Part shown: positions 1 through 64,000 of the stretch, in pieces
How positions within the stretch are numbered: position 1 is the stretch's first letter
Layout: each line of letters opens with the position of its first letter
Origin: Streptomyces sp. PTY087I2
GTDB taxonomy: Bacteria > Actinomycetota > Actinomycetes > Streptomycetales > Streptomycetaceae
NCBI RefSeq assembly: GCF_001687325.1
Contig: NZ_LZRD01000008.1
Span: forward strand, 124,001 to 188,000
Direction: 5' to 3'
DNA length: 64,000 nt
Notes under the pieces: model-generated
What the model saw: the letters and a program-made list of their open reading frames with translations, nothing else
Told to the model about the DNA's origin: nothing
The model's database searches: none
Translations under genes and position numbers: made by a program

Positions 1-1155
1 GTGGCCCTGACCCGCGGCGGGGACGACACGACGCCCGTCACCGACAGCGGCGGCGCCGTCCCTTTCCACGGCCTCCATCAGGCCGGGATCGCCACGGCCG
101 TCCAGGACCGGCTGCACTTCGCCGCCTTCGACGTGAGGACGGACGACCGCGCCGAGCTGGTGCGGCTCCTGAAGGAGTGGACGCGCGCCGCCGAGCGGAT
201 GACGGCCGGTCACGAGGTCGGCGAGGGCGCCTACGGCGGCCTGCCGGAGGCTCCGCCGGACGACACCGGCGAGGCCCTCGGCCTCAAGCCGTCCCGGCTC
301 ACCCTCACCATCGGCTTCGGCCCCTCCCTCTTCGACGGCCGCTTCGGCCTGAAGGACAAGCGGCCCGGCGCCTTGATCGACCTGCCGAGGTTCCCCGGCG
401 ACAACCTGGACCCCGCCCGCGGCGGCGGCGACCTCTGCGTGCAGGCGTGCGCCGACGACCCGCAGGTCGCCGTGCACGCGATCCGCAACCTGGCCAGGAT
501 CGGCTTCGGCCGGGCCGCGGTCCGCTGGTCGCAGCTCGGCTTCGGCAAGACGTCCTCCACCACCCCCGACGCGCAGACCCCGCGGAACCTCTTCGGTTTC
601 AAGGACGGCACCCGCAACATCGCGGGCACCGACACCGCCGCACTCGGCCGACACGTGTGGGTCGGCCCGAAGGACGCCACCGGCGGCGGCGCCTGGATGA
701 CCGGCGGATCGTACCTGGTCGCCCGCCGGATCCGGATGAACGTCGAGACCTGGGACCGCACCCCGCTCGTCGAGCAGGAGGACATCTTCGGCCGCGACAA
801 GAGGGAGGGCGCGCCCGTCGGCAGGGTCGAGGAGCACGACGAACCTTTCCTCAAGGCGATGAAGCCTGACTCGCACGTCCGGCTCGCCCACCCGGACAGC
901 AACAGCGGGGCCACGATCCTGCGCCGCGGCTACTCGTTCACGGACGGTACGGACGGTCTCGGCCGCCTCGACGCCGGCCTGTTCTTCCTCGCGTACCAGC
1001 GCGACGTCCGTACCGGCTTCATCCCGGTACAGACCTCGCTGGCCCGCGCGGACTCCCTCAACGAGTACATCCAGCACGTCGGTTCGGCACTCTTCGCCGT
1101 CCCGCCGGGCGTCCGCGACACGGACGACTGGTGGGGCCGCGGCCTCTTCGGCTGA
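1..1155 (+). CDS. efeB: EfeB-type deferrochelatase/Dyp peroxidase, 5' end cut by window
   Basis: Haem-dependent Dyp-type peroxidase of the EfeUOB iron uptake system. In the known family it acts outside the membrane after Tat export, oxidising ferrous iron or releasing iron from haem. The visible 384 residues carry the family GxxDG-type motif FKDGTRN with catalytic Asp at about 202, and His-bearing SHVRLAHP at 292-297 as the likely proximal haem ligand region. The reading frame is open from base 1 and no Tat signal is visible, so the true start lies upstream and the GTG at base 1 is probably not the start. The permease gene efeU follows after 36 bases, which fits an efe operon. An EfeO-like gene, if present, would be upstream of the window. 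Confidence 0.9.
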   Translation: MALTRGGDDTTPVTDSGGAVPFHGLHQAGIATAVQDRLHFAAFDVRTDDRAELVRLLKEWTRAAERMTAGHEVGEGAYGGLPEAPPDDTGEALGLKPSRLTLTIGFGPSLFDGRFGLKDKRPGALIDLPRFPGDNLDPARGGGDLCVQACADDPQVAVHAIRNLARIGFGRAAVRWSQLGFGKTSSTTPDAQTPRNLFGFKDGTRNIAGTDTAALGRHVWVGPKDATGGGAWMTGGSYLVARRIRMNVETWDRTPLVEQEDIFGRDKREGAPVGRVEEHDEPFLKAMKPDSHVRLAHPDSNSGATILRRGYSFTDGTDGLGRLDAGLFFLAYQRDVRTGFIPVQTSLARADSLNEYIQHVGSALFAVPPGVRDTDDWWGRGLFG

Positions 1156-1191
1156 GCCGCCCAGCCATCACCACCCCGGAAGGAGTCCGCC

Positions 1192-2025
1192 GTGTTCGGC
1201 AACTACCTGATCGGCCTCCGCGAGGGTCTCGAGGCCTGCCTGGTCGTCTGTATCCTCATCGCCTACCTGGTGAAGACCGGCCGCAGGGACGCCCTGAAGC
1301 CGATCTGGACCGGAGTCGGCGTGGCCGTCGCCATCTCGCTCGCCTTCGGCGCCGGCCTCGAATTCGGCTCCCAGGAGCTGACCTTCGAGGCGAAGGAGCT
1401 GCTCGGCGGCTCGCTGTCGATCCTCGCCGTGGTGCTGGTGACGTGGATGGTCTTCTGGATGAAGAAGACCGCCCGGCACCTGAAGGCCGATCTGCACAGC
1501 AAGCTGGACACGGCCCTGGAGACGGGCACCGGCGCGCTGGCCGCCACCGCCTTCCTGGCCGTGGGCCGGGAAGGCCTGGAGACCGCGCTGTTCATGTGGG
1601 CGTCGGTCCGCGCCTCCTCCGACGGCAGCCACGCACCGCTGGCCGGGGTGGTCCTCGGCCTGCTGACGGCGACGCTTCTCGGCTGGCTGTTCTACCGGGG
1701 GGCGCTGAAGATCAACCTGGCGAAGTTCTTCACCTGGACCGGCGGCATGCTGGTCGTGGTGGCGGCGGGCGTGCTCGCGTACGGCGTCCACGACCTCCAG
1801 GAGGCCCGCTTCCTCGGCGGCCTCGCCGACAAGGCCTTCGACGTCTCGGCGACGATCCCGCCGGACAGCTGGTACGGCACGCTCCTCAAGGGCATGTTCA
1901 ACTTCCAGCCCGACCCCACCGTGCTGCAAGCCGTCGTGTGGGCCGCCTACATCGTTCCTGTGATGGCGCTCTTCCTCCGGCCCGAGCGTCCCCGGAGGCC
2001 CGCCGCGGTCCCGGCGGGGTCGTAG
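1192..2025 (+). CDS. efeU: FTR1/EfeU family iron permease
   Basis: Integral membrane iron permease of the FTR1 family, partner of the EfeB peroxidase just upstream. It has 277 residues and about seven hydrophobic segments. Both diagnostic REXXE iron-binding motifs are present: REGLE at residues 10-14 in the first membrane segment and REGLE at 126-130 in the middle of the protein. The GTG start at 1192 is set by AAGGAG seven bases upstream. It is likely cotranscribed with efeB. No iron box is visible in the 36-base gap, so any iron control would act at the operon start outside the window. Confidence 0.92.
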   Translation: MFGNYLIGLREGLEACLVVCILIAYLVKTGRRDALKPIWTGVGVAVAISLAFGAGLEFGSQELTFEAKELLGGSLSILAVVLVTWMVFWMKKTARHLKADLHSKLDTALETGTGALAATAFLAVGREGLETALFMWASVRASSDGSHAPLAGVVLGLLTATLLGWLFYRGALKINLAKFFTWTGGMLVVVAAGVLAYGVHDLQEARFLGGLADKAFDVSATIPPDSWYGTLLKGMFNFQPDPTVLQAVVWAAYIVPVMALFLRPERPRRPAAVPAGS

Positions 2026-2064
2026 AAGCCCGGCACGGTCCCAAGGCTCCGGAGGGGCGGCAAC

Positions 2065-2688
2065 GTGTACGAACCGGACGAGACCAGGCCGTCGGCGGAG
2101 CCCGGCTCGGTGGACGCGGCACGAGCGGTGGCCTGGCTCGGTGAGGGCCGAAGCGTGGAGGAGGTGCTGCAACAGGCCCTGACAGGCCCGGCCGACGAGC
2201 GGGACGTCACGCTCGCGCGGATGGGTGACATCCTTCAGGCCACCGCGCAGGGACTCAGCCCCCGGGCCGCCGCCGTATGGGCAGGGGTTCCTGAGCCGGT
2301 CCTGCAAACGTGGATCGAGAAAGACCCAGCGTTCGCCGCGGCGTTCGCCGCGGCTCGGGCCCTGGCTTCCGCCCATGCCACGTGCCCCGGCAAGCAGCAC
2401 ACACCGGCGATGCTCCGGGCCATGCTGGTGGCCATGAGTACCGGTGCCACCATGCTCGATGCCCTCAAGCTGGCGGGATTCAGCGAGTACCGGTTCCGCC
2501 TGCTCTCCCGGTCCTCTCCCGTCCTCGAGTCGCTCCTGGCGGCGGCGCGAAGCGCCAGGCCGTCCCGGCGGAGTGTGTACGTCCCGGGCACGTACCGGCC
2601 GCGGCGCCCCGGCCGCAAGCCCCCACCGCAGGGCGGCTTCCGGCTGGTACGCCGAAGCACCTCTCGCGCCGAGCCGGAAGAGGACTGA
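2065..2688 (+). CDS. Unknown protein with a duplicated HTH-like unit
   Basis: I do not recognise this 207-residue protein. The GTG start is supported by GGAGG at 2051-2055. It contains two similar segments, about residues 52-98 and 113-160. Each reads as a helix-turn-helix-like unit of the sort found in phage terminase small subunits and transposase N-termini: a Gly-Ser/Ala turn, an Ala-rich helix with an aromatic residue, then a DPAF or SPVL motif followed by an AAARA-like helix. The C-terminal 45 residues are basic and proline-rich. It sits 39 bases after efeU in the same orientation, so it may be read through from the efe operon. A DNA-binding or scaffold role is only inference. Confidence 0.55.
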   Translation: MYEPDETRPSAEPGSVDAARAVAWLGEGRSVEEVLQQALTGPADERDVTLARMGDILQATAQGLSPRAAAVWAGVPEPVLQTWIEKDPAFAAAFAAARALASAHATCPGKQHTPAMLRAMLVAMSTGATMLDALKLAGFSEYRFRLLSRSSPVLESLLAAARSARPSRRSVYVPGTYRPRRPGRKPPPQGGFRLVRRSTSRAEPEED

Positions 2689-2759
2689 CCACGGTCACGG
2701 GACCATGGGAGCACTTGGCCGCCGGGAGGGCCGCTGCCGTGGAACTTCCGGACGGCCGG

Positions 2760-4235
2760 CTATGCGGGCGTCAGCCGGCCGACGGGACCGCCGGCGGTGA
2801 CAGTGCCGTCCTCGACGAGGTGGAAGGTGTCGGTGTAGCGGGAGACGAGGTGGTGTTCGTGGGAGACGACGACGAGGGTCGTGCCGTGGACCTCGCGTAT
2901 CCGGTCAAGGAGGTCCATGACGTCGGTGGCGGTCCGCGCATCGAGGGCGGAGGTGACCTCGTCGCACAGGAGTATGTCGGGGCCGGCGGCGAGGGCGCGG
3001 GCGATGGAGACGCGCTGGCGCTGGCCGCCGGACAATTCGCCGGGGTAGCGGTCGGCGTGGCCGGCGGTCAAGCCGACCTGGTCGAGCAGTTCGGCGATCC
3101 GGCCGGGTACCGCGCGCTTGGGCAGCGTGCTGTGCAGACGGAGGGGGCGGGCGAGCTGCTGAGCGATGGTGTGACGGGGGTTGAGGGTGTCGACGGGGTT
3201 CTGCGGGATCAGCTGAATGCGGCGCTGCTGTTCCCGGGTGCGGCGCCGGACGTCGGCGGCGACGGTCCGGCCGTCGAGCGTCACGTGTCCGGTGTGGGCC
3301 GGGTGCAGGCCGGCAAGGACGCGCAGCAGAGTGGACTTGCCGGATCCGGAGGGACCGACGACGGCGCAGGCGGTGCCGGGCAGCGCGGTGAGCGCGGCCC
3401 CGGACAGGACGGTGCGGCGGTCGCGACCCGTCCTGAAGTAGGCGTCGACCGCCGTAGCGGCCAGTCCGGCTTCGACCCCGGCAGCGGCGGGGCCCGTGTC
3501 CGGACCCGGTGGGGCGGCCATGGCCCTCGGGGTGGTTCTGCCGGGGGACTTGGGGGTGAGGCGGATGGTGTGGTCGGCGCAGTTCTCGGCGAGGTGCGAG
3601 TCGTGGGTGGCCAGGACGACGGCGAGGTCACGGTGGGCGGCGAGGTCCCGCAGCAGATGGGCGATCTCGTCGCGCAGCGCGGTGTCGAGCCCGGCGGTGG
3701 GTTCGTCGAGGAGGAGAATCCGGGGGCTCCGGGCGAGGGCGCGGGCAAGGGCGACACGGCGCTGCTGGCCTCCGGACAGGGCTGTGGGCCGCCTGTCGGC
3801 GATGCCGGTGTCAGTGGGCAGGCGGCATTCGGTGAGGAGGGCGTGAACGGTCTCCTCACCGGAGGAGGCGGCCAGTTCGGTGAGCAGACCCCGCACGGTC
3901 ATGTGGGGGTTGAGTGCTGAGCCGGGGTCCTGTCCGACGTAGGCGACGGCTGTGCGGCGCAGGGTGCGCAGTTCGGCGTCGGGCAGTTCGTGCGGGGTGT
4001 GGCCGAGGACGTCCAGGGTGCCGGAGACCCGGGCGCCGGCCGGGAGGTGTCCGGCGAGGGCACGCAGGAGGGTGGTCTTGCCGCTGCCGGAGGCGCCCAT
4101 GAGGGCGGTGATCTGTCCGGCCTTGATCCGGACGGTGGTCGCTGGCAGCAGAAGGGTGTTACTGAGTCGTATCTCCAGGGCGGAGGCGGTGATGAGCGAC
4201 TGTGCCGTGTCGTCCGGTGGGGTGGGTGCGCTCAT
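2760..4235 (-). CDS. ABC transporter, fused double ATPase (DppD-DppF type)
   Basis: 491-residue cytoplasmic ATPase with two complete nucleotide-binding domains in one chain, as in peptide/nickel/metallophore importers. The N-terminal half has Walker [10 protein letters not shown], signature LSGGQQRR and Walker [13 protein letters not shown]. The C-terminal half has [17 protein letters not shown] and [12 protein letters not shown]. The start MSAPTPP at 4235 overlaps the upstream permease stop by four bases (ATGA), giving translational coupling; the longer open frame upstream of it is not coding. It is the last gene of the leftward SBP-permease-permease-ATPase operon, whose promoter carries an iron box, so the substrate is inferred to be an iron or other metal chelate. 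Confidence 0.9.
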
Positions 4236-5074
4236 GTGCGGGACGCCGCCTTCGTGGTGGTGTCGGGGGCCAGGGTGTGGGTGACCACGGAGACAGTGAT
4301 GGCCACGGCGGCGATGGCGAGGCTGGGGGCAAGGACGGCCCAGGGGTTGAGGAGGATGCCGGGGGCGTTCTCGCGGATCATGAGGGACCAGTCTGAGGCG
4401 GGCGGCTGGGGGCCGATCTGGAGGAAGCCGGCCATGGAGATGACGTAGACGGCCTCGACGAACCGGAGGCCGAACAGGGTCAGGACGGTGGAGCGGAGGT
4501 TGGGCAGGATCTCGTGCAGGGCTGTGTAGCGGGTGGACTCGCCGCGGGCGAGGGCCGCTTCGGCATATCCGGCGGTGGCAAGAGGGGAGGCTGCCGCGGA
4601 GACGACGCGGATCGCGTACGGGGCGCCGAGGACGATGGCGGCGGCGATGACAGCCAGGCGTCCGCCGCCGGGCCAGGCGAGCGCGATCAGCATGATGCCG
4701 AGCAGAGGCGGCAGGAGGATCGCGATGTCGGCGCCGCGTTCGACGGCCCGGCCGAGGGCCGGACGCAGGACGGCGACGCAGCCGATGAGAGCGGCGGCCG
4801 CGGTCGTGACGGTGGCGACGAGCAGGGCGCCGGCGACGAGGAGACCGCCGCCGTGCAGGACGCGGCTGAGAACGTCGCGGCCGAGCTGATCCCCACCGAG
4901 GATCGCTCCCTCTCCCGGCGCGGCAAAGGGCGCGGTGACGGGGGTGTCGAGGGCATGCGGTGCGAGAAGCGGCCCGATCGCGGCCAGAAGCAGCGGCAGC
5001 GCGGCGAAGGCCATGAGCACGGTCGTCTTCGCCCGCCGTGCGGTTCGAGGGGCCGCGGGGAGGGTCGCGGTCAT
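4232..5074 (-). CDS. ABC transporter permease (DppC type)
   Basis: 280-residue inner-membrane permease of the BPD_transp_1 family, second permease of the family-5 importer. An N-terminal hydrophobic helix (about residues 18-38) is followed by the short periplasmic stretch [12 protein letters not shown], characteristic of DppC/OppC/NikC-type subunits, then five more membrane segments and an EAA-like loop. The start MTATLP at 5074 overlaps the stop of the upstream permease by four bases, and its own stop overlaps the ATPase start. Gene order and overlaps indicate one transcript and one complex with the neighbouring permease, ATPase and lipoprotein. Confidence 0.88.
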
Positions 5075-6090
5075 GCGCGGGCTCCGAGGGTGGCGTGGCG
5101 GATGAGGTCGGCGGCCAGGAGCACGAGGCTGATGACGGCGCCGGCACAGATGACGACTCCGGCGATGAGCGGGGTGTCGCGGGCGGCGACGGCGCTGGCG
5201 AGGACGGTGCCGATACCGGGGTAGTTGAAAAGGGTCTCGACGACGACGGCTCCGCCGAAGAGCATGCCGGTGGACGTGGCGATGCCGGTGGCGATGGCCG
5301 GGACCGCGCCGGGCAGTTGGTGGCGCAGCAGCACTCGGTGGAGGGGTACCCCATCGAGGTGGGCTGCTTCCACGTGGGGGGCGGCGGCCTGGTCGGCGAG
5401 GGCTCCGCGGACGACGCGGGTGTTCCAGCCGGTCTGTGGGATGAGCAGGGCCAGGACCGGCATGATCAGCATGGTCCACGACGTGGGGCGGCCGTCGCCG
5501 CCGGTCACGGTGACGGCCGGGAGCCAGCCCGTCCACAGCGACAGCACCAGGAGCAGGGCCGCGGAGACGACGAACTCCGGGACGGCGAAGGCGGCGGTGG
5601 ACACGTGGGAGATGAGTCGGTCGGCCATGCGGCCGGGACGGGCGGCGGCCCGACAGCCCAGTGCGAGGGACGAGATGACGGTGAGCGCGAAGGCGGTGAG
5701 CGCGAGAAGGAGGGTGTTGGGCAGCGGGTCGGCGAGGAGGTCGGTGACCTTCTGCCCGCGTGCGGAGGTGCCCAGGTCCCCGGTGGGCAGGGCGGACATC
5801 CAGTCGGCGAACCGCTCCCACACCGGCCGGTCCAGGCCGAGCAGGTGGCGGCGCTCGGCGAGGTCGGCGGCGCTCTCGCCGCGCTCGGCCGCGGCGCCGG
5901 CGGCGTCGCCGGGCAGGGCCTCGACTGCGGCGAACACCAGGGCGAGCAGGACGACGAGCATCAGCGCGCGCCGCCCGACCGCCGCCGCGATCCGCCGGGG
6001 GAGGTACGTGGCACGGCGCGGCACGGTGGCCGACCCCGCTCCGGGGGCGGCCACCGCACCGGTCTTGGCCGATCGGCTCAACTCAGCCAC
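5071..6090 (-). CDS. ABC transporter permease (DppB type)
   Basis: 339-residue membrane permease of the DppB/OppB class. It has one N-terminal helix near residues 43-60, a long external loop containing [14 protein letters not shown], then a cluster of five membrane segments with the coupling loop [19 protein letters not shown]. The chosen GTG start at 6090 (VAELSRSAK) overlaps the end of the binding-protein gene by 13 bases; an upstream extension in the same frame is arginine-rich shadow sequence. It pairs with the DppC-type permease downstream. Substrate is inferred from the iron box before the operon and from the divergent biosynthetic operon. Confidence 0.87.
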
Positions 6091-7637
6091 ACGCCTTCGA
6101 GCTGGACCCGGCCGTAGCCGGCGAGCCCGGGCAGGTTCTGAACCTTGGCGGCGGCGAGGTCGATGCCGTCGGCCATGCCCCACAGCAGGTAGCCCGAGCG
6201 GTCGTGCTCGATCTGCTGGAGCTCCTTCAGGGCTGCGGCACGTCGGCCGGCGTCGGCGGTGCCGATGACCTTGCGGTAGGAGGCGTCGAAGCCCGGGTCG
6301 TTCCAGCCGGCCTCGTTCTGTCCGGCCTCGCTGACCATGGTCTTGGACGCGAAGAAGACCACGGAGTCGTTGGTGCCCCAGTAGGTGGTGTAGAAGTCGC
6401 CGCTCTTCCAGGTCTTCTCCCAGAAGGCGCCGGACTCCTGCTTGACGACCTTGATCCTGATGCCGGCTTCGCGGGCCTGGTTGGCGAAGAGGGTGGCGGA
6501 GTCGGCGAGGCCGGAGATGTCCTCGGTGGTGACGAGTTCGTAGGTCTTCGACAGGTCGAAGCCCGCGTCGGCCAGGAGTTGCCCGGCCCTGGCCAGGTCG
6601 CGCTTGCGCTGGGGTATGTCCTTGGCGAAGGCGGGGTCGCCGGTGCCGAGGATGTCGTTGGCGACGGTGCCGTAACCGGACAGGACCTGCTTGACCATCG
6701 CGTCACGGTCGACGACCAGGCGCATCGCCTCGCGGACCCGCTCGTCGGCGAAGGGGCTGCCCTTGGCGGTCCGCATGACGATCGGCATCGCCATGTCGTC
6801 GGGGCGGCGCAGGACCTGGATGTCCTTGCGGGTCTCGGCGGTGCGGGCGGCGACGGCGCCGGCGTTGGAGGCGAGGTCGATCTGTCCGGCGAGGAGGGCG
6901 TTCGCCATCGCCTGTGGGGTCTCGAACATGGTGACCTCGATGGCGTCGAGGTGCACGGTGCCGCCGTGCCACGTGTCGTTTCGGACCAGGCGGGCGTTGC
7001 CACCGCGGAACCAGTCCAGTTTGAACGGGCCCGTTCCGGGAGCCTTGTCGAGCTCGGAGTCCTTGGTGCCCTTCTTCATGATGAAGGTCGCGAAGCGGGT
7101 CAGCACGGGGAATTCGGCGTTGGCGTAGTCGGAGACCAGCACAACGGTGTCGGTGCCTTCGGCCGTGATGTTCTTCGCCTGGATGCCGGGAAGGCGGGCC
7201 GCTCCCGAGGGGGTGTTGCGCAGCCGCTGGAGCGACCAGACGACATCCTCGGCGGTGACCGGGGTCCCGTCGTGGAACACGGCTCCCTCGGCGATCTTGA
7301 ACTTCCAGGTCCTGAGGTCTGCCGAGGACTCCCACGAAGCGGCAAGTCGCGGTGCGGTGTTGGTCTTGTCGCCGGGGGCAGTCAGGGTGTCGAAGGCCAG
7401 GGCGAGCACGAGGTAGTCGCTTTCGTTGGCCTGGGTGCCGTGCGGGTCGCGGGTGATCGCGCCGGCCCGGCCGAGGGCGCCCACCCGCAGGGTGCCTCCG
7501 GAACGGGGCTCGGCACCGTCCGCGGTGGGCGACGAGGACCCCTTGGAGCTCTCGCCACCACCACCGCAGGCCGCGAGAAGTCCCGCCGCTCCGATGCCGG
7601 TGCCGGCCCACAGCATCTGTCGTCTGGTGACGCCCAC
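6078..7637 (-). CDS. Family-5 extracellular binding lipoprotein of the iron-box ABC importer
   Basis: 519-residue solute-binding protein of the SBP_bac_5 (DppA/NikA/CntA) family. The N-terminus has a twin-arginine-like TRRQM stretch and a lipobox LLAAC with Cys24, so it should be exported and lipid-anchored outside the membrane. The mature part has the family hallmarks: AEGAVFHDGTPVTAEDVVWSL near the N-terminal third and RVREAMRLVVDRDAM in the middle. Start GTG at 7637 has AGGA nine bases upstream. The promoter region carries a strong iron box at 7669-7687. Members of this family bind peptides, nickel, or opine-type metallophores such as staphylopine; a chelate made by the divergent operon is the favoured substrate. 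Confidence 0.88.
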   Translation of the reverse strand: MGVTRRQMLWAGTGIGAAGLLAACGGGGESSKGSSSPTADGAEPRSGGTLRVGALGRAGAITRDPHGTQANESDYLVLALAFDTLTAPGDKTNTAPRLAASWESSADLRTWKFKIAEGAVFHDGTPVTAEDVVWSLQRLRNTPSGAARLPGIQAKNITAEGTDTVVLVSDYANAEFPVLTRFATFIMKKGTKDSELDKAPGTGPFKLDWFRGGNARLVRNDTWHGGTVHLDAIEVTMFETPQAMANALLAGQIDLASNAGAVAARTAETRKDIQVLRRPDDMAMPIVMRTAKGSPFADERVREAMRLVVDRDAMVKQVLSGYGTVANDILGTGDPAFAKDIPQRKRDLARAGQLLADAGFDLSKTYELVTTEDISGLADSATLFANQAREAGIRIKVVKQESGAFWEKTWKSGDFYTTYWGTNDSVVFFASKTMVSEAGQNEAGWNDPGFDASYRKVIGTADAGRRAAALKELQQIEHDRSGYLLWGMADGIDLAAAKVQNLPGLAGYGRVQLEGVWLS

Positions 7638-7668
7638 GTCAGGTCCTCGTCTCAGGTCGTACTCGGGG

Positions 7669-7687
7669 GTTGCTTAGGCTCACCTAA
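7669..7687 (-). promoter_or_regulatory. Iron box (DtxR/DmdR-type) before the ABC importer operon
   Basis: The 19 bases match 16 of 19 positions of the Streptomyces DmdR1 iron box as I remember it, and contain the core TTAGGCTCACCTAA with perfect TTAGG/CCTAA arms at 7674-7687. It lies 32 bases upstream of the GTG start of the binding-protein gene, where a bound repressor would block transcription. Inferred: the importer is repressed when ferrous iron is plentiful. Confidence 0.82.
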
Positions 7688-7784
7688 CCGAAGTCGGCCA
7701 ACCTGCGCAACCACCTCCACCCTGTCCCGGAACCCGCCCACGAACAGCAGGAGCGGAGTAAATTCCCTGGTCAGAAGCATATTT

Positions 7785-7805
7785 GACGCATCATCAGAAT
7801 GCGTC
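7785..7805. promoter_or_regulatory. Perfect inverted repeat in the divergent promoter
   Basis: GACGCAT and ATGCGTC form perfect 7-base arms around a 7-base spacer, between the two iron boxes of the divergent transport and biosynthesis operons. It sits about 25 bases upstream of the -35 proposed for the rightward operon. This is a sensible place for an activator or a second repressor. It does not resemble the iron box. The regulator is unknown. Confidence 0.45.
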
Positions 7806-7829
7806 GAGGGTGGCGAAAATTCGACTACG

Positions 7830-7870
7830 TTGATGTAGACGAAGTTCTCGATTAGGGTTGCCTTACCTGT
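7830..7870 (+). promoter_or_regulatory. Promoter with overlapping iron box for the rightward biosynthetic operon
   Basis: TTGATG at 7830-7835 and TAGGGT at 7853-7858 are separated by 17 bases and match a Streptomyces vegetative promoter well. A 19-base sequence at 7852-7870 matches 13 of 19 positions of the remembered DmdR1 box and covers the -10 element. It is weaker than the box at 7669-7687. The first gene starts at 8018, which implies a leader of about 150 bases. Confidence 0.6.
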
Positions 7871-8017
7871 TCGGCGGGGCTACTTTCCTGCTGTCCGACA
7901 GAGCCCCGAGACGCGCTGTTCCGACCCCCCTCCCCGCGTTCTTCCCACCGCTTTCGAGCCGGTGCGGCACCGCCGCACGTCCGCGCTCAGCTCCGCCCTG
8001 CCCCGGAAGGTGCCACC

Positions 8018-9007
8018 GTGCCCACCTGCCCTGCCCCCGTGCGCCCTCTCGACGCCACCACCGCCTGCGAGCTGACCACCGCAGCCGCCAAGCTCCTCGC
8101 CGAACACGGCTCCGCGACCTCCCCCGAGCTACTGGCCGCCCTGCCCGAAGCCTGCGCCCGGCTCGGTGACACGGTCCGCCAGGCGCTGCGCCCGGTCGAC
8201 ACCGCCGACGGCCTGTTCGTCCTGCGCGGCCTGCACCTCGACGACACCGGACTCGCGCCCACACCCGGACACTGGTCCACCGTCGGGGACGCCGGCGCGG
8301 TCTGGGACGTCGTCCTCCTGCTCGTATCGGCCCTGATGGGCACCCCGATCGCCTGGGACGGCCAGCAGGACGGCCGCTTCGTCCACAACATCGTCCCCTC
8401 GCCCGGCCACGAGAACGAGCAGACCGGCGCCTCCAGCAACGTGCTCCTCACCCCGCACACCGAGGACGCCTTCCACCCCGGCCGCGCCCACCTACTGCTG
8501 CTGGCCTGCATGCGCAACCACGACCACATCGCCACCACCGCCGCCAGCATCCGCCTCACCGCGCTGACGGACGAGGACGTCGAGCAGCTCAAGCGCCCGG
8601 TCGTACCGATCCTGCCCGACGACGCCTACGAGCAGGCCCAGCGGTTCGCCGGCCGGCCCGCTCCCGTCCCCACCCTGTTCGACGGCGGCGACGGCCTCAC
8701 CCTGCGCTTCGACCCGGCCTACACCCCGCTCGACGACGCCGACGAGGCCTGGCGGGCGGCGTACGGGCGGCTGGAGGACGAACTGGCCCGTGTCTCGGTC
8801 GCGGTGAGCCTGGAGCCCGGCGACGTCCTGGTCGTCGACAACGACGTCGTCGTCCACGGCCGCGTCCCCTTCAAGGCCCGCTACGACGGTACCGACCGCT
8901 GGCTCAAGCGCGCCTCGGTCCGCGTCGAAGGCCGCCCGACCCGCCCGCTCGCCGAGCACGACGAGCACGGCTACGGCCAGGCCGCCCTCACCGCTTGGAC
9001 CGACTGA
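8018..9007 (+). CDS. Clavaminate-synthase/TauD-like Fe(II)/2-oxoglutarate oxygenase
   Basis: 329-residue non-haem iron oxygenase. The iron triad is visible as His147-x-Glu149 in PHTEDAFHPGR and His280 in VVHGR; the 2-oxoglutarate arginine is probably Arg294 in DRWLKR. The HxE form and spacing closely follow clavaminate synthase (remembered as H144/E146/H279/R293) and VioC/AsnO-type amino-acid beta-hydroxylases, rather than TauD, which uses HxD. It should therefore hydroxylate or desaturate a free or lightly modified amino acid. GTG start has GGAAGG seven bases upstream. First gene of an iron-box operon with diaminopropionate-type enzymes; the hydroxyl group could be a metal ligand. Exact substrate unknown. 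Confidence 0.82.
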   Translation: MPTCPAPVRPLDATTACELTTAAAKLLAEHGSATSPELLAALPEACARLGDTVRQALRPVDTADGLFVLRGLHLDDTGLAPTPGHWSTVGDAGAVWDVVLLLVSALMGTPIAWDGQQDGRFVHNIVPSPGHENEQTGASSNVLLTPHTEDAFHPGRAHLLLLACMRNHDHIATTAASIRLTALTDEDVEQLKRPVVPILPDDAYEQAQRFAGRPAPVPTLFDGGDGLTLRFDPAYTPLDDADEAWRAAYGRLEDELARVSVAVSLEPGDVLVVDNDVVVHGRVPFKARYDGTDRWLKRASVRVEGRPTRPLAEHDEHGYGQAALTAWTD

Positions 9008-9057
9008 CCCGCCGCACGCCGCTCCGCCGCAACTCCACCACTTCGAAAGGGCCCCTC

Positions 9058-10047
9058 ATGGACCGGGACGACACCACCCTGCGCGTACTGTCCACCTCCG
9101 ACCTCGCCGGCCTGGACATCACCCTCGCCGACGTCGTCGACACCGTCGAACAGGCCTGTCGCACCCTCGCCGCAGGTCGGTCCGACAACCCGCGCAAGCT
9201 CACCGTCAAGCCCGCGGACGGCCACTCCGTCTCCTACGCCATGCTCGGCCGCGACGGCGCCCGCGAGGTCGTCGCCGTCAAGACCTCCTACAAGCACGGC
9301 CTCGGCGAGAGCCGCGACAAGCAGCACTACTACACGACCCTGACCATCTACGACGACGTCACCGGCCTGCCCGTCGCGATGATGGACTGCTCCCGCATCG
9401 GGTCCCTGCGCACGCCGGCCGTCTCCGCGCTGCTGGCCCGCGAGTGCGCCGCTCCCGGCGCGACCACCGCGCTCGTGATCGGCACCGGCACCCAGGGCCG
9501 CCTCGCCCTGCCGTTTCTGCTGACCACCTTGCCCGGGCTGAAGCGGCTGATGCTGTCGGGCAGCCACCCGGACGGCTTGACCGCCGTCCGTGCCGAGCTC
9601 GCCCGCCATTTCCCCGACCGCGACATCGAACTCGTCACCGACCTCACCCGCGCCGCCCGCGAGGCCGACGTCATCGTCGCCACCGCCGGAGCCCACACCT
9701 CGGCCGCCATCGAGGCCGAGAACCTCAAGCCCGGCGCCACCGCTATCCTCGTCGGCCACGGACTGGCCCCTTCCGTCCTCCACCGCGCCGACCGGGTCAT
9801 CGCCACCAGCGAGGCCCAGATGCACGTCACCGGCACCGACATGGCCGACGCCGAGGGCAACTTCCCGCCCGTCGACCTGGAGCTGCCCGTCATCGTCTCC
9901 GGCGTCTCCAAGGCCCGTACCGCCCCCCAGCAGCGGATCTTCGCCTACAACAGCGGCCTCGTCGTCACCGACATCGCCCTCGGCCACCGCTTCGCCCAGC
10001 TGGCCGCCGAGCAGAACCTCGGGACCGAGGTGGCCCTGTGGCGCTGA
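9058..10047 (+). CDS. SbnB-like ornithine-cyclodeaminase-family dehydrogenase
   Basis: 329-residue member of the OCD/mu-crystallin family. The Rossmann motif GTGTQG lies at residues 142-147, and the family lysine is likely Lys75 in VAVKTSYKH. Paired with an SbnA-like synthase two genes downstream, it best fits SbnB, which in staphyloferrin B synthesis oxidises N-(1-amino-1-carboxyl-2-ethyl)-glutamate with NAD+ to release L-2,3-diaminopropionate and 2-oxoglutarate. The ATG at 9058 follows AAAGGG. The released 2-oxoglutarate would be a cosubstrate for the oxygenase upstream. A reductive, opine-forming role is an alternative. Ornithine cyclodeaminase itself is less likely in this context. Confidence 0.78.
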   Translation: MDRDDTTLRVLSTSDLAGLDITLADVVDTVEQACRTLAAGRSDNPRKLTVKPADGHSVSYAMLGRDGAREVVAVKTSYKHGLGESRDKQHYYTTLTIYDDVTGLPVAMMDCSRIGSLRTPAVSALLARECAAPGATTALVIGTGTQGRLALPFLLTTLPGLKRLMLSGSHPDGLTAVRAELARHFPDRDIELVTDLTRAAREADVIVATAGAHTSAAIEAENLKPGATAILVGHGLAPSVLHRADRVIATSEAQMHVTGTDMADAEGNFPPVDLELPVIVSGVSKARTAPQQRIFAYNSGLVVTDIALGHRFAQLAAEQNLGTEVALWR

Positions 10048-11378
10048 CCCTCCCCGTCCACCCCGACCCCCTCGCCGACCGGCTCCACACCAGCGGTCTG
10101 CTCGCCGAACTCGCCCACGGTCTCGGGGGGCCGTTCCACTACCTCCTGCCACACCGCTTCGACGCCAACCTGACCGCCTTTCGCGCCGCCCTCACCGATT
10201 CCGGCGTCGACGGGCGGGTCTACTACGCCAAAAAGGCCAACAAGGCCGGTGTGTTCACCGAACGGTGCGCCGCCCTGGGCGCCGGAGTCGACGTCGCCTC
10301 CCTCGGCGAGCTGAGCGCCGCCCTCGGCCACGGAGTCCGCGGCGAAGACCTCGTCGTCACCGGCCCGGCCAAGAACACCGAACTCCTGCGCGTCGCCGCC
10401 CAGCAGGGCGCGCTGATCGCCATCGACGCCCTCGGTGAACTCGACCGCGTCCTCACCCCGCGCGGGCACCGGCCGGCCCGCGTGCTGCTGCGTGTGCACC
10501 CCCGCTCCCAACCGGGCAGCCGCTTCGGACTCGGCGAGGAAGACCTCGACAAGGCCGTCCGCACCTGTGCCGAGGCCGGCGACCGGGTCCGCATGGAGGG
10601 CTTCTCCTTCCACCTGTCCGGCTACGAACCCCAGCAGCGCACCGACCTCGCAGGCGACCTGGTCGAGCTCTGTCTCAAAGCCCGCGCCCTCGGTCTCCAG
10701 GCCGATCGGATCAGCATCGGCGGCGGCTTCGCCGTCGACTATGTCCCCGCCGGCCCGTGGCAGAACTTCCTCGACCGTCAGCACCCCGACGACTACCACG
10801 CCGGAAAAGCCTTCACGAAGAGCGACTTCTACCCGTACCACTCCCCTGTCTCCGGCGCCCACGCCCTGGCCGCCGTGCTGGCCGCTCGTCCCGCAGGCCG
10901 AAAGGAAAGCCTCGCCGCCCGCCTGCGGCAGGCGGGTGTGATGCTGCTGCTCGAACCCGGACGCGCGCTGCTGGACCGGGCCGGATCCTCCGTCTTCACC
11001 GTCCAGGGCATCAAGGACCGGGACGGGTACGGCGTCGTCACCGTCGACGGCACCAGCCTGAGCCTGTCCGAGCAGTGGTTCAACAGCGAATACCTCCCCG
11101 ACCCGCTGCTCCTGCCCGCCCGGCCCCGGACCGCCGGCCCGGAGCCGTACCGGGCGTGTGTCGGCGGAGCCAGCTGCCTCGACTCCGACCTGCTGACCTG
11201 GCGAAAGCTCGCCTTCCCCGTACAGCCTCACGAAGGCGACCTGCTCGTCTACCCGAACACGGCCGGCTACCAGATGGACTCCAACGAGTCTCCCTTCCAC
11301 GAGCTGCCGCTGCCGCCGAAGGTCGTCATCGACCACCCCCACGACGACACCCGCCCCCGCTGGCGCCTCGACCGCTGA
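10038..11378 (+). CDS. PLP-dependent decarboxylase, LysA/SbnH-like (fold III)
   Basis: 446-residue alanine-racemase-fold decarboxylase. The PLP lysine is Lys66 in YYAKKAN. Other family marks are HLSGYEP (substrate/PLP region), the phosphate-binding GGGFAVDY, EPGRALLD, and near the C-terminus CVGGASCLDSDLL with the active-site cysteine contributed across the dimer. The GTG at 10038 overlaps the upstream stop by ten bases, so translation is coupled. In staphyloferrin B assembly the homologue SbnH decarboxylates a citryl-diaminopropionate to an ethylenediamine amide. No citrate-condensing synthetase is present here, so decarboxylation of a diaminopropionate conjugate to an ethylenediamine backbone is the inferred role. 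Diaminopimelate decarboxylase is less likely because the context is not lysine synthesis. Confidence 0.78.
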   Translation: MALTLPVHPDPLADRLHTSGLLAELAHGLGGPFHYLLPHRFDANLTAFRAALTDSGVDGRVYYAKKANKAGVFTERCAALGAGVDVASLGELSAALGHGVRGEDLVVTGPAKNTELLRVAAQQGALIAIDALGELDRVLTPRGHRPARVLLRVHPRSQPGSRFGLGEEDLDKAVRTCAEAGDRVRMEGFSFHLSGYEPQQRTDLAGDLVELCLKARALGLQADRISIGGGFAVDYVPAGPWQNFLDRQHPDDYHAGKAFTKSDFYPYHSPVSGAHALAAVLAARPAGRKESLAARLRQAGVMLLLEPGRALLDRAGSSVFTVQGIKDRDGYGVVTVDGTSLSLSEQWFNSEYLPDPLLLPARPRTAGPEPYRACVGGASCLDSDLLTWRKLAFPVQPHEGDLLVYPNTAGYQMDSNESPFHELPLPPKVVIDHPHDDTRPRWRLDR

Positions 11379-11410
11379 CACCACCACACCTCACCCCGGA
11401 GCCGCCCACC

Positions 11411-12436
11411 ATGACCGACGCCCTCACCCGGCCACCCGTGGTCACCCGCATCACCGATCTCATCGGTCGCACCCCCCTGTTCGAGCTCGCCCGTGCGGAC
11501 AACGGCGCCCGGCTTCTGCTGAAGCTGGAAATGTTCAACCCCACCGGCAGCGCCAAGATCCGCATGGCCCGCCAGATGATCGACGACGCCGAGCAGCGCG
11601 GTGACCTCCGCGACGGCGGCCACATCATCGAGTCCACCTCCGGCAACACCGGCCTCGGCCTCGCCGTCGTCGCCGCCGAACGCGGCTACCGCTTCACCGC
11701 CGTCGTCGACAACCACGCCGCCGCCGACAAGCTCCGCGGCATGAAGGCCATGGGCACCGAACTCGTCCACGTCGACACCGACGGAGACGAACTCCACACC
11801 GCCGCCCGCGAAGAACTCGCCGAGGACATGGCCCGCGGCAAGGACAACACCTTTTTCACCGAGCAGCACAACAACCCCGGCAACGCCGTCGGCTACTACG
11901 ACGTCGGCCGCGAGATAGCGCAGGCTCTCGACAACCAGGTCGACGTCCTCATCGGCGCCGTCGGCACCGGCGGCGGCCTGTGCGGCACCGCCCGCGAACT
12001 GAAGAAGACCGTCCCCGGCCTGACCGTCATCGGCGTCGAGCCCAAGGGCTCCATCGCCTTCGGCCCGCCCGCCCACGACTACTACCAGTCCGGCACCGGC
12101 ACCCCCGAAGGCGCCACCATCGGCCTGCTCGTCGACTACGACCTCATCGACGAAGGCACCAAGGCCGGCGACATCGAAGCCTTCGCCACCGCCCGTGCCG
12201 TCGCCCGCCACTGCGGCCTGCTCATCGGCGGATCCGCCGGCGGCGTCGTCCACGAAGCCCTGGCCCGCCTGCCCCACCTCGCGCCCGACAGCGTGATGGT
12301 CGCCTTCATCAACGACGGCGGCGAGAAGTACATGGACACCGTCTTCAACGACGACTGGATGTCCGCCCGTGCCCTGCTCGACCCCGCCGTCGAGGCCGAG
12401 GTCGAGGAGACCCTCACCAAGCTCCGCAGGGACTGA
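11411..12436 (+). CDS. SbnA-like cysteine-synthase-family enzyme
   Basis: 341-residue PLP enzyme of the cysteine synthase/cystathionine beta-synthase family. The PLP lysine is Lys49 in NPTGSAKIR, replacing the common SVKDR of CysK; the substrate loop is TSGNTG at residues 76-81, and GTGGG for PLP phosphate follows. Next to an SbnB-like gene it fits SbnA, which joins O-phospho-L-serine and L-glutamate by beta-replacement to give the precursor of L-2,3-diaminopropionate. The amino donor could be aspartate instead, which would lead toward EDDS-like chelators. The ATG start lies 32 bases after the decarboxylase. A housekeeping cysteine synthase is unlikely given the iron-box operon. Confidence 0.78.
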   Translation: MTDALTRPPVVTRITDLIGRTPLFELARADNGARLLLKLEMFNPTGSAKIRMARQMIDDAEQRGDLRDGGHIIESTSGNTGLGLAVVAAERGYRFTAVVDNHAAADKLRGMKAMGTELVHVDTDGDELHTAAREELAEDMARGKDNTFFTEQHNNPGNAVGYYDVGREIAQALDNQVDVLIGAVGTGGGLCGTARELKKTVPGLTVIGVEPKGSIAFGPPAHDYYQSGTGTPEGATIGLLVDYDLIDEGTKAGDIEAFATARAVARHCGLLIGGSAGGVVHEALARLPHLAPDSVMVAFINDGGEKYMDTVFNDDWMSARALLDPAVEAEVEETLTKLRRD

Positions 12437-12443
12437 CATCCAT

Positions 12444-13844
12444 ATGCAACAGCTCGCCACCCTCGTCCGTGACGGCAGGGCCTTGGCCGCCCTCGCGGTC
12501 CCGCTCACCCTCACCCAGCTCGCCCAGGTCGCGCTGACCACCACAGACACGATCATGATGGGCCTGCTCGGCACCACTGAGCTCGCCGCCGGCGGCCTCG
12601 CCATCGTCATCTTCAACCAGATCCGCACGATGGGCGTCGGCCTGATCACCTCCGTCGGCAACCAGATCGCCGCCGCTGCCGCCCGCGCCGAGAGGGCGGG
12701 CGCAGCCGGGACCGAGGACGAGGCGCAGGACGAAGTGCGCGGCATCGTCCGTGCCGGCCTGGCCGTCGCCACCCTCGCCGGCCTCGTCGGCGCCCTCATC
12801 ATGATCGCGATCGGCCACCTGCTGAGCTGGCTCGGGCAGGACGCCGCCGTCGTCGGCCTGACCCGGACGATGATCTACGCGCTCGCCCCCGGACTGCTTC
12901 CCTGCCTGTGGTTCCAGGCGATACGCCAGTTCACCGTCGGCATGCGCCGCCCCCAGGCGCTGCTGCGGATCACCCTCGCCTCGATCGCCGTCAATGCCGC
13001 GCTGAACTGGATTCTCATCCACGGCACCTTCGGCCTGCCCCGCCTCGGGCTGACCGGCATCGGCATCACCACCTCCACCGTCCACCTGCTGTCCTGCATC
13101 GCCCTCTACCTCGCCGCCAAGAGGGACTCCGAACTCGCACCGTTCCTCACCCTCGACCCCCGCGCGGACACAGCCACCGTCAAGCGCCTGCTCGGCCTCG
13201 GCGTCCCCATCGCCGCCACCTACGGCTCCGAGGCCGGCTTCTTCTCCGTCACCGCCCTCATGGCCGGCTCCTTCGGCCCCGACGCGCTGGCCGCTCACAC
13301 GGCGGTCAACCAACTCGTCTACATCGTCTTTCAGGTCGCCGTGGGCCTCTCCCACGCCGCGTCGATCAACGTCAGCCGCGAACTCGCCCTCGGCGACCAC
13401 GACGCCGCCCGCCGCATCAAGAACACTGCCCTGGCCTGCGCCGCGGCAGTCATGACCCTCGTCGGCATCGTGTACCTCACGCTGCCCCGCCTCGTCCTGG
13501 CGCCCTTCCTCGACACCGGGTCCGGCCAAGCCCTCAGCATCGCCACACACCTGCTGATCGTCACCGCGTTCTTGCAGTTCTTCGACTGCACCCAGAACAT
13601 CGGCGTCGGCCTCCTGCGCGGCCTCGACGACACCAGGAGCGGCTTCCGCATCACCCTCATCGGCTACTGGGCCATCGGCCTGCCCGCCACCTGGCTCCTG
13701 GCCTACGCCCTCGGCCTCGACACCCTTGGCATCTGGCTCGGCCTCCTCACCGGCCTCGCCACCACCGCCCTGCTCCTCCTCCGCCGCTACAACGCCGCTC
13801 TCACCGCAGCCGCCCGGACACAGCCCGCCCCAGCCACAGCCTGA
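12444..13844 (+). CDS. MATE-family efflux transporter, likely metallophore exporter
   Basis: 466-residue membrane protein with about twelve hydrophobic segments in two six-helix halves, typical of the MatE/NorM family. It starts at 12444, seven bases after the SbnA-like stop, and ends the operon just before a strong bidirectional terminator. The opening ALAVPLTLTQLAQVALTTTDTIMMG is a standard MATE first helix. As the only exporter in an operon making a small polar product, it is inferred to secrete the chelator, which the divergent ABC system would then recover as a metal complex. MATE exporters are usually driven by sodium or protons. Confidence 0.82.
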   Translation: MQQLATLVRDGRALAALAVPLTLTQLAQVALTTTDTIMMGLLGTTELAAGGLAIVIFNQIRTMGVGLITSVGNQIAAAAARAERAGAAGTEDEAQDEVRGIVRAGLAVATLAGLVGALIMIAIGHLLSWLGQDAAVVGLTRTMIYALAPGLLPCLWFQAIRQFTVGMRRPQALLRITLASIAVNAALNWILIHGTFGLPRLGLTGIGITTSTVHLLSCIALYLAAKRDSELAPFLTLDPRADTATVKRLLGLGVPIAATYGSEAGFFSVTALMAGSFGPDALAAHTAVNQLVYIVFQVAVGLSHAASINVSRELALGDHDAARRIKNTALACAAAVMTLVGIVYLTLPRLVLAPFLDTGSGQALSIATHLLIVTAFLQFFDCTQNIGVGLLRGLDDTRSGFRITLIGYWAIGLPATWLLAYALGLDTLGIWLGLLTGLATTALLLLRRYNAALTAAARTQPAPATA

Positions 13845-13884
13845 CCCCGGCCGCGTCCCTCCCCGCGGCGGGGACGCACAACGA

Positions 13885-13932
13885 CGAAGGCCCCTCACCG
13901 ACCGCATCGAACGGAACAGGAAGGGGCCTTCG
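13885..13932. terminator. Bidirectional terminator between MATE and M56 genes
   Basis: Perfect 11-base arms CGAAGGCCCCT (13885-13895) and AGGGGCCTTCG (13922-13932) enclose 26 bases between two convergent genes. It ends the biosynthetic operon on one strand and the M56 peptidase operon on the other. Confidence 0.75.
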
Positions 13933-13941
13933 CCACGACAC

Positions 13942-14943
13942 TCACCCCGTGCCGGAACCCATCAGATCCTCCAGCGTGCCCCACAGCCCCGAACACCCCG
14001 ACGACGTCCCAAGAAGCTGCCGCGACGCATACTCCACGTACTCGTGCAGCCCGTAGGCCAACCAGAGCGACCCGACCGCCACCGCCGCCACGAGCACCGC
14101 CATCGCCAGGGCACCCGCCCGGCGCACACCCCCCTGGGGCGCGACCGGTTCCGGCAGAAGCAACGCCTGCACCCGCTGGGGAACCGGCCCGCTCGTCGCC
14201 GACAGCAGCGGATAGCCGTCCGCCCGGGTCCCCGAGGGCCCCTTCAACGCCGCCCGCGCTATCGCGGCCGCAGCGGTCTTCCGGTTTCCGACGACGGCCG
14301 CAGCATCCTCATCGGCCCACCGCTCCAGGTGGAACCCCAGCGCACCGCGCAACCTCCCGATCGCGGGATGCACCATGGCCGCAAGGTCCACGGCGGCCGA
14401 CAGCAGATGATGCCGACCGGCCAGGTGAGCGCGCTCATGAGCCACCAGCACATCGCGCTCGCCCGGCTTCAGCGCCCGCGCCATCCCGGCGGTCATCACC
14501 ACCCGGCCCTCGCGGCCCCGGTACGCCGGCAGCGCGAACGCGTCCACATCCGCCCCAGGCACCAACAGAAGATCGCCGTCCGCGGTGCTCCCCTCAGTGG
14601 CCAGCCAGGCCCTCTTCAGCAACGAACGATGCCTGCCCCACTGCCGCACCAGCAGCACGAGCTGCGCCAGCATGGCCGCGCCCGCGGCGCCGGCGAACGG
14701 CACCGCAGCAGGCCACTCCGCCAGCACCCGGCTGACAGGCAAGTGCTCCAGCGAGGCCAGAAAGGGCACGTGGAACAGGCCGACCAGGGCCGAGATCGTG
14801 CCGCCGGCCAGCAGCAGAGCGGCAGCCGTCAACGACCAGCAGGCCCACCGAGGCGGCAGCACTGCGGCCAGGCGCCCGGCGACGGCCGCACCAGCCCAGG
14901 GAAGGGCCAGCAGCAACATCACCAGAACCAGGACGATCGTCAT
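13942..14943 (-). CDS. M56-family (BlaR1-like) membrane metallopeptidase
   Basis: 333-residue membrane protein with four to five hydrophobic segments and a cytoplasm-facing zinc protease motif HERAH at residues 169-173. BlaR1/MecR1-type sensors of this family cleave or trigger loss of the partner BlaI repressor. Here the C-terminal part after the protease has only one more membrane helix and about 30 residues, so the extracellular penicillin-binding sensor domain of true BlaR1 is missing and the signal is unknown. Its ATG overlaps the BlaI gene stop by four bases, so the two are translationally coupled. Confidence 0.85.
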   Translation of the reverse strand: MTIVLVLVMLLLALPWAGAAVAGRLAAVLPPRWACWSLTAAALLLAGGTISALVGLFHVPFLASLEHLPVSRVLAEWPAAVPFAGAAGAAMLAQLVLLVRQWGRHRSLLKRAWLATEGSTADGDLLLVPGADVDAFALPAYRGREGRVVMTAGMARALKPGERDVLVAHERAHLAGRHHLLSAAVDLAAMVHPAIGRLRGALGFHLERWADEDAAAVVGNRKTAAAAIARAALKGPSGTRADGYPLLSATSGPVPQRVQALLLPEPVAPQGGVRRAGALAMAVLVAAVAVGSLWLAYGLHEYVEYASRQLLGTSSGCSGLWGTLEDLMGSGTG

Positions 14944-15323
14944 TCCGAATCATCCTCGGCTTCAAGCAGCAGACGACGCAGCGTCTCCTCGTCATCAGCA
15001 GAAAGCGACGACACGAACCGCTTCAACACCAGATCACGCTGGGGGTCGTTCTCCAGCTCCCGCCGCATTCGTCCGGCCGTCAGACCTGCTGAGTCATCCA
15101 CCGGTGCGTACGCGAATCCGCGCTTGGCCGGAACCCTGCGCAAGGTGCCCTTCTCGAACAAGCGGCCCAGGATAGTGGCCGTCGTCGTCCTGGCCAGCCC
15201 CCGGTCGAGTGCGGCGTTCACTTCCTGGGCAGTCATCGGGCTCCCCGACTCCCACAACACAGCCAGCACCTCGGCCACGAGCTCGCCATGAGGACGTCTC
15301 TCATCCCCGCCCTTGTCGGCCAT
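14940..15323 (-). CDS. BlaI/MecI/CopY-family repressor
   Basis: 127-residue regulator with an N-terminal winged helix: VLAVLWESGSPMTAQEVNAAL, then ARTTTATILGRLFEKGTLRR as the recognition region, then a C-terminal dimerisation and cleavage region. The ATG at 15323 (MADKGG) is preferred over a longer in-frame extension. It overlaps the M56 peptidase gene and presumably is that protein's target. No beta-lactamase or penicillin-binding protein gene is nearby, so its regulon is elsewhere. I could not identify a convincing BlaI operator upstream. Confidence 0.88.
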   Translation of the reverse strand: MADKGGDERRPHGELVAEVLAVLWESGSPMTAQEVNAALDRGLARTTTATILGRLFEKGTLRRVPAKRGFAYAPVDDSAGLTAGRMRRELENDPQRDLVLKRFVSSLSADDEETLRRLLLEAEDDSE

Positions 15324-15757
15324 GTCCACTCCAACCTCATGCTGCCCGGTGCGCGGGTGCCGCGACTGCCGCCCACCGTGAAAACCCGGCCCGTCCGTAC
15401 CCAGGTATGAAATCACGGGGCAGCGGATCGGGTACGTGACCGGATACGCCCCGGACGCCCACCTCGATCACCCCTTGACCTGTGTCCCGTTCGCCCGTTC
15501 GCATTGACTCCGCATCAGGAAAACGAGACCGGAGACCGGAAACAAGCAGACGAGTCAAGCCGCTGTCGAACTGCAACCCGAGTCGTGAGCAACCGAGTTG
15601 GGGATCCGATGCCAGTGGTGCTGCCTAGCGTGGACGGGCGCCGGGGTCTGCCGGCCCTGCTCTCCACCGTGAGGACCCTGCACCATGCCCCGCGTCCGTG
15701 CGCACCGCCGCGCGGACGGCACCGGCATCCGCAGCCACCACTGGGTTCTACCGCAGG
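15324..15757. other. Intergenic stretch, promoter side of blaI-like gene
   Basis: 434 bases between the blaI-like start and the 3' end of the RNA methyltransferase gene. It must hold the promoter of the leftward BlaI/M56 operon. Short open frames exist on both strands, but their codon use and composition do not support a gene. No repeat, RNA gene or clear terminator was recognised. Confidence 0.4.
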
Positions 15758-17086
15758 TCAGGCCCCCTTCGAGACCGGCTCCAGAATCGCCACACACTCC
15801 ACATGATGCGTCATAGGAAACAGATCGAACGCCCGCAGCGTCCGCACCCGGTACCCGCCCTCCCGGAAGTACGCCAGGTCCCGTGCCAGGGCCGCCGGGT
15901 CGCAGGCCACGTAGGCGATCCTGCGGGCGCCCAGGCCCGACAGGTGCTTGACGACCTGCTTGCCGGCGCCCGCGCGTGGCGGGTCCAGGACGATCAGGTC
16001 GCATTCCGTGATGCCCGTGCGGGGCAGGACCTGGTCGACCTTGCCGTGTTCGATGCGGACCCGGTCCAGGTCCTTCAGGTTGTGGCGGGCGTCCTCGACC
16101 GCGCGCTTGCCGGACTCGATGCCGAGGACCGCGCCCTTCTCGCCGAGGCGCTGGCCGATGGCGCCGGCGAAGAGGCCGACGCCGCAGTAGAGGTCGAGGG
16201 CCGTGTCGTTCTTGCGGGGCAGCAGGCCCTGCATGACCGCGCGGACCAGGGTGTTGGCCGCCTGCGGGTGGACCTGCCAGAAGCCGCCGGAGCCGACGCG
16301 GTACGTGCGGTCGTCGGCGCGTTCGCGGACGAAGGCGCGGCCGTGGACGCGGTGGACGCCGCCGTCCTTCTCGTCGACGCGCAGCACGGAGACCGGCTTG
16401 TCCAGCTCGACCAGGGGGAGGCGGCCGCCGGGCTTCGGGGTGAGGATGACCTGGCGGTCGTTCGAGCCGGTGGCGGTGATCGCCTCCACCGCGGCGATCT
16501 GCGGCCATTCGCGCTTCTCGACGCCGAGTTCGGAGACCCCGGGCGCGGCGATCAGGCAGTGGTCGACCGGCTGGACGTCGTGCGAGCGGTGCTTGCGCAG
16601 GCCCACGCGGCCCTCGGCGTCGATGGCGTACTGGACGCGCGTGCGCCAGGCCGGCACCTCGCCCGCGGGCAGCTTGTCGCCCTCGGCCGGCATCACCGTG
16701 CCGTCCCAGCCCGCCTCCTCGGGGGTCAGGCCCGCCAGGCGCCGGAGCTGCTCGGCGATCACCTCGCCCTTCAGGCGGCGCTGCGCGCCCGGCTTCGCGT
16801 GCTGCCAGTCGCAGCCGCCGCACTTGCCGGGGCCCGCGTAGGGGCAGGGCGCCTCGACCCGGTCCTTGGACGGTTCGAGGATGCGTACCGCGTCGGCCCG
16901 CAGGAAGCGCGAGTCCGTGTCGCCGTCCGTCACCTTGGCGATGATCTTCTCGCCGGGGAGCGTGTGGCGGACGAAGAGCACCTGGTTCTCGGCGGTGCGG
17001 GCGATGCAGTGGCCGCCGTGTGCGACGGGCCCGACCTCGACCTCGTACTCCTCCCCGACCAGCGACGACGTGGGTTCGTTCTGCAT
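15758..17086 (-). CDS. TrmA/RlmD-like RNA (uracil-5-)-methyltransferase
   Basis: 442-residue SAM-dependent methyltransferase of the TrmA/RumA family, which methylates C5 of a uridine in 23S rRNA or tRNA. Order of parts: an N-terminal TRAM domain (about 5-65), a cysteine cluster CPYAGPGKCGGC near 81-92 with a further Cys in DHCLIA that fits a 4Fe-4S site, the SAM motif DLYCGVGLFAGA, the VLDPPRAG motif, and the catalytic Cys in VACDPAALARDL. Length is normal. It stands alone between the blaI region and the potassium transporter. Exact nucleotide target cannot be read from sequence. Confidence 0.85.
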   Translation of the reverse strand: MQNEPTSSLVGEEYEVEVGPVAHGGHCIARTAENQVLFVRHTLPGEKIIAKVTDGDTDSRFLRADAVRILEPSKDRVEAPCPYAGPGKCGGCDWQHAKPGAQRRLKGEVIAEQLRRLAGLTPEEAGWDGTVMPAEGDKLPAGEVPAWRTRVQYAIDAEGRVGLRKHRSHDVQPVDHCLIAAPGVSELGVEKREWPQIAAVEAITATGSNDRQVILTPKPGGRLPLVELDKPVSVLRVDEKDGGVHRVHGRAFVRERADDRTYRVGSGGFWQVHPQAANTLVRAVMQGLLPRKNDTALDLYCGVGLFAGAIGQRLGEKGAVLGIESGKRAVEDARHNLKDLDRVRIEHGKVDQVLPRTGITECDLIVLDPPRAGAGKQVVKHLSGLGARRIAYVACDPAALARDLAYFREGGYRVRTLRAFDLFPMTHHVECVAILEPVSKGA

Positions 17087-17189
17087 GAGGGGAGGCTCCA
17101 GGGAGAAGGGGGCAAACGGTCGGGCCCGCGGCCGGACGACAGCCCACCAGTCTACGCGGGCGGGCTCGGGGTACTGACCACGACCGGTC

Positions 17190-19238
17190 TCACCCCTTGC
17201 GGTTCGGATCCTTGTGCCCCCGCTCCACCGGCCCCCGCCGCACCGAACCCGGAGCGCTCCAGTCCGCGCGCCTGCGGGCCCGCTGCTTCGCCGCCTCCGA
17301 GGACTGGAGCTGGTACGGGACCGAGGTCACCATGACCCCCGGTGTGAAGAGCAGCCGGCCCTTCAGGCGCAGGGCGCTCTGGTTGTGCAGCAGGTGCTCG
17401 TACCAGTGCCCGACCACGTACTCGGGGATGTAGACGCTGATCACGTCGCGCGGGCTCTGGCGGCGCAGGCCCTTGACGTACTCGATGACCGGGCGCGTCA
17501 CCTCGCGGTAGGGCGAGTCGAGGATCTTGAGGGGGACGTTGATGGCGCGCCGCTCCCAGTCCTCGCGCAGTGCCTTCGTCTCCGCCGGGTCGACGCTGAT
17601 GGAGAGCGCCTCCAGCCGGTCGGCGCGGACCAGCTGGGCGTAGGCGAGGGCGCGCAGCGTGGGGCGGTGGAGCTTGGAGACGAGGACGATGGCGTGGACG
17701 CGGGAGGGGCGCACGCTCTCGTCGGCGGGGGTCTCGTCGGCGGCGATCTCGGCGGCGACCCGGTCGTAGTGCTTCCGGATCGCGGTCATCGTGCCGTAGA
17801 AGATGACCATGCCGAGCAGGGCCACCCACGCGCCGTGGGTGAACTTGGTGGCGAGGACGATCACCAGGACGACGCCGCAGAAGAAGGCGCCGAAGGCGTT
17901 GATGGCGCGGGAGCGGACCATGTGGCGGCGCCTGGCCTGGTCCCGTTCGTCGGCCAGCAGGCGGTTCCAGTGCCGCACCATGCCGGTCTGGCTGAGGGTG
18001 AAGGAGACGAACACCCCGACGATGTAGAGCTGGATCAGGTGCGTGGTGTCGGCGCCGTAGATCCAGACGAGCAGGATCGCGGCGCCCGCCAGCAGCACGA
18101 TGCCGTTGGAGAAGGCGAGGCGGTCGCCGCGGGTGTGGAGCTGGCGCGGCAGGTAGCGGTCCTGGGCCAGGATCGAGCCGAGCAGTGGGAAGCCGTTGTA
18201 CGCGGTGTTCGCGGCGAGGAAGAGGACCAGCGCGGTGGCGGTCGCGAGGACCATGAAGAGGAAGGAGCCGTGGCCGAAGACCGCCTCGGCGACCTGGGCG
18301 ATGACCGGGTCCTGGGTGAAGTCCGCGCCGACCGGGACGCCGTCGCGGATCAGGTCGACGGCGGGGTTCTCGGCCATCTTGACGTCGGTGACCAGGGCCA
18401 GGCCGATGATGCCGCAGAACATGGTGACGGCGAGCAGGCCCATCAGGGCGAGGGTCGTCGCGGCGTTCCGGCTCTTCGGCTTCCGGAACGCGGGCACCCC
18501 GTTGCTGATCGCCTCGACGCCGGTGAGGGCGGCGCAGCCGGAGGAGAAGGCCCGCAGGAGCAGGAAGACCAGCGCGAATCCGGCCAGTCCCTCGTGTTCG
18601 GGCTTGATCTCGAAGTCGGAGGTGGGGGCGTGCATCGTGTCGCCGAGGACCAGTCCGCGGAAGGCGCCCCACAGGATCATCAGCAAGACGCCGGCCACGA
18701 AGAGATAGGTGGGGATGGCGAAGAGCTTTCCGGACTCCTTCACTCCGCGCAGGTTCATCAGAGTCAGAAGGACGATGGCGCCGATGGCGCAGAGCGTCTT
18801 GTGCTCGATGACGAACGGGATCGCGGAGCCGAGGTTCTCGACGCCCGAGGAGATCGACACGGCGACGGTGAGGACGTAGTCGACGAGGAGGGCGCTGGCG
18901 ACGGTCAGTCCGGCCTTCGGGCCGAGGTTGGTGGTGGCGACCTCGTAGTCGCCGCCGCCGCTCGGGTAGGCGCGGACGTTCTGCCGGTAGGAGGCGACGA
19001 CCGTGAACATGAGGACGACGACCGCGGCGGCGATCCAGGGGCTGAAGTGGTACGCCGACACGCCCGCGATGGACAGTACGAGGAGGACTTCTCCGGGTGC
19101 GTACGCCACCGAGGACAACGGGTCGGACGCGAAGATGGGCAGCGCGATGCGCTTGGGGAGCAGGGTCTCCCCGAGCTTGTCGCTGCGCAGCGCCCGGCCG
19201 ATCAGGATCCGTTTGGGCAGGTCGGTCAGTTTGGACAC
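17190..19238 (-). CDS. KimA-like APC-superfamily potassium importer
   Basis: 682-residue membrane protein with about twelve helices (residues 25-500) and a C-terminal cytoplasmic domain of some 180 residues. The segment SDPLSSVAYAPGE in the first helix is close to the SDALSSVAYG of Bacillus KimA (YdaO), a high-affinity potassium/proton symporter controlled by c-di-AMP. Older annotations would say amino acid permease. Divergent genes encode two TrkA/RCK proteins and KdpDE lies nearby, which supports a potassium role. GTG start at 19238. Confidence 0.75.
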   Translation of the reverse strand: MSKLTDLPKRILIGRALRSDKLGETLLPKRIALPIFASDPLSSVAYAPGEVLLVLSIAGVSAYHFSPWIAAAVVVLMFTVVASYRQNVRAYPSGGGDYEVATTNLGPKAGLTVASALLVDYVLTVAVSISSGVENLGSAIPFVIEHKTLCAIGAIVLLTLMNLRGVKESGKLFAIPTYLFVAGVLLMILWGAFRGLVLGDTMHAPTSDFEIKPEHEGLAGFALVFLLLRAFSSGCAALTGVEAISNGVPAFRKPKSRNAATTLALMGLLAVTMFCGIIGLALVTDVKMAENPAVDLIRDGVPVGADFTQDPVIAQVAEAVFGHGSFLFMVLATATALVLFLAANTAYNGFPLLGSILAQDRYLPRQLHTRGDRLAFSNGIVLLAGAAILLVWIYGADTTHLIQLYIVGVFVSFTLSQTGMVRHWNRLLADERDQARRRHMVRSRAINAFGAFFCGVVLVIVLATKFTHGAWVALLGMVIFYGTMTAIRKHYDRVAAEIAADETPADESVRPSRVHAIVLVSKLHRPTLRALAYAQLVRADRLEALSISVDPAETKALREDWERRAINVPLKILDSPYREVTRPVIEYVKGLRRQSPRDVISVYIPEYVVGHWYEHLLHNQSALRLKGRLLFTPGVMVTSVPYQLQSSEAAKQRARRRADWSAPGSVRRGPVERGHKDPNRKG

Positions 19239-19560
19239 GCTGAGGATCGTAAGCGGAGCCCGTGGCCGGAAAGGACGCCCTTTCGACGTGGCCCCGCAAT
19301 CTCCTGCGGTCGGAGGAGAACGCCGCTCGATTCTTTAACGCAATCCTTGCGCCGGTTCTCGCTGTTTTGCTTTTCCTTTACTGGAGTGCGTGAGGATGCG
19401 GGCACTCGGATGAGGGAGTGACTTCCCCGGCGCTTAAGCTCGTCCTCGGGCCACACCGCGGGTGTGTGCCCCGTTGTTTGCCCAGCAAGCCGAGAGAGAA
19501 GTGTGAGCAGCGTGTTTTCGCAGGTCAGCCGGATGACCAGGACGGCGGGGTAGGCGCACA
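19239..19560. other. Divergent promoter region, potassium genes
   Basis: 322 bases between the leftward KimA-like gene and the rightward TrkA gene, so both promoters lie here. The stretch around 19330-19385 is AT-richer than its surroundings and contains the small palindrome CGCAATCCTTGCG. I looked for a c-di-AMP riboswitch resembling the one at 51.4 kb and did not see it on either strand. Confidence 0.4.
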
Positions 19561-20229
19561 GTGCACATCGTCATCATGGGCTGCGGGCGCGTCGGTGCCG
19601 CTCTCGCACAGACCCTGGAACAGCAGGGGCACACCGTCGCGGTGATCGACCAGGACCCGACGGCGTTCCGTCGTCTCGGGTCCGGATTCGGCGGTCGCCG
19701 GGTCACCGGGGTCGGTTTCGACCAGGACACCCTCCGCGAGGCGGGCATCGAGGACGCCGGGGCGTTCGCCGCGGTCAGCAGCGGCGACAACTCCAACATC
19801 ATCGCGGCCCGGGTGGCCCGCGAGATGTTCTCCATCGAGAACGTCGCGGCGCGGATCTACGACCCCAAACGCGCCGAGGTCTACCAGCGCCTCGGCATCC
19901 CCACCGTGGCGACGGTGCGCTGGACGGCGGACCAGATGCTGCGGCGGCTGCTGCCGTCGGGCGCGGAACCGCTGTGGCGCGATCCGAGCGGAGGCGTGCA
20001 GCTCGCCGAGGTGCACACGACGCCGTCCTGGATCGGCCACAAGATCAGCACGCTCCAGGAGGAGACGGGGGTCCGGGTGGCCTTCCTCACCCGGTTGGGC
20101 GAGGCCATACTGCCGACCTCGCAGACCGTTCTCCAGGAAGGCGACCTGGTCCACGTGATGATGCGTACGGACGAGATCGCCCAGGTCGAAGAGGCCTTCG
20201 CCCAGGGTCCCGAGGAGGACGGTCACTGA
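19561..20229 (+). CDS. trkA: TrkA/RCK potassium-channel regulatory protein, first copy
   Basis: 222-residue cytoplasmic protein. It has an N-terminal RCK_N Rossmann domain with NAD-binding GCGRVGAALA at residues 7-16 and Asp in VIDQDP, followed by an RCK_C domain from about residue 135 that in relatives binds c-di-AMP or other ligands. Such proteins gate Trk/Ktr potassium transporters or related carriers. The GTG start at 19561 is followed immediately by the second copy, whose ATG overlaps this stop by one base. No TrkH membrane subunit is in the window; the divergent KimA-like importer may be the partner. Confidence 0.85.
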   Translation: MHIVIMGCGRVGAALAQTLEQQGHTVAVIDQDPTAFRRLGSGFGGRRVTGVGFDQDTLREAGIEDAGAFAAVSSGDNSNIIAARVAREMFSIENVAARIYDPKRAEVYQRLGIPTVATVRWTADQMLRRLLPSGAEPLWRDPSGGVQLAEVHTTPSWIGHKISTLQEETGVRVAFLTRLGEAILPTSQTVLQEGDLVHVMMRTDEIAQVEEAFAQGPEEDGH

Positions 20230-20906
20230 TGCGTGTGTCGATTGCCGGGGCGGGCGCGGTGGGTCGTTCCATCGCCGCCGAGCTGCTGGAGAACGGGCAC
20301 GAGGTGCTGCTGATCGACAAGGCGCCGACCGCCATTTCGGTGGAGCGGGTCCCGATGGCCGAGTGGCTGCTCGCGGACGCCTGCGAGATCACGTCGCTGG
20401 ACGAGGCGGCGTTGCAGCGGTGCAACGTGGTGATCGCCGCGACCGGGGACGACAAGGTGAACCTGGTCGTCTCGCTGCTCGCCAAGACCGAGTACGGCGT
20501 GCCGCGCGTGGTGGCCCGGGTGAACAACCCGAAGAACGAGTGGCTGTTCAACGAGTCCTGGGGCGTGGACGTCGCCGTCTCGACGCCGCGTCTGATGTCG
20601 GCCCTGGTCGAGGAGGCGGTGAGCGTCGGCGATCTGGTCCGGCTGCTGCGCTTCAGCCACGGCGACGCCAACCTGGTGGAGCTGACCCTGCCGCCGGAGT
20701 CGGCGCTGGCCGGCATCCGCGTCGGGGACGTGGCCTGGCCCACGGACACCTCGCTGGTGACGATCATCCGGGGTACGCGGGTGCTGACGCCGAGCCCCGA
20801 GGAGTCCCTGGAGGCCGGGGACGAGCTGCTGTTCGTGGCCGCCCAGGCGCGCGAGGAGCAGTTGGAGGACCTGCTGTCGGTACGGCGGAGTCCTGAGGAC
20901 GGCTGA
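20229..20906 (+). CDS. trkA: TrkA/RCK potassium-channel regulatory protein, second copy
   Basis: 225-residue RCK_N plus RCK_C protein with GAGAVGRSIAAELL at residues 7-20. It is paralogous to the gene before it and translationally coupled (TGATG). The order of two adjacent single-RCK genes resembles the CeoB/CeoC pair of mycobacteria, where two chains replace the double-RCK TrkA of enterobacteria. They likely form a hetero-oligomeric ring. A strong terminator follows at 20921-20965. Confidence 0.85.
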   Translation: MRVSIAGAGAVGRSIAAELLENGHEVLLIDKAPTAISVERVPMAEWLLADACEITSLDEAALQRCNVVIAATGDDKVNLVVSLLAKTEYGVPRVVARVNNPKNEWLFNESWGVDVAVSTPRLMSALVEEAVSVGDLVRLLRFSHGDANLVELTLPPESALAGIRVGDVAWPTDTSLVTIIRGTRVLTPSPEESLEAGDELLFVAAQAREEQLEDLLSVRRSPEDG

Positions 20907-20920
20907 TCTCGCGCAGAACG

Positions 20921-20965
20921 ACGGAAGGGGCCCGGGACCGCTGAGCGGTTCCGGGCCCCTTCCGT
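20921..20965. terminator. Strong terminator after the TrkA pair
   Basis: Twenty-base arms at 20921-20940 and 20946-20965 pair with a single G-U wobble around a five-base loop (CTGAG). It lies between the second trkA stop and the convergent DUF3159 stop, so it can serve both strands. Confidence 0.85.
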
Positions 20966-20977
20966 GCGGTGTGCGGG

Positions 20978-21766
20978 TCAGGCCTCCGGGTCGCGGGGGG
21001 CGGCAGCCGCGGCCTTGCGCTCCTTCTCCGCCTGTTCCTCGGCCTCCATCTCGGCGAAGACGTTGATCGGCGGCGGCGCCTTCGCGAGGAAGATCCAGGT
21101 CAGGTAGACCGCGAGCAGGAACGGCGGGATCTTCAGCGCGATGAGCACCCAGCCGAACTGGGTGGTGTCGGCCCACCAGTAGAGCGGGAAGAGGATCGCG
21201 CACTTGGCCAGCAGGATGAGGCCCCAGGCGTAACTGGCCTTGGTGTACGCCTTTTTACGGCCCGGGTTACGGGTCCGCCAGGAGAGGTTCTCCTTGAAGA
21301 CCGGGCCGAGGATCAGGCCGATCAGCGGCACCCCCGCGGCCGCGCTGGCGAGGTAGGCGATCGACAGGCCCAGCGTGTAGAGCATGCCCGGCAGGTAGAA
21401 GTCCTTGGCCTCGCCCGTCATCTTCGCGAAGAAGATACCGAAGGCCACCCCGAAGACGCCGCTGAAGGCGTGCTTGACGGTGTCCCGGCGGATCAGCCGG
21501 ACGACGACGAGGGCCAGGGACACCGCCAGGGCCGCGATGGCCGAGGCGTTCAGATTCTTGTTGATGGTGAAGATCGTGACGAAGAGCAGCCCGGGGAGGA
21601 CTGTCTCCACCATGCCGCGCACACCGCCGAAGGCCTCGAAGAGGGCGGCCTCGGTGACGGCCTTCGACTCGGCGTCCTGCTGGGCCGCATGCCTCCCGCC
21701 GGTGCGCTGCGGGTCGGTGCGGTGGGGCTGGTCCGTGTCGGACGTCGGCTTGTCGAGAGACGTCAC
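20978..21766 (-). CDS. DUF3159 membrane protein
   Basis: 262-residue protein with a hydrophilic N-terminal 50 residues, about six membrane segments and a charged Ala/Glu-rich tail. The segment EAFGGVRGMVETVLPGLLF marks the actinobacterial DUF3159 family, whose function is not established. It starts (GTG) three bases after the OB-fold gene stop, and both follow kdpE in the same direction, so it may share that transcript. A transport or potassium-related role would be a guess from neighbours only. Confidence 0.8.
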   Translation of the reverse strand: MTSLDKPTSDTDQPHRTDPQRTGGRHAAQQDAESKAVTEAALFEAFGGVRGMVETVLPGLLFVTIFTINKNLNASAIAALAVSLALVVVRLIRRDTVKHAFSGVFGVAFGIFFAKMTGEAKDFYLPGMLYTLGLSIAYLASAAAGVPLIGLILGPVFKENLSWRTRNPGRKKAYTKASYAWGLILLAKCAILFPLYWWADTTQFGWVLIALKIPPFLLAVYLTWIFLAKAPPPINVFAEMEAEEQAEKERKAAAAAPRDPEA

Positions 21767-21769
21767 CGG

Positions 21770-22195
21770 CTACTCCTTGCCGAGCGGTCGGAGTTCGTAT
21801 GTGGGGTTGAACAGCACCCGGCGGCCGTGGCTCATGGCGACCCGCCCCGAGGCGATGATCCTGCGGCCGGGCTCTATGCCGACGATGGAGCGACGGCCGA
21901 GCCAGACCACGTCCAGCGGCTCGGTGCCGTCGAAGAGCTCCGCCTCCAGGGCGGGCACTCCGGCCCGCGGGCGGAGGGTGACGGTCCGCAACGTACCAGC
22001 CACCTTCACGATCTGCCGGTCGGAGCACTCGGAGATCCGGGTGCACCCGGTGGCCTGCGCGTCCTCCCGCAGCTCCTGGGACTCCAGGTCCTCCTGGGAG
22101 CTGGAGAGCCGGTCGAGCATACGGCGGAAGCGCCCGGAAGGCTTCGCCGCCTTCCCGGCCTTCCCGGCTTTCTCGGATCGGGGAACAGCACTCAT
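21770..22195 (-). CDS. OB-fold nucleic-acid-binding-domain protein
   Basis: 141-residue protein. The N-terminal third is basic and charged; the remainder forms an OB-fold-like beta barrel (IVKVAGTLRTVTLRP, then LEAELFDGTEPLDVVWLG, then GRRIIASGRVA), similar to RecG-wedge or aminoacyl-tRNA anticodon-type OB domains. The ATG at 22195 (MSAVPRSE) is preferred to a longer in-frame start. It is tightly linked to the DUF3159 gene. Function unknown; single-domain OB proteins next to DUF3159 genes are common in actinobacteria as far as I recall. Confidence 0.75.
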   Translation of the reverse strand: MSAVPRSEKAGKAGKAAKPSGRFRRMLDRLSSSQEDLESQELREDAQATGCTRISECSDRQIVKVAGTLRTVTLRPRAGVPALEAELFDGTEPLDVVWLGRRSIVGIEPGRRIIASGRVAMSHGRRVLFNPTYELRPLGKE

Positions 22196-22271
22196 ACCCG
22201 AAGGGTACCGGTCCTGCGCGCGGCACACGCAGGTCCGCGATGATCACTCGAAAGGGTGAGCAGGTACGGGG

Positions 22272-22967
22272 TCATCCTCGCTCGAACCGGTACCCCATGC
22301 CCGGTTCGGTGACGAAGTGGCGGGGGTGCGAGGGGTCCGCCTCCAGCTTGCGGCGCAGCTGGGCCATGTAGACGCGCAGATAGTTGGTCTCGGTGCCGTA
22401 GGAGGGGCCCCAGACCTCCTGGAGGAGCTGTTTCTGGCCGACCAGGCGGCCGGCGTTGCGGACGAGGACCTCCAGCAGGTGCCATTCGGTGGGGGTGAGG
22501 CGTACGTCGCGGCCGGCGCGGTGCACCTTCTTCGCCGCCAGGTCGACGGTGAACCCGGCGGTCTCGACGACGGCGACGTCCTCGGTGCCGCCGTCCTGGC
22601 CGACGGGTTCGGCCCGGCGGACCGAGGCGCGCAGCCGGGCCAGCAGCTCGTCCATGCCGAACGGTTTGGTGACGTAGTCGTCGGCCCCGGCGTCCAGCGC
22701 CTCCACCTTCTCGTCGGAGGTCTGGCGCGCGGAGAGGACGAGGATCGGGACCCGGGTCCAGCCGCGCAGGCCCCTGATCACCTCGACCCCGTCCATGTCG
22801 GGCAGCCCGAGGTCGAGGAGGACGATGTCGGGGTGGCGGGCGGCGGCGAGCTGGAGGGCGGTCGCCCCGTCGGGCGCGGCGTCGACCTCGTACTGGCGGG
22901 CCTTCAGGTTGATCACGAGGGCGCGGACGATCTGCGGCTCGTCGTCGACCACAAGCACCCTGGTCAT
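22272..22967 (-). CDS. kdpE: KdpE response regulator
   Basis: 231-residue OmpR-type regulator. The receiver has acidic residues DDE at 8-10, phospho-acceptor Asp52 in LLDLGLPDMDG, and Lys in VTKPFG. The C-terminal winged helix ends with the typical GMGYRFE. Located 85 bases after the KdpD gene in the same direction, it should receive phosphate from KdpD and activate potassium uptake genes. kdpFABC is not in the window, so the targets are elsewhere or include the adjacent potassium genes. ATG at 22967. Confidence 0.9.
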   Translation of the reverse strand: MTRVLVVDDEPQIVRALVINLKARQYEVDAAPDGATALQLAAARHPDIVLLDLGLPDMDGVEVIRGLRGWTRVPILVLSARQTSDEKVEALDAGADDYVTKPFGMDELLARLRASVRRAEPVGQDGGTEDVAVVETAGFTVDLAAKKVHRAGRDVRLTPTEWHLLEVLVRNAGRLVGQKQLLQEVWGPSYGTETNYLRVYMAQLRRKLEADPSHPRHFVTEPGMGYRFERG

Positions 22968-23052
22968 CGCGGACCTGCCTTTCTGCTGAACGGGCTGTAC
23001 GGGGAGGGGGTGGGGAGTACGTCGGGGCGGGCGGGGTACGCCCGGGGACTGG

Positions 23053-25596
23053 TCACGAGGTGACCTGGGCGGGCAGCTCGGGGCCGGCCCGGTCCCCACC
23101 CGGCGCCGCGGCCAGCGTCAGGACCATGGTGAGCCCGCCGCCCGGGGTGTCCTCGGCGTCCAGCGTGCCGCCCATGGCCTCGGCGAAGCCCCGGGAGACG
23201 GCGAGGCCGAGCCCCACTCCGGCGCCGCGCGGGGCGTCCCCGTACCGCTGGAAGGGCTCGAAGATGCGTTCCTTGGCATCGTCGGGGACGCCCCGGCCCC
23301 GGTCCACCACCCGCAGCTCGACCCGGCCGCCGAGTGCGCTGGCGGCCACGGCGACGGGCTCCCGGCCCGGGTGGTACTTGACGGCGTTCTCGACGATGTT
23401 GGCGACGACCCGCTCCAGGAGCCCGGGGTCGACGGCGACCATCGGCAGCGTCTCGGGGATGTCGAGGTCGACGCTGCCCTCCGGGACGCCGCCGAGCGCC
23501 ATGGGGACCACCTCGTCGAGGTCGATCTCGCGGATCAGGGGGGTCACGGTGCCGGTCTGGAGGCGGGACATGTCCAGCAGGTTGCCGACGAGGTGGTCCA
23601 GCCGGTCGGCGCCGTCCTCGATGCCTTCCAGCAGCTCCGCCTCGTCCTCGTCGGACCAGGCGACGTCGTCGGAGCGCAGCGAGCTGACGGCGGCCTTGAT
23701 GGCGGCGAGCGGGGTGCGCAGGTCGTGGCTGACGGCGGCGAGCAGGGCGGTCCTGATCCGGTTGCCCTCGGCGAGTCTGCGGGCCTGCTCGGCCTCCCCG
23801 ACCAGGCGCTGGCGGTCCAGGACGACGGCGGCCTGGGCGGCGAACGCGCCGAGCACCCGGCGGTCCTCGGCGGGGAGCACCCGGCCGGAGAGCGCGAGGG
23901 CCAGGTTGTCGCCGACCGGCATGTCCACATCCGCGTCGTCGGGGCGGGTGACCGGGGCCGGTCCGACGGATCCGGCGCAGGTCCACGGCTCCACGTCGCT
24001 GCTGCGCTCCAGCAGGGCGACGGACTCCATGGCGAAGGTCTCGCGGACCCGCTCCAGCAGGGCGTCCAGGGCGGTCTCGCCGCGCAGCACGCTGCCGGCG
24101 AGGAAGGAGAGGATCTCCGACTCGGCGCGCAGCCGGGCGGCCTGGTGGGTGCGCCGGGCCGCGAGGTCGACCACGGAGGAGACCGCCACCGCCACCGCGA
24201 AGAAGACCACGATGGCGACGAGGTTCTCCGGGTCCTGGACGGTCAGGGTGCGGGTCGGCGGGGTGAACCAGTAGTTCAGCAGCAGGCAGCCGACGGCCGC
24301 CGAGGCCAGCGCGGGTCTCAGCCCGCCGAGCAGGGCGGCGGCCACCGTCAGGAAGAGGAAGAGCAGGACGTCGTTGGCGAGGCCGGGGGCGTCCTCCATG
24401 AAGCGCAGGACCACCGCGAGCAGGAGGGGTCCTGCGACGCCGACGAGCCAGCCCCAGATGATCCGGGCGCGGCCGAGCCGGGCGCCGCGGGCGATGGGCA
24501 GGCCACGCCCCTTGGCGACCTCCTCGTGGGTGACGATGTGGACGTCGAGGTCGGGTCCGGACTCGCGGGCGACGGTCGCGCCGACCCCGGGGCCGTAGAT
24601 GTACTGCCAGGCCTTGCGGCGGCTGGAGCCCAGCACGATCTGGGTGGCGTTGACGCCGCGGGCGAACTCCAGCAGGGCGGCCGGTATGTCGTCGCCGATG
24701 ACGTGGTGGAAGGTGCCGCCGAGGTCCTCGACCAGGGTCCGCTGGACGGTCAGCTCCTTCGGGGAGGCGGAGGTCAGGCCGTCGCTGCGGGCGATGTAGA
24801 CGGCGAGGATCTCGCTGCCGGAGCCCTTGGCGGCCATCCGGGAGGCACGGCGGATGAGGGTGCGGCCCTCGGGCCCGCCGGTCAGCCCGACGACGATGCG
24901 TTCGCGGGCCTGCCAGGTGGTACGGATGTTGTGCTCGCCCCGGTACTGCTGGAGGTACTCGTCGACCCGGTCGGCGGTCCACAGCAGGGCCAGCTCGCGC
25001 AGGGCGGTGAGGTTGCCGGGGCGGAAGTAGTTCGAGAGGGCGGCGTCCATCCGGTCGGGCTGGTAGATGTTGCCGTGCGCCATCCGGCGGCGCAGCGCCT
25101 GGGGCGACATGTCGACCAGCTCGATCTGGTCGGCCCGGCGGACCACCTCGTCGGGGACGGTCTCGCGCTGCCGGACGCCGGTGATCGACTCGACGACGTC
25201 GCCGAGCGACTCCAGGTGCTGGATGTTGACCGTGGATATGACGTCGATCCCGGCCTTGAGCAGCTCTTCGACGTCCTGCCAGCGCTTGGCGTTGCGGGAG
25301 CCGGGGACGTTGGTGTGGGCCAGTTCGTCGACCAGGGCCACGGCCGGGGCGCGCTCCAGGACGGCGTCCACGTCCATCTCGGTCAGCGCGGCGCCCCGGT
25401 AGCTGATCTCGCTGCGGCGGACCTGCTCAAGACCGTGCAGCAGCACCTCGGTGCGCGGCCGGGCGTGGTGCTCCACGAAGGCCACCACGCAGTCGGTGCC
25501 GCGCTCGACCCTGCGGTGCGCCTCGGAGAGCATCGCGTACGTCTTGCCGACGCCCGGTGCCGCGCCCAGGTAGATCCGGAGTATGCCGCGTCCCAT
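23053..25596 (-). CDS. kdpD: KdpD potassium/turgor sensor kinase
   Basis: 847-residue sensor kinase with the complete KdpD layout: an N-terminal KdpD domain with Walker A GAAPGVGKTYAM at about 10-21 and DELAHTN, a Usp-like domain (about 230-355) with GSSRRKAWQ, four membrane helices around 375-475, a GAF-like region, then HisKA with His624 in AVSHDLRTPL and the HATPase domain with NIVENAVKYHP, DRGRGVPDD and GVGLGL. The Usp domain in relatives binds c-di-AMP, which ties it to the other potassium genes. Length is slightly short of the enterobacterial 894 residues but no domain is missing. Confidence 0.92.
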   Translation of the reverse strand: MGRGILRIYLGAAPGVGKTYAMLSEAHRRVERGTDCVVAFVEHHARPRTEVLLHGLEQVRRSEISYRGAALTEMDVDAVLERAPAVALVDELAHTNVPGSRNAKRWQDVEELLKAGIDVISTVNIQHLESLGDVVESITGVRQRETVPDEVVRRADQIELVDMSPQALRRRMAHGNIYQPDRMDAALSNYFRPGNLTALRELALLWTADRVDEYLQQYRGEHNIRTTWQARERIVVGLTGGPEGRTLIRRASRMAAKGSGSEILAVYIARSDGLTSASPKELTVQRTLVEDLGGTFHHVIGDDIPAALLEFARGVNATQIVLGSSRRKAWQYIYGPGVGATVARESGPDLDVHIVTHEEVAKGRGLPIARGARLGRARIIWGWLVGVAGPLLLAVVLRFMEDAPGLANDVLLFLFLTVAAALLGGLRPALASAAVGCLLLNYWFTPPTRTLTVQDPENLVAIVVFFAVAVAVSSVVDLAARRTHQAARLRAESEILSFLAGSVLRGETALDALLERVRETFAMESVALLERSSDVEPWTCAGSVGPAPVTRPDDADVDMPVGDNLALALSGRVLPAEDRRVLGAFAAQAAVVLDRQRLVGEAEQARRLAEGNRIRTALLAAVSHDLRTPLAAIKAAVSSLRSDDVAWSDEDEAELLEGIEDGADRLDHLVGNLLDMSRLQTGTVTPLIREIDLDEVVPMALGGVPEGSVDLDIPETLPMVAVDPGLLERVVANIVENAVKYHPGREPVAVAASALGGRVELRVVDRGRGVPDDAKERIFEPFQRYGDAPRGAGVGLGLAVSRGFAEAMGGTLDAEDTPGGGLTMVLTLAAAPGGDRAGPELPAQVTS

Positions 25597-25778
25597 GGCC
25601 CCATTGTCTTCTTCCGTCCGGCCCTGTCGTACGGAGGGCCGGTGGCGCGCCCGGTGCGGCTGCCTCCCTCGACGCTACTCCGCCGTCGGCTGTGGTCCGG
25701 TCCCGGCCGTGCAGGTGAGAGGCGTATTGACGGAACTCTGATGCCCGTCGGGAGGGCCGGGAGGGCGGGGCCGGGGCC

Positions 25779-26513
25779 TCAGGCCTGTTCGACGATATGG
25801 CCGTCGCTCAGCTCCAGGACCCGGTCGGCGAGGCCCAGCAGCTGGGGGTCGTGGGTGGCGACGAGGGCGGTGACGTTCTCGCTGCGGACGACCGCGCGGA
25901 GCAGTTCCATCACGGCGAGCCCGGTCTCGGCGTCGAGCTGCCCGGTGGGCTCGTCGGCGATCAGGAGGGCGGGGCGGTTGGCCAGCGCGCGGGCGATGGC
26001 GACGCGCTGCTGCTGGCCTCCGGAGAGCTCACCGGGACGCTGCTCGGCGTGGTCGGCGAGGCCGACGAGGGAGAGCAGCAGGGCGACCCGCTCGTCTCGC
26101 TCCGCCGGATCGGCCCTGCGCAGCCGCAGCGGTACGCCGACGTTCTCGGCGGCGGTCAGGATCGGGATGAGGCCGAAGGACTGGAAGATGAAGCCGACCC
26201 GGTCCCGGCGCAGCTCCAGCAGCCCCTTCTCGCCGAGGTCCGCCAGCTCGGTGCCGTCGACGGTGATCCGGCCGCCGTCGGGGGTGTCCAGGCCGCCGAC
26301 CAGGTTGAGCAGGGTGGTCTTGCCGGAGCCGGAGCGGCCCTTGAGCGCGACCAGCTCGCCGCGCGGGATCTCGAAGGAGACGCCGCGCAGGGCGTGCACG
26401 GCCGCCGCTCCGCTCCCGTACGAGCGGTGCAGGTCCTCGACCGTGACCATGGCGCTGCGGGCCGGGTCCTCGGCGAGGGCCGTGCCGGACTGCCCGCTGG
26501 TGCTCTCGGTCAT
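25779..26513 (-). CDS. ABC transporter ATPase, LolD/MacB type, without a linked permease
   Basis: 244-residue ATPase: Walker A GRSGSGKTT, Q-loop FQSFGLIP, signature LSGGQQQR, Walker B LLIADEPTGQLD and switch His in ATHDPQ. The sequence class is that of LolD/MacB/FtsE-like exporters, which work with FtsX-type permeases. No such permease gene is next to it: the neighbours are kdpD and DUF3710. The start MTESTSG at 26513 is chosen; an internal Met (MVTVEDLHRSYG) is possible. Two palindromes lie in its upstream region. Confidence 0.85.
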   Translation of the reverse strand: MTESTSGQSGTALAEDPARSAMVTVEDLHRSYGSGAAAVHALRGVSFEIPRGELVALKGRSGSGKTTLLNLVGGLDTPDGGRITVDGTELADLGEKGLLELRRDRVGFIFQSFGLIPILTAAENVGVPLRLRRADPAERDERVALLLSLVGLADHAEQRPGELSGGQQQRVAIARALANRPALLIADEPTGQLDAETGLAVMELLRAVVRSENVTALVATHDPQLLGLADRVLELSDGHIVEQA

Positions 26514-26563
26514 GCTGCTCCCCCGTCGTACGTACATGGCCCGCGTCGTCGCCCGCCAAGTAT

Positions 26564-26613
26564 GTGTGTACGGCACACGGCCGGGCAATGGCCGGGGCCT
26601 GTGCGTACACAGG
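26564..26613 (-). promoter_or_regulatory. Two related palindromes upstream of the orphan ABC ATPase gene
   Basis: GTGTG/CACAC arms at 26564-26578 (5-base spacer) and CCTGTG/CACAGG arms at 26598-26613 (4-base spacer) share the core TGTGYGTAC and are centred about 35 bases apart, 50-100 bases upstream of the ATPase start. They look like paired operators for a dimeric repressor whose gene is not adjacent. Confidence 0.4.
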
Positions 26614-26653
26614 CCGGTGGGCCGCACCCGGGAAGGGGTGCGGCCCACCGGCC
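26612..26653 (-). terminator. Terminator after the DUF3710 gene
   Basis: Perfect 17-base arms at 26612-26628 and 26637-26653 with an 8-base loop, 25 bases beyond the DUF3710 stop on the minus strand. It separates the thioesterase-dut-DUF3710 operon from the ABC ATPase gene. Confidence 0.85.
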
Positions 26654-26678
26654 GTCGCTGTGGAGTACCGAGAGGTGC

Positions 26679-27452
26679 CTAGCGGACCTCGGTGATCTCG
26701 GGGCCGCGCTGGAGCTGGCCCATGCCGCCGGAGAACCGGGAGCTCTCCTGGTCCTCCTGCTGCACGCCCTCGGGAACCATCTGGGCGTCGTTGGGGAGCT
26801 TGAGGACGATCGGGTCGCGCGGGGCCATCGGGCCGTCGCCGCGGACGACCACGGTGTCCCGGAAGATCGTCTCCAGCAGCCCGGCGGCCTCCGGCTGGAC
26901 CGCGCCCTGGCCGGAGATCACGCCGCGCAGGAACCAGCGGGGACCGTCGACGCCGACGAAGCGCACGAGCTGCACACCGCCCGTGCCGTCCGGGAGCTGT
27001 ACGGGGACCTGCGCTCGCAGCTCCCAGCCCAGCGGGCCCTCGACCTCGTCGATGATGCCGCCCTGCTGGGTGATGCCCGAGGCGATCTCCTCGCGGACCT
27101 CGCCCCAGATGCCCTCCTTCTTGGGGGCGGCGAAGGCCTGGAGCTGGACCGCGCTGTCGCGCAGCACCACGGTGGCGGCGACGATCGCGTCCCCGGCCAC
27201 CTCGACGCGCAGTTCCATGCCCTCGACCCCGGGGACGAAGATGCCGCCCAGGTCGACCCGGCCCTCGCCGGGCTGGGAGACCTCGGAGCTGTCCCAGGGT
27301 CCGTCCGGCCGGGGGGCCGGCGGAAGATTCACCCGACGCGTGCCGGTGTCGGCCCCGTCGGATGCGCCTGACTCGTCGGCGACCTGCTCGGCCTCGCGCA
27401 CCTCGTCCGCCGCGTCCTCGGCGGAACCACTCTTCTTGCGACGTCCGAACAC
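26679..27452 (-). CDS. DUF3710 family protein
   Basis: 257-residue soluble protein of the actinobacterial DUF3710 family, of unknown function. The first 60 residues are charged and disordered (start VFGRRKKSG). The rest is a beta-rich domain with VDLGGIFVPGVEGMELRVE, WGEVREEIASGI and WFLRGVISGQGA as recognisable blocks. GTG at 27452 lies just after the dut stop. Linkage dut-DUF3710 is a stable actinobacterial gene pair as far as I recall. Confidence 0.82.
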   Translation of the reverse strand: MFGRRKKSGSAEDAADEVREAEQVADESGASDGADTGTRRVNLPPAPRPDGPWDSSEVSQPGEGRVDLGGIFVPGVEGMELRVEVAGDAIVAATVVLRDSAVQLQAFAAPKKEGIWGEVREEIASGITQQGGIIDEVEGPLGWELRAQVPVQLPDGTGGVQLVRFVGVDGPRWFLRGVISGQGAVQPEAAGLLETIFRDTVVVRGDGPMAPRDPIVLKLPNDAQMVPEGVQQEDQESSRFSGGMGQLQRGPEITEVR

Positions 27453-27453
27453 G

Positions 27454-27984
27454 TCACTGTCCTTCCCGGTCGGATACGACCGAAGCGTAGCTGTTCCCAC
27501 CGTGGGTGATCTGGCCCTCGGCGCCGTCCACCGACGCATGGCCGCCGGTGGACCCGAAGCCCCCTTCGGCCCGCGCCGAGCCGGGAAGTTCCGCCACCTC
27601 GTGGAAGCGCACCTTCTCGACCTGCTGGACAACCAGTTGGGCAATCCGGTCGAACCGTTCGAATCGCACGCTCTCGCGTGGATCGAGGTTGACCACGATC
27701 ACCTTGATCTCCCCACGGTACCCGGCATCAACCGTCCCTGGGGCATTCACGAGGGCCACTCCGCAGCGGGCTGCGAGGCCGGAGCGCGGGTGCACGAACG
27801 CGGCGTACCCGTCGGGCAGGGCGATCGAGACCCCGGTGGGTAGCACCACGCGCTCGCCGGGGGCGAGTTCGGCGGCCTCGGTGGTCACCAGGTCGGCCCC
27901 GGCGTCGCCCGGGTGTCCGTACGCCGGAATCGGCACATCCGGGTCGGTCAGGCGGATCAGTACGTCGACGGGGCTACGGGTCAC
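27454..27984 (-). CDS. dut: dUTP diphosphatase
   Basis: 176-residue trimeric dUTPase, cleaving dUTP to dUMP and pyrophosphate to keep uracil out of DNA and supply dTMP synthesis. All five motifs are visible: HPGDAGADL, PRSGLAA, NAPGTVDAGYRGEI with the catalytic Asp, RFDRIAQLVV, and the C-terminal GGFGSTG that closes over the substrate. A 30-residue tail follows the last motif. The GTG start at 27984 overlaps the thioesterase stop, and DUF3710 follows, so the three genes form one operon. Confidence 0.93.
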   Translation of the reverse strand: MTRSPVDVLIRLTDPDVPIPAYGHPGDAGADLVTTEAAELAPGERVVLPTGVSIALPDGYAAFVHPRSGLAARCGVALVNAPGTVDAGYRGEIKVIVVNLDPRESVRFERFDRIAQLVVQQVEKVRFHEVAELPGSARAEGGFGSTGGHASVDGAEGQITHGGNSYASVVSDREGQ

Positions 27985-28565
27985 GGGTTCACCTCGAAGG
28001 CGCGGGCGCGCCTGACCTGGTCGGGGTCGGACATGGCTGCCTGGATCTCGGCGGGCCGGCCGTTGTCGATGAAGTGGTCGACCTTGACCTCGATGAAGAG
28101 GGCGTCGGCACGGACCGCGACGGGGCCCTCGGGGCCGCCGATCCGGCCGGTGGCGGTGGAGTAGATCTTCCGCCCGTGCACGGCGGTGATCCGGGCGTCG
28201 AGGTGCAGCACGGTGTCCACGGGGACCGGGCGGACGAAGTCGGTCTCCAGCCGTCCGGTCACCGCGATCGTGCGCAGCAGCCAGTTCAGCGAGCCGAGGG
28301 TCTCGTCCAGCGCCGTGGCGAGCACGCCGCCGTGGGCCAGGCCGGGGGCGCCCTGGTGGGCGGGCTGCACGGTGAACTCGGCGGTGACGCTCACGCCTTC
28401 ACCGGCCCGCGCCATCAGGTGCAGTCCGTGCGGCTGTCCCCCACCGCAGCCGAAGCAGTGTTCGTAGTGCGCCCCGAGGAGCTCGCCTGGGGCGGGCGCG
28501 TCGGGGTGCCGGACCGGCGCGACGGCGTCGGCCGGGGGTGTCAGAGCTGCTGATGTTCCACTCAC
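27981..28565 (-). CDS. PaaI-type hotdog thioesterase
   Basis: 194-residue hotdog-fold protein. The motif HGGVLATALDETLG at about residues 80-93 is the PaaI/acyl-CoA thioesterase signature, with catalytic Asp/Glu nearby. A CFGCGGGQPHGL stretch precedes it, as in many actinobacterial members. It is expected to hydrolyse an acyl-CoA; the substrate is unknown. GTG start at 28565. It is the first gene of the operon with dut and DUF3710. Confidence 0.82.
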   Translation of the reverse strand: MSGTSAALTPPADAVAPVRHPDAPAPGELLGAHYEHCFGCGGGQPHGLHLMARAGEGVSVTAEFTVQPAHQGAPGLAHGGVLATALDETLGSLNWLLRTIAVTGRLETDFVRPVPVDTVLHLDARITAVHGRKIYSTATGRIGGPEGPVAVRADALFIEVKVDHFIDNGRPAEIQAAMSDPDQVRRARAFEVNP

Positions 28566-28623
28566 AGGCGCAGACCTTACCCGCGCGGCGGTGCGGCGGT
28601 CGCGCCGTGCCAAGCTTGGTGGC

Positions 28624-29082
28624 ATGCAGCCTTCCGTACCGCCCTTCGACGAACGTCTCACCGCGCCCCGTTCCTGGTGGTTCATCGCCTTCGGGGTCGG
28701 TATCGCCTGCGCTCTGATGCTGCTGCCGCTGGGCACCCTGCCGATGCTCGCGGGGCTGGTGGGCGGGACGGCCGCGGCGGCCCTCGTGGTGAGCGGTTAC
28801 GGCTCCGCCCGGATCCGGGTGGTGGCGGGGTCCCTGGTCGCCGGTGACGCCCGGATCCCGCTGTCGGCGCTCGGCGAGCCCGAGGTGCTGGACGCGGAGG
28901 AGGCGCGGGCCTGGCGCACGCACAAGGCGGACGCCCGCGCGTTCATGCTGCTGCGCGGCTATGTGGAGACGGCGGTGCGGGTGGAGGTCACGGACCCGGA
29001 GGACCCGACTCCGTACGTCTATCTCTCCACCCGGGACCCGCGGGGCCTGGCGGCGGCGCTGAGCGGCGCCACGGCCGTCTGA
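28624..29082 (+). CDS. DUF3093 membrane protein
   Basis: 152-residue protein with two N-terminal membrane helices (about residues 17-57) and a cytoplasmic domain with LSTRDPRGLAAAL near the end, matching the actinobacterial DUF3093 family. Function is unknown. It is transcribed divergently from the thioesterase-dut operon, with 58 bases between start codons, so the promoters must overlap. The arrangement dut/DUF3093 recurs in Streptomyces. Confidence 0.8.
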   Translation: MQPSVPPFDERLTAPRSWWFIAFGVGIACALMLLPLGTLPMLAGLVGGTAAAALVVSGYGSARIRVVAGSLVAGDARIPLSALGEPEVLDAEEARAWRTHKADARAFMLLRGYVETAVRVEVTDPEDPTPYVYLSTRDPRGLAAALSGATAV

Positions 29083-29110
29083 GCCGTTCGCCGGACCGGG
29101 CGAAGACCCC

Positions 29111-30079
29111 TCAGCCCTCGATCTCCTTGGGCAGCTCGGCCGGGTTCAGCGGCTGCTCCAGCGGGGGCAGCGCGGGCAGCCGGTCCCAGGGGATCTGCTC
29201 CTTGCGCAGGTCGTTCCTGACCCGGTCGGCGAGCTTGCGGGTGTCGCGGCGGTTCATCGTGGCGCCGACGGCGGCGCCGATCATGAACGGGATCAGGTTG
29301 GGCAGATTACGCGCCATGCGCTTCATGATCTGCTGGCGCAGCTCGCGCTTCATCTGGCCGCCGAGGGCGGCGTTGAGCGTGGTGGGCCGGGTGACGTCGA
29401 TGCCGCGCTCCTCGGTCCACGAGGTCAAATACGCGGTGCTGCGCTGGCCGAGATTGCCCGGGGGGCGGAGGCCGTAGACCTCGTGGAGCTCGGCGACGAG
29501 CTTCATCTCGATCGCGGCGACGCCGGTCACCTCCGCCGCCAGCTCGGCGAGCATGGCGGGCGGTACGGGCATCATCGCGGCGGCCCCGATGCCGGCGCCG
29601 ACGGTCGCGGTGCCCCGGCAGGCTCCCGTGACCAGCTTGTCGGCCAGTTCCTCGGGCCCGAGCCCGGGGAACTGTCCGCGCAGGGTGGCGAGGTCGCGCA
29701 CCGGCACGCGCGGAGCCGTGTCGATGATGCGGTCGGCCAGCTGTGCGGCCAGTGCCTTCGCGCTCTCCCCGCTTTTGCGGACGCCCCGTTTCACTGCGTG
29801 CAGGCGGCCCCCGGTCGTGGGCTCCGCCCGGTCCTGCTGTTCCTGCTCGTGCTGCTGCGCGGCCAGGTCCGGCGGTGCTGCCGCCCGGGCCACTTCGAGC
29901 GAGGCCGAACGGCCTCGCTCGTCGTCGGAACCGCCGGAGTGGTCCGGCGGGGCGGCGGACCGCTCGGCAGACGCGTGACCGCCTTCTGCCGGGCCTGTGC
30001 CGCCGGTACCGTCCTGCTGTGCCTGCTGGCCGTGCCGACGCCAGGGGCGCCGCTTCCGGAACGGTGTCTCGTCTGCCAC
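29111..30079 (-). CDS. Unknown protein with charged N-terminus and glycine/alanine helix
   Basis: 322 residues, GTG start at 30079. The first 90 residues are low-complexity and charged. The folded part (about 95-320) includes LGPEELADKLVTGACRGTATVGAGIGAAAM, a hydrophobic segment LIPFMIGAAVGATMN near residue 265 and a conserved-looking LRKEQIPWDRLPALP close to the end. It recalls EcsC-like or peripheral membrane proteins of actinobacteria, but I do not recognise a defined family. It lies downstream of the DUF4193 gene with 13 bases between, so they are likely cotranscribed. Confidence 0.7.
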   Translation of the reverse strand: MADETPFRKRRPWRRHGQQAQQDGTGGTGPAEGGHASAERSAAPPDHSGGSDDERGRSASLEVARAAAPPDLAAQQHEQEQQDRAEPTTGGRLHAVKRGVRKSGESAKALAAQLADRIIDTAPRVPVRDLATLRGQFPGLGPEELADKLVTGACRGTATVGAGIGAAAMMPVPPAMLAELAAEVTGVAAIEMKLVAELHEVYGLRPPGNLGQRSTAYLTSWTEERGIDVTRPTTLNAALGGQMKRELRQQIMKRMARNLPNLIPFMIGAAVGATMNRRDTRKLADRVRNDLRKEQIPWDRLPALPPLEQPLNPAELPKEIEG

Positions 30080-30092
30080 GGCCGACTCGGCC

Positions 30093-30389
30093 TCAGTCGC
30101 AGTCGCGGCAGATGGGCTGACCGTTCTTCTCGCGGGCCAGCTGGCTGCGGTGGTGCACCAGGAAGCAGCTCATGCAGGTGAACTCGTCCGCCTGCTTGGG
30201 CAGCACCCGGACGGCCAGCTCCTCGTTGGAGAGGTCCGCGCCGGGCAGCTCGAGGCCCTCGGCGGCGTCGAACTCGTCGACGTCGACGGCGGAGGCCGTC
30301 TTGTCGCTCCGACGCGCCTTGAGCTCTTCGAGGCTGTCCTGGTCCACGTCGTCGTCGGTCTTGCGTGGGGTGTCGTAATCCGTTGCCAT
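30093..30389 (-). CDS. DUF4193 small zinc-ribbon protein
   Basis: 98-residue acidic protein. The N-terminal half is Asp/Glu-rich; the C-terminal half has CMSC and CRDC pairs (about residues 72-75 and 95-98) that can form a zinc ribbon with a HH pair between them. This is the actinobacterial DUF4193 family, related to RNA-polymerase-binding small proteins in mycobacteria only by loose resemblance. ATG at 30389 follows a GGGGGAGAG ribosome-binding site. Confidence 0.85.
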   Translation of the reverse strand: MATDYDTPRKTDDDVDQDSLEELKARRSDKTASAVDVDEFDAAEGLELPGADLSNEELAVRVLPKQADEFTCMSCFLVHHRSQLAREKNGQPICRDCD

Positions 30390-30792
30390 GTCGCTCTCCC
30401 CCTCTTGGGTGTCTAGGTGTCTCAGCGCACGTAACGCGTGAGAGGCCGGACTTGTGCCCGACCTGAGGCGGAGATTTTGCCTCACATCAAGGTCTGTTAC
30501 TCAATCGACACCCAACCGGCCGCCTCGGCGAGGCTCGGCTTGGGTGGCGATGGGGACCGTACACGGTCCCGACTGCGCAGTTCACGGGCGCCACCCCGTG
30601 TACTTCCCGTGATAACGATCCCCGAAAACCCGGACGATTACCGGCTTTCCGACAGAGTCGTGATCACGGAGAGTAGAAGACCGGAAAATCGGCCCTGTGA
30701 TCGATCACACACGACCCGCCCGGGAACGGGTCCTGAAAATTCCGCCCAAAGCGAACACGAAGATTCGGTGCAGCGTCACATCGCGCAGCCCC
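30390..30792. other. Intergenic region between cutS and the DUF4193 gene
   Basis: 403 bases upstream of the DUF4193 gene and downstream of cutS. It contains two GTGATC palindromes (annotated separately) and an AT-richer stretch near 30475-30500. No tRNA, small ORF with good codon use, or strong hairpin was recognised. Confidence 0.4.
30659..30709. promoter_or_regulatory. Two GTGATC palindromes
   Basis: CGTGATCACG at 30659-30668 and TGTGATCGATCACA at 30696-30709 are both perfect palindromes sharing GTGATC/GATCAC, 40 bases apart centre to centre, about 300 bases upstream of the DUF4193 start. The second resembles a CRP-type site but with a 4-base rather than 6-base spacer. Confidence 0.4.
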
Positions 30793-32037
30793 TCAGAGCG
30801 GCAGGGTGACACGCATCACGAGACCGCCGCCCTCGCGGGGCTCCGCGATGATACGGCCTCCGTGGGCCCGCGCGACGGACCGGGCGATCGACAGGCCGAG
30901 CCCGACCCCCTTGTCGCTGCCCGTGCGCTCCGTACGCAGCCGCCTGAAGGGCTCGAAGAGGTTGTCGATCTCGTACGCCGGGACGACCGGGCCGGTGTTG
31001 GAGACGACGAGCAGGGCCTGTCCGTCCCGCACCTCGGTGGTGACCTCCACCCAGCCGTCCTCGGGCACGTTGTAGCGCACGGCGTTCTGCACGAGGTTCA
31101 GCGCGATCCGCTCCAGCAGGACCCCGTTGCCCTGCACCGTGGCCGACTCCCGCTCGCCGCGGATCTCGACCTTCCTGGCCAGCGCCTCGGCCCGGGTCTG
31201 GTCGATGGCGCGCTCGGCGACCTCCGCCAGGTCGACCGGTTTGCGCTCGACGATCTGGTTGTCGCTGCGGGCCAGCAGCAGCAGGCCCTCGACCAGCTGC
31301 TCGCTGCGCTCGTTGGTGGCCAGGAGGGTCTTGCCGAGCTGATGGAGCTCCGGCGGGGCTCCCGGGTCAGAAAGATGGACCTCCAGCAGAGTGCGGTTGA
31401 TCGCCAGCGGGGTGCGCAGCTCGTGCGAGGCGTTGCCGACGAACCGCTGCTGGGCGGTGAAGGCCCGCTCCAGCCGGTCCAGCATGTCGTCGAAGGTGTC
31501 CGCCAGCTCCTTCAGCTCGTCGTCCGGGCCGTCCAGCTCGATCCGCCGGGTGAGGTCGGTGCCGGCCACCCGGCGCGCGGTCCGGGTGATCCGGCCGAGC
31601 GGGGACAGGACGCGTCCGGCCATGGCGTAACCGAAGGCGAAGGCGATGACGCTGAGGCCGAGCAGGGCGAGGAGCGAACGGTTGAGCAGGGTGTCCAGCG
31701 ACTGCTGGCGCTGTTCCTCGTTGCACGCCTTGAGCGCGGCGTTCGCCTCGTCCGCCGAGAGGCCCGGCGTCAGGGCGGGACAGGCGTTGTTGGTGAGCTG
31801 GATCTTGCTTTCGGGCAGCAGCTTGAACGGCAGCTCCGTGCCCACGTGCAGCGCCTGCGCGGCCAGCATGTAGATGATCGACAGCAGCACGATGCCCGCG
31901 ATCAGGAACATCCCGCCGTACAGCAGCGTGAGCCGTATCCGGATGGTCGGGCGCAGCCAGGGGTACGGGGGGTCCGCCTGCTTGGGATCCCAGGTGGGCT
32001 TCGGCGGCGCCGCGGGCGGCTCCGGTGTGGTGGCCAT
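30793..32037 (-). CDS. cutS: CutS-type sensor histidine kinase
   Basis: 414-residue kinase: a cytoplasmic Pro-rich N-terminus, membrane helix near 35-58, an extracellular loop of about 80 residues, a second helix near 142-162, HAMP, HisKA with His205 in GNASHELRTPL, and HATPase with NLVQNAVRYN and GVGLGLSIA. The sensor loop has two cysteines in NNACPALTPG and LKACNEEQ that could form a disulfide. The pair with the OmpR regulator five bases upstream and the neighbourhood match the CutRS system of Streptomyces, studied for antibiotic and secretion-stress effects. Name given from context and memory. Confidence 0.82.
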   Translation of the reverse strand: MATTPEPPAAPPKPTWDPKQADPPYPWLRPTIRIRLTLLYGGMFLIAGIVLLSIIYMLAAQALHVGTELPFKLLPESKIQLTNNACPALTPGLSADEANAALKACNEEQRQQSLDTLLNRSLLALLGLSVIAFAFGYAMAGRVLSPLGRITRTARRVAGTDLTRRIELDGPDDELKELADTFDDMLDRLERAFTAQQRFVGNASHELRTPLAINRTLLEVHLSDPGAPPELHQLGKTLLATNERSEQLVEGLLLLARSDNQIVERKPVDLAEVAERAIDQTRAEALARKVEIRGERESATVQGNGVLLERIALNLVQNAVRYNVPEDGWVEVTTEVRDGQALLVVSNTGPVVPAYEIDNLFEPFRRLRTERTGSDKGVGLGLSIARSVARAHGGRIIAEPREGGGLVMRVTLPL

Positions 32038-32042
32038 GGTCC

Positions 32043-32696
32043 TCAGATCCGGTATCCGGAGCCCGGCACGGTGACGATGACGGGCGGTTCGCCGAGCTTG
32101 CGGCGGAGCGTCATCACCGTGACCCGCACCACATTGGTGAAGGGGTCGGTGTTCTCGTCCCAGGCCTTCTCCAGCAGCTGCTCCGCCGAGACGACCGCGC
32201 CCTCGCTGCGCATGAGCACCTCCAGCACCGCGAACTCCTTCGGGGCGAGCTGGATCTCCACCTCGTCGCGGAAGACCTCGCGGCGGTTCGGGTCGAGCTT
32301 GATGCCGGCGCGCTCCAGGACGGGCGGCAGCGCCACCGTCGTACGGCGGCCCAGCGCGCGCACCCGGGCGGTCAGCTCGCTGAAGGCGAAGGGCTTGGGC
32401 AGATAGTCGTCGGCGCCCAGTTCCAGGCCCTCGACCCGGTCGCTGACATCGCCGGAGGCGGTGAGCATGAGCACCCGGGTGGGCATGCCGAGTTCGACGA
32501 TCTTGCGGCAGACGTCGTCCCCGTGCACCACCGGGAGGTCCCGGTCCAGCACCACGACGTCGTAGTCGTTGACCCCGATGCGCTCCAGGGCCGCGGCACC
32601 GTCGTAGACGACGTCGACGGCCATGGCCTCCCGGCGCAGTCCGGTGGCCACCGCATCGGCGAGCAGCTGCTCGTCCTCGACGACGAGTACGCGCAC
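32043..32696 (-). CDS. cutR: CutR-type response regulator
   Basis: 217-residue OmpR/PhoB regulator. The receiver has ED at 7-8 and phospho-acceptor Asp51 in VVLDRDLPVVHG, with Lys in LPKPFAF. The winged-helix domain ends with VTVPGSGYRI. The GTG at 32696 (VRVLVVEDE) is preferred over an upstream in-frame start. It is followed after five bases by the kinase gene, so the two form one operon with the regulator first, as in cutRS. Confidence 0.85.
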   Translation of the reverse strand: MRVLVVEDEQLLADAVATGLRREAMAVDVVYDGAAALERIGVNDYDVVVLDRDLPVVHGDDVCRKIVELGMPTRVLMLTASGDVSDRVEGLELGADDYLPKPFAFSELTARVRALGRRTTVALPPVLERAGIKLDPNRREVFRDEVEIQLAPKEFAVLEVLMRSEGAVVSAEQLLEKAWDENTDPFTNVVRVTVMTLRRKLGEPPVIVTVPGSGYRI

Positions 32697-33080
32697 GGCG
32701 CAGTCCTTCCTTCGGTCCTTCGGCGGGTTCACAGAGCGAGCGGCCCACGCGGGGGGCCGCTCGGACACGGGCAGCCAGGCCGACCGTGTGCCTCCATCCT
32801 GCCCTCAACACGCATAAACCGGCGGTAAGACGGCGGCGGGCCGGGCCCTCCCGCGGCCTTCCGCGGGGAAACCGGCGGTTTTCCGGGCCAGTTGAGGTTT
32901 CTCTGAGCCGCGGGGCGGGGAAGAGGGGTTCACACCCGCGATCACGCCTGTCCCGTGGCATGCCACGGTCCGCCCCGTTTTCCCCGGAGCGGCGGCGCGA
33001 TCACCCGCTCCTCCGGCTCCCCGGCCGGGGGTATCCCGGGCACACCCCCGTGCCACCGACCCACGATGAGGGGGCGCATC
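32697..33080. other. Divergent region upstream of cutR
   Basis: 384 bases between the leftward cutRS operon and a small rightward gene. ACCGGCGGT occurs twice (near 32818 and 32869), about 51 bases apart, and CCGCGGCC/TTCCGCGG forms a short hairpin near 32851-32866. The repeated ACCGGCGGT could be an autoregulatory site, but this is a guess. No gene was recognised. Confidence 0.35.
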
Positions 33081-33254
33081 ATGGACGCTTTCACCGCAGG
33101 TCTGCTGCAACGCATCAAAACGACCGAGTCCGACCTCACGCGGGCGCGCGAGGACGGCGACGACTTCCTCGCGGACGTCGAGCAGGGCGAGCTGGACGAT
33201 CTGCGCCGACTCGCCGCCGAGCACGGCGTGGAGATCGGCGCCACCAGCGTCTGA
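33081..33254 (+). CDS. Small acidic protein of 57 residues, unknown
   Basis: ATG at 33081 with a GA-rich stretch (GATGAGGGGG) upstream. The protein is helical and charged (LLQRIKTTESDLTRAREDGDDF, then VEQGELDDLRRLAAEHG), with no cysteines or membrane segment. The heptad-like spacing of Leu/Ile suggests a short coiled coil. A strong terminator follows ten bases after the stop, which supports a real monocistronic gene. I do not recognise the family. Confidence 0.65.
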   Translation: MDAFTAGLLQRIKTTESDLTRAREDGDDFLADVEQGELDDLRRLAAEHGVEIGATSV

Positions 33255-33263
33255 GCCGTACGC

Positions 33264-33304
33264 CACAGGGCCCCGGATGCTGTCCAGGCATCCGGGGCCC
33301 TGTG
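33264..33304. terminator. Terminator after the 57-residue gene
   Basis: Perfect 17-base arms (33264-33280 and 33288-33304) around a 7-base loop. It lies between convergent genes and can stop transcription from both sides. Confidence 0.85.
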
Positions 33305-33345
33305 CTGTGCCGTCGGGCTCTCAGGGCCTCACCAGGGGCTTCCGG

Positions 33346-34146
33346 TCAGTCGTGCCAGGCGCCCAGCTCGTCGAGGGCGGCCTGAAGCGGCTCGAAGACG
33401 CCGGGGGTGGCGGCCACCGTCAGGTCGCCGTCGGCGGGCAGCCCCGGGCGGCCGCCGGTCAGCGCGCCCGCCTCCCGGGCGATGAGGTCGCCCGCCGCCA
33501 GGTCCCAGGGGTGCAGCCCGCGCTCGTAGTAGCCGTCGAGACGGCCCGCCGCCACATCGCAGAGGTCGACGGCGGCCGAACCGCTGCGCCGGATGTCGCG
33601 GAGCCGGGGGATCAGCCGCTGGGCGACGTCCGCCTGGTGGGCGCGGACGTGGGCGACATAGTTGAAGCCGGTCGAGACGAGGGCCTGGTCCAGGGGCGCG
33701 GTGGGCCGGCAGCGCAGCGCTTCGCCGTTCGCGAACGCACCTCCGCCGAGCACCGCGTGGTACGTCTCCCGGCGCATCGGGGCCTCGACGACGCCCACGA
33801 CCCGCTCGCCGTCCCGCTCGGCGGCGATGGAGACCGCCCAGGTCGGCAGACCGTAGAGGTAGTTCACCGTGCCGTCGAGCGGGTCGATGACCCAGCGGAT
33901 GCCGGTGGAGCCCGGCGAGCTGGCGCCCTCCTCGCCGAGGAAGCCGTCGTCGGGGCGGAAGTCGGTGAGGTAGCCGGTGATCAGCTTCTCGGCGGCGATG
34001 TCCATCTCGGTGACCACGTCGATGGGGCTGGACTTGGTCGCGGCCACCCCCAGGTCGGCGGGGCGGCCGTCGCGCAGCAGGGCTCCGGCGCGGCGGGCGG
34101 CTTCGAGGGCGAGGTCGAGCAGTTCGGACAGGGCGGGGTCGGTCAC
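33346..34146 (-). CDS. Inositol monophosphatase family enzyme
   Basis: 266-residue magnesium-dependent phosphatase. Metal ligands are in GEEGASS near residues 70-77, WVIDPLDGTVNYLYGLP near 84-100, and the C-terminal HPWDLAAGDLIAREAG. The family includes inositol-1-phosphatase, histidinol-phosphate phosphatase and fructose-1,6-bisphosphatase (GlpX-unrelated), and the substrate cannot be settled from sequence. GTG start at 34146. It lies just downstream of the ferrochelatase gene in the same direction with a 58-base gap. Confidence 0.87.
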   Translation of the reverse strand: MTDPALSELLDLALEAARRAGALLRDGRPADLGVAATKSSPIDVVTEMDIAAEKLITGYLTDFRPDDGFLGEEGASSPGSTGIRWVIDPLDGTVNYLYGLPTWAVSIAAERDGERVVGVVEAPMRRETYHAVLGGGAFANGEALRCRPTAPLDQALVSTGFNYVAHVRAHQADVAQRLIPRLRDIRRSGSAAVDLCDVAAGRLDGYYERGLHPWDLAAGDLIAREAGALTGGRPGLPADGDLTVAATPGVFEPLQAALDELGAWHD

Positions 34147-34204
34147 GGTGCTCCCAGGTGATCGGTGCGCACGGCCGGGTGGTCGTACGAGACGGTCGTA
34201 CCGG

Positions 34205-35332
34205 TTACGCGTACGGGCTGTCGGCGCCCGCGGCGGCGGGCTTCGGGGCCCTGGCGGGGCAGCAGCCGACGGGACAGAGGTCGTGGGAAGGCCCCAGCGA
34301 GCCCAGGGCACAGCGCTCCACCGCCCGGCCGCGCTCGCTCGCGGCGCGCTCCAGGACCAGGTCCCGGACGGCAGCGGCGAAGCGCGGGTCGTCGCCCACG
34401 GTGGCGGAGCGGCGGACCGGCAGACCGAGCTCGGCGGCCTTGGCGGTGGCCTCGGTGTCGAGGTCGTACAGCACCTCCATGTGGTCCGAGACGAAGCCGA
34501 TGGGCGCCATCACGACCGCCGGGACGCCCTCGCCGTGCAGGGTCTCCAGGTGGTCGCAGATGTCGGGCTCCAGCCACGGGATGTGCGGGGCGCCGCTGCG
34601 GGACTGGTAGACGAGCTGCCAGGGGTGCTCGACACCGGTCTCCTCGCGCACCGCCTCGATGATCAGCCGGGCGACGTCCAGATGTTCCGCGACGTACGCG
34701 CCGCCCTCGCCGTGCGCCTCCATGGGGCCGGAGGCGTCGGCGGCGGAGGTCGGGACGGAGTGGGTGGTGAACGCGATGTGGGCGCCCGCCCGGACGTCCT
34801 CGGGGAGGTCGGCGAGCGAGGCGAGCACGCCGTCGGCCATGGGCCCGACGAAGCCGGGGTGGTTGAAGTAGTGGCGGAGCTTGTCGACCCGGGGCACATC
34901 GAGGCCCTCGGCCTCCAGGGCGGCCAGCGCGTCGGCGAGGTTCTCGCGGTACTGGCGGCAGCCCGAGTAGGAGGCGTACGCGCTGGTGGCGAGGACGGCG
35001 ATGCGGCGGTGCCCGTCGTCGGTCATCTCGCGCAGGACGTCGGTCAGATACGGGGCCCAGTTGCGGTTGCCCCAGTAGACCGGCAGGTCCAGGCCGTGGT
35101 CGGCGAAGTCCTTGCGCAGCGCGTCGAGCAGGGCCCGGTTCTGCGCGTTGATCGGGCTGACCCCGCCGAACAGGAAGTAGTGCTTGCCGACCTCCTTGAG
35201 GCGTTCCTCGGGGATGCCGCGGCCGCGGGTCACGTTCGCCAGGAACGGGACCACGTCGTCCGGGCCCTCGGGGCCGCCGAAGGAGAGCAGCAGCAGGGCG
35301 TCGTAGGGAGCGGGATCGCGCAGATCGGACAT
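34205..35332 (-). CDS. hemH: Ferrochelatase (coproporphyrin-type) with Fe-S cysteines
   Basis: 375-residue ferrochelatase, inserting Fe2+ into coproporphyrin III in the actinobacterial haem route. [15 protein letters not shown] opens the protein; THSVPTS holds the metal-site His and [13 protein letters not shown] is near the C-terminal third. Cysteines in SYSGCRQY and in the C-terminal tail [18 protein letters not shown] match the four 2Fe-2S ligands described for the mycobacterial enzyme. ATG at 35332. The adjacent importer and iron genes at the window start make iron use a theme, though this gene lies in the core part. Confidence 0.92.
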
Positions 35333-35416
35333 GCCATCGATCCTGCCACCCGCCTCCGACAGGGCGGCAACCGACATCCGACGGTCCGTCGGGAAAGCGC
35401 GGAACGGCCGGTGACG

Positions 35417-35534
35417 GACCCGCCGGAACCGCTCCCCGGTCCGCGCGGAATCCGCTCCCCCGGTCCGTCCGGTATCCGCTCCCCGGCCCGTCCGGAATCC
35501 GGTGTTCAGGGCGTCCGGAATCCGGTGTCCGGGG
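35417..35534. repeat. Imperfect tandem repeats of 23-25 bases
   Basis: About five head-to-tail units share the pattern (T/C)CCGTCCGGAATCCGSTCCCCGG with substitutions. They lie between divergent hemH and the MFS gene, inside the probable promoter region of both. Each unit contains TCCGGA or a near variant. This could be a repeat-type regulatory array or simple slippage sequence. Confidence 0.6.
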
Positions 35535-35599
35535 CCTCCGCCCCCACGTAAGCTGTATGGGCCAGCTATACGCCTGACAGGCACGACCGGAGTACCCCC

Positions 35600-36844
35600 T
35601 TGCCCAGCCCCTACCGCGCCATCTTCTCCGCCCCCGGTACCAAGGGGTTCTCCGCCGCAGGCTTCCTCGGCCGGATGCCGCTGTCCATGATGGGCATCGG
35701 CGTCGTCACGATGATCTCCCAGCTCACCGGCCGCTACGGGCTGGCCGGGGCGCTGTCGGCGACGCTGGCGATGTCGGCCGCGGTCTGCGGCCCCCAGGTC
35801 TCCCGGCTGGTCGACCGCTACGGGCAGCGCCGGGTGCTGCGCCCGGTCACGCTGGTCGCGGTGGCGGCGGTGGCGGGTCTGCTGGTCTGTGCCCAGCAGG
35901 GGGCGCCGGAGTGGACGCTCTTCGTCTTCTCGGTGGGCGCGGGCTGTGTGCCGAGCGTGGGGTCGATGGTCCGGTCCCGCTGGGCGGAGATCTACCGGGG
36001 CTCCGCCCGGGATCTGCACACCGCGTATGCGTGGGAGTCGATCGTCGACGAGGTGTGCTTCATCTTCGGCCCGATCATCTCCATCGGTCTCTCCACCGCC
36101 TGGTTCCCGGAGGCCGGACCGCTGCTCGCCGCCGCCTTCCTGCTGGCCGGTGTCTTCTGGCTGACCGCGCAGCGCGCGACCGAGCCGGAGCCGCATCCGA
36201 AGTCGCAGCACACCGGAGGCTCGGCGCTGCGCTCGCGGGGGCTCCAGGTGCTGGTGGCCACCTTCGTGGCGACCGGTGCGATCTTCGGGGGCGTGGACGT
36301 GGTGACCGTGGCCTTCGCCGAGGAGCGCGGCCACAAGGCCGCGGCCTCCCTGGTGCTGGCCGTCTACGCGCTCGGCTCGTGTCTCGCGGGGGCCGTGTTC
36401 GGGCTGCTGCACCTGAAGGGGAACCCCGCGACCAGGTGGCTGGTGGGTGTCGGCGCGATGGCCGTGAGTATGATCCCCCTCCTACTGGCCGGGAACCTTC
36501 CGTTGCTGGCCGTGGCGCTCTTTGTCGCGGGCCTCGCCATCGCACCGACGATGGTCACCACCATGGCCCTCGTCGAAGCGCACGTACCGCGCACCAAGCT
36601 GACCGAGGGCATGACCTGGACCAGTACCGGGCTCGCGGTCGGAGTGGCGCTCGGCTCCTCGGCCGCCGGCTGGGTGGTCGACGCCGCCGGGGCGAAGGCG
36701 GGGTACGCGGTGCCCGTCGCGGCGGGAGCGCTCGCGGCGGCGGTGGCGTTCCTGGGATATCGCCGGCTGGCCGGGCCGGCTGCGACGGGAGGGCGCGGGG
36801 AAGATGACCGACACCTACGCACGGACGACGAGCGCGTGGCGTAA
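35600..36844 (+). CDS. MFS transporter
   Basis: 414-residue major facilitator with about twelve membrane helices. The loop between helices 2 and 3, [14 protein letters not shown], is the MFS motif A. The likely start is TTG at 35600, giving MPSPYRAIF. The C-terminal 25 residues are hydrophilic and overlap the start of the next gene by 41 bases. Substrate unknown; the sequence class is close to actinobacterial drug or sugar efflux MFS proteins. Confidence 0.85.
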
Positions 36845-38123
36845 CTGGGCGGGCACCGTCACCGCCCGGCCCGCCCGCACCGAGTCGCCCGCATCCGTGG
36901 ACGAGCTCGCGGACGTGCTGCGCCGGGCGCACGCGGACGGTCTGAAGGTGAAGCCGGTCGGTTCGGGCCACTCCTTCACGGCGGCGGCCGCCACCGACGG
37001 GGTGCTGATCCGCCCCGACCTGCTCACCGGGATCCGGGGCATCGACCGTGAGGCGATGACCGTGACGGTGGAGGCGGGCACTCCGCTCAAGCGCCTCAAC
37101 ACCGCACTCGCCCGCGAGGGCCTGTCGCTCACGAACATGGGCGACATCATGGAGCAGACGATCGCCGGGGCGACCTCCACCGGTACGCACGGCACGGGCC
37201 GCGAATCAGCGTCCATATCCGCGCAGATCCGGGCGCTGGAGCTGGTCACCGCCGACGGCACGGTCATGGTCTGCTCGGCCGAGGAGAACCCGGAGATCTT
37301 CGCCGCGGCCCGGGTCGGGATCGGCGCCCTCGGGGTGATCACCGCCGTCACCCTCGCCGTGGAGCCGATCTTCCTGCTGACGGCCCGCGAGGAGCCGATG
37401 GGCTTCGACCGGGTCACCGCGGACTTCGACCAGCTCGTGGCCGAGAACGAGCACTTCGAGTTCTACTGGTTCCCGCACACCGGGAACTGCAACACCAAGC
37501 GCAACAACCGCAGCGCCGGTCCGGCCGCCCCGCCCGGCCGGGTGAGCAGCTGGATCGACGACGAGCTGCTGTCCAACGGGGTCTTCCAGGTGGCCTGTTC
37601 GCTCGGCCGCGCGGTCCCGGCGACGATCCCCTCGATCGCCAGGCTCTCCAGCCGGGCGCTGTCGGCGCGTACGTACACCGACATCCCTTACAAGGTGTTC
37701 ACCAGCCCGCGCCGGGTGCGGTTCGTGGAGATGGAGTACGCCGTTCCGCGCGAGCAGGCGGTGACGGTGCTGCGGGAGCTGAAGGCGATGGTCGAGCGGT
37801 CGCCGCTGAAGATCAGCTTCCCGGTCGAGGTGCGCACCGCTCCGGCCGACGACATCGCCCTGTCGACCGCGTCCGGCCGGGACAGCGCGTACATCGCCGT
37901 GCATCTCTACAAGGGCACGCCCCACCGCTCGTACTTCACCGCGGTCGAGCGGATCATGACGGCGCACGCCGGCCGGCCGCACTGGGGCAAGATCCACACC
38001 CGGGACGCGGCCTACCTGGCCGAGGTCTACCCGCGCTTCGGCGAGTTCACCGCGCTGCGCGACCGGCTGGACCCGGACCGCATGTTCGGCAACGACTATC
38101 TGCGGCGCGTGCTCGGCGACTGA
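36804..38123 (+). CDS. FAD-linked sugar-1,4-lactone oxidase (ALO/GULO family)
   Basis: 439-residue flavoprotein oxidase. The N-terminal FAD-binding (PCMH) domain has VGSGHSFT at about 52-59, where the His is the usual covalent FAD site, and TSTGTHGTGR near 131-140. The C-terminal ALO domain ends with KIHTRDAAYLAEVYPRF and LDPDRMFGNDYLRRVLG, typical of D-arabinono-1,4-lactone or L-gulonolactone oxidases. It overlaps the MFS gene by 41 bases, so expression is coupled. Exact sugar acid unknown; alditol oxidase is another member. Confidence 0.88.
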   Translation: MTDTYARTTSAWRNWAGTVTARPARTESPASVDELADVLRRAHADGLKVKPVGSGHSFTAAAATDGVLIRPDLLTGIRGIDREAMTVTVEAGTPLKRLNTALAREGLSLTNMGDIMEQTIAGATSTGTHGTGRESASISAQIRALELVTADGTVMVCSAEENPEIFAAARVGIGALGVITAVTLAVEPIFLLTAREEPMGFDRVTADFDQLVAENEHFEFYWFPHTGNCNTKRNNRSAGPAAPPGRVSSWIDDELLSNGVFQVACSLGRAVPATIPSIARLSSRALSARTYTDIPYKVFTSPRRVRFVEMEYAVPREQAVTVLRELKAMVERSPLKISFPVEVRTAPADDIALSTASGRDSAYIAVHLYKGTPHRSYFTAVERIMTAHAGRPHWGKIHTRDAAYLAEVYPRFGEFTALRDRLDPDRMFGNDYLRRVLGD

Positions 38124-38148
38124 GGACGGCATCGTTCCGTTACGCCGT

Positions 38149-38188
38149 CGGCCCCGGTCCCCCGCGCAATGGCGAGGGGCCGGGGCCG
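38149..38188. terminator. Terminator after the lactone oxidase gene
   Basis: CGGCCCCGG (38149-38157) pairs with CCGGGGCCG (38180-38188), extended by TCCCC/GAGGGG, between convergent genes. Confidence 0.7.
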
Positions 38189-38211
38189 AAGCGTTTCCGT
38201 CCGTACGTCGG

Positions 38212-39390
38212 TCACTCGGCGTCGGCGCCGGGCGGGGCCTGTTCGCCCTGGCCGGAGGTGACGCCCGTGCCGGTCGAGGGTTCGCCGGTGCCGGTGTCGC
38301 CGGAGTCCGACGGGGTGGGCCGCGTCGGCTCGGGCGTCGGCTCGGCGGATCCGGAGGGCGTCGGGGTGGGGGTGGGCCCGGTGGTCGGGTTCTCACCGCC
38401 CGTGCTCCGGCCGGGGTCCGGGCTCGTGCCGCCGGTGTCGCCGCCGTCCGTGGCGGGGGCGGATCCGGTGCCGTCGCCCGGGGTCGGGCTCTGCTCGTCC
38501 GCTCCCCCGTCCTTGCCGGTGTCCCCGGAGGGAGCGTGGTCGGCGGGTCCGGAGTCCCGGTCGCCGCCGCGCACGACGGAGCTGAGGGTGGTGCCCTGGC
38601 CGCCGCTGAGGTCGCTGCCCGAGATCAGTTCGAACGCGGTGATCCCGGCCATGGAGACCGCGAAGACCGCGGCGGCCGCGAGCGCGGGGCGCTTCCAGCC
38701 GCGCAGCCGGGTGCCGTGGGTGACGCCCTCGCCGAACGCGTCGTCGGGGACGGCGGCGGGCCGGTCCGCTCCGGCCCGCGGAAGCATCTGCGTACGGTCG
38801 TCGGCGCGCGGGATCACGTGCGTACGGTCGGCGTCGGCTCCGGCACCGAAGGCTCCGGGGGCTCCGGGGGCTCCGGCCGGCGGGACGCGGAGCATCCGGG
38901 TCCGCTCGTCGCCGAGGTTCAGCAGCTGCGTCCGGTCCGTGTCGAGCGGCCTCAGCACCTGCGTGCTCTCCGCGTCCGGGACAACGTGCGGGACCGTGCC
39001 CGGGCCGACCGTGGGAAGCACCGTGGTGGCGTCGTCCGTCGACTCCGGCCCCGTCGGCTCCGGCTCCGTCCGCTGCGCGGCGGCTCTGCGCCCGGCGGGC
39101 GTCGTCTCCTTGGTGTGCACGGTCACCTGGCGGCCCTCCGGGTGGGTCACCTGGACCGTCACCTCGCGGAGCTGCTCGCCGGTGCGGCGGAAGAAGTGCT
39201 GGAAGACCGAGCCGCCGCAGGTGGCGACGACGCTCATCACGCCCGCGCCGGCGATCGTGCCGTACACGCCCAGCTGCGAGGCCAGCACCGCTGCCGCGAC
39301 GGCCGCCACGGCGCTCCCGGCGACCTGCGGGAGACTCAGATCTATGCGCCTTTCCTTGGGTTCTGCGTCACTTTCCGGCTTCTGAACCAT
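38212..39390 (-). CDS. Membrane protein with threonine/proline-rich tail, unknown
   Basis: 392 residues. A hydrophobic alanine-rich segment lies at about 20-50 (QVAGSAVAAVAAAVLAS), then a charged region with several TQLL/TRML-like repeats (ESTQVLRPL, DRTQLLNLG, ERTRMLRVP, DRTHVIPRA, DRTQMLPRA) spaced 10-25 residues apart, a second membrane helix near 232-252, and a Ser/Thr/Pro/Gly-rich tail of about 130 residues. The DRTQ-type repeats with nearby Thr could be phosphorylation or FHA-binding sites. Divergent from sepH. No known family recognised. Confidence 0.75.
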   Translation of the reverse strand: MVQKPESDAEPKERRIDLSLPQVAGSAVAAVAAAVLASQLGVYGTIAGAGVMSVVATCGGSVFQHFFRRTGEQLREVTVQVTHPEGRQVTVHTKETTPAGRRAAAQRTEPEPTGPESTDDATTVLPTVGPGTVPHVVPDAESTQVLRPLDTDRTQLLNLGDERTRMLRVPPAGAPGAPGAFGAGADADRTHVIPRADDRTQMLPRAGADRPAAVPDDAFGEGVTHGTRLRGWKRPALAAAAVFAVSMAGITAFELISGSDLSGGQGTTLSSVVRGGDRDSGPADHAPSGDTGKDGGADEQSPTPGDGTGSAPATDGGDTGGTSPDPGRSTGGENPTTGPTPTPTPSGSAEPTPEPTRPTPSDSGDTGTGEPSTGTGVTSGQGEQAPPGADAE

Positions 39391-39801
39391 TACCAGCCCC
39401 TGCTTGACATCTCTCCCACCATGCAACAGGAAGGGACAAATGAGCGAAGTGGATAGTTCCGTTTCGGGTGATTGTGTGAAGCACAACACGCATCAGGGGC
39501 ATTTCGCGGAGAACTGGGTACCTCAACTCCCGCAGTCCGCGAGAACTTCGGCGGCGCGCCGGTCCACCCCGGTGGCCCGAATGGAGTACTGTGACGAGCC
39601 CTGGGGCGGACTCCGACGTGGGATTCCGCAGCTACACCGGAGGGGGCCGACGGCGGCACCCTAGGCGGGCGCACCAGGGCGAGCGCCCGACACGCCGGGC
39701 AATTTGGCAAGGTTGTGGCAGGCTGCACCCGGGCAGGTCACACTCGACTAGCGGAAGCAGCGACGCACGTGACGTCGGCAGGCACCACCCGGGAGGTCCC
39801 C
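39391..39801. other. Divergent promoter region before sepH
   Basis: 411 bases between the leftward membrane-protein gene and sepH. Promoters for both lie here. Short open frames on the plus strand (for example 39404-39664) lack a credible ribosome-binding site or family resemblance. No RNA gene or repeat recognised. Confidence 0.4.
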
Positions 39802-40899
39802 ATGCCCGAACTGCGTGTCGTGGCCGTCTCCAACGACGGCACACGACTGGTGCTCAAGGCTGCGGACAGCACGGAGTACACGCTTCCGATCGATGAGCGG
39901 CTGCGCGCCGCCGTGCGCAACGACCGCGCCCGGCTCGGCCAGATCGAGATCGAGGTGGAGAGCCACCTCCGCCCCCGCGACATCCAGGCCCGGATACGGG
40001 CCGGCGCCTCCGCGGAGGAGGTCGCCCAGTTCGCGGGCATCCCCGTCGACCGTGTACGCCGCTTCGAGGGCCCCGTGCTCGCGGAGCGCGCCTTCATGGC
40101 CGAGCGGGCCCGGAAGACTCCTGTGCGCCGTCCCGGCGAGAACACCGGCCCCCAGCTCGGCGAGGCGGTGCAGGAACGTCTCCTGTTGCGCGGCGCCGAC
40201 AAGGAAACCGTCCAGTGGGACTCGTGGCGCCGTGACGACGGCACCTGGGAAGTCCTGCTCGTCTACCGGGTCGCGGGCGAACCGCACTCGGCGAGCTGGA
40301 CGTACGACCCGCCGAGGCGGCTGGTCCAGGCGCTGGACGACGAGGCGCGCTCGCTGATCGGCGAGACCGACGACGTCGCCGCGCCGGAGCCCAGCTTCCC
40401 GTTCGTGCCCCGGATCGCCCGGCTGCCGCGCGACCGGCCGCTGGACCGGAGCCTCGACCGGCAGACCGACCGCGACCGCCCGCTGGACCGCGCCCTGGAC
40501 CGGCAGATCGAGCGGCCCGCGCCGGTCGCCGAGCCCGAGGAGTACGTGAGCAGCGCGTCGGCAGGTGAGCGTGACTCGCTGACCAGTCTGCTGGAGGCGG
40601 TGCCGAGCTTCCGGGGCGACATGGTCGTGCCCGAGCGGCCCACGCAGCCCGAGCCGCCCGCGCTGGAACCGGCGGAGGAGACGGAGGCGGATGAGCCGCC
40701 GGCCGCCGCTTCGGCCGCCGGTGCGGGGTCCGCGTACGCGGATGTGCTGATGCCCCGGGCGGTGGCCGGTCATCGCGACCGGCTGACCGGGACGACGGAC
40801 CGTCAGGCGGAGGCGGACGGGGTCCGGCCGGGCCGCCGGGCGGCCGTGCCGAGCTGGGACGAGATCGTCTTCGGCACCCGGCGCAAGAAGCAGGACTGA
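39802..40899 (+). CDS. sepH: SepH, FtsZ-associated septation protein
   Basis: 365 residues. The N-terminal DUF3071 domain (about 1-175) begins MPELRVVAVSNDGTRLVLKA and includes a helix-turn-helix-like ARIRAGASAEEVAQFAGIPVDRVRRFEGPVL near 68-98; SepH of Streptomyces uses this region in direct stimulation of FtsZ assembly during cell division. The centre carries a DR-rich repeat (RDRPLDRSLDRQ, then RDRPLDRALDRQ) at about 213-240. The C-terminus ends with the conserved-looking PSWDEIVFGTRRKKQD. ATG at 39802 with GGGAGG upstream. Monocistronic, closed by a strong terminator. Confidence 0.9.
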   Translation: MPELRVVAVSNDGTRLVLKAADSTEYTLPIDERLRAAVRNDRARLGQIEIEVESHLRPRDIQARIRAGASAEEVAQFAGIPVDRVRRFEGPVLAERAFMAERARKTPVRRPGENTGPQLGEAVQERLLLRGADKETVQWDSWRRDDGTWEVLLVYRVAGEPHSASWTYDPPRRLVQALDDEARSLIGETDDVAAPEPSFPFVPRIARLPRDRPLDRSLDRQTDRDRPLDRALDRQIERPAPVAEPEEYVSSASAGERDSLTSLLEAVPSFRGDMVVPERPTQPEPPALEPAEETEADEPPAAASAAGAGSAYADVLMPRAVAGHRDRLTGTTDRQAEADGVRPGRRAAVPSWDEIVFGTRRKKQD

Positions 40900-40919
40900 C
40901 CGGGGATGACCACCGGAGG

Positions 40920-40957
40920 GAGCGGGGGCCGTACGCGATGGCGTACGGCCCCCGCTC
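40920..40957. terminator. Terminator after sepH
   Basis: Perfect 17-base arms (40920-40936 and 40941-40957) with a 4-base loop GATG, between convergent sepH and the sulfurtransferase gene. Confidence 0.88.
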
Positions 40958-41028
40958 CGTCTCCGTGGTCCGCGTCCGCCCGGGCGGACGCGGCCCCGGT
41001 CGGGACCGGCCGGATCCGCCTTGCGGGA

Positions 41029-41859
41029 TTACTGGGGCTCGGGTCCGGTGGCGACCGGCCGGGAGGGGTCCGAGGACCACTCGGACCAGGAGCCCGGGTA
41101 GAGGACACCGGTGAACCCGGCGATCTCCAGGGCCAGCACCTCGTGCGCGCCGGAGACCCCGGATCCGCAGTAGACGCCCACGCCCTCGGTGCTGCTCTCC
41201 GCGCCCAGCCCGGCGAACCGTGCGGCCAGCTCCTCGGCCGGGAGGTAGCGCCCGTCCGCGCCGACGTTCTGCGTGGTCGGCGCGGAGACGGCCCCGGGGA
41301 TATGGCCGCCGACGCGGTCGATCGGCTCCACATCGCCCCGGTAGCGCTCGGCCGCCCGCGCGTCCAGCAGCAGACCCGACCGGGCGAAGGCCGCCGCGCT
41401 TTCCGCGTCCAGGGTGGGCAGGGCCCCCGGCTTCGGCCGGAAATCGCCCTCGGCGGGGCGCGGGATCTCCGTGGTGAGGTCACCGGTCCAGGCGGCGAGA
41501 CCGCCGTCCAGGACCCGGACGTTTTGGTGCCCGGTCCAGCGCAGCAGCCACCAGGCGCGGGCCGCGGCCCAGCCCTGCCCGCCGTCGTACACCACGACGG
41601 GGGTGTCCTGGCCGACCCCGGCCCGGCGCATCACGGACCCGAAGGCCTCCGGGTCCGGGAGGGGGTGGCGGCCGCCGTCGCCCGCCGGTCCGGCCAGCTC
41701 CTCGTCCAGGTCGACGAAGACCGCGCCGGGCAGATGGCCGGCCTCGTAGTCGGGGCGGCCGTTGGGGCCGCCGAGCTGCCAGCGGACGTCCAGGAGCACC
41801 GGGGGCGGGGACCCGGCCGACTCGCTCGCGCATGCGGATGCGGTGATGATGGGCTTCAT
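41029..41859 (-). CDS. Tandem-rhodanese sulfurtransferase
   Basis: 276 residues with two rhodanese domains. The first (about 1-130) lacks the catalytic Cys; the second (about 145-270) has the active loop YCGSGVSGAHEV. The CGSGV form is that of 3-mercaptopyruvate sulfurtransferases rather than CRKGVT of thiosulfate enzymes. ATG at 41859 chosen; a start three codons earlier is possible. It is a cytoplasmic sulfur-transfer enzyme, probably housekeeping. Confidence 0.88.
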   Translation of the reverse strand: MKPIITASACASESAGSPPPVLLDVRWQLGGPNGRPDYEAGHLPGAVFVDLDEELAGPAGDGGRHPLPDPEAFGSVMRRAGVGQDTPVVVYDGGQGWAAARAWWLLRWTGHQNVRVLDGGLAAWTGDLTTEIPRPAEGDFRPKPGALPTLDAESAAAFARSGLLLDARAAERYRGDVEPIDRVGGHIPGAVSAPTTQNVGADGRYLPAEELAARFAGLGAESSTEGVGVYCGSGVSGAHEVLALEIAGFTGVLYPGSWSEWSSDPSRPVATGPEPQ

Positions 41860-42095
41860 GGGTGCCATCCTCGCGCAGCGGGGCGGGCACCCGTAACAGC
41901 ATCGGAAGGGACGGCCCGTGGTGATCCGGCCGTCCTTCGTCGAGAACCCGGACGACGCGGCGCGGCCGGTGCGCCTCCCGCGCCGGGGGGTGCAAGCATC
42001 TGCACGGGGCACGCGGACCGCGTCCTGACCCGGGGCGGTGTCCCTGTCCCGTTCCCCCGTACGGCCACCACAACGGTCCGAGGAGAGAGAAGACG

Positions 42096-42872
42096 ATGAC
42101 CGAGGCTCCCGCCCGGCGCACGCCCGGAACACCTTGCTGGGTGAGTCTGATCGTGCACGGCCTGACCGCGACCCAGGAGTTCTACGGAGCCCTGTTCGAC
42201 TGGGAGTTCCGGCCGGGTCCCGAACAGCTGGGCCCCTACGTCCGGGGGCTGCTGCACGGCGAGGAGATCGCGGGCATCGGCCAGCTGCCGCCCGACCGGC
42301 ATCTTCCCATCGCCTGGACCACCTACCTCGCCACGGACGACGCCGACGCCACCGCGGAGGCCATCCGTTCCTGCGGCGGGACGGTCGCGGTCGGCCCGCT
42401 GGACGCGGGGGACGCCGGGCGGCTGGCGATCGCCTCCGACCCGAGCGGGGCGGTCTTCGGCATCTGGCAGGGCTTGCGCCACATCGGCACGACGATGACG
42501 GGCACACCCGGGACGCCCGTCTGGAACGAGCTGGTGACGCGGGAGACCTCGATGGTCGCGAAGTTCTACCAGACGGTCTTCGGTTACGAGACGGAGGCGG
42601 TGCTCTCCGCCGACTTCGACTACCAGACGCTGCATCTGGACAACGTGGCGGTGGCGGCCCTGCACGGGGTCGGCCACGCGCTGCCGCGCGACCGGGGGCC
42701 GCACTGGATGACGTACTTCGAGGTCGCCGACACCGACCGGGCCGCGGCCCGGGTGGTGGAGCTGGGCGGGCGCGTCCTCCAGCCGCCGCGCGAGGGGTCG
42801 AGCGGCAGACTGGCGACGGTCGCGGACCCGGAGGGGGCCGTGTTCACGATCGTCCGGTCGCCGGAAGGCTGA
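42096..42872 (+). CDS. VOC-superfamily protein with two glyoxalase-like domains
   Basis: 258 residues in two repeated VOC domains (about 10-125 and 135-255). Each has a beta-alpha-beta unit ending in a DPSGAVFGIWQ or DPEGAVFTIVR strand, as in glyoxalase/bleomycin-resistance proteins. The usual metal-binding His residues are not clearly conserved, so a binding rather than catalytic role is possible. ATG follows GAGGAGAGAG. No linked partner. Confidence 0.82.
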   Translation: MTEAPARRTPGTPCWVSLIVHGLTATQEFYGALFDWEFRPGPEQLGPYVRGLLHGEEIAGIGQLPPDRHLPIAWTTYLATDDADATAEAIRSCGGTVAVGPLDAGDAGRLAIASDPSGAVFGIWQGLRHIGTTMTGTPGTPVWNELVTRETSMVAKFYQTVFGYETEAVLSADFDYQTLHLDNVAVAALHGVGHALPRDRGPHWMTYFEVADTDRAAARVVELGGRVLQPPREGSSGRLATVADPEGAVFTIVRSPEG

Positions 42873-42909
42873 CCTCCGCCGTCCGGCCGCTTCCCCCCGG
42901 AAAGGCCCC

Positions 42910-42922
42910 GGGGGGGGGGGGG
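42910..42922 (+). repeat. G13 homopolymer between convergent genes
   Basis: Thirteen consecutive G residues lie three bases beyond the cold-shock gene stop and about 40 bases after the VOC gene. With CCCCCC at 42889-42894 it could form an imperfect hairpin. Length may vary between cells or be a sequencing uncertainty. Confidence 0.7.
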
Positions 42923-42925
42923 AGG

Positions 42926-43351
42926 TCAGGCCGAGTCCACCCAGCCGTGCGCCTGGGCCAGGCGGAGCAGACGCTGCCGTACGTGCTGCAACTGCGCGGC
43001 GGTCAGGGTGCCGTCCGCCTCGATGAGCGCCTCGGTCACCTCGCTCTGGAAATCCTGCGCGGTGAGGATGTCGCAGTCGCCCTCCTCCTCGTGCTCTGCC
43101 GGCCGGGCCGCCGCGCTGCTCCTGAGCGCCCGGGACGCCGGTGCGGCGGCCTGCCGCACCAAGCGGATCTCGCCCGCCTTGGGGCCCTTGTCGCCCGATT
43201 CCAGGAAGTACTCGACGCGCCGGCCGGACTGGTACAGGTACTTCTCCTCAAGAAGGTCGTTGGCGTGCATGAACACGTCCTCGTCGCCCTCGTCGGGGGC
43301 GATGAACCCATACCCGCGAACCTCGTCGAACCGCAGAATCTTCCCCGTCAT
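42926..43351 (-). CDS. Cold-shock-domain protein with C-terminal extension
   Basis: 141 residues. The N-terminal 65 residues are a CspA-type nucleic-acid-binding barrel: MTGKILRFDEVRGYGFIAPDEG with the RNP-like YGFI, and EDVFMHANDL. Normal cold-shock proteins stop near 67 residues; here 75 more follow, mostly charged then helical (LTAAQLQHVRQRLLRLAQAHGW). The ATG at 43351 is chosen because it begins the domain; the in-frame extension before it does not fit. The extension could dimerise or bind a partner. Confidence 0.85.
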   Translation of the reverse strand: MTGKILRFDEVRGYGFIAPDEGDEDVFMHANDLLEEKYLYQSGRRVEYFLESGDKGPKAGEIRLVRQAAAPASRALRSSAAARPAEHEEEGDCDILTAQDFQSEVTEALIEADGTLTAAQLQHVRQRLLRLAQAHGWVDSA

Positions 43352-43498
43352 CAACAACCGGAACACCTCCACCTCTACCGCACACACACAACAATTCCCG
43401 GAGTATAGCGAGACGGTCTCCGGGAGAAGAAACGACGGAACTGCGCTCAACAGACTTGCCGCGCAAGGCAGTTGGGGTTCTCGCTGACTGACGTTCCG

Positions 43499-44149
43499 TC
43501 ACCCGGTGGAGACCGGCAGCACGTCCGGCGACAGCGCACCGGCGTTCGCGGCGGCGCTCGTCATCCGGCGGCGGTGGTGACGGCGGCAGAGAACCTCGTA
43601 GCCGATCTCCGTGGCCGGCCGGTCGACGTCCCCGACGACGACCTGCTCCCCCTCGACGACCATCGCACCGCCGACCGTCCGGGCGTTGTGCGTGGCGCGG
43701 GCCCCGCACCAGCAGAGCGCCTCGACCTGAAGGGCCTCTATGCGGTCGGCCAGTTCGATCAGCCGCTGGGAGCCCGGGAACAGCTTCGTGCGGAAGTCCG
43801 TGGTGATGCCGAAGGCGAAGACGTCGAGCTTCAGATCGTCGACCACACGGGCCAGTTGGTCGATCTGGTCCGGGGCGAGGAACTGCGCCTCGTCCACGAT
43901 CACGTAGTCGACGCGGCCGCCCCGGCTGACCCGGTCCACGATGTTCGCGTACAGGTCCAAGCCCTCCTGGGCCTCGACGGCGTCCGTCACCAGACCGAGC
44001 CGGGAGGAGAGCTTGCCCTCCCCCGCGCGGTCGTCCCGGGTGAAGATCACGCCCTGGAGACCGCGGGCCGAGCGGTTGTGACCGATCTGGAGGGCCAGCG
44101 TGCTCTTTCCGCAGTCCATGGTTCCGGAGAAGAACACCAGCTCGGGCAT
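43499..44149 (-). CDS. tdk: Thymidine kinase
   Basis: 216 residues, type II thymidine kinase, phosphorylating thymidine in the salvage route. P-loop SGTMDCGKST at 8-17, DEAQF for magnesium and catalytic Glu near 93-97, lasso and zinc ribbon with CWCGA and CRRHH cysteines (about 153-195). ATG at 44149. It is 44 bases downstream of the phosphodiesterase-like gene in the same direction. Confidence 0.92.
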   Translation of the reverse strand: MPELVFFSGTMDCGKSTLALQIGHNRSARGLQGVIFTRDDRAGEGKLSSRLGLVTDAVEAQEGLDLYANIVDRVSRGGRVDYVIVDEAQFLAPDQIDQLARVVDDLKLDVFAFGITTDFRTKLFPGSQRLIELADRIEALQVEALCWCGARATHNARTVGGAMVVEGEQVVVGDVDRPATEIGYEVLCRRHHRRRMTSAAANAGALSPDVLPVSTG

Positions 44150-44193
44150 GAGGGGTCGAGCACCTTTCGGAGGGGGCGGTAGCGCAGGAGGGG

Positions 44194-45381
44194 TTACGAG
44201 CGTACTTCGAGGAGCGGGACGAGCTGTTCCACGGGGGTCAGGGAGCCGTGCACGCCCGCCATCGCCGACTCGTGCGGCTCGTTGACGGAGGCCGTGATGA
44301 TCACGTCGTCGTGGGCGGCGGCGACGACGTCGCCGATCCGTCCGTACACCCGCTCGTCGATCGTCGGGCCGAACCAGCCGGCGGCGATCGCCTCGTCGCG
44401 GCTCGCGATCCAGAACTGCTCGCCGAGGACCTCGCGCCAGACGGCCAGGACGTCGGCCTGGGCGCCGGGGACCGCGTAGACGTGGCGGGCGCGGCCCTCG
44501 CCGCCGAGGAGGGCGACGCCCGCGCTCAGCTCCCAGTCCTCGTCGAAGTCGATCCGGGACTGCTCGTCGAACGGGATGTCGATCATGCCGTGGTCGGCGG
44601 TGATGTAGAGCGCGGAGCGCGGCGGAAGCTGCTCGGCGAGGCGCCGGGCGAGCCCGTCGACGTACATCAGCTGGCCGCGCCAGGCGTCGGAGTCGGTGCC
44701 GAAGCGGTGGCCCTTGCCGTCGACCTCGCTGTAGTACGTGTAGACGAGCGAGCGGTCGCCCGCGGCCAGGCGCTGGGCGGCGACGTCCATCCGGTCCTCG
44801 CCGGAGAGCCGGCCGAGGAAGGAGCCGCCGCTGAGCGCGATCTTGGTGAGGGGGGTCTGCTCGAACATCGGCGCGGAGACCTGCGCGGTGTGGACGCCCG
44901 CGGCGTCGGCGAGCCGGAAGACCGTGGGGTGCGGCTGCCAGGCCTTCGGCTCGGTCCAGGGCTTCCAGCGGAGCTGGTTCATCAGCTCGCCGGTCTCCGG
45001 GTTGCGCGCGGTGTAGCCGGGAAGGCCGTGCTCGCCGGGCGGCAGCCCCGTACCGACGGAGGCGAGCGAGGTCGCGGTGGTGGAGGGGAAGCCCGCGGTG
45101 AGCGGGCGGCCGGTGCCACCGCGCGAGGTGGGGAGCAGGGAGTGCAGGAAGGGGGCCTCGTCCGGGTGGGCCTTGATCTGCTCCCAGCCGAGGCCGTCGA
45201 TCAGGAAGACGCAGTTGCGCCTCGCCGGGGTCAGCTCGGGGATCGCGGCGGTGAAGCCCGGCACCTCAAGGCCGGCGGCGAGCGTCGGCAGCAGGTCCGC
45301 GAGCGAACCGCTGCCGTACTCGGGCACGGGCGCGGTGTCGAGGGCCAGCGGTACGGGGTCCTGCCAGGCGGGCTGGGCCAT
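44194..45381 (-). CDS. Alkaline-phosphatase-superfamily phosphodiesterase
   Basis: 395 residues, type I phosphodiesterase/nucleotide pyrophosphatase fold. FLIDGLGWEQ holds the first metal Asp, and the nucleophile Thr lies in FPSTTATSLASVGTG; later metal ligands are in YYSEVDGKGHRFG and TADHGMID, with a final His in MAGVHGSL. No signal peptide is visible, so it is probably cytoplasmic. The ATG at 45381 overlaps the DUF5998 stop by one base-step (ATGA-like). Substrate unknown. Confidence 0.87.
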   Translation of the reverse strand: MAQPAWQDPVPLALDTAPVPEYGSGSLADLLPTLAAGLEVPGFTAAIPELTPARRNCVFLIDGLGWEQIKAHPDEAPFLHSLLPTSRGGTGRPLTAGFPSTTATSLASVGTGLPPGEHGLPGYTARNPETGELMNQLRWKPWTEPKAWQPHPTVFRLADAAGVHTAQVSAPMFEQTPLTKIALSGGSFLGRLSGEDRMDVAAQRLAAGDRSLVYTYYSEVDGKGHRFGTDSDAWRGQLMYVDGLARRLAEQLPPRSALYITADHGMIDIPFDEQSRIDFDEDWELSAGVALLGGEGRARHVYAVPGAQADVLAVWREVLGEQFWIASRDEAIAAGWFGPTIDERVYGRIGDVVAAAHDDVIITASVNEPHESAMAGVHGSLTPVEQLVPLLEVRS

Positions 45382-45977
45382 CAGCGGCCACTCGCCGCGG
45401 TGGCGGCCGTGGCCTCGGAGAGCGCCTGGGCGAAGGCGAGGGTCTGGCGCACGGCGTCGGGGCCGTCACCGGCCTCGCTGACCCGCAGGCTCAGGTCGTC
45501 GGCGGTGGAGCTGCCGGTGTAGCCGTGGTCGGCCTCGCAGTTGGAGTCGCCGCAGGCGGCGGGCTCCAGGTCGATGCGGGAGACCGCGCCCCAGCCGATG
45601 GTCAGGACGACCTCGCGGGGCAGGGTGCCCGGGACGTACTTCTCCGGGTTGGCCACCACCCGGCTGACGACGACGGAGGAGATCCGCTCCAGCTTCACCG
45701 ACTCGGTGGAGGTGGTGGCGTACGGCGTCGGGGAGCTGGTGTCGGCGGCCTGCTCGTCGGTGTGGCTGACGATGAACCGGTGCTCGGTCAGGACGAGGAC
45801 GGTCACATGGCGGCGGACCTCGTTGGAATCGAACGTGGTCTCCTGGTGGACCAGGTACGAAGCGACCGGCTCCCCGCCGACGGCGGCCTCCACCGCCTCG
45901 GCCACGAGGGCCGGGTAGTAGCCGCTGCGCTCGATCGCCGCGCGCAGCCCCTTGGTCGTCGTACCGGTCTTTGCCAT
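45381..45977 (-). CDS. DUF5998 family protein
   Basis: 198-residue actinobacterial protein. MAKTGTTTKGLRAAIERSGYYPALVAEAVEAAV opens a helical N-terminal part, followed by beta-rich sequence with HQETTFDSNEVRRHVTVLVLTEHRF and PREVVLTIGWGAVSRIDL, and two cysteines in CGDSNCE. It recalls bacterial PH-like domains but the function is unknown. ATG at 45977; it is translationally coupled to the phosphodiesterase gene. Confidence 0.78.
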   Translation of the reverse strand: MAKTGTTTKGLRAAIERSGYYPALVAEAVEAAVGGEPVASYLVHQETTFDSNEVRRHVTVLVLTEHRFIVSHTDEQAADTSSPTPYATTSTESVKLERISSVVVSRVVANPEKYVPGTLPREVVLTIGWGAVSRIDLEPAACGDSNCEADHGYTGSSTADDLSLRVSEAGDGPDAVRQTLAFAQALSEATAATAASGR

Positions 45978-46042
45978 GAGCACCATCCTACGGCGGGCCG
46001 GTGACTGCCGGGGACGCCCCGGGGCCCACCGGCCGGTGAGGC

Positions 46043-49000
46043 TCAGTAGTTCGGAAGGCGGCGGGGGCCGACGTCGCTCCGGGCGGGCGGCGGGGCGAGC
46101 CGGACGCTCGCGCCGAGCACGGTGAGTCCCTGCGGGGCGACCACGACGGGTTCGAGGGCGACGGAGACCACCTCCGGGTGGTCGTCGACCAGCCGGGACA
46201 GCCGCAGCAGCAGCTCTTCGAGGGCGGCCGTGTCGACCGGGGCCGAGCCGCGCCACCCGAACAGCACCGGGGCCGCCCTGATGGACCGGATCAGCTCGGC
46301 GGCGTCCCGGTCGGTGGCGGGAACCAGCCGGTGCGCGGTGTCGCCGAGCAGTTCGGAGGGCGCTCCCGCGAGGCCGAAGGAGAGGATCGCCCCGGCGGCC
46401 GCGTCGATGGAGGCCCGCACGACGGTGTCCACGCCGCGCGGGGCCATCGCCTGCACGACGGGGAGCAGTTCGGCGGGCTTGCCGAGGAGGTCGGTGAGCT
46501 CGCCGTACGCCCGGCGCAGCGCCTCCTCGTCGGCGACGTCGAGGCGGACCCCGCCGAGGTCGGCGCGGTGGCGCAGGTGGGGCGCGGTGGTCTTGAGGGC
46601 GACCGGGTAGCCGAGCCGGGCCGCCGCGGCGACGGCCGCCTCGGCGTCGGGGGCGGGCAGCGTGGGGCGTACGTCGATGCCGTAGAGGCCGAGCAGTTCG
46701 CGGGCCTCGTCGTGGCTGAGCGCGCGCCCGCGCGGGTCGGGGGCGGCGGCGAGCTGCGCCTCGATGAGCGCTGCGGCACCGGCCTCGTCGATGGTGTCGT
46801 CGAGGAACTCGGGAATCTTGCCGGGCACGGCCGCCTGCCGCCGCCACTGGGCGTACTTCACGGCCTCGGCGAGCGCCCGTACGGCGCGCTCGGCGGCGGG
46901 GTAGGCGGGGATGCGGCCGGGGCGGGTGGGGGCTTCGGGGTCGGTGGCGGCTTCCGGGGCGGCGGTCGCGTCGGGGGCGGGCGTTGCGGAGGTCGCTGTT
47001 CCGGGGGCGAGTGCTTCGGAGGCGGGTGTTGTGGGGGCGGGTGTGCCGGGGACGGCGGATCCGGTGGGAGGCGTCGCGGAGGCCGGTGTTCCGGGAACGG
47101 TCGGGGCGGTCGGCGTTCCCGGCACGGTGGGCCCGGTCCGGGCGGCGGGCGTTGCCGGGGACGCGGTCCGGGGCGCGGCGGTCCGAGGGCGTGGGGCCGC
47201 CGTGCTGCTCGCGGCGGCCAGCGCCTCCGCCAGGCCGCCGATCTCGACGTGGACGACGGCCACCGGCTTGGCCGAGCCGCCGGCCACCGCCTTGGTCAGG
47301 GCCTCGGCCAGCACCTGGCCGTCGCCGGTCTCGGACTCGCCGTTCTCCCCCACCCACGGGATGGCGGTGACGATCACGGCGTCGCAGGCCCCGTCCGCCA
47401 GCGCCTCGGCCAGCGCGTCGCGGAAGTCCTGCGGAGAAGCGGCGGTGGTGAGGTCGATCGGCGGGCGCGGGCGCAGCCCCTCGGCGAGGCAGGCGTCGTA
47501 CGTCAGCAGGCCGAGGGACTCGGAGTTGCCGAGGATGGCGACCCGGGGGCCGGCCGGGAGGGGCTGGCCCGCCAGCAGGAGCCCGGCGTCGACCATCTCG
47601 GTCACGGTGTCGACCCGGATGACGCCGGCCTGCCGCATCAGCGCCGAGACCGTGGTGTCGGGGATGCGGCTGACCGGGACGGCGTGCCCGGGCGGGTTGG
47701 TGCCGCTGTGCCGGGCGCCCTTCACCACGACGACGGGCTTCACGGCGGCGGTACGGCGGGCGAGGCGGGTGAACTTGCGGGGATTGCCGAGGGATTCGAG
47801 GTAGAGCAGGGCAACGTCGGTGTCCGGGTCCTCGAACGAATACTGGAGGAAGTCGTTGCCGGAGACGTCGGCCCGGTTGCCCGCCGAGATGAACGAGGAC
47901 AGACCCGCGCCGCGCCGGTGGAGGCCGGAGAGCAGGGCGATGCCGATCGCGCCGGACTGGGTGAACAGGCCGATCCGGCCGCGGGCGGGCGACTCGGGGG
48001 CGAGGGAGGCGTTGAGCCGGACGGTCTCGGCGGTGTTGATGATGCCGAAGGCGTTCGGGCCGATGATCCGCATGCCGTACGAGCGGGCCTGGCGGACCAG
48101 TTCGCGCTGGAGCTCGCGGCCCTCGGCGCCCCGCTCGGCGTAACCGGCGGAGAGGACGACCAGGCCCTGGACGCCGTGCTCACCGCAGTCGGCGACGGCC
48201 TCGGGGACCCGGTGGGCGGGGACGGCGATGACGGCGAGGTCGACCTGCTCGTCGATCTCGCCGAGGGAGCGGTGGGCGGGCACCCCGTCGAGGGTGGCCA
48301 GGCCCTCGTCGAAAGCGCGGTTCACGGCGTAGGTGCGGCCGGTGTAGCCGGCGGCGAGGAGGTTGCGCAGGACCGTGCGGCCCACTCCGCCGGGGGTGCG
48401 GCCGGTACCGATGACCGCGACGGAGCCGGGGGCGAGCAGGCGCTGCACCGAGCGGGCCTCGGCGCGCTGTTCCCGGCCGCGCTGGACGGCGAGGGACTTC
48501 TCGGTGGGTTCGAGGTCGAGGGTGAGGTGGACGGAGCCGTCCTCGAAGCTGCGGCGCTGGGTGTATCCGGCATCCCGGAACACCTTGATCATCTTGTTGT
48601 TGGCGGGAAGCACCTCGGCGGCGAAGCGCCGGATGCCGCGCTCACGGGCGACCGCGGCGATGTGTTCGAGCAGCGCCGATGCGACTCCGCGGCCCTGGTG
48701 GGCGTCCTGGACGAGGAAGGCGACCTCGGCCTCGTCGGCGGGGGCGGAGGCGGGGCGGCCCGTGTCGTCGATGCGGTCGTAGCGGACGGTCCCGATGAAC
48801 TCGCCGCCGATCGTGACCGCCAGCCCCACCCGGTCGACGTAGTCGTGATGGGTGAAGCGGTGCACGTCCCGGTCGGATAGACGGGGATACGGGGCGAAGA
48901 AGCGGTAGTACTTCGACTCGTCGGACACCTGCTCGTAGAAGCTGACCAGTCGCTCGGCGTCGTCCGTGGTGATCGGCCTGATGCGCGCGGTGCCGCCGTC

Positions 49001-49072
49001 GCGGAGCACCACGTCCGCTTCCCAGTGGTCGGGGTACGCGTGATGCGGACTCTGCTCCGGCGTGGGCTCCAT
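46043..49072 (-). CDS. GNAT-acyl-CoA synthetase fusion (Pat-type protein acetyltransferase)
   Basis: 1009 residues: N-terminal GNAT domain (about 20-190) with acetyl-CoA loop QDAHQGRGVASALL, then the ADP-forming acyl-CoA synthetase set: CoA-binding VAVIGTGRTPGGVGRTVLRNLL, succinyl-CoA ligase-like PNAFGIINT and FTQSGAIGIALL with the phospho-His region, and a C-terminal ATP-grasp from about 760. Pat proteins of this kind acetylate and silence acetyl-CoA synthetases. A low-complexity linker of about 110 residues rich in Ala/Pro/Thr with repeated PGTP units separates the halves. ATG at 49072 chosen over TTG at 49078. Confidence 0.85.
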   Translation of the reverse strand: MEPTPEQSPHHAYPDHWEADVVLRDGGTARIRPITTDDAERLVSFYEQVSDESKYYRFFAPYPRLSDRDVHRFTHHDYVDRVGLAVTIGGEFIGTVRYDRIDDTGRPASAPADEAEVAFLVQDAHQGRGVASALLEHIAAVARERGIRRFAAEVLPANNKMIKVFRDAGYTQRRSFEDGSVHLTLDLEPTEKSLAVQRGREQRAEARSVQRLLAPGSVAVIGTGRTPGGVGRTVLRNLLAAGYTGRTYAVNRAFDEGLATLDGVPAHRSLGEIDEQVDLAVIAVPAHRVPEAVADCGEHGVQGLVVLSAGYAERGAEGRELQRELVRQARSYGMRIIGPNAFGIINTAETVRLNASLAPESPARGRIGLFTQSGAIGIALLSGLHRRGAGLSSFISAGNRADVSGNDFLQYSFEDPDTDVALLYLESLGNPRKFTRLARRTAAVKPVVVVKGARHSGTNPPGHAVPVSRIPDTTVSALMRQAGVIRVDTVTEMVDAGLLLAGQPLPAGPRVAILGNSESLGLLTYDACLAEGLRPRPPIDLTTAASPQDFRDALAEALADGACDAVIVTAIPWVGENGESETGDGQVLAEALTKAVAGGSAKPVAVVHVEIGGLAEALAAASSTAAPRPRTAAPRTASPATPAARTGPTVPGTPTAPTVPGTPASATPPTGSAVPGTPAPTTPASEALAPGTATSATPAPDATAAPEAATDPEAPTRPGRIPAYPAAERAVRALAEAVKYAQWRRQAAVPGKIPEFLDDTIDEAGAAALIEAQLAAAPDPRGRALSHDEARELLGLYGIDVRPTLPAPDAEAAVAAAARLGYPVALKTTAPHLRHRADLGGVRLDVADEEALRRAYGELTDLLGKPAELLPVVQAMAPRGVDTVVRASIDAAAGAILSFGLAGAPSELLGDTAHRLVPATDRDAAELIRSIRAAPVLFGWRGSAPVDTAALEELLLRLSRLVDDHPEVVSVALEPVVVAPQGLTVLGASVRLAPPPARSDVGPRRLPNY

Positions 49073-49129
49073 GGCCAAAGCCTACGGCCGGACGGGAGGC
49101 CGGGCACAGCACCACGTACTGCATGAGAG

Positions 49130-49145
49130 ACTGGTCTAGACAACC
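49130..49145 (+). promoter_or_regulatory. DasR-type dre site before the HPr gene
   Basis: ACTGGTCTAGACAACC matches 14 of 16 positions of the remembered DasR-responsive element (ACTGGTCTAGACCACT) and is centred about 30 bases upstream of the HPr start. DasR is the N-acetylglucosamine-responsive GntR repressor of Streptomyces PTS genes, and a site before ptsH is known in S. coelicolor. Confidence 0.8.
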
Positions 49146-49168
49146 GTTGATATGTGAAGGGCAGAACC

Positions 49169-49450
49169 ATGGCTGAGCGCCGCGTAAACGTCGGTTGGGC
49201 CGAGGGCCTGCACGCCCGCCCCGCTTCCATCTTCGTCCGTGCCGCCACGGCCTCCGGCGTCCCCGTGACGATCGCCAAGGCCGACGGCAATCCGGTGAAC
49301 GCCGCCTCCATGCTGGCCGTGCTCGGTCTGGGCGCGCAGGGCGGCGAGGAGATCGTGCTCGCGTCCGACTCGGACGATGCCGAGGCCGCTCTGGACCGGC
49401 TGGCGAAGCTGGTCGCCGAGGGCCTGGAAGAGCTTCCGGAGACCGTCTGA
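49169..49450 (+). CDS. ptsH: HPr phosphocarrier protein of the PTS
   Basis: 93 residues. His15 in GLHARPAS accepts phosphate from enzyme I and passes it to EIIA components. Ser47 in NAASMLAVLGL occupies the position of the regulatory serine of low-GC Gram-positives, though the surrounding sequence differs. ATG at 49169 with GAAGGG upstream. Monocistronic, with a terminator 39 bases downstream. Expression is likely controlled by N-acetylglucosamine metabolism through DasR. Confidence 0.95.
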   Translation: MAERRVNVGWAEGLHARPASIFVRAATASGVPVTIAKADGNPVNAASMLAVLGLGAQGGEEIVLASDSDDAEAALDRLAKLVAEGLEELPETV

Positions 49451-49488
49451 CCCCTCCGACTCCGGTCCGTCCGGATTCGATCCGCGCG

Positions 49489-49521
49489 AGAGCCGTGATT
49501 CCGTCAAGGGATCACGGCTCT
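49489..49521 (+). terminator. Terminator after ptsH
   Basis: AGAGCCGTGAT (49489-49499) pairs with ATCACGGCTCT (49511-49521) and is followed by the T-rich TTCGTTTTC, a standard rho-independent terminator. Confidence 0.88.
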
Positions 49522-49621
49522 TTCGTTTTCGGGTGAGATCGAGAGAGATCCGCATCTCGATGATTCAGGCAGCACAAAATAGGTGCTCCGAAATTACTTC
49601 CCTTTGTATACGGCGCTTTTG

Positions 49622-50329
49622 TTAATGCCGGACGCCCGCAGTGTTTACGCCGTGTTGCGAACTTCTCACCGGGGGAACGGGAGCGGTGCGACGCCCCGCG
49701 AGGTCCGGGCGGCGGAGCCGGTGCTCGGCGGTGGAGCGTTCCGCGTGCTGGGCGGTGAGCGCCCTCGCCCGTTCCGCGTCGCCGCGCGCCACGGCGTCCA
49801 CGATCGCGCCGCGCTCGGCCCAGGAGTCGACCGGGCGGGCCGGCTGCTCGACCGCGTACATCCAGGCGATCTTGTGCCGGAGCTGGGTGAGCAGCGCGAT
49901 GAGCCCGGGGCTGCCGGAGGCCTGGGCCAGGGTCTCGTGGAACCAGCCGCCCAGGGAGCGCAGATCCTCGCCCTCGCCCCGGCGGGCCCGCTCCTGGCCC
50001 AGCCTGACCAGACCGCGGAGCACCTTGAGGTGGGCTTCCGTGCGGCGCTGGGCGGCGCGGGCCGCGCCCAGCGGCTCCAGGAGCATCCGCACCTCCAGGA
50101 GGTCGGCCGCCTCCTGCACGGTGGGCTCGGCGACACAGGCGCCGGCGTGTCTGCGGGTGACCACGAAGCCTTCGGACTCCAGCGTGCGCAGCGCCTCGCG
50201 GACCGGGACGCGGGAGACCCCGTAGCGGCGGGCCAGCAGCTCCTCGGTGAGGCGGCTGCCGCGCTCGTAGACACCGGAGACGATGTCGTCACGGATCGCC
50301 GTGCATACCGAATGCGCGGGAATGCGCAT
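49622..50329 (-). CDS. GntR-family regulator, FadR/FCD subgroup
   Basis: 235 residues. N-terminal winged helix (about 5-75) with RYGVSRVPVREALRTLESEGFV as the recognition region, then a helical FCD ligand-binding domain (about 85-205) with an HETL motif that may hold a metal-binding His. FCD regulators bind small carboxylates. It stands alone, convergent with ptsH; the short AT-rich gap 49522-49621 holds no gene. It is not DasR itself, which belongs to the HutC/UTRA subgroup. Target unknown. Confidence 0.85.
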   Translation of the reverse strand: MRIPAHSVCTAIRDDIVSGVYERGSRLTEELLARRYGVSRVPVREALRTLESEGFVVTRRHAGACVAEPTVQEAADLLEVRMLLEPLGAARAAQRRTEAHLKVLRGLVRLGQERARRGEGEDLRSLGGWFHETLAQASGSPGLIALLTQLRHKIAWMYAVEQPARPVDSWAERGAIVDAVARGDAERARALTAQHAERSTAEHRLRRPDLAGRRTAPVPPVRSSQHGVNTAGVRH

Positions 50330-50454
50330 ATCCGAACCTCCGCCTTGATCCCCGCGAAACGCGGCCGCCCGACGTCTGTTCCGTGACTCTATGACAATCC
50401 GCCGGAATTTCCGATGGCAGGCCGGAATCCAGGGATATCTTCTGGCGGGAATTA

Positions 50455-50486
50455 CCGAAGGCCCCGGCAGGTGCCGGGGCCTTCGG
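50455..50486 (-). terminator. Terminator after the M23 peptidase gene
   Basis: Fifteen-base arms CCGAAGGCCCCGGCA (50455-50469) and TGCCGGGGCCTTCGG (50472-50486) with a very tight loop, 24 bases beyond the M23 stop on the minus strand. Confidence 0.78.
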
Positions 50487-50509
50487 ACGGTGGATCGCTC
50501 GGGGTGGGG

Positions 50510-51325
50510 TCAGACGTTCAGACCGTGGGAGCGCAGGTAGGCGACGGGGTCCATGTCGGAGCCGTAGTCGGGGGTCGTGCGGGCCTCGAAGTGCAGGTGC
50601 GGGCCGGTGGAGTTGCCGGTGGAGCCGGAGAGGCCGATCTGCTGGCCGGAGGAGACGCTCTGGCCGACGGAGACGCCGATCGAGGACAGGTGGCCGTACT
50701 GGGTGTAGGTGCCGTCCGCCATCCGGAGCACGATGTTGTTGCCGTACGCGCCGCCCCAGCCGGCCTCGACGACCGTGCCGGCGCCGACCGCGACGACGGA
50801 GCTGCCGGAGGCGGCCCGGAAGTCCACGCCGGAGTGGCTGCCGGAGGACCAGAGGGAGCCGCCGGCGTTGTAGCCGGTGGTGACGTAGGAGCCGGCGACC
50901 GGGAGGTGGAAGGCGTTCAGCCGGGCGCGCTCGGCGGCGCGGGCGGCACGGGCCTTCTCCTCGCGGATCTCCTTGGCGCGGGCCTCGGCCTTGCGCTCGG
51001 CCTCGGCCTTCGCCTTGGCCCTGGCGGCCTTCTCGCGGGCCTCGGCGGCGGCCTTGGCCTTCGCCTTCGCGACCGCGTCGGCCTGCCGCTGCTGGGCGTC
51101 GGCCTGCGCGTCGATCCGCTCGGCGAGGGTGGCGTCGAGGGAGAGGGCCTGGGTGAGGCCGGTGTCGGCGACCTTGGCGGCCTCGGTGTCGGCGGCGAGG
51201 GCCGGGGAGGACAGCGAGCCGAGGACTCCGGTGGTGGCCAGGGCCGCGATGCCGGCGGCCTGGGCGCTCCGACGCGTGAGGCGGCTCGGGGCACGGTGCT
51301 TCCCGGTGGCACGGGTGAACGCCAT
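50510..51325 (-). CDS. Secreted M23 peptidoglycan endopeptidase
   Basis: 271 residues. A basic start, hydrophobic helix and ALAA cleavage site give a signal peptide (about 1-45). Residues 75-135 are a long Ala/Lys/Glu/Arg coiled coil. The LytM/M23 domain (about 140-270) has metal ligands in SHSGVDF (HxxxD) and HLHFEA (HxH), with YGHLSS between. It should cut peptide cross-links in the cell wall. Its leader contains a c-di-AMP riboswitch, as known for cell-wall hydrolases such as rpfA in Streptomyces. Confidence 0.93.
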   Translation of the reverse strand: MAFTRATGKHRAPSRLTRRSAQAAGIAALATTGVLGSLSSPALAADTEAAKVADTGLTQALSLDATLAERIDAQADAQQRQADAVAKAKAKAAAEAREKAARAKAKAEAERKAEARAKEIREEKARAARAAERARLNAFHLPVAGSYVTTGYNAGGSLWSSGSHSGVDFRAASGSSVVAVGAGTVVEAGWGGAYGNNIVLRMADGTYTQYGHLSSIGVSVGQSVSSGQQIGLSGSTGNSTGPHLHFEARTTPDYGSDMDPVAYLRSHGLNV

Positions 51326-51353
51326 GGAGGGGCTGGTTCCTTTCCTTCCTTCT

Positions 51354-51505
51354 CGCCTACCGGGTTAGCTGACGGGTTCGGAGCAGGAAGGTCTCCTACG
51401 GATCCCCGCGCCGGTTCGCGGCACGGGCCTCCGATTCACCCCAGGGACTGCGTGGGTCCCCGGCTCCCCAGGCTCGCGCCTGACGGGGACTCGGCGATGA
51501 CTGTC
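51354..51505 (-). ncRNA. c-di-AMP (ydaO/yuaA) riboswitch
   Basis: On the minus strand the leader of the M23 gene reads CGCGAGCC, then GGGGTGAATC in the middle, and ends with GAACCCGTCAGCTAACCCGG and TAGGCG (51354-51381). These are the conserved blocks of the ydaO/c-di-AMP riboswitch. It ends about 28 bases before the start codon. Such elements lower expression when c-di-AMP is high, linking cell-wall cutting to osmotic/potassium state. The 5' boundary is approximate. Confidence 0.9.
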
Positions 51506-51667
51506 CGGCGCCGCGGCTGCGGCATACGGGTGACGGACAGCCGGGCCGACGCTAGGCGGGGCGACTTCCCATCACCAAACGGACAAGGGGATTTGTCGCG
51601 CATCCCACAGGGCAGACAGGCAACCACTCCCCCAAATGGGTTAAATCAGACTAATGCGGCAAAAGAC

Positions 51668-51703
51668 CAGGACCCCGACGAAATCTCTTCCGTCGGGGTC
51701 CTG
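51668..51703 (-). terminator. Terminator after the M16 peptidase operon
   Basis: Perfect 13-base arms CAGGACCCCGACG (51668-51680) and CGTCGGGGTCCTG (51691-51703) with a 10-base loop. On the minus strand it is followed by TCTTTT, so it ends the M16 operon. Confidence 0.88.
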
Positions 51704-51749
51704 TTCACGGCAGTGGCCGCACAGCGGGCGGCCGTGCGCCGCGGTGGTG

Positions 51750-53150
51750 TCAGCCGGTGACGACGGTCACCTCTCCGATACCGAGGGCCTTCACCGGCTC
51801 CTCGATCCGGGCGGCGTCCCCGACGAGGACCGTGACCAGCCGGTCGACCGGGAAGGCGTTGACCGCGGCGGCGGTCGCCTCAACGGTGCCCGTCTCGGCG
51901 AGCCGGGCGTAGAGGTGGGCCTGGTAGTCGTCGGGGAGGTGCTGCTCGACCTGGTCGGCCAGCGTGCTCGCGACGGAGGCGGCGGTCTCGAACTTCAGCG
52001 GGGCGACACCCACCAGGTTCTGCACGGCCGTCTCGCGCTCGGCGTCGGTCAGCCCCTCGGCGGCCAGCGTCCGCAGGACCTTCCAGAGGTCGTCCAGGGC
52101 CGGTCCGGTGGACTCGGTGTCCACCGAGCCGCTGATCGCGAGCATCGCCGCGCCGCCCGAGTCGGGGCCGGAGGAGCGCAGCACCTGGGCGAAGGCGCGT
52201 ACGCCGTAGGTGTAGCCCTTCTCCTCGCGCAGCACCCGGTCCAGCCGGGAGGTGAGGGTCCCGCCCAGGCAGTAGGTGCCGAGCACCTGCGCGGGCCACA
52301 CGCTCTCGTGCCGGTCGGCGCCGATGCGGCCGATCAGCAGCTGGGTCTGGACCGCGCCGGGGCGGTCCACGATGACCACGCGGCCGGTGTCGTCCGCGGT
52401 GATCGGCGGCACCGGGCGGGCCTGGGCGGTGTTGCCCGACCAGTCGCCGAGGGTCTCCGCCAGCAGCGCGTCCAGGTCGATACCGGTCAGGTCGCCGACG
52501 ATCACGGCGGTCGCGGTGGACGGGCGGATGTGGGCGTCGAAGAAGGCGCGCACGGCGGCCGCGTCGATCCGCCGGACCGTCTCCTCGGTGCCCAGGCGGG
52601 GGCGGGACATCCGGGCGGTGGCCGGGAACAGCTCCTTGGAGAGCTGCTTGGCGGCGCGCCGGGACGGGTTGGCGTGCTCGTGCGGGATCTCGTCGAGGCG
52701 GTTGCCCACCAGGCGCTCGATCTCGCTCTCGGCGAAGGCGGGGGCCCGCAGCGCCTCGGCGACCAGTCCGAGCGCCTTGGCCAGCCGGGAGGCCGGGACC
52801 TCCAGGGAGACCCGGACGCCGGGGTGGTCGGCGTGCGCGTCGAGCGTGGCGCCGCAGCGCTCCAGCTCGGCGGCGAACTCCTCGGCGCTGTGCTTGTCGG
52901 TGCCCTCGGAGAGCGCCCGCGACATGATCGTGGCCACGCCGTCCAGGCCCTCGGGCTCGGCCTCCAGCGGCGCGTCGAGGAAGATCTCCACGGCGACGAC
53001 CTGCTGGCCGGGGCGGTGGCAGCGCAGCACGGTCAGCCCGTTGGGCAGAGCGCCGCGCTCGGGCGCCGGGAAGGCCCAGGGGCGGGCCGTGCCGGGCGTG
53101 GGCTGCGGGTGGAACTCCATGGCTACTCCAGTCACGGCGGCGTCGCTCAC
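51750..53150 (-). CDS. M16-family metallopeptidase-like subunit lacking the zinc site
   Basis: 466 residues, two M16 domains. The first should carry HxxEH, but here the matching region reads ATIMSRALSEGTD with no zinc motif, so this is the inactive partner chain of a heterodimer like the mitochondrial processing peptidase alpha subunit. The R/Y substrate-holding residues near the end of the C-terminal half (EEKGYTYGVRAF) are present. The GTG at 53150 overlaps the upstream M16 stop by four bases (GTGA), so the two chains are made together. Confidence 0.87.
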   Translation of the reverse strand: MSDAAVTGVAMEFHPQPTPGTARPWAFPAPERGALPNGLTVLRCHRPGQQVVAVEIFLDAPLEAEPEGLDGVATIMSRALSEGTDKHSAEEFAAELERCGATLDAHADHPGVRVSLEVPASRLAKALGLVAEALRAPAFAESEIERLVGNRLDEIPHEHANPSRRAAKQLSKELFPATARMSRPRLGTEETVRRIDAAAVRAFFDAHIRPSTATAVIVGDLTGIDLDALLAETLGDWSGNTAQARPVPPITADDTGRVVIVDRPGAVQTQLLIGRIGADRHESVWPAQVLGTYCLGGTLTSRLDRVLREEKGYTYGVRAFAQVLRSSGPDSGGAAMLAISGSVDTESTGPALDDLWKVLRTLAAEGLTDAERETAVQNLVGVAPLKFETAASVASTLADQVEQHLPDDYQAHLYARLAETGTVEATAAAVNAFPVDRLVTVLVGDAARIEEPVKALGIGEVTVVTG

Positions 53151-54520
53151 TTGGCCGCCCCCTCGTGCGCGTCGGTCCCCTCGGTGCCGTCCTCGCCCTC
53201 GTCGGCCTCGTCGGCCGGCTCGACGGGCTCGTAGACCAGCACCGCCCGGTTGTCGGGGCGCAGGGCCGCCTCGGCCGCCGCGCGCACCTCCTCGGCGGTG
53301 ACGTCCAGGACGCGGCTCACGGCGGTCAGGGCCAGCTGCGGGTCGCCGAACAGGACCGCGAAACGGCACAGTTCGTCGGCGCGGCCGGCGACCGTGCCGA
53401 GCCGGTCGAGCCACTCGCGCTCCAACTGCGCCTGGGCCCGCTCCATTTCCTCCGGGGTGGGCCCCTCGGCGGCGAACCGGGCCAGCTCCTCGTCGACGGC
53501 GGCCTCGATCGTCTCCACCTCGACGCCGCCGGAGGTCTTCACGTCCAGCCAGCCCAGCGAGGGCGCACCGGCGAGCCGCAGCAGGCCGAAGCCCGCCGCC
53601 ACGGCCGTACGGTCGCGGCGGACCAGGCGGTTGTGCAGCCGGGAGGACTCGCCGCCGCCCAGCACGGTCAGCGCCAGGTCGGCGGCGTCGCAGGCGCGGG
53701 TGCCGTCGTGCGGGAGGCGGTAGGCGGCCATCAGGGCGCGCGCCGGAACCTCCTCGTGGACCACTTCGCGCAGCTGCTCGCCGATGATCTCGGGCAGCGT
53801 CCCGTCGCGCGGCGGCTGCTTGCCGTCGTGGGAGGGGATGGAGCCGAAGTACTTCTCGATCCAGGCGAGGGTCTGCTCGGGGTCGATGTCGCCGACCACC
53901 GAGAGCACCGCGTTGTTGGGCGCGTAGTACGTACGGAAGAACGCGCGGGCGTCCTCCAGCGTGGCCGCGTCCAGATCGGCCATGGAGCCGATCGGGGTGT
54001 GGTGGTAGGGGTGACCCTCGGGGTAGGAGAGGGCGGTCAGCTTCTCGAACGCGGTGCCGTAGGGCACGTTGTCGTAACGCTGGCGGCGCTCGTTCTTGAC
54101 GACGTCGCGCTGGTTCTCCATGGACTCCTCGTCGAGCGCGGCGAGGAGGGAGCCCATCCGGTCGGCCTCCAGCCAGAGAGCCAGCTCCACCTGATGGGTG
54201 GGCATGGTCTCGAAGTAGTTGGTCCGCTCGAAGCTGGTCGTTCCGTTGAGCGAACCGCCGGCCCCCTGGACGAGCTCGAAGTGACCGTTCCCCTTGACCT
54301 GGCCCGAGCCCTGGAACATCAGGTGCTCGAAGAGGTGAGCCAGGCCGGTGCGTCCCTTGACCTCGTGGCGCGAACCGACGTCGTACCAGAGGCAGACCGC
54401 GGCGACCGGGGTCAGATGGTCCTCGGAGAGCACCACACGCAGGCCGTTGGCCAGGCGGTGCTCGGTCGCTGTCAAGCCGCCGGAGCCGGCCTGTGCGGTG
54501 GCCGTGTGACCCATGGGCAT
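53147..54520 (-). CDS. M16-family zinc metallopeptidase, catalytic subunit
   Basis: 457 residues. The inverted zinc motif HLFEH at about 62-66 with a downstream Glu in ENQRDVVKNE makes this the active chain of the M16B pair. The C-terminal 25 residues are acidic. ATG at 54520 has AAGGGA six bases upstream; a second Met two codons later is possible. No signal peptide is seen, so it is likely cytoplasmic and may degrade small peptides or process a partner. It is cotranscribed with the non-catalytic chain downstream. Confidence 0.9.
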   Translation of the reverse strand: MPMGHTATAQAGSGGLTATEHRLANGLRVVLSEDHLTPVAAVCLWYDVGSRHEVKGRTGLAHLFEHLMFQGSGQVKGNGHFELVQGAGGSLNGTTSFERTNYFETMPTHQVELALWLEADRMGSLLAALDEESMENQRDVVKNERRQRYDNVPYGTAFEKLTALSYPEGHPYHHTPIGSMADLDAATLEDARAFFRTYYAPNNAVLSVVGDIDPEQTLAWIEKYFGSIPSHDGKQPPRDGTLPEIIGEQLREVVHEEVPARALMAAYRLPHDGTRACDAADLALTVLGGGESSRLHNRLVRRDRTAVAAGFGLLRLAGAPSLGWLDVKTSGGVEVETIEAAVDEELARFAAEGPTPEEMERAQAQLEREWLDRLGTVAGRADELCRFAVLFGDPQLALTAVSRVLDVTAEEVRAAAEAALRPDNRAVLVYEPVEPADEADEGEDGTEGTDAHEGAAK

Positions 54521-54826
54521 GTACGTCCCTTCGATCGCGATACTGGACTTCCTGACCGGTACTCCCCGCCAGACCTGCCACTCTAAGCAAGCGCACCGGC
54601 ACCTGGCGAAGTTCCCGTTCGGCGGATGTTTCCGTCGATGGTGTCGCGAACGCCGTCGGCGGTGTACCGCCCGGGCGGCTTCGGACCGTCCTCCGGACAG
54701 GCCTTCGGACGGGTCGAGGTCGGCGTTGTCAGTGGGGCGGTCCACAATGGACCGCGTCAGCAGCTCGTGTTGTCCCGAACAAGCTCAGGTCGCCCGAACA
54801 GAATCCGTGAAGGAGTCGCAGCCGCG
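54521..54826. other. Divergent promoter region between M16 operon and parC
   Basis: 306 bases. It contains a perfect inverted repeat GCGGTCCA-caa-TGGACCGC at 54737-54755, about 75 bases before parC. This could be a regulatory site for parC or the start of a transcript hairpin. No gene recognised. Confidence 0.45.
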
Positions 54827-57283
<2,457 letters not shown>

Positions 57284-57340
57284 CGCTGCCGTACGGCGGG
57301 GAGCGTGTCGTACGGGAGTGAGCGTTGTCGTACGCGAGGG

Positions 57341-57375
57341 AGCGGCCGGGGAGGGATGACCTCTCCTCGGCCGCT
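57341..57375. terminator. Terminator between parC and the COG0523 gene
   Basis: AGCGGCCGGGGAGGG (57341-57355) pairs with CTCTCCTCGGCCGCT (57361-57375) with two wobble pairs and a 5-base loop, between convergent genes. Confidence 0.78.
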
Positions 57376-57381
57376 TGCCGG

Positions 57382-58515
57382 TTACGCCTCCGCGACCGCT
57401 TCCCGTACGTCGGCCTCCGCGGTCCCTTCGATGGCGGGCTCCGGTACGTAACGGAGCACGCCCCACATGGCGCGCTCGGTGTCCGAGGCGTCGGGCCCCG
57501 GCCCCGGCTCCGCGCGGCAAGCGGCCAGCGAGGCCACCAGCGCTTCGGCGTCGATGCCCGCGCCGATCATGACGAGCTGGGTGAGCCGCTGCTCGCCGCG
57601 CGCCCACGGCCGGGGGACGAAGCGCAGGAACCGGCCGACCGCGTGCAGGGCATAGGAGTTGTCCCGGTCCCCCGCGCCGAAGTCGACGAACCCCTTGATC
57701 CGGTAGAGCCCTTCGGGCCGGGAGTCGAGGAAGGCCATGAAGCGGCGCGGGTCCATCGGCACGTCGGCGGTGAAGTCGACGCTCTCGTACGCCGCGTGCA
57801 GGTGGTCGGCGTGCCCGTGCCCGTCGCACTCCTCGTGCTCGTCGCACTCCTCCTGGCGCAGCAGGTCCTCGAAGCTCAGCTGACCCGCCATCTCCTCGCC
57901 GTCCGGCCGCAGCGCGGGGTCGAAGAGCAGCTCGGGATCGATCCGGCCGTGCTCGGCGGAGATCACGGCGGCGGGGCCGCTCAGCTCCGCGACCGTCGCC
58001 CGCAGCCGCTCCCGTTCGGCCTCCCCCACCCGGTCGGTCTTGTTCAGGACGACGAGGTCGGCGACGGCGAGATGACGGTCGAGCTCGGGGTGCCGCTGCC
58101 GGGTGGAATCGAACTCCGCCGCGTCGACGACCTCGACGAGGCCTCCGTACAGGATGTGCGGGTTGTCGCTGGCCAGCAGCATCCGGACGAGCTCCTGGGG
58201 TTCGGCCAGTCCGCTCGCCTCGATGACGATCACGTCCAGCCGGGCGGACGGCCGGGTCAGCGTCTCCAGGAAGGTGTCGAGTTCGCTCGCGTCCACGGCG
58301 CAGCACAGGCAGCCGTTGCCCAGCGAGACCGTCGAGCCGACCTGGCCCGAGACGGTCATGGCGTCGATCTCGATGGCCCCGAAGTCGTTGACGATCACGC
58401 CGATCCGGGTGCCCGCCCGGTTGCGGAGCAGATGGTTCAGGAGCGTGGTCTTGCCGGAGCCGAGGAAGCCCGCCAGGACGACGACCGGGATCTGCGGGGT
58501 ACGGGGCGGGGTCAA
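57382..58515 (-). CDS. CobW/COG0523 GTPase with His-rich metal segment
   Basis: 377 residues. P-loop [11 protein letters not shown] at about 14-24, the family metal motif GCLCC (CxCC) near 66-70, switch region EASGLAEP, and NKTD for guanine. A stretch ECDEHEECDGHGHADHLH around 218-235 is rich in His/Cys/Asp and suits zinc, cobalt or nickel binding. The C-terminal CobW_C domain follows. The start is probably TTG at 58515 with GGAAGG upstream, just after the citrate synthase stop. COG0523 proteins insert or hand over metals, often under zinc limitation. Confidence 0.86.
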   Translation of the reverse strand: MTPPRTPQIPVVVLAGFLGSGKTTLLNHLLRNRAGTRIGVIVNDFGAIEIDAMTVSGQVGSTVSLGNGCLCCAVDASELDTFLETLTRPSARLDVIVIEASGLAEPQELVRMLLASDNPHILYGGLVEVVDAAEFDSTRQRHPELDRHLAVADLVVLNKTDRVGEAERERLRATVAELSGPAAVISAEHGRIDPELLFDPALRPDGEEMAGQLSFEDLLRQEECDEHEECDGHGHADHLHAAYESVDFTADVPMDPRRFMAFLDSRPEGLYRIKGFVDFGAGDRDNSYALHAVGRFLRFVPRPWARGEQRLTQLVMIGAGIDAEALVASLAACRAEPGPGPDASDTERAMWGVLRYVPEPAIEGTAEADVREAVAEA

Positions 58516-58538
58516 CGGGGGCCTTCCTGGGAGCGTCG

Positions 58539-59693
58539 TCAGGGTGCCGGGACCGGCTGCGGCGGGGGTGCGCCGACGTAGCGGGCCGCCGGGCGGATGA
58601 TCTTCGAGTCCTCCGCCTGCTCCAGGATATTGGCGCTCCAGCCGATCACCCGCGCCGCACAGAAGGTGGGGGTGAACATCGCGCGCGGCAGCCCGCACAG
58701 CTCCATGACCACCCCGGCGTAGAACTCCACGTTGGTATGCAGCTCCCGGCCCGGCTTGAGCTCGGCGAGGATCGCCTCGACCTGGGCCTCCACCTCCACG
58801 GCGAAGTCGACGAGCGGGCCGCCGAAGCCCTGGGCGATCGACTTGAGCATCCGGGAGCGCGGGTCCTCGGTGCGGTAGACGGGGTGGCCGAAGCCCATGA
58901 TGCGGCGGCCGGAGAGGACCTGTTCGCGGATCCAGCCGTCGATGCGGTCCGGGGTGCCGATGGCGTCCAGGGTGTCCAGGGCCCGGCTGGGGGCTCCGCC
59001 GTGCAGCGGTCCGGAGAGCGCGCCGACCGCCGCCACCAGGCAGGCGGCCAGGTCGGCTCCGGTGGAGGCGACGACGCGGGCGGTGAAGGTGGAGGCGTTG
59101 AAGCCGTGGTCGACGGTCGAGACGAGGTACTGCTCGATCGCTCGTACCTGCTCGGGCCCGGGCTCCGAACCGGTCAGCATGTACAGGTAGTTCGCGGCGT
59201 GCGGCAGGTCCGCGCGGGGTGCGACCGGCTCCAGTCCCTGGCCGAGGCGGTGGAGGGCGGTCAGGATCGTGGGCACGGCCGCGCAGACGGCGAGCGCGTC
59301 CTCGCGTCGGCGCCCGGCGTCGATGTCGTACACCGGGCGGAAGCCGGCCGACGCTCCGAGCAGGGAGAGCGCGGTGCGGAGTCCCGCGAGGGGGCCCGAG
59401 ACGGCGCTCGCGCGGGCGATGGCGGGCAGGGCCTCGGTGACGTCGGCGGGGAGTGTGCGCAGGCTCGCCGTACGGGCCGCGAAGTCGGCGGCCGCGGCCC
59501 GGTCGGGCAGCTCCCCGTGGAACATCAGGTACCACACGTCCTCGAAGCCGCGGGTCTGCGCCAGCTCGATCGCCGAGTACTGGCGGTAGTGGTAGAAGCC
59601 TTCGCGGCCACGGACGTCGCCGAGGGCGGTGTCGGTGACGACGACACCGGCGAGGCCACGGGGGACGGCGGGGGCGACAGGGGTGCTGGTCAT
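58539..59693 (-). CDS. Citrate synthase/methylcitrate synthase-like enzyme
   Basis: 384 residues, type I citrate synthase fold. His231 in GPLHGGAPSR and His270 in GFGHPVYRTEDPR match the two catalytic histidines. The usual Asp in NVDF is Glu323 (NVEFYAGVV), as I recall for the actinobacterial CitA-like subgroup, so activity may be lower or substrate altered. It should condense oxaloacetate with acetyl- or propionyl-CoA. The ATG at 59693 faces the HTH-citrate synthase gene across a 109-base repeat-rich promoter. The COG0523 GTPase follows after 23 bases. Confidence 0.88.
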   Translation of the reverse strand: MTSTPVAPAVPRGLAGVVVTDTALGDVRGREGFYHYRQYSAIELAQTRGFEDVWYLMFHGELPDRAAAADFAARTASLRTLPADVTEALPAIARASAVSGPLAGLRTALSLLGASAGFRPVYDIDAGRRREDALAVCAAVPTILTALHRLGQGLEPVAPRADLPHAANYLYMLTGSEPGPEQVRAIEQYLVSTVDHGFNASTFTARVVASTGADLAACLVAAVGALSGPLHGGAPSRALDTLDAIGTPDRIDGWIREQVLSGRRIMGFGHPVYRTEDPRSRMLKSIAQGFGGPLVDFAVEVEAQVEAILAELKPGRELHTNVEFYAGVVMELCGLPRAMFTPTFCAARVIGWSANILEQAEDSKIIRPAARYVGAPPPQPVPAP

Positions 59694-59715
59694 GGCTGCT
59701 CTCCTCCGTGCATGC

Positions 59716-59776
59716 AACATTGATTCGACTGTCCATGCTTGACTGAAAATCTGTCAATGTTGATTGAATCAATGTT
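59716..59776. promoter_or_regulatory. AACATTGA/TCAATGTT repeat cluster between the citrate synthase genes
   Basis: AACATTGATTC at 59716-59726 and its inverse GAATCAATGTT at 59766-59776 flank a third copy, TCAATGTT, at 59754-59761; the last two are direct repeats 15 bases apart. TTGAC/GTCAA also form an inverted pair at 59739-59757, overlapping likely -35 elements. This is the whole shared promoter, so the repeats are probable operators, possibly for the HTH domain of the rightward citrate synthase. Confidence 0.6.
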
Positions 59777-59802
59777 CATGCGGAGTGGATACGGTGGTTT
59801 CC

Positions 59803-61050
59803 ATGACGGATCAACCAGAGCCCGAGCGGCACGAAGCGTCCCGGCTCACCACCCGGCAGGCGGCCGAACTGCTGGGCGTGAAGCCGGAGACGGTGTACGC
59901 CTACGTCAGCCGGGGCCAGCTGAGCAGCGTGCGGGCCGCCGGGGGCCGGGGCAGCACGTTCGACGCCGAGGAGGTCCGGGCGCTGGCGCGGCGTTCGGGG
60001 CGCCGGGACCCGTCCCCGGGCGGGGGCGACCTCGCCTTCCGGACGGGCATCACGCTCATCGAGGGCGACCGGTGCTACTTCCGCGGGGTCGACGCGACGG
60101 AGCTGGCCCGGCGGTACGGCTACGAGGAGGTCGCGAAGTGGCTGTGGACGGGCGAGCTGCGGCCCGGCGCCCGGTTCGCCGCGTCCGCCGGGACCCTCGC
60201 GGCGGCGCGCAGGGCGGTCGAGGCGCTGCCCGCGCACAGCGGGTCGACGGACCGGCTGCGGGTGGCGGTGACGGCTGCCGCGGCCACGGATCCGCTGCGG
60301 TTCGACCTGTCGCCGGAGGCGGTGCTGAACAGTGCGCGGGGCCTGATCCCGACGCTGGTGGGCGCGTTGCCGGTGCTGGGCGGTCCGGCGGCCGAAGGGG
60401 GTTCGCTGGCGGCGGAGCTGTGGTCACGGCTCACCGCGGAGCCGGCCGACGCCCCTTCCCTCGCGGTGCTGGACGCGGCCCTGGCGCTGCTGGTCGACCA
60501 CGACCTGGCGGCCTCCACCCTGGCCGCCCGGGTCGCCGCCTCCGCGCGGGCCCATCCGTACGCGGTGGTCTCGGCGGGCCTCGGCGTGCTGGAGGGGCCG
60601 CTGCACGGTGCGGCGAGCGGGCTGGCGCACCGGCTGCTCCGGGAAGCGGTGGACCGGGGCAGTGCGGTCCCCGTGGTCGCCGACCATCTGCGGACCGGGC
60701 GGCGGGTGCCCGGCCTGGGCCACCGGCTGTACCGGGGCGAGGACCCCCGGGCGACGGTCCTGTTCGAGCTGCTGGCGGAGGTGCCGCAGGCGGCCGGGGC
60801 GCTGGCGGCGGCCCGTGAGGTGGTGGCCACGACGGCGCGGCACGCTCCGCTGCACGCCAACATCGACCTGGCGCTGGCCGTCCTGTCGGTCTCCCGGGGG
60901 ATGGCGGCGGACGCGGGCGAGACGGTGTTCGCAGTGTCCCGTATGGCGGGCTGGATCGCCCACGCACTGGAGGAGTACGGGGAGCGCCCGCTCCGCATCC
61001 GGCCGAGCGGGCAGTACGTCGGCCCCCGGCCGCCCCAGCCGCTCCTCTGA
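59803..61050 (+). CDS. Citrate synthase with N-terminal helix-turn-helix domain
   Basis: 415 residues. Residues 14-62 form a MerR/excisionase-like helix-turn-helix: LTTRQAAELLGVKPETVYAYVSRGQLSSVRAAG followed by a wing-like part. The remainder is a citrate synthase fold with His268 in GPLHGAAS, His307 in GLGHRLYRGEDPR and Asp355 in HANIDLALA, so catalytic positions are kept. It diverges from a normal citrate synthase gene with probable operators between. Inferred: a regulator that senses oxaloacetate, acyl-CoA or citrate through an enzyme domain. A moonlighting active enzyme is an alternative. Confidence 0.8.
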   Translation: MTDQPEPERHEASRLTTRQAAELLGVKPETVYAYVSRGQLSSVRAAGGRGSTFDAEEVRALARRSGRRDPSPGGGDLAFRTGITLIEGDRCYFRGVDATELARRYGYEEVAKWLWTGELRPGARFAASAGTLAAARRAVEALPAHSGSTDRLRVAVTAAAATDPLRFDLSPEAVLNSARGLIPTLVGALPVLGGPAAEGGSLAAELWSRLTAEPADAPSLAVLDAALALLVDHDLAASTLAARVAASARAHPYAVVSAGLGVLEGPLHGAASGLAHRLLREAVDRGSAVPVVADHLRTGRRVPGLGHRLYRGEDPRATVLFELLAEVPQAAGALAAAREVVATTARHAPLHANIDLALAVLSVSRGMAADAGETVFAVSRMAGWIAHALEEYGERPLRIRPSGQYVGPRPPQPLL

Positions 61051-61112
61051 CCAGGACCCCAGGCCGCAGGTACGGACCAAGGCCCCTCCGGGGAGCGCAA
61101 ATTAGCTACGGA

Positions 61113-62132
61113 TCACAGGGAATTCTCGCGCGGTGGCTGGGCGGTGGACCCGCGGACCACCAGCTCCGGTTCGAAGAGCAGCTCGTCCGAGGGCACGGCC
61201 CGCCCACCGATCTGCACCGAGAGCAGTTCCACGGCCGCGCGCCCCATGGCCTCGATGGGCTGGCGGACGGTGGTCAGGGGCGGCTCGGTGCAGTTCATGA
61301 AGGCCGAGTCGTCGTAGCCGACGACCGACACGTCGCCGGGCACCGAGAGCCCCCGGCGGCGGACGGCGCGCACGGCGCCCAGCGCGAGCGGGTCGCTGGC
61401 GCAGATGATGCCGGTGACACTGCGCTCCAGCAGTCGCGTCGCGGCGGCCTGCCCGCCCTCCAGCGAGAACATGGCCCGGGCCACCCACTCGTCGGGGATG
61501 CTCGTCCCGGTCTCCTCGGCGAGCACCCGGGCGGCGGCGAGCTTGCGCTGCGAGGGCACGTGATCGGACGGTCCGAGGACGAGTCCGATGCGCTCGTGGC
61601 CGAGCGAGACGAGATGACGCCAGGCCTGCTCGACGGCGACGGAGTCGTCGCAGGAGACACCGGGGAAGCCGAGATGTTCAATGGCCGCGTTGATCAGGAC
61701 GACGGGGATCTTGCGGTCGGCGAGCACCTTGTAGTGGTCGTGCGGGGCGTCGGCCTGGTGGTAGAGGCCGCCCGCGAAGACCACGCCGGAGACCTGCTGC
61801 TGGAGGAGCAGCTCGACGTAGTCGGCCTCGGAGACGCCGCCCTTGGTCTGGGTGCACAGCACCGGGGTCAGCCCCTGCTGGGCGAGCGCGCCGCCGACCA
61901 CTTCGGCGAAGGCCGGGAAGATCGGGTTCTGGAGCTCGGGCAGGACCAGGCCGACCAGCCGGGCGCGTTCGCCGCGCAGCTGGGTCGGGCGCTCGTAGCC
62001 GAGGACGTCCAGCGCGGAGAGCACGGCCTGCCGGGTGGCGTCGGAGACGCCCGGCTTGCCGTTCAGCACCCGGCTGACCGTCGCCTCGCTGACTCCCACT
62101 TTCTGGGCCACTTGAGCAAGTCGTCGCGTCAT
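61113..62132 (-). CDS. LacI-family transcriptional regulator
   Basis: 339 residues. The HTH with hinge is at about 4-58 (LAQVAQKVGVSEATVSRVLNG), followed by the two-lobe sugar-binding region (RLVGLVLPELQNPIFP ... VSVVGYDDSAFMN ... TTVRQPIEAMG). The class is that of MalR/CebR-type sugar repressors in Streptomyces, but no sugar uptake genes are adjacent, so the ligand is unknown. ATG at 62132. Its own upstream region contains CGCAAG-type repeats that suit autoregulation. Confidence 0.9.
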   Translation of the reverse strand: MTRRLAQVAQKVGVSEATVSRVLNGKPGVSDATRQAVLSALDVLGYERPTQLRGERARLVGLVLPELQNPIFPAFAEVVGGALAQQGLTPVLCTQTKGGVSEADYVELLLQQQVSGVVFAGGLYHQADAPHDHYKVLADRKIPVVLINAAIEHLGFPGVSCDDSVAVEQAWRHLVSLGHERIGLVLGPSDHVPSQRKLAAARVLAEETGTSIPDEWVARAMFSLEGGQAAATRLLERSVTGIICASDPLALGAVRAVRRRGLSVPGDVSVVGYDDSAFMNCTEPPLTTVRQPIEAMGRAAVELLSVQIGGRAVPSDELLFEPELVVRGSTAQPPRENSL

Positions 62133-62133
62133 G

Positions 62134-62172
62134 AACGCAAGATTAGCGCAAGAAACGCAAGAAGATTGCGTT
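62134..62172 (-). promoter_or_regulatory. Probable LacI-type operator
   Basis: AACGCAA (62154-62160) and TTGCGTT (62166-62172) are perfect 7-base arms around GAAGA. A further AACGCAA at 62134-62140 and a GCGCAAG at 62146-62152 make a cluster of CGCAAG half-sites directly before the LacI-family gene start. Likely autoregulation. Confidence 0.6.
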
Positions 62173-62350
62173 GATGGCGAACTCGGTGGGAACGCTCACG
62201 GAGGCAGCGCTGAAACGCTCACAGACGCGGCGGCCGGAGGCAAGAGGTGCGCGGAGCGGACGCACCGATTCCCGGGTGCCGCGCGACGAATTCCCGGGCT
62301 CCGTGCGACGAGATTTCCACCCCGGCCGCCCGGCCCTTACCGTCTCTACG

Positions 62351-64000
62351 ATGAACGCCCCACCGACCCCCGGCCGGGGACCGCGCCGGTTCGGCTGGCC
62401 CCAGCGGGTCTTCTCGCAGGTCCTGCTGATGCAGCTGGCCATCATCACCGGGGTGACGATCCTGGTCACCGGCCTCTTCCTGGCCCCCCTCAGCGAGCAG
62501 CTGGACGACCAGGCGATGCGCCGCGCCCTGGCCATCGCCCAGTCCACCGCCGCCCGGCCGGACATCGTGGAGAACCTGAGCAGCACGGACCCGTCGGACG
62601 GGGGCCCCGTACAGTCGGCCGCCGAGCGGGTCAGGCGGGCGACCGGCGCGGAGTACGTGGTCGTCATGAACCGGCGCGGGGTGCGCTGGTCGCATCCCGA
62701 AACCCACCGGATCGGCGCGGTCGTCTCCACCGACCCGGGTGAGGCGCTGCGCGGGCGTGAGGTGATGGAGATCGACAGCGGCACCCTCGGCCGCTCGGCT
62801 CGGGGCAAGGTGCCGTTGTTCGGCCCGTCCGGCGAGGTGATCGGCGCGGTCTCGGTCGGGATCGAGTACGACAGCGTCCGGGCCCGGCTCCTCGGGGCGA
62901 TCCCGGGGCTCCTCGCGTACGCCGGCGGGGCCCTGGCCGTCGGGGCGCTCGCCGCGTATCTGATCTCCCGCCGGTTGCAGCGGCAGACCCATGACCTGGC
63001 GTTCTCCGACATCTCCGCGCTGCTGACCGAACGCGAGGCCATGCTGCACGGCATCCGCGAAGGGGTCGTCGCCCTCGACGCAGCCGGGCGCGTACGGCTC
63101 CTGAACGACGAGGCGCAGCGGCTGCTGGGGCTGGGCCCGGAGGCGGCGGGCCGCCCGCTGGACGAGGTGCTGGGCGACGGGAGGACCACGGACGTGCTGG
63201 CCGGGCGGGTGGTCGGCGACGACCTGCTGGCGGTACGGGGCAGCCGGGTGCTGCTGGCCAACCGGATGCCCACGGACGACGGCGGAGCCGTGGTGACCCT
63301 GCGCGACCGGACCGAGCTGGAGCACCTGGGCCGCGAGCTCGACTCCACCACGGGGCTGATCGACGCCCTGCGCGCCCAGGACCACGAGCACGCGAACCGG
63401 CTGCACACCCTGCTGGGGCTGCTGGAGCTGGAGATGCACGAGGACGCGATGGAGTTCGTCACCGAGGTGGTGGGCGTGCACCGGGCGACGGCCGAGCAGG
63501 TCACGGAGAAGGTCCAGGACCCGCTGCTGGCCGCCCTCCTCGTCGGCAAGACGACGGTCGCCGCCGAGCGCGGTGTCTCGCTGCGGCTGGCTCCCGGCAC
63601 GCTGCTGCCGGACCGGGTGGTCGATCCCCGGGGCCTGGTGACGGTGGTGGGCAACCTCGTCGATAACGCCACGGACGCGGCGGCCGGATCGGACGGGGCG
63701 CGGATCGAGGTCGGCCTGCGGGCCGAGGGCCGTACGGTGATCCTGGGGGTGCGCGACAGCGGCCCCGGCGTCCCGGAGGACCAGCACGCGTCGATCTTCA
63801 CGGAGGGCTGGTCCACCAAGGACGTCCCGGCGCACGGCAAACGCGGCCTCGGGCTCGCCCTCGTACGGCGGCTCGCGGAGCGCCAGGGAGGCAGTGTGAC
63901 GGTGTCCGGTGCGGACGGCGGCGGCGCGGTGTTCACCGTCGTCCTGCCGGAGGCGCTGGCGGAGCCCGCCGCGAATGCCCCGGTCGGTACGCCGCACCCC
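62351..64000 (+). CDS. CitA/DcuS-type sensor histidine kinase, 3' end cut by window
   Basis: 550 codons without a stop. A membrane helix at about 22-46, an extracellular PDC/PAS-like sensor (47-175), a second helix near 178-202, a cytoplasmic PAS (about 215-320), then the kinase with phospho-His345 in QDHEHANRLHTLLGLL and HATPase motifs NLVDNATDAA, DSGPGVP and GKRGLGLALV. This layout is that of CitA/DcuS/DctB-like kinases that sense extracellular di- and tricarboxylates. The usual partner regulator would lie just past the window. ATG at 62351. Confidence 0.85.
   Translation, partial: MNAPPTPGRGPRRFGWPQRVFSQVLLMQLAIITGVTILVTGLFLAPLSEQLDDQAMRRALAIAQSTAARPDIVENLSSTDPSDGGPVQSAAERVRRATGAEYVVVMNRRGVRWSHPETHRIGAVVSTDPGEALRGREVMEIDSGTLGRSARGKVPLFGPSGEVIGAVSVGIEYDSVRARLLGAIPGLLAYAGGALAVGALAAYLISRRLQRQTHDLAFSDISALLTEREAMLHGIREGVVALDAAGRVRLLNDEAQRLLGLGPEAAGRPLDEVLGDGRTTDVLAGRVVGDDLLAVRGSRVLLANRMPTDDGGAVVTLRDRTELEHLGRELDSTTGLIDALRAQDHEHANRLHTLLGLLELEMHEDAMEFVTEVVGVHRATAEQVTEKVQDPLLAALLVGKTTVAAERGVSLRLAPGTLLPDRVVDPRGLVTVVGNLVDNATDAAAGSDGARIEVGLRAEGRTVILGVRDSGPGVPEDQHASIFTEGWSTKDVPAHGKRGLGLALVRRLAERQGGSVTVSGADGGGAVFTVVLPEALAEPAANAPVGTPHP

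Follow-up and report, generated by a model that had tools for sequence, protein, structure and literature searches.

A citrate synthase fold joined to a winged helix-turn-helix domain: a candidate family of one-component regulators paired with citrate-forming enzymes

Several bacterial regulators join a helix-turn-helix (HTH) domain to a whole enzyme fold. MocR/PdxR proteins combine a GntR HTH with an aminotransferase fold, and ROK repressors an HTH with a sugar-kinase fold. At the entry point of the tricarboxylic acid (TCA) cycle there are, to our knowledge, few dedicated sensors of oxaloacetate or citrate; the CitR regulator of Bacillus subtilis belongs to the LysR type. In Caulobacter, CitB (CCNA_03757) complements an E. 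coli delta-gltA strain and CitC (CCNA_03758) fails to do so (PMC7083601); the part of that paper considered here presents both solely as citrate synthase (CS) paralogues, without mention of an HTH in CitC or of regulation by CitC. In Streptomyces coelicolor, SCO5831 and SCO5832 (citA3/citA4) are annotated as two putative citrate synthases; a probe of their intergenic region is EMSA-positive with MtrA, and their expression is higher in an mtrA mutant (PMC12323332). BldC, in turn, binds direct repeats head-to-tail (PMC5859096). No description of a family of HTH-citrate synthase regulators was found in the open-access literature searched.

Here we analyse a gene pair of Streptomyces sp. PTY087I2 within a window of 64,000 nucleotides, which is the whole stretch of DNA studied (Table 1). 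One gene encodes a protein, HTH-CS, that the initial annotation had read as a MerR/excisionase-type HTH fused to a CS fold with His268, His307 and Asp355, and Pfam, NCBIfam and the translation agree with this reading. The Pfam profile HTH_17 matches residues 15-64 with 35.4 bits (cut-off 27) and Citrate_synt (PF00285) residues 78-401 with 202.5 bits (cut-off 27), while MerR is passed narrowly (28.5 against 28.2) and MerR_1 is also marginal (22 against 21.6). From NCBIfam, the cut-off of the excisionase domain 'excise' (TIGR01764) is passed (30.1 against 28.8) and that of the BldC family NF033787 is missed (26 bits against 77), as are the curated CS cut-offs of cit_synth_II (158 bits against 421) and PRK12350 (148.8 against 332). 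The AlphaFold2 model has a mean pLDDT of 93.0 and lacks the C-terminal antiparallel coiled coil of the MerR type, the CS domain coming after the HTH. Foldseek (E 1.6e-15) places it nearest to solved structures of citrate and 2-methylcitrate synthases, and the best VIA-align Z is 36.9, with an rmsd of 3.0 over 339 residues. Among solved structures searched with phmmer, phage Xis 4j2n and 6amk/6ama, the latter taken here to be BldC, come nearest to the HTH sequence (E ~0.002). Within this HTH, the recognition segment TVYAYVSRG is nearly invariant and belongs to the most conserved stretches of HTH-CS proteins.

Table 1. Positions of the features discussed, numbered from the first nucleotide of the window
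Feature	Position	Strand	Basis or remark
Partner CS, 384 aa, Glu323 replaces catalytic Asp, B. subtilis CitA-like	58539-59693	-	Translation, Pfam, alignment, tree
Left repeat AACATTGATTC	59716-59726		Only the TTGATTCGACTGTC part kept, only in Streptomyces; overlaps MtrA-type site
Equivalent of the S. coelicolor MtrA site TTGACTTAACTGTCCA, here TTGATTCGACTGTCCA	59720-59735		PMC12323332, matched by eye
Putative -35 of partner CS (TTGACA), overlaps operator	59752-59757	-	Conserved in Streptomyces; consensus reading only
Conserved operator TCAATGTTGATTGAATCAATGTT: dyad TTGAT-TGA-ATCAA + third half-site	59754-59776		Sequence, cross-locus conservation
Putative -10 of HTH-CS (TACGGT), 7 nt before ATG	59790-59795	+	GATACGGTG conserved in Streptomyces orthologues; consensus reading only
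HTH-CS gene, winged HTH + CS fold	59803-61050	+	Translation from ATG, 415 aa
DNA-binding domain (excisionase/BldC/MerR-type winged HTH), residues 13-65	59839-59997	+	Pfam, NCBIfam, AlphaFold2, phmmer
Low-confidence linker, residues 66-77, probably flexible	59998-60033	+	pLDDT <50 at residues 68-74
CS fold domain, residues 78-409	60034-61029	+	Pfam, alignment, VIA-align
Catalytic codons of His268; His307; Asp355	60604-60606; 60721-60723; 60865-60867	+	HTH-CS translation

The divergent neighbour had been described as a normal citrate synthase. A divergent CS is indeed encoded there, but the adjective is loose, given the glutamate at its catalytic aspartate position. The same substitution is found across phyla in 46 of 47 aligned partner enzymes, and likewise in B. 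subtilis CitA (2c6x), which clusters with them in the tree (support 94). The idea that Glu-type synthases are peculiar to this gene pair was dropped, since a paralogue in the same genome (L004) and others have NVEF; the 8.16-Mb source genome holds five Pfam citrate synthase genes. The glutamate seems to be functional, as the Caulobacter homologue CitB, assigned by synteny, works in E. coli. Directly downstream of the partner CS, possibly in one operon, lies a gene for a CobW/COG0523 GTPase with a His-rich stretch (57385-58518, minus strand), and degenerate CobW-like remnants follow the CS in a Streptomyces genome devoid of HTH-CS (G027, locus L039).

The region between the two genes had been noted for three copies of TCAATGTT. 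All of them are present, at 59754-59761, at 59769-59776 and, as the reverse complement, at 59716-59723; the right-hand pair falls in an operator conserved across phyla, but the left copy lies outside it and was dropped as an operator part for want of conservation beyond Streptomyces. Orthologues in this genus share the core TTGATTCGACTGTCCATGcTTGACTnnnnnnCTGTCAATATTGATTGAATCAATRT, of which the right part alone persists family-wide, as TCAAYnTTGAT, 3-7 nt and ATCAAY. The TTGATTCGACTGTCCA element, conserved in Streptomyces only, overlaps a putative -10 of the partner CS gene. The position of the putative -10 of HTH-CS suggests that its mRNA may be leaderless. A scan of the promoter with Rfam gave no match.

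Dyad spacing differs between loci by 3-4 bp, a step that does not amount to a helical turn. By consensus matches only, one group of loci, L185 and L143 among them, has a promoter register of 19-20 bp with TTGTCA and a TATAAT-like hexamer, and the remaining ones have 15-18 bp; the -10 column is only weakly TATAAT-like (A2 in 10/26, T6 in 10/26), so that a MerR-like 19-20 bp geometry is no more than suggestive. Among loci placed in the tree, the 19-20 bp register goes with a mainly proteobacterial/Rubrobacter-type clade and the 16-18 bp register with an actinobacterial one, L077 and L119, outside the tree, being likely exceptions.

How closely this operator follows HTH-CS was assessed in a non-redundant set of 81 HTH-CS loci (75% protein identity). 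The pattern TCAAYnTTGAT-N3-7-ATCAAY occurs within 250 bp upstream of HTH-CS in 70 of them, the other 11 having no recognisable operator upstream of the gene; downstream regions gave 0, and shuffled sets averaged 0-0.05 loci. The count is not circular, because the loci were picked by protein. In the source genome, the TTGATTNNATCAAT dyad with up to one mismatch is found at a single other place (C17:10884), and the search for a wider regulon beyond the locus yielded none apart from this near-match. A strict operator 20-mer is present, once each, in 14 of 61 genomes of relatives. All 14 carry HTH-CS, and 13 of the matches lie directly upstream of it, the last being the rearranged locus described below; the 16 Streptomyces without HTH-CS among those 61 genomes all lack the 20-mer.

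Losses and rearrangements provide natural experiments on this association. HTH-CS is missing from 43 of 121 sampled Streptomyces genomes, and only one of these (G027) still has the partner CS. In that genome the operator has disappeared and a TGTCCATGGCTGA remnant remains; as this is one case, a single deletion could have taken both HTH-CS and operator. In another genome (G032, L254) the pair is now in tandem and each gene has its own operator copy: the CS is preceded by TGTCAATATTGATTGGATCAATAT and has lost the GATACGGTG box, while HTH-CS has TGTTAATATTGATCCAATCAATAT upstream, followed by its GATACGGTG box, with the TTGATTCGAC part decayed. Both genes thus retained an operator once they were separated.

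The divergent partner is also exchanged, and most of the loci concerned retain the operator. It is an HMGL-like enzyme of the homocitrate/isopropylmalate-synthase family at loci of Streptosporangiales, Actinomadura, Nonomuraea, Thermoactinospora and Ktedonobacter, and in Actinoplanes a CS from another clade of the tree. The HMGL-like superfamily includes Re-citrate synthase, and the partners at L139, L147, L154, L158, L162, L130 and L206 are candidates for such an enzyme replacing the CS. Divergent from HTH-CS and its operator, a family III CoA-transferase is encoded in a Burkholderia MAG and in Pseudomonas (L183, L213), and a 2-hydroxyacid dehydrogenase stands divergent from HTH-CS in Comamonadaceae/Variovorax (L199/L208); these two kinds of partner suggest a diversified ligand or target. 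In genus g238 of the same family (L119-L122), HTH-CS and operator occur with a divergent gene that by eye is possibly DUF2332-like. Control of HTH-CS and its neighbour through the repeats, as initially proposed, is strongly supported by these comparisons: the cross-phylum operator, its co-loss, the rearrangement and the partner swaps.

The genome scan returned at least 80 HTH-CS loci. Among the matches listed, they belong to Actinomycetota, Pseudomonadota (Alpha-, Beta- and Gammaproteobacteria), Acidobacteriota, Gemmatimonadota, Chloroflexota and Myxococcota, and a divergent CS stands beside HTH-CS in 62 of 80, the figure being 63 of 81 in the non-redundant set. The same gene pair with the same operator, apparently undescribed, thus occurs in at least six bacterial phyla. 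A tree of 122 sequences, built by a quick method, unites all 65 HTH-CS proteins in one clade with an SH-aLRT of 100; their origin is single.

It had also been suggested that the CS domain directly senses oxaloacetate, acyl-CoA or citrate. We take H233, R316, R380 and R400 of HTH-CS to be the equivalents of the oxaloacetate ligands H238, R329, R401 and R421' of pig CS, the last contributed by the opposite subunit; in the same way, H268, H307 and D355 would correspond to its catalytic H274, H320 and D375, and R311 to the position of the CoA-phosphate Arg. The oxaloacetate/citrate pocket (H233, R316, R380, R400) is invariant in 65 of 65 HTH-CS proteins and the catalytic residues are present in 64 of 65, pocket residues being near-invariant across 30-76% identity. 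On the CoA side, by contrast, R311 is replaced by Pro in 31 of 65, while 19 have Arg or Lys there; DHxxN retains its Asn in 23 of 65 against 47 of 47 partner enzymes, and the KPG-type loop seen in the partner CS is missing in all 65. These relaxed positions disfavour acyl-CoA, which appears the least likely ligand, and a ligand of the oxaloacetate/citrate type is favoured over it. Support for sensing by the CS domain is indirect: it comes from these pocket residues and from Caulobacter CitC, an HTH-CS by synteny that shows no CS activity in E. coli.

From the computed domain architecture, gene pairing, operator conservation and co-loss, and pocket conservation, we infer DNA binding to the operator, binding as a dimer, the ligand type and the sign of control. 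We think that HTH-CS is quite probably a one-component regulator in which a CS-derived sensor of the oxaloacetate/citrate type controls HTH-CS itself and the adjacent citrate-forming enzyme. The CS dimer would be the sensor body, with an N-terminal winged HTH on each subunit; the invariant equivalent of R421' suggests that the dimeric state persists, and a dyad would then be faced by two HTHs. The dimer would bind TTGAT-N3-ATCAA (59754-59776) between the divergent genes, overlapping the promoter elements of both, and could thereby exert autoregulation and control of the adjacent enzyme. Symmetric binding is not assured, because the nearest solved HTHs include BldC, a head-to-tail binder (PMC5859096). 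The retained active site would take up oxaloacetate, citrate or a closely related 2-oxo/tricarboxylate compound. In its simplest form both promoters would be repressed, oxaloacetate or citrate altering the affinity; alternatively, the protein might activate by distorting the DNA, since the promoter spacer that holds the dyad at distant loci is 19-20 bp long, like that of MerR promoters. In a wider sense, we lean towards one multi-phylum transcription factor family of single origin, a CS turned into an oxaloacetate/citrate sensor with one operator language (TTGAT...ATCAA), which would switch citrate entry into the TCA cycle whichever enzyme, CS or homocitrate/isopropylmalate-synthase-type, serves locally.

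The kept catalytic residues make a residual or altered catalysis by HTH-CS possible, and they are the starting point of a different reading: a trigger enzyme, like PutA or BirA, that functions as a citrate synthase (or one for methylcitrate or another acyl-citrate) and also represses its own locus. Besides His268, His307 and Asp355 in 64 of 65 proteins, it could account for the fact that HTH-CS keeps the catalytic Asp where the partner has Glu, and for closest folds that are citrate and 2-methylcitrate synthases. The relaxed CoA side (R311, KPG-type loop, DHxxN Asn) argues against it, and so does Caulobacter. Nearly all of 31 sampled genomes of this genus carry a gltA-type CS and an adjacent CS/HTH-CS pair. 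The operator TCAATCTTGATCAATATAATCAAT occurs in Caulobacter genomes, in the form TCAATCTTGATC(A/G)ATATAATCAAT at all six loci examined. Compared with B. subtilis CitA, the CS is 35-42% and HTH-CS 27-34% identical, some of the alignments being partial, and PMC7083601 gives 37% for citB and 32% for citC; by synteny and these matching identity ranks, CitC is very probably HTH-CS. Its failure to complement delta-gltA speaks against a working synthase, even if it could reflect poor expression. On balance, we consider a trigger enzyme unlikely.

The binding of MtrA to the SCO5831-SCO5832 probe and the raised citA3/citA4 expression in the mtrA mutant (PMC12323332) might mean that the repeats serve another regulator and that HTH-CS acts elsewhere or regulates nothing. 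The reported MtrA site aligns, however, to 59720-59735, beside the conserved operator and outside it; moreover, the operator goes with HTH-CS in phyla whose sets of regulators are unrelated, is lost along with it, and accompanies each gene after rearrangement, which leaves this explanation highly improbable. Strict co-inheritance of HTH-CS and partner CS in Streptomyces would also fit a regulatory subunit that forms hetero-oligomers with the partner, the HTH being incidental or a weak DNA binder. We give this almost no credence, as the partner in Streptosporangiales-type and Ktedonobacter loci is an unrelated HMGL-like enzyme with the operator kept, and the recognition segment of the HTH is among the most conserved parts of the protein.

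If the preferred reading of HTH-CS as a CS-derived regulator is true, there is a widespread family of oxaloacetate/citrate sensors with a readable operator, which would explain the extra, seemingly redundant 'citrate synthase' of many bacteria and set right a widespread annotation error that is carried into metabolic models. Such proteins could also be a source of compact genetically encoded biosensors for oxaloacetate or citrate.

Among the described systems, SCO5831/SCO5832 of S. coelicolor is a Streptomyces locus that shares this intergenic core, and Caulobacter CitC/CitB corresponds by synteny to the HTH-CS/CS pair, with the operator present. In B. subtilis CitR/CitA, as here, a Glu-type CS adjoins its own dedicated regulator, but CitR, being LysR-type, is without a CS fold. 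BldC and phage excisionase (6amk/6ama, 4j2n) offer the closest solved HTH sequences; unlike HTH-CS, they are small stand-alone proteins without a ligand domain. Like HTH-CS, MocR/PdxR and ROK proteins place an HTH on a whole enzyme fold that acts as sensor, often divergent from the controlled enzyme gene, and they differ in having another enzyme fold and another HTH type. In our opinion, HTH-CS would represent a new, apparently undescribed family of enzyme-fold one-component regulators, of the kind known from MocR and ROK.
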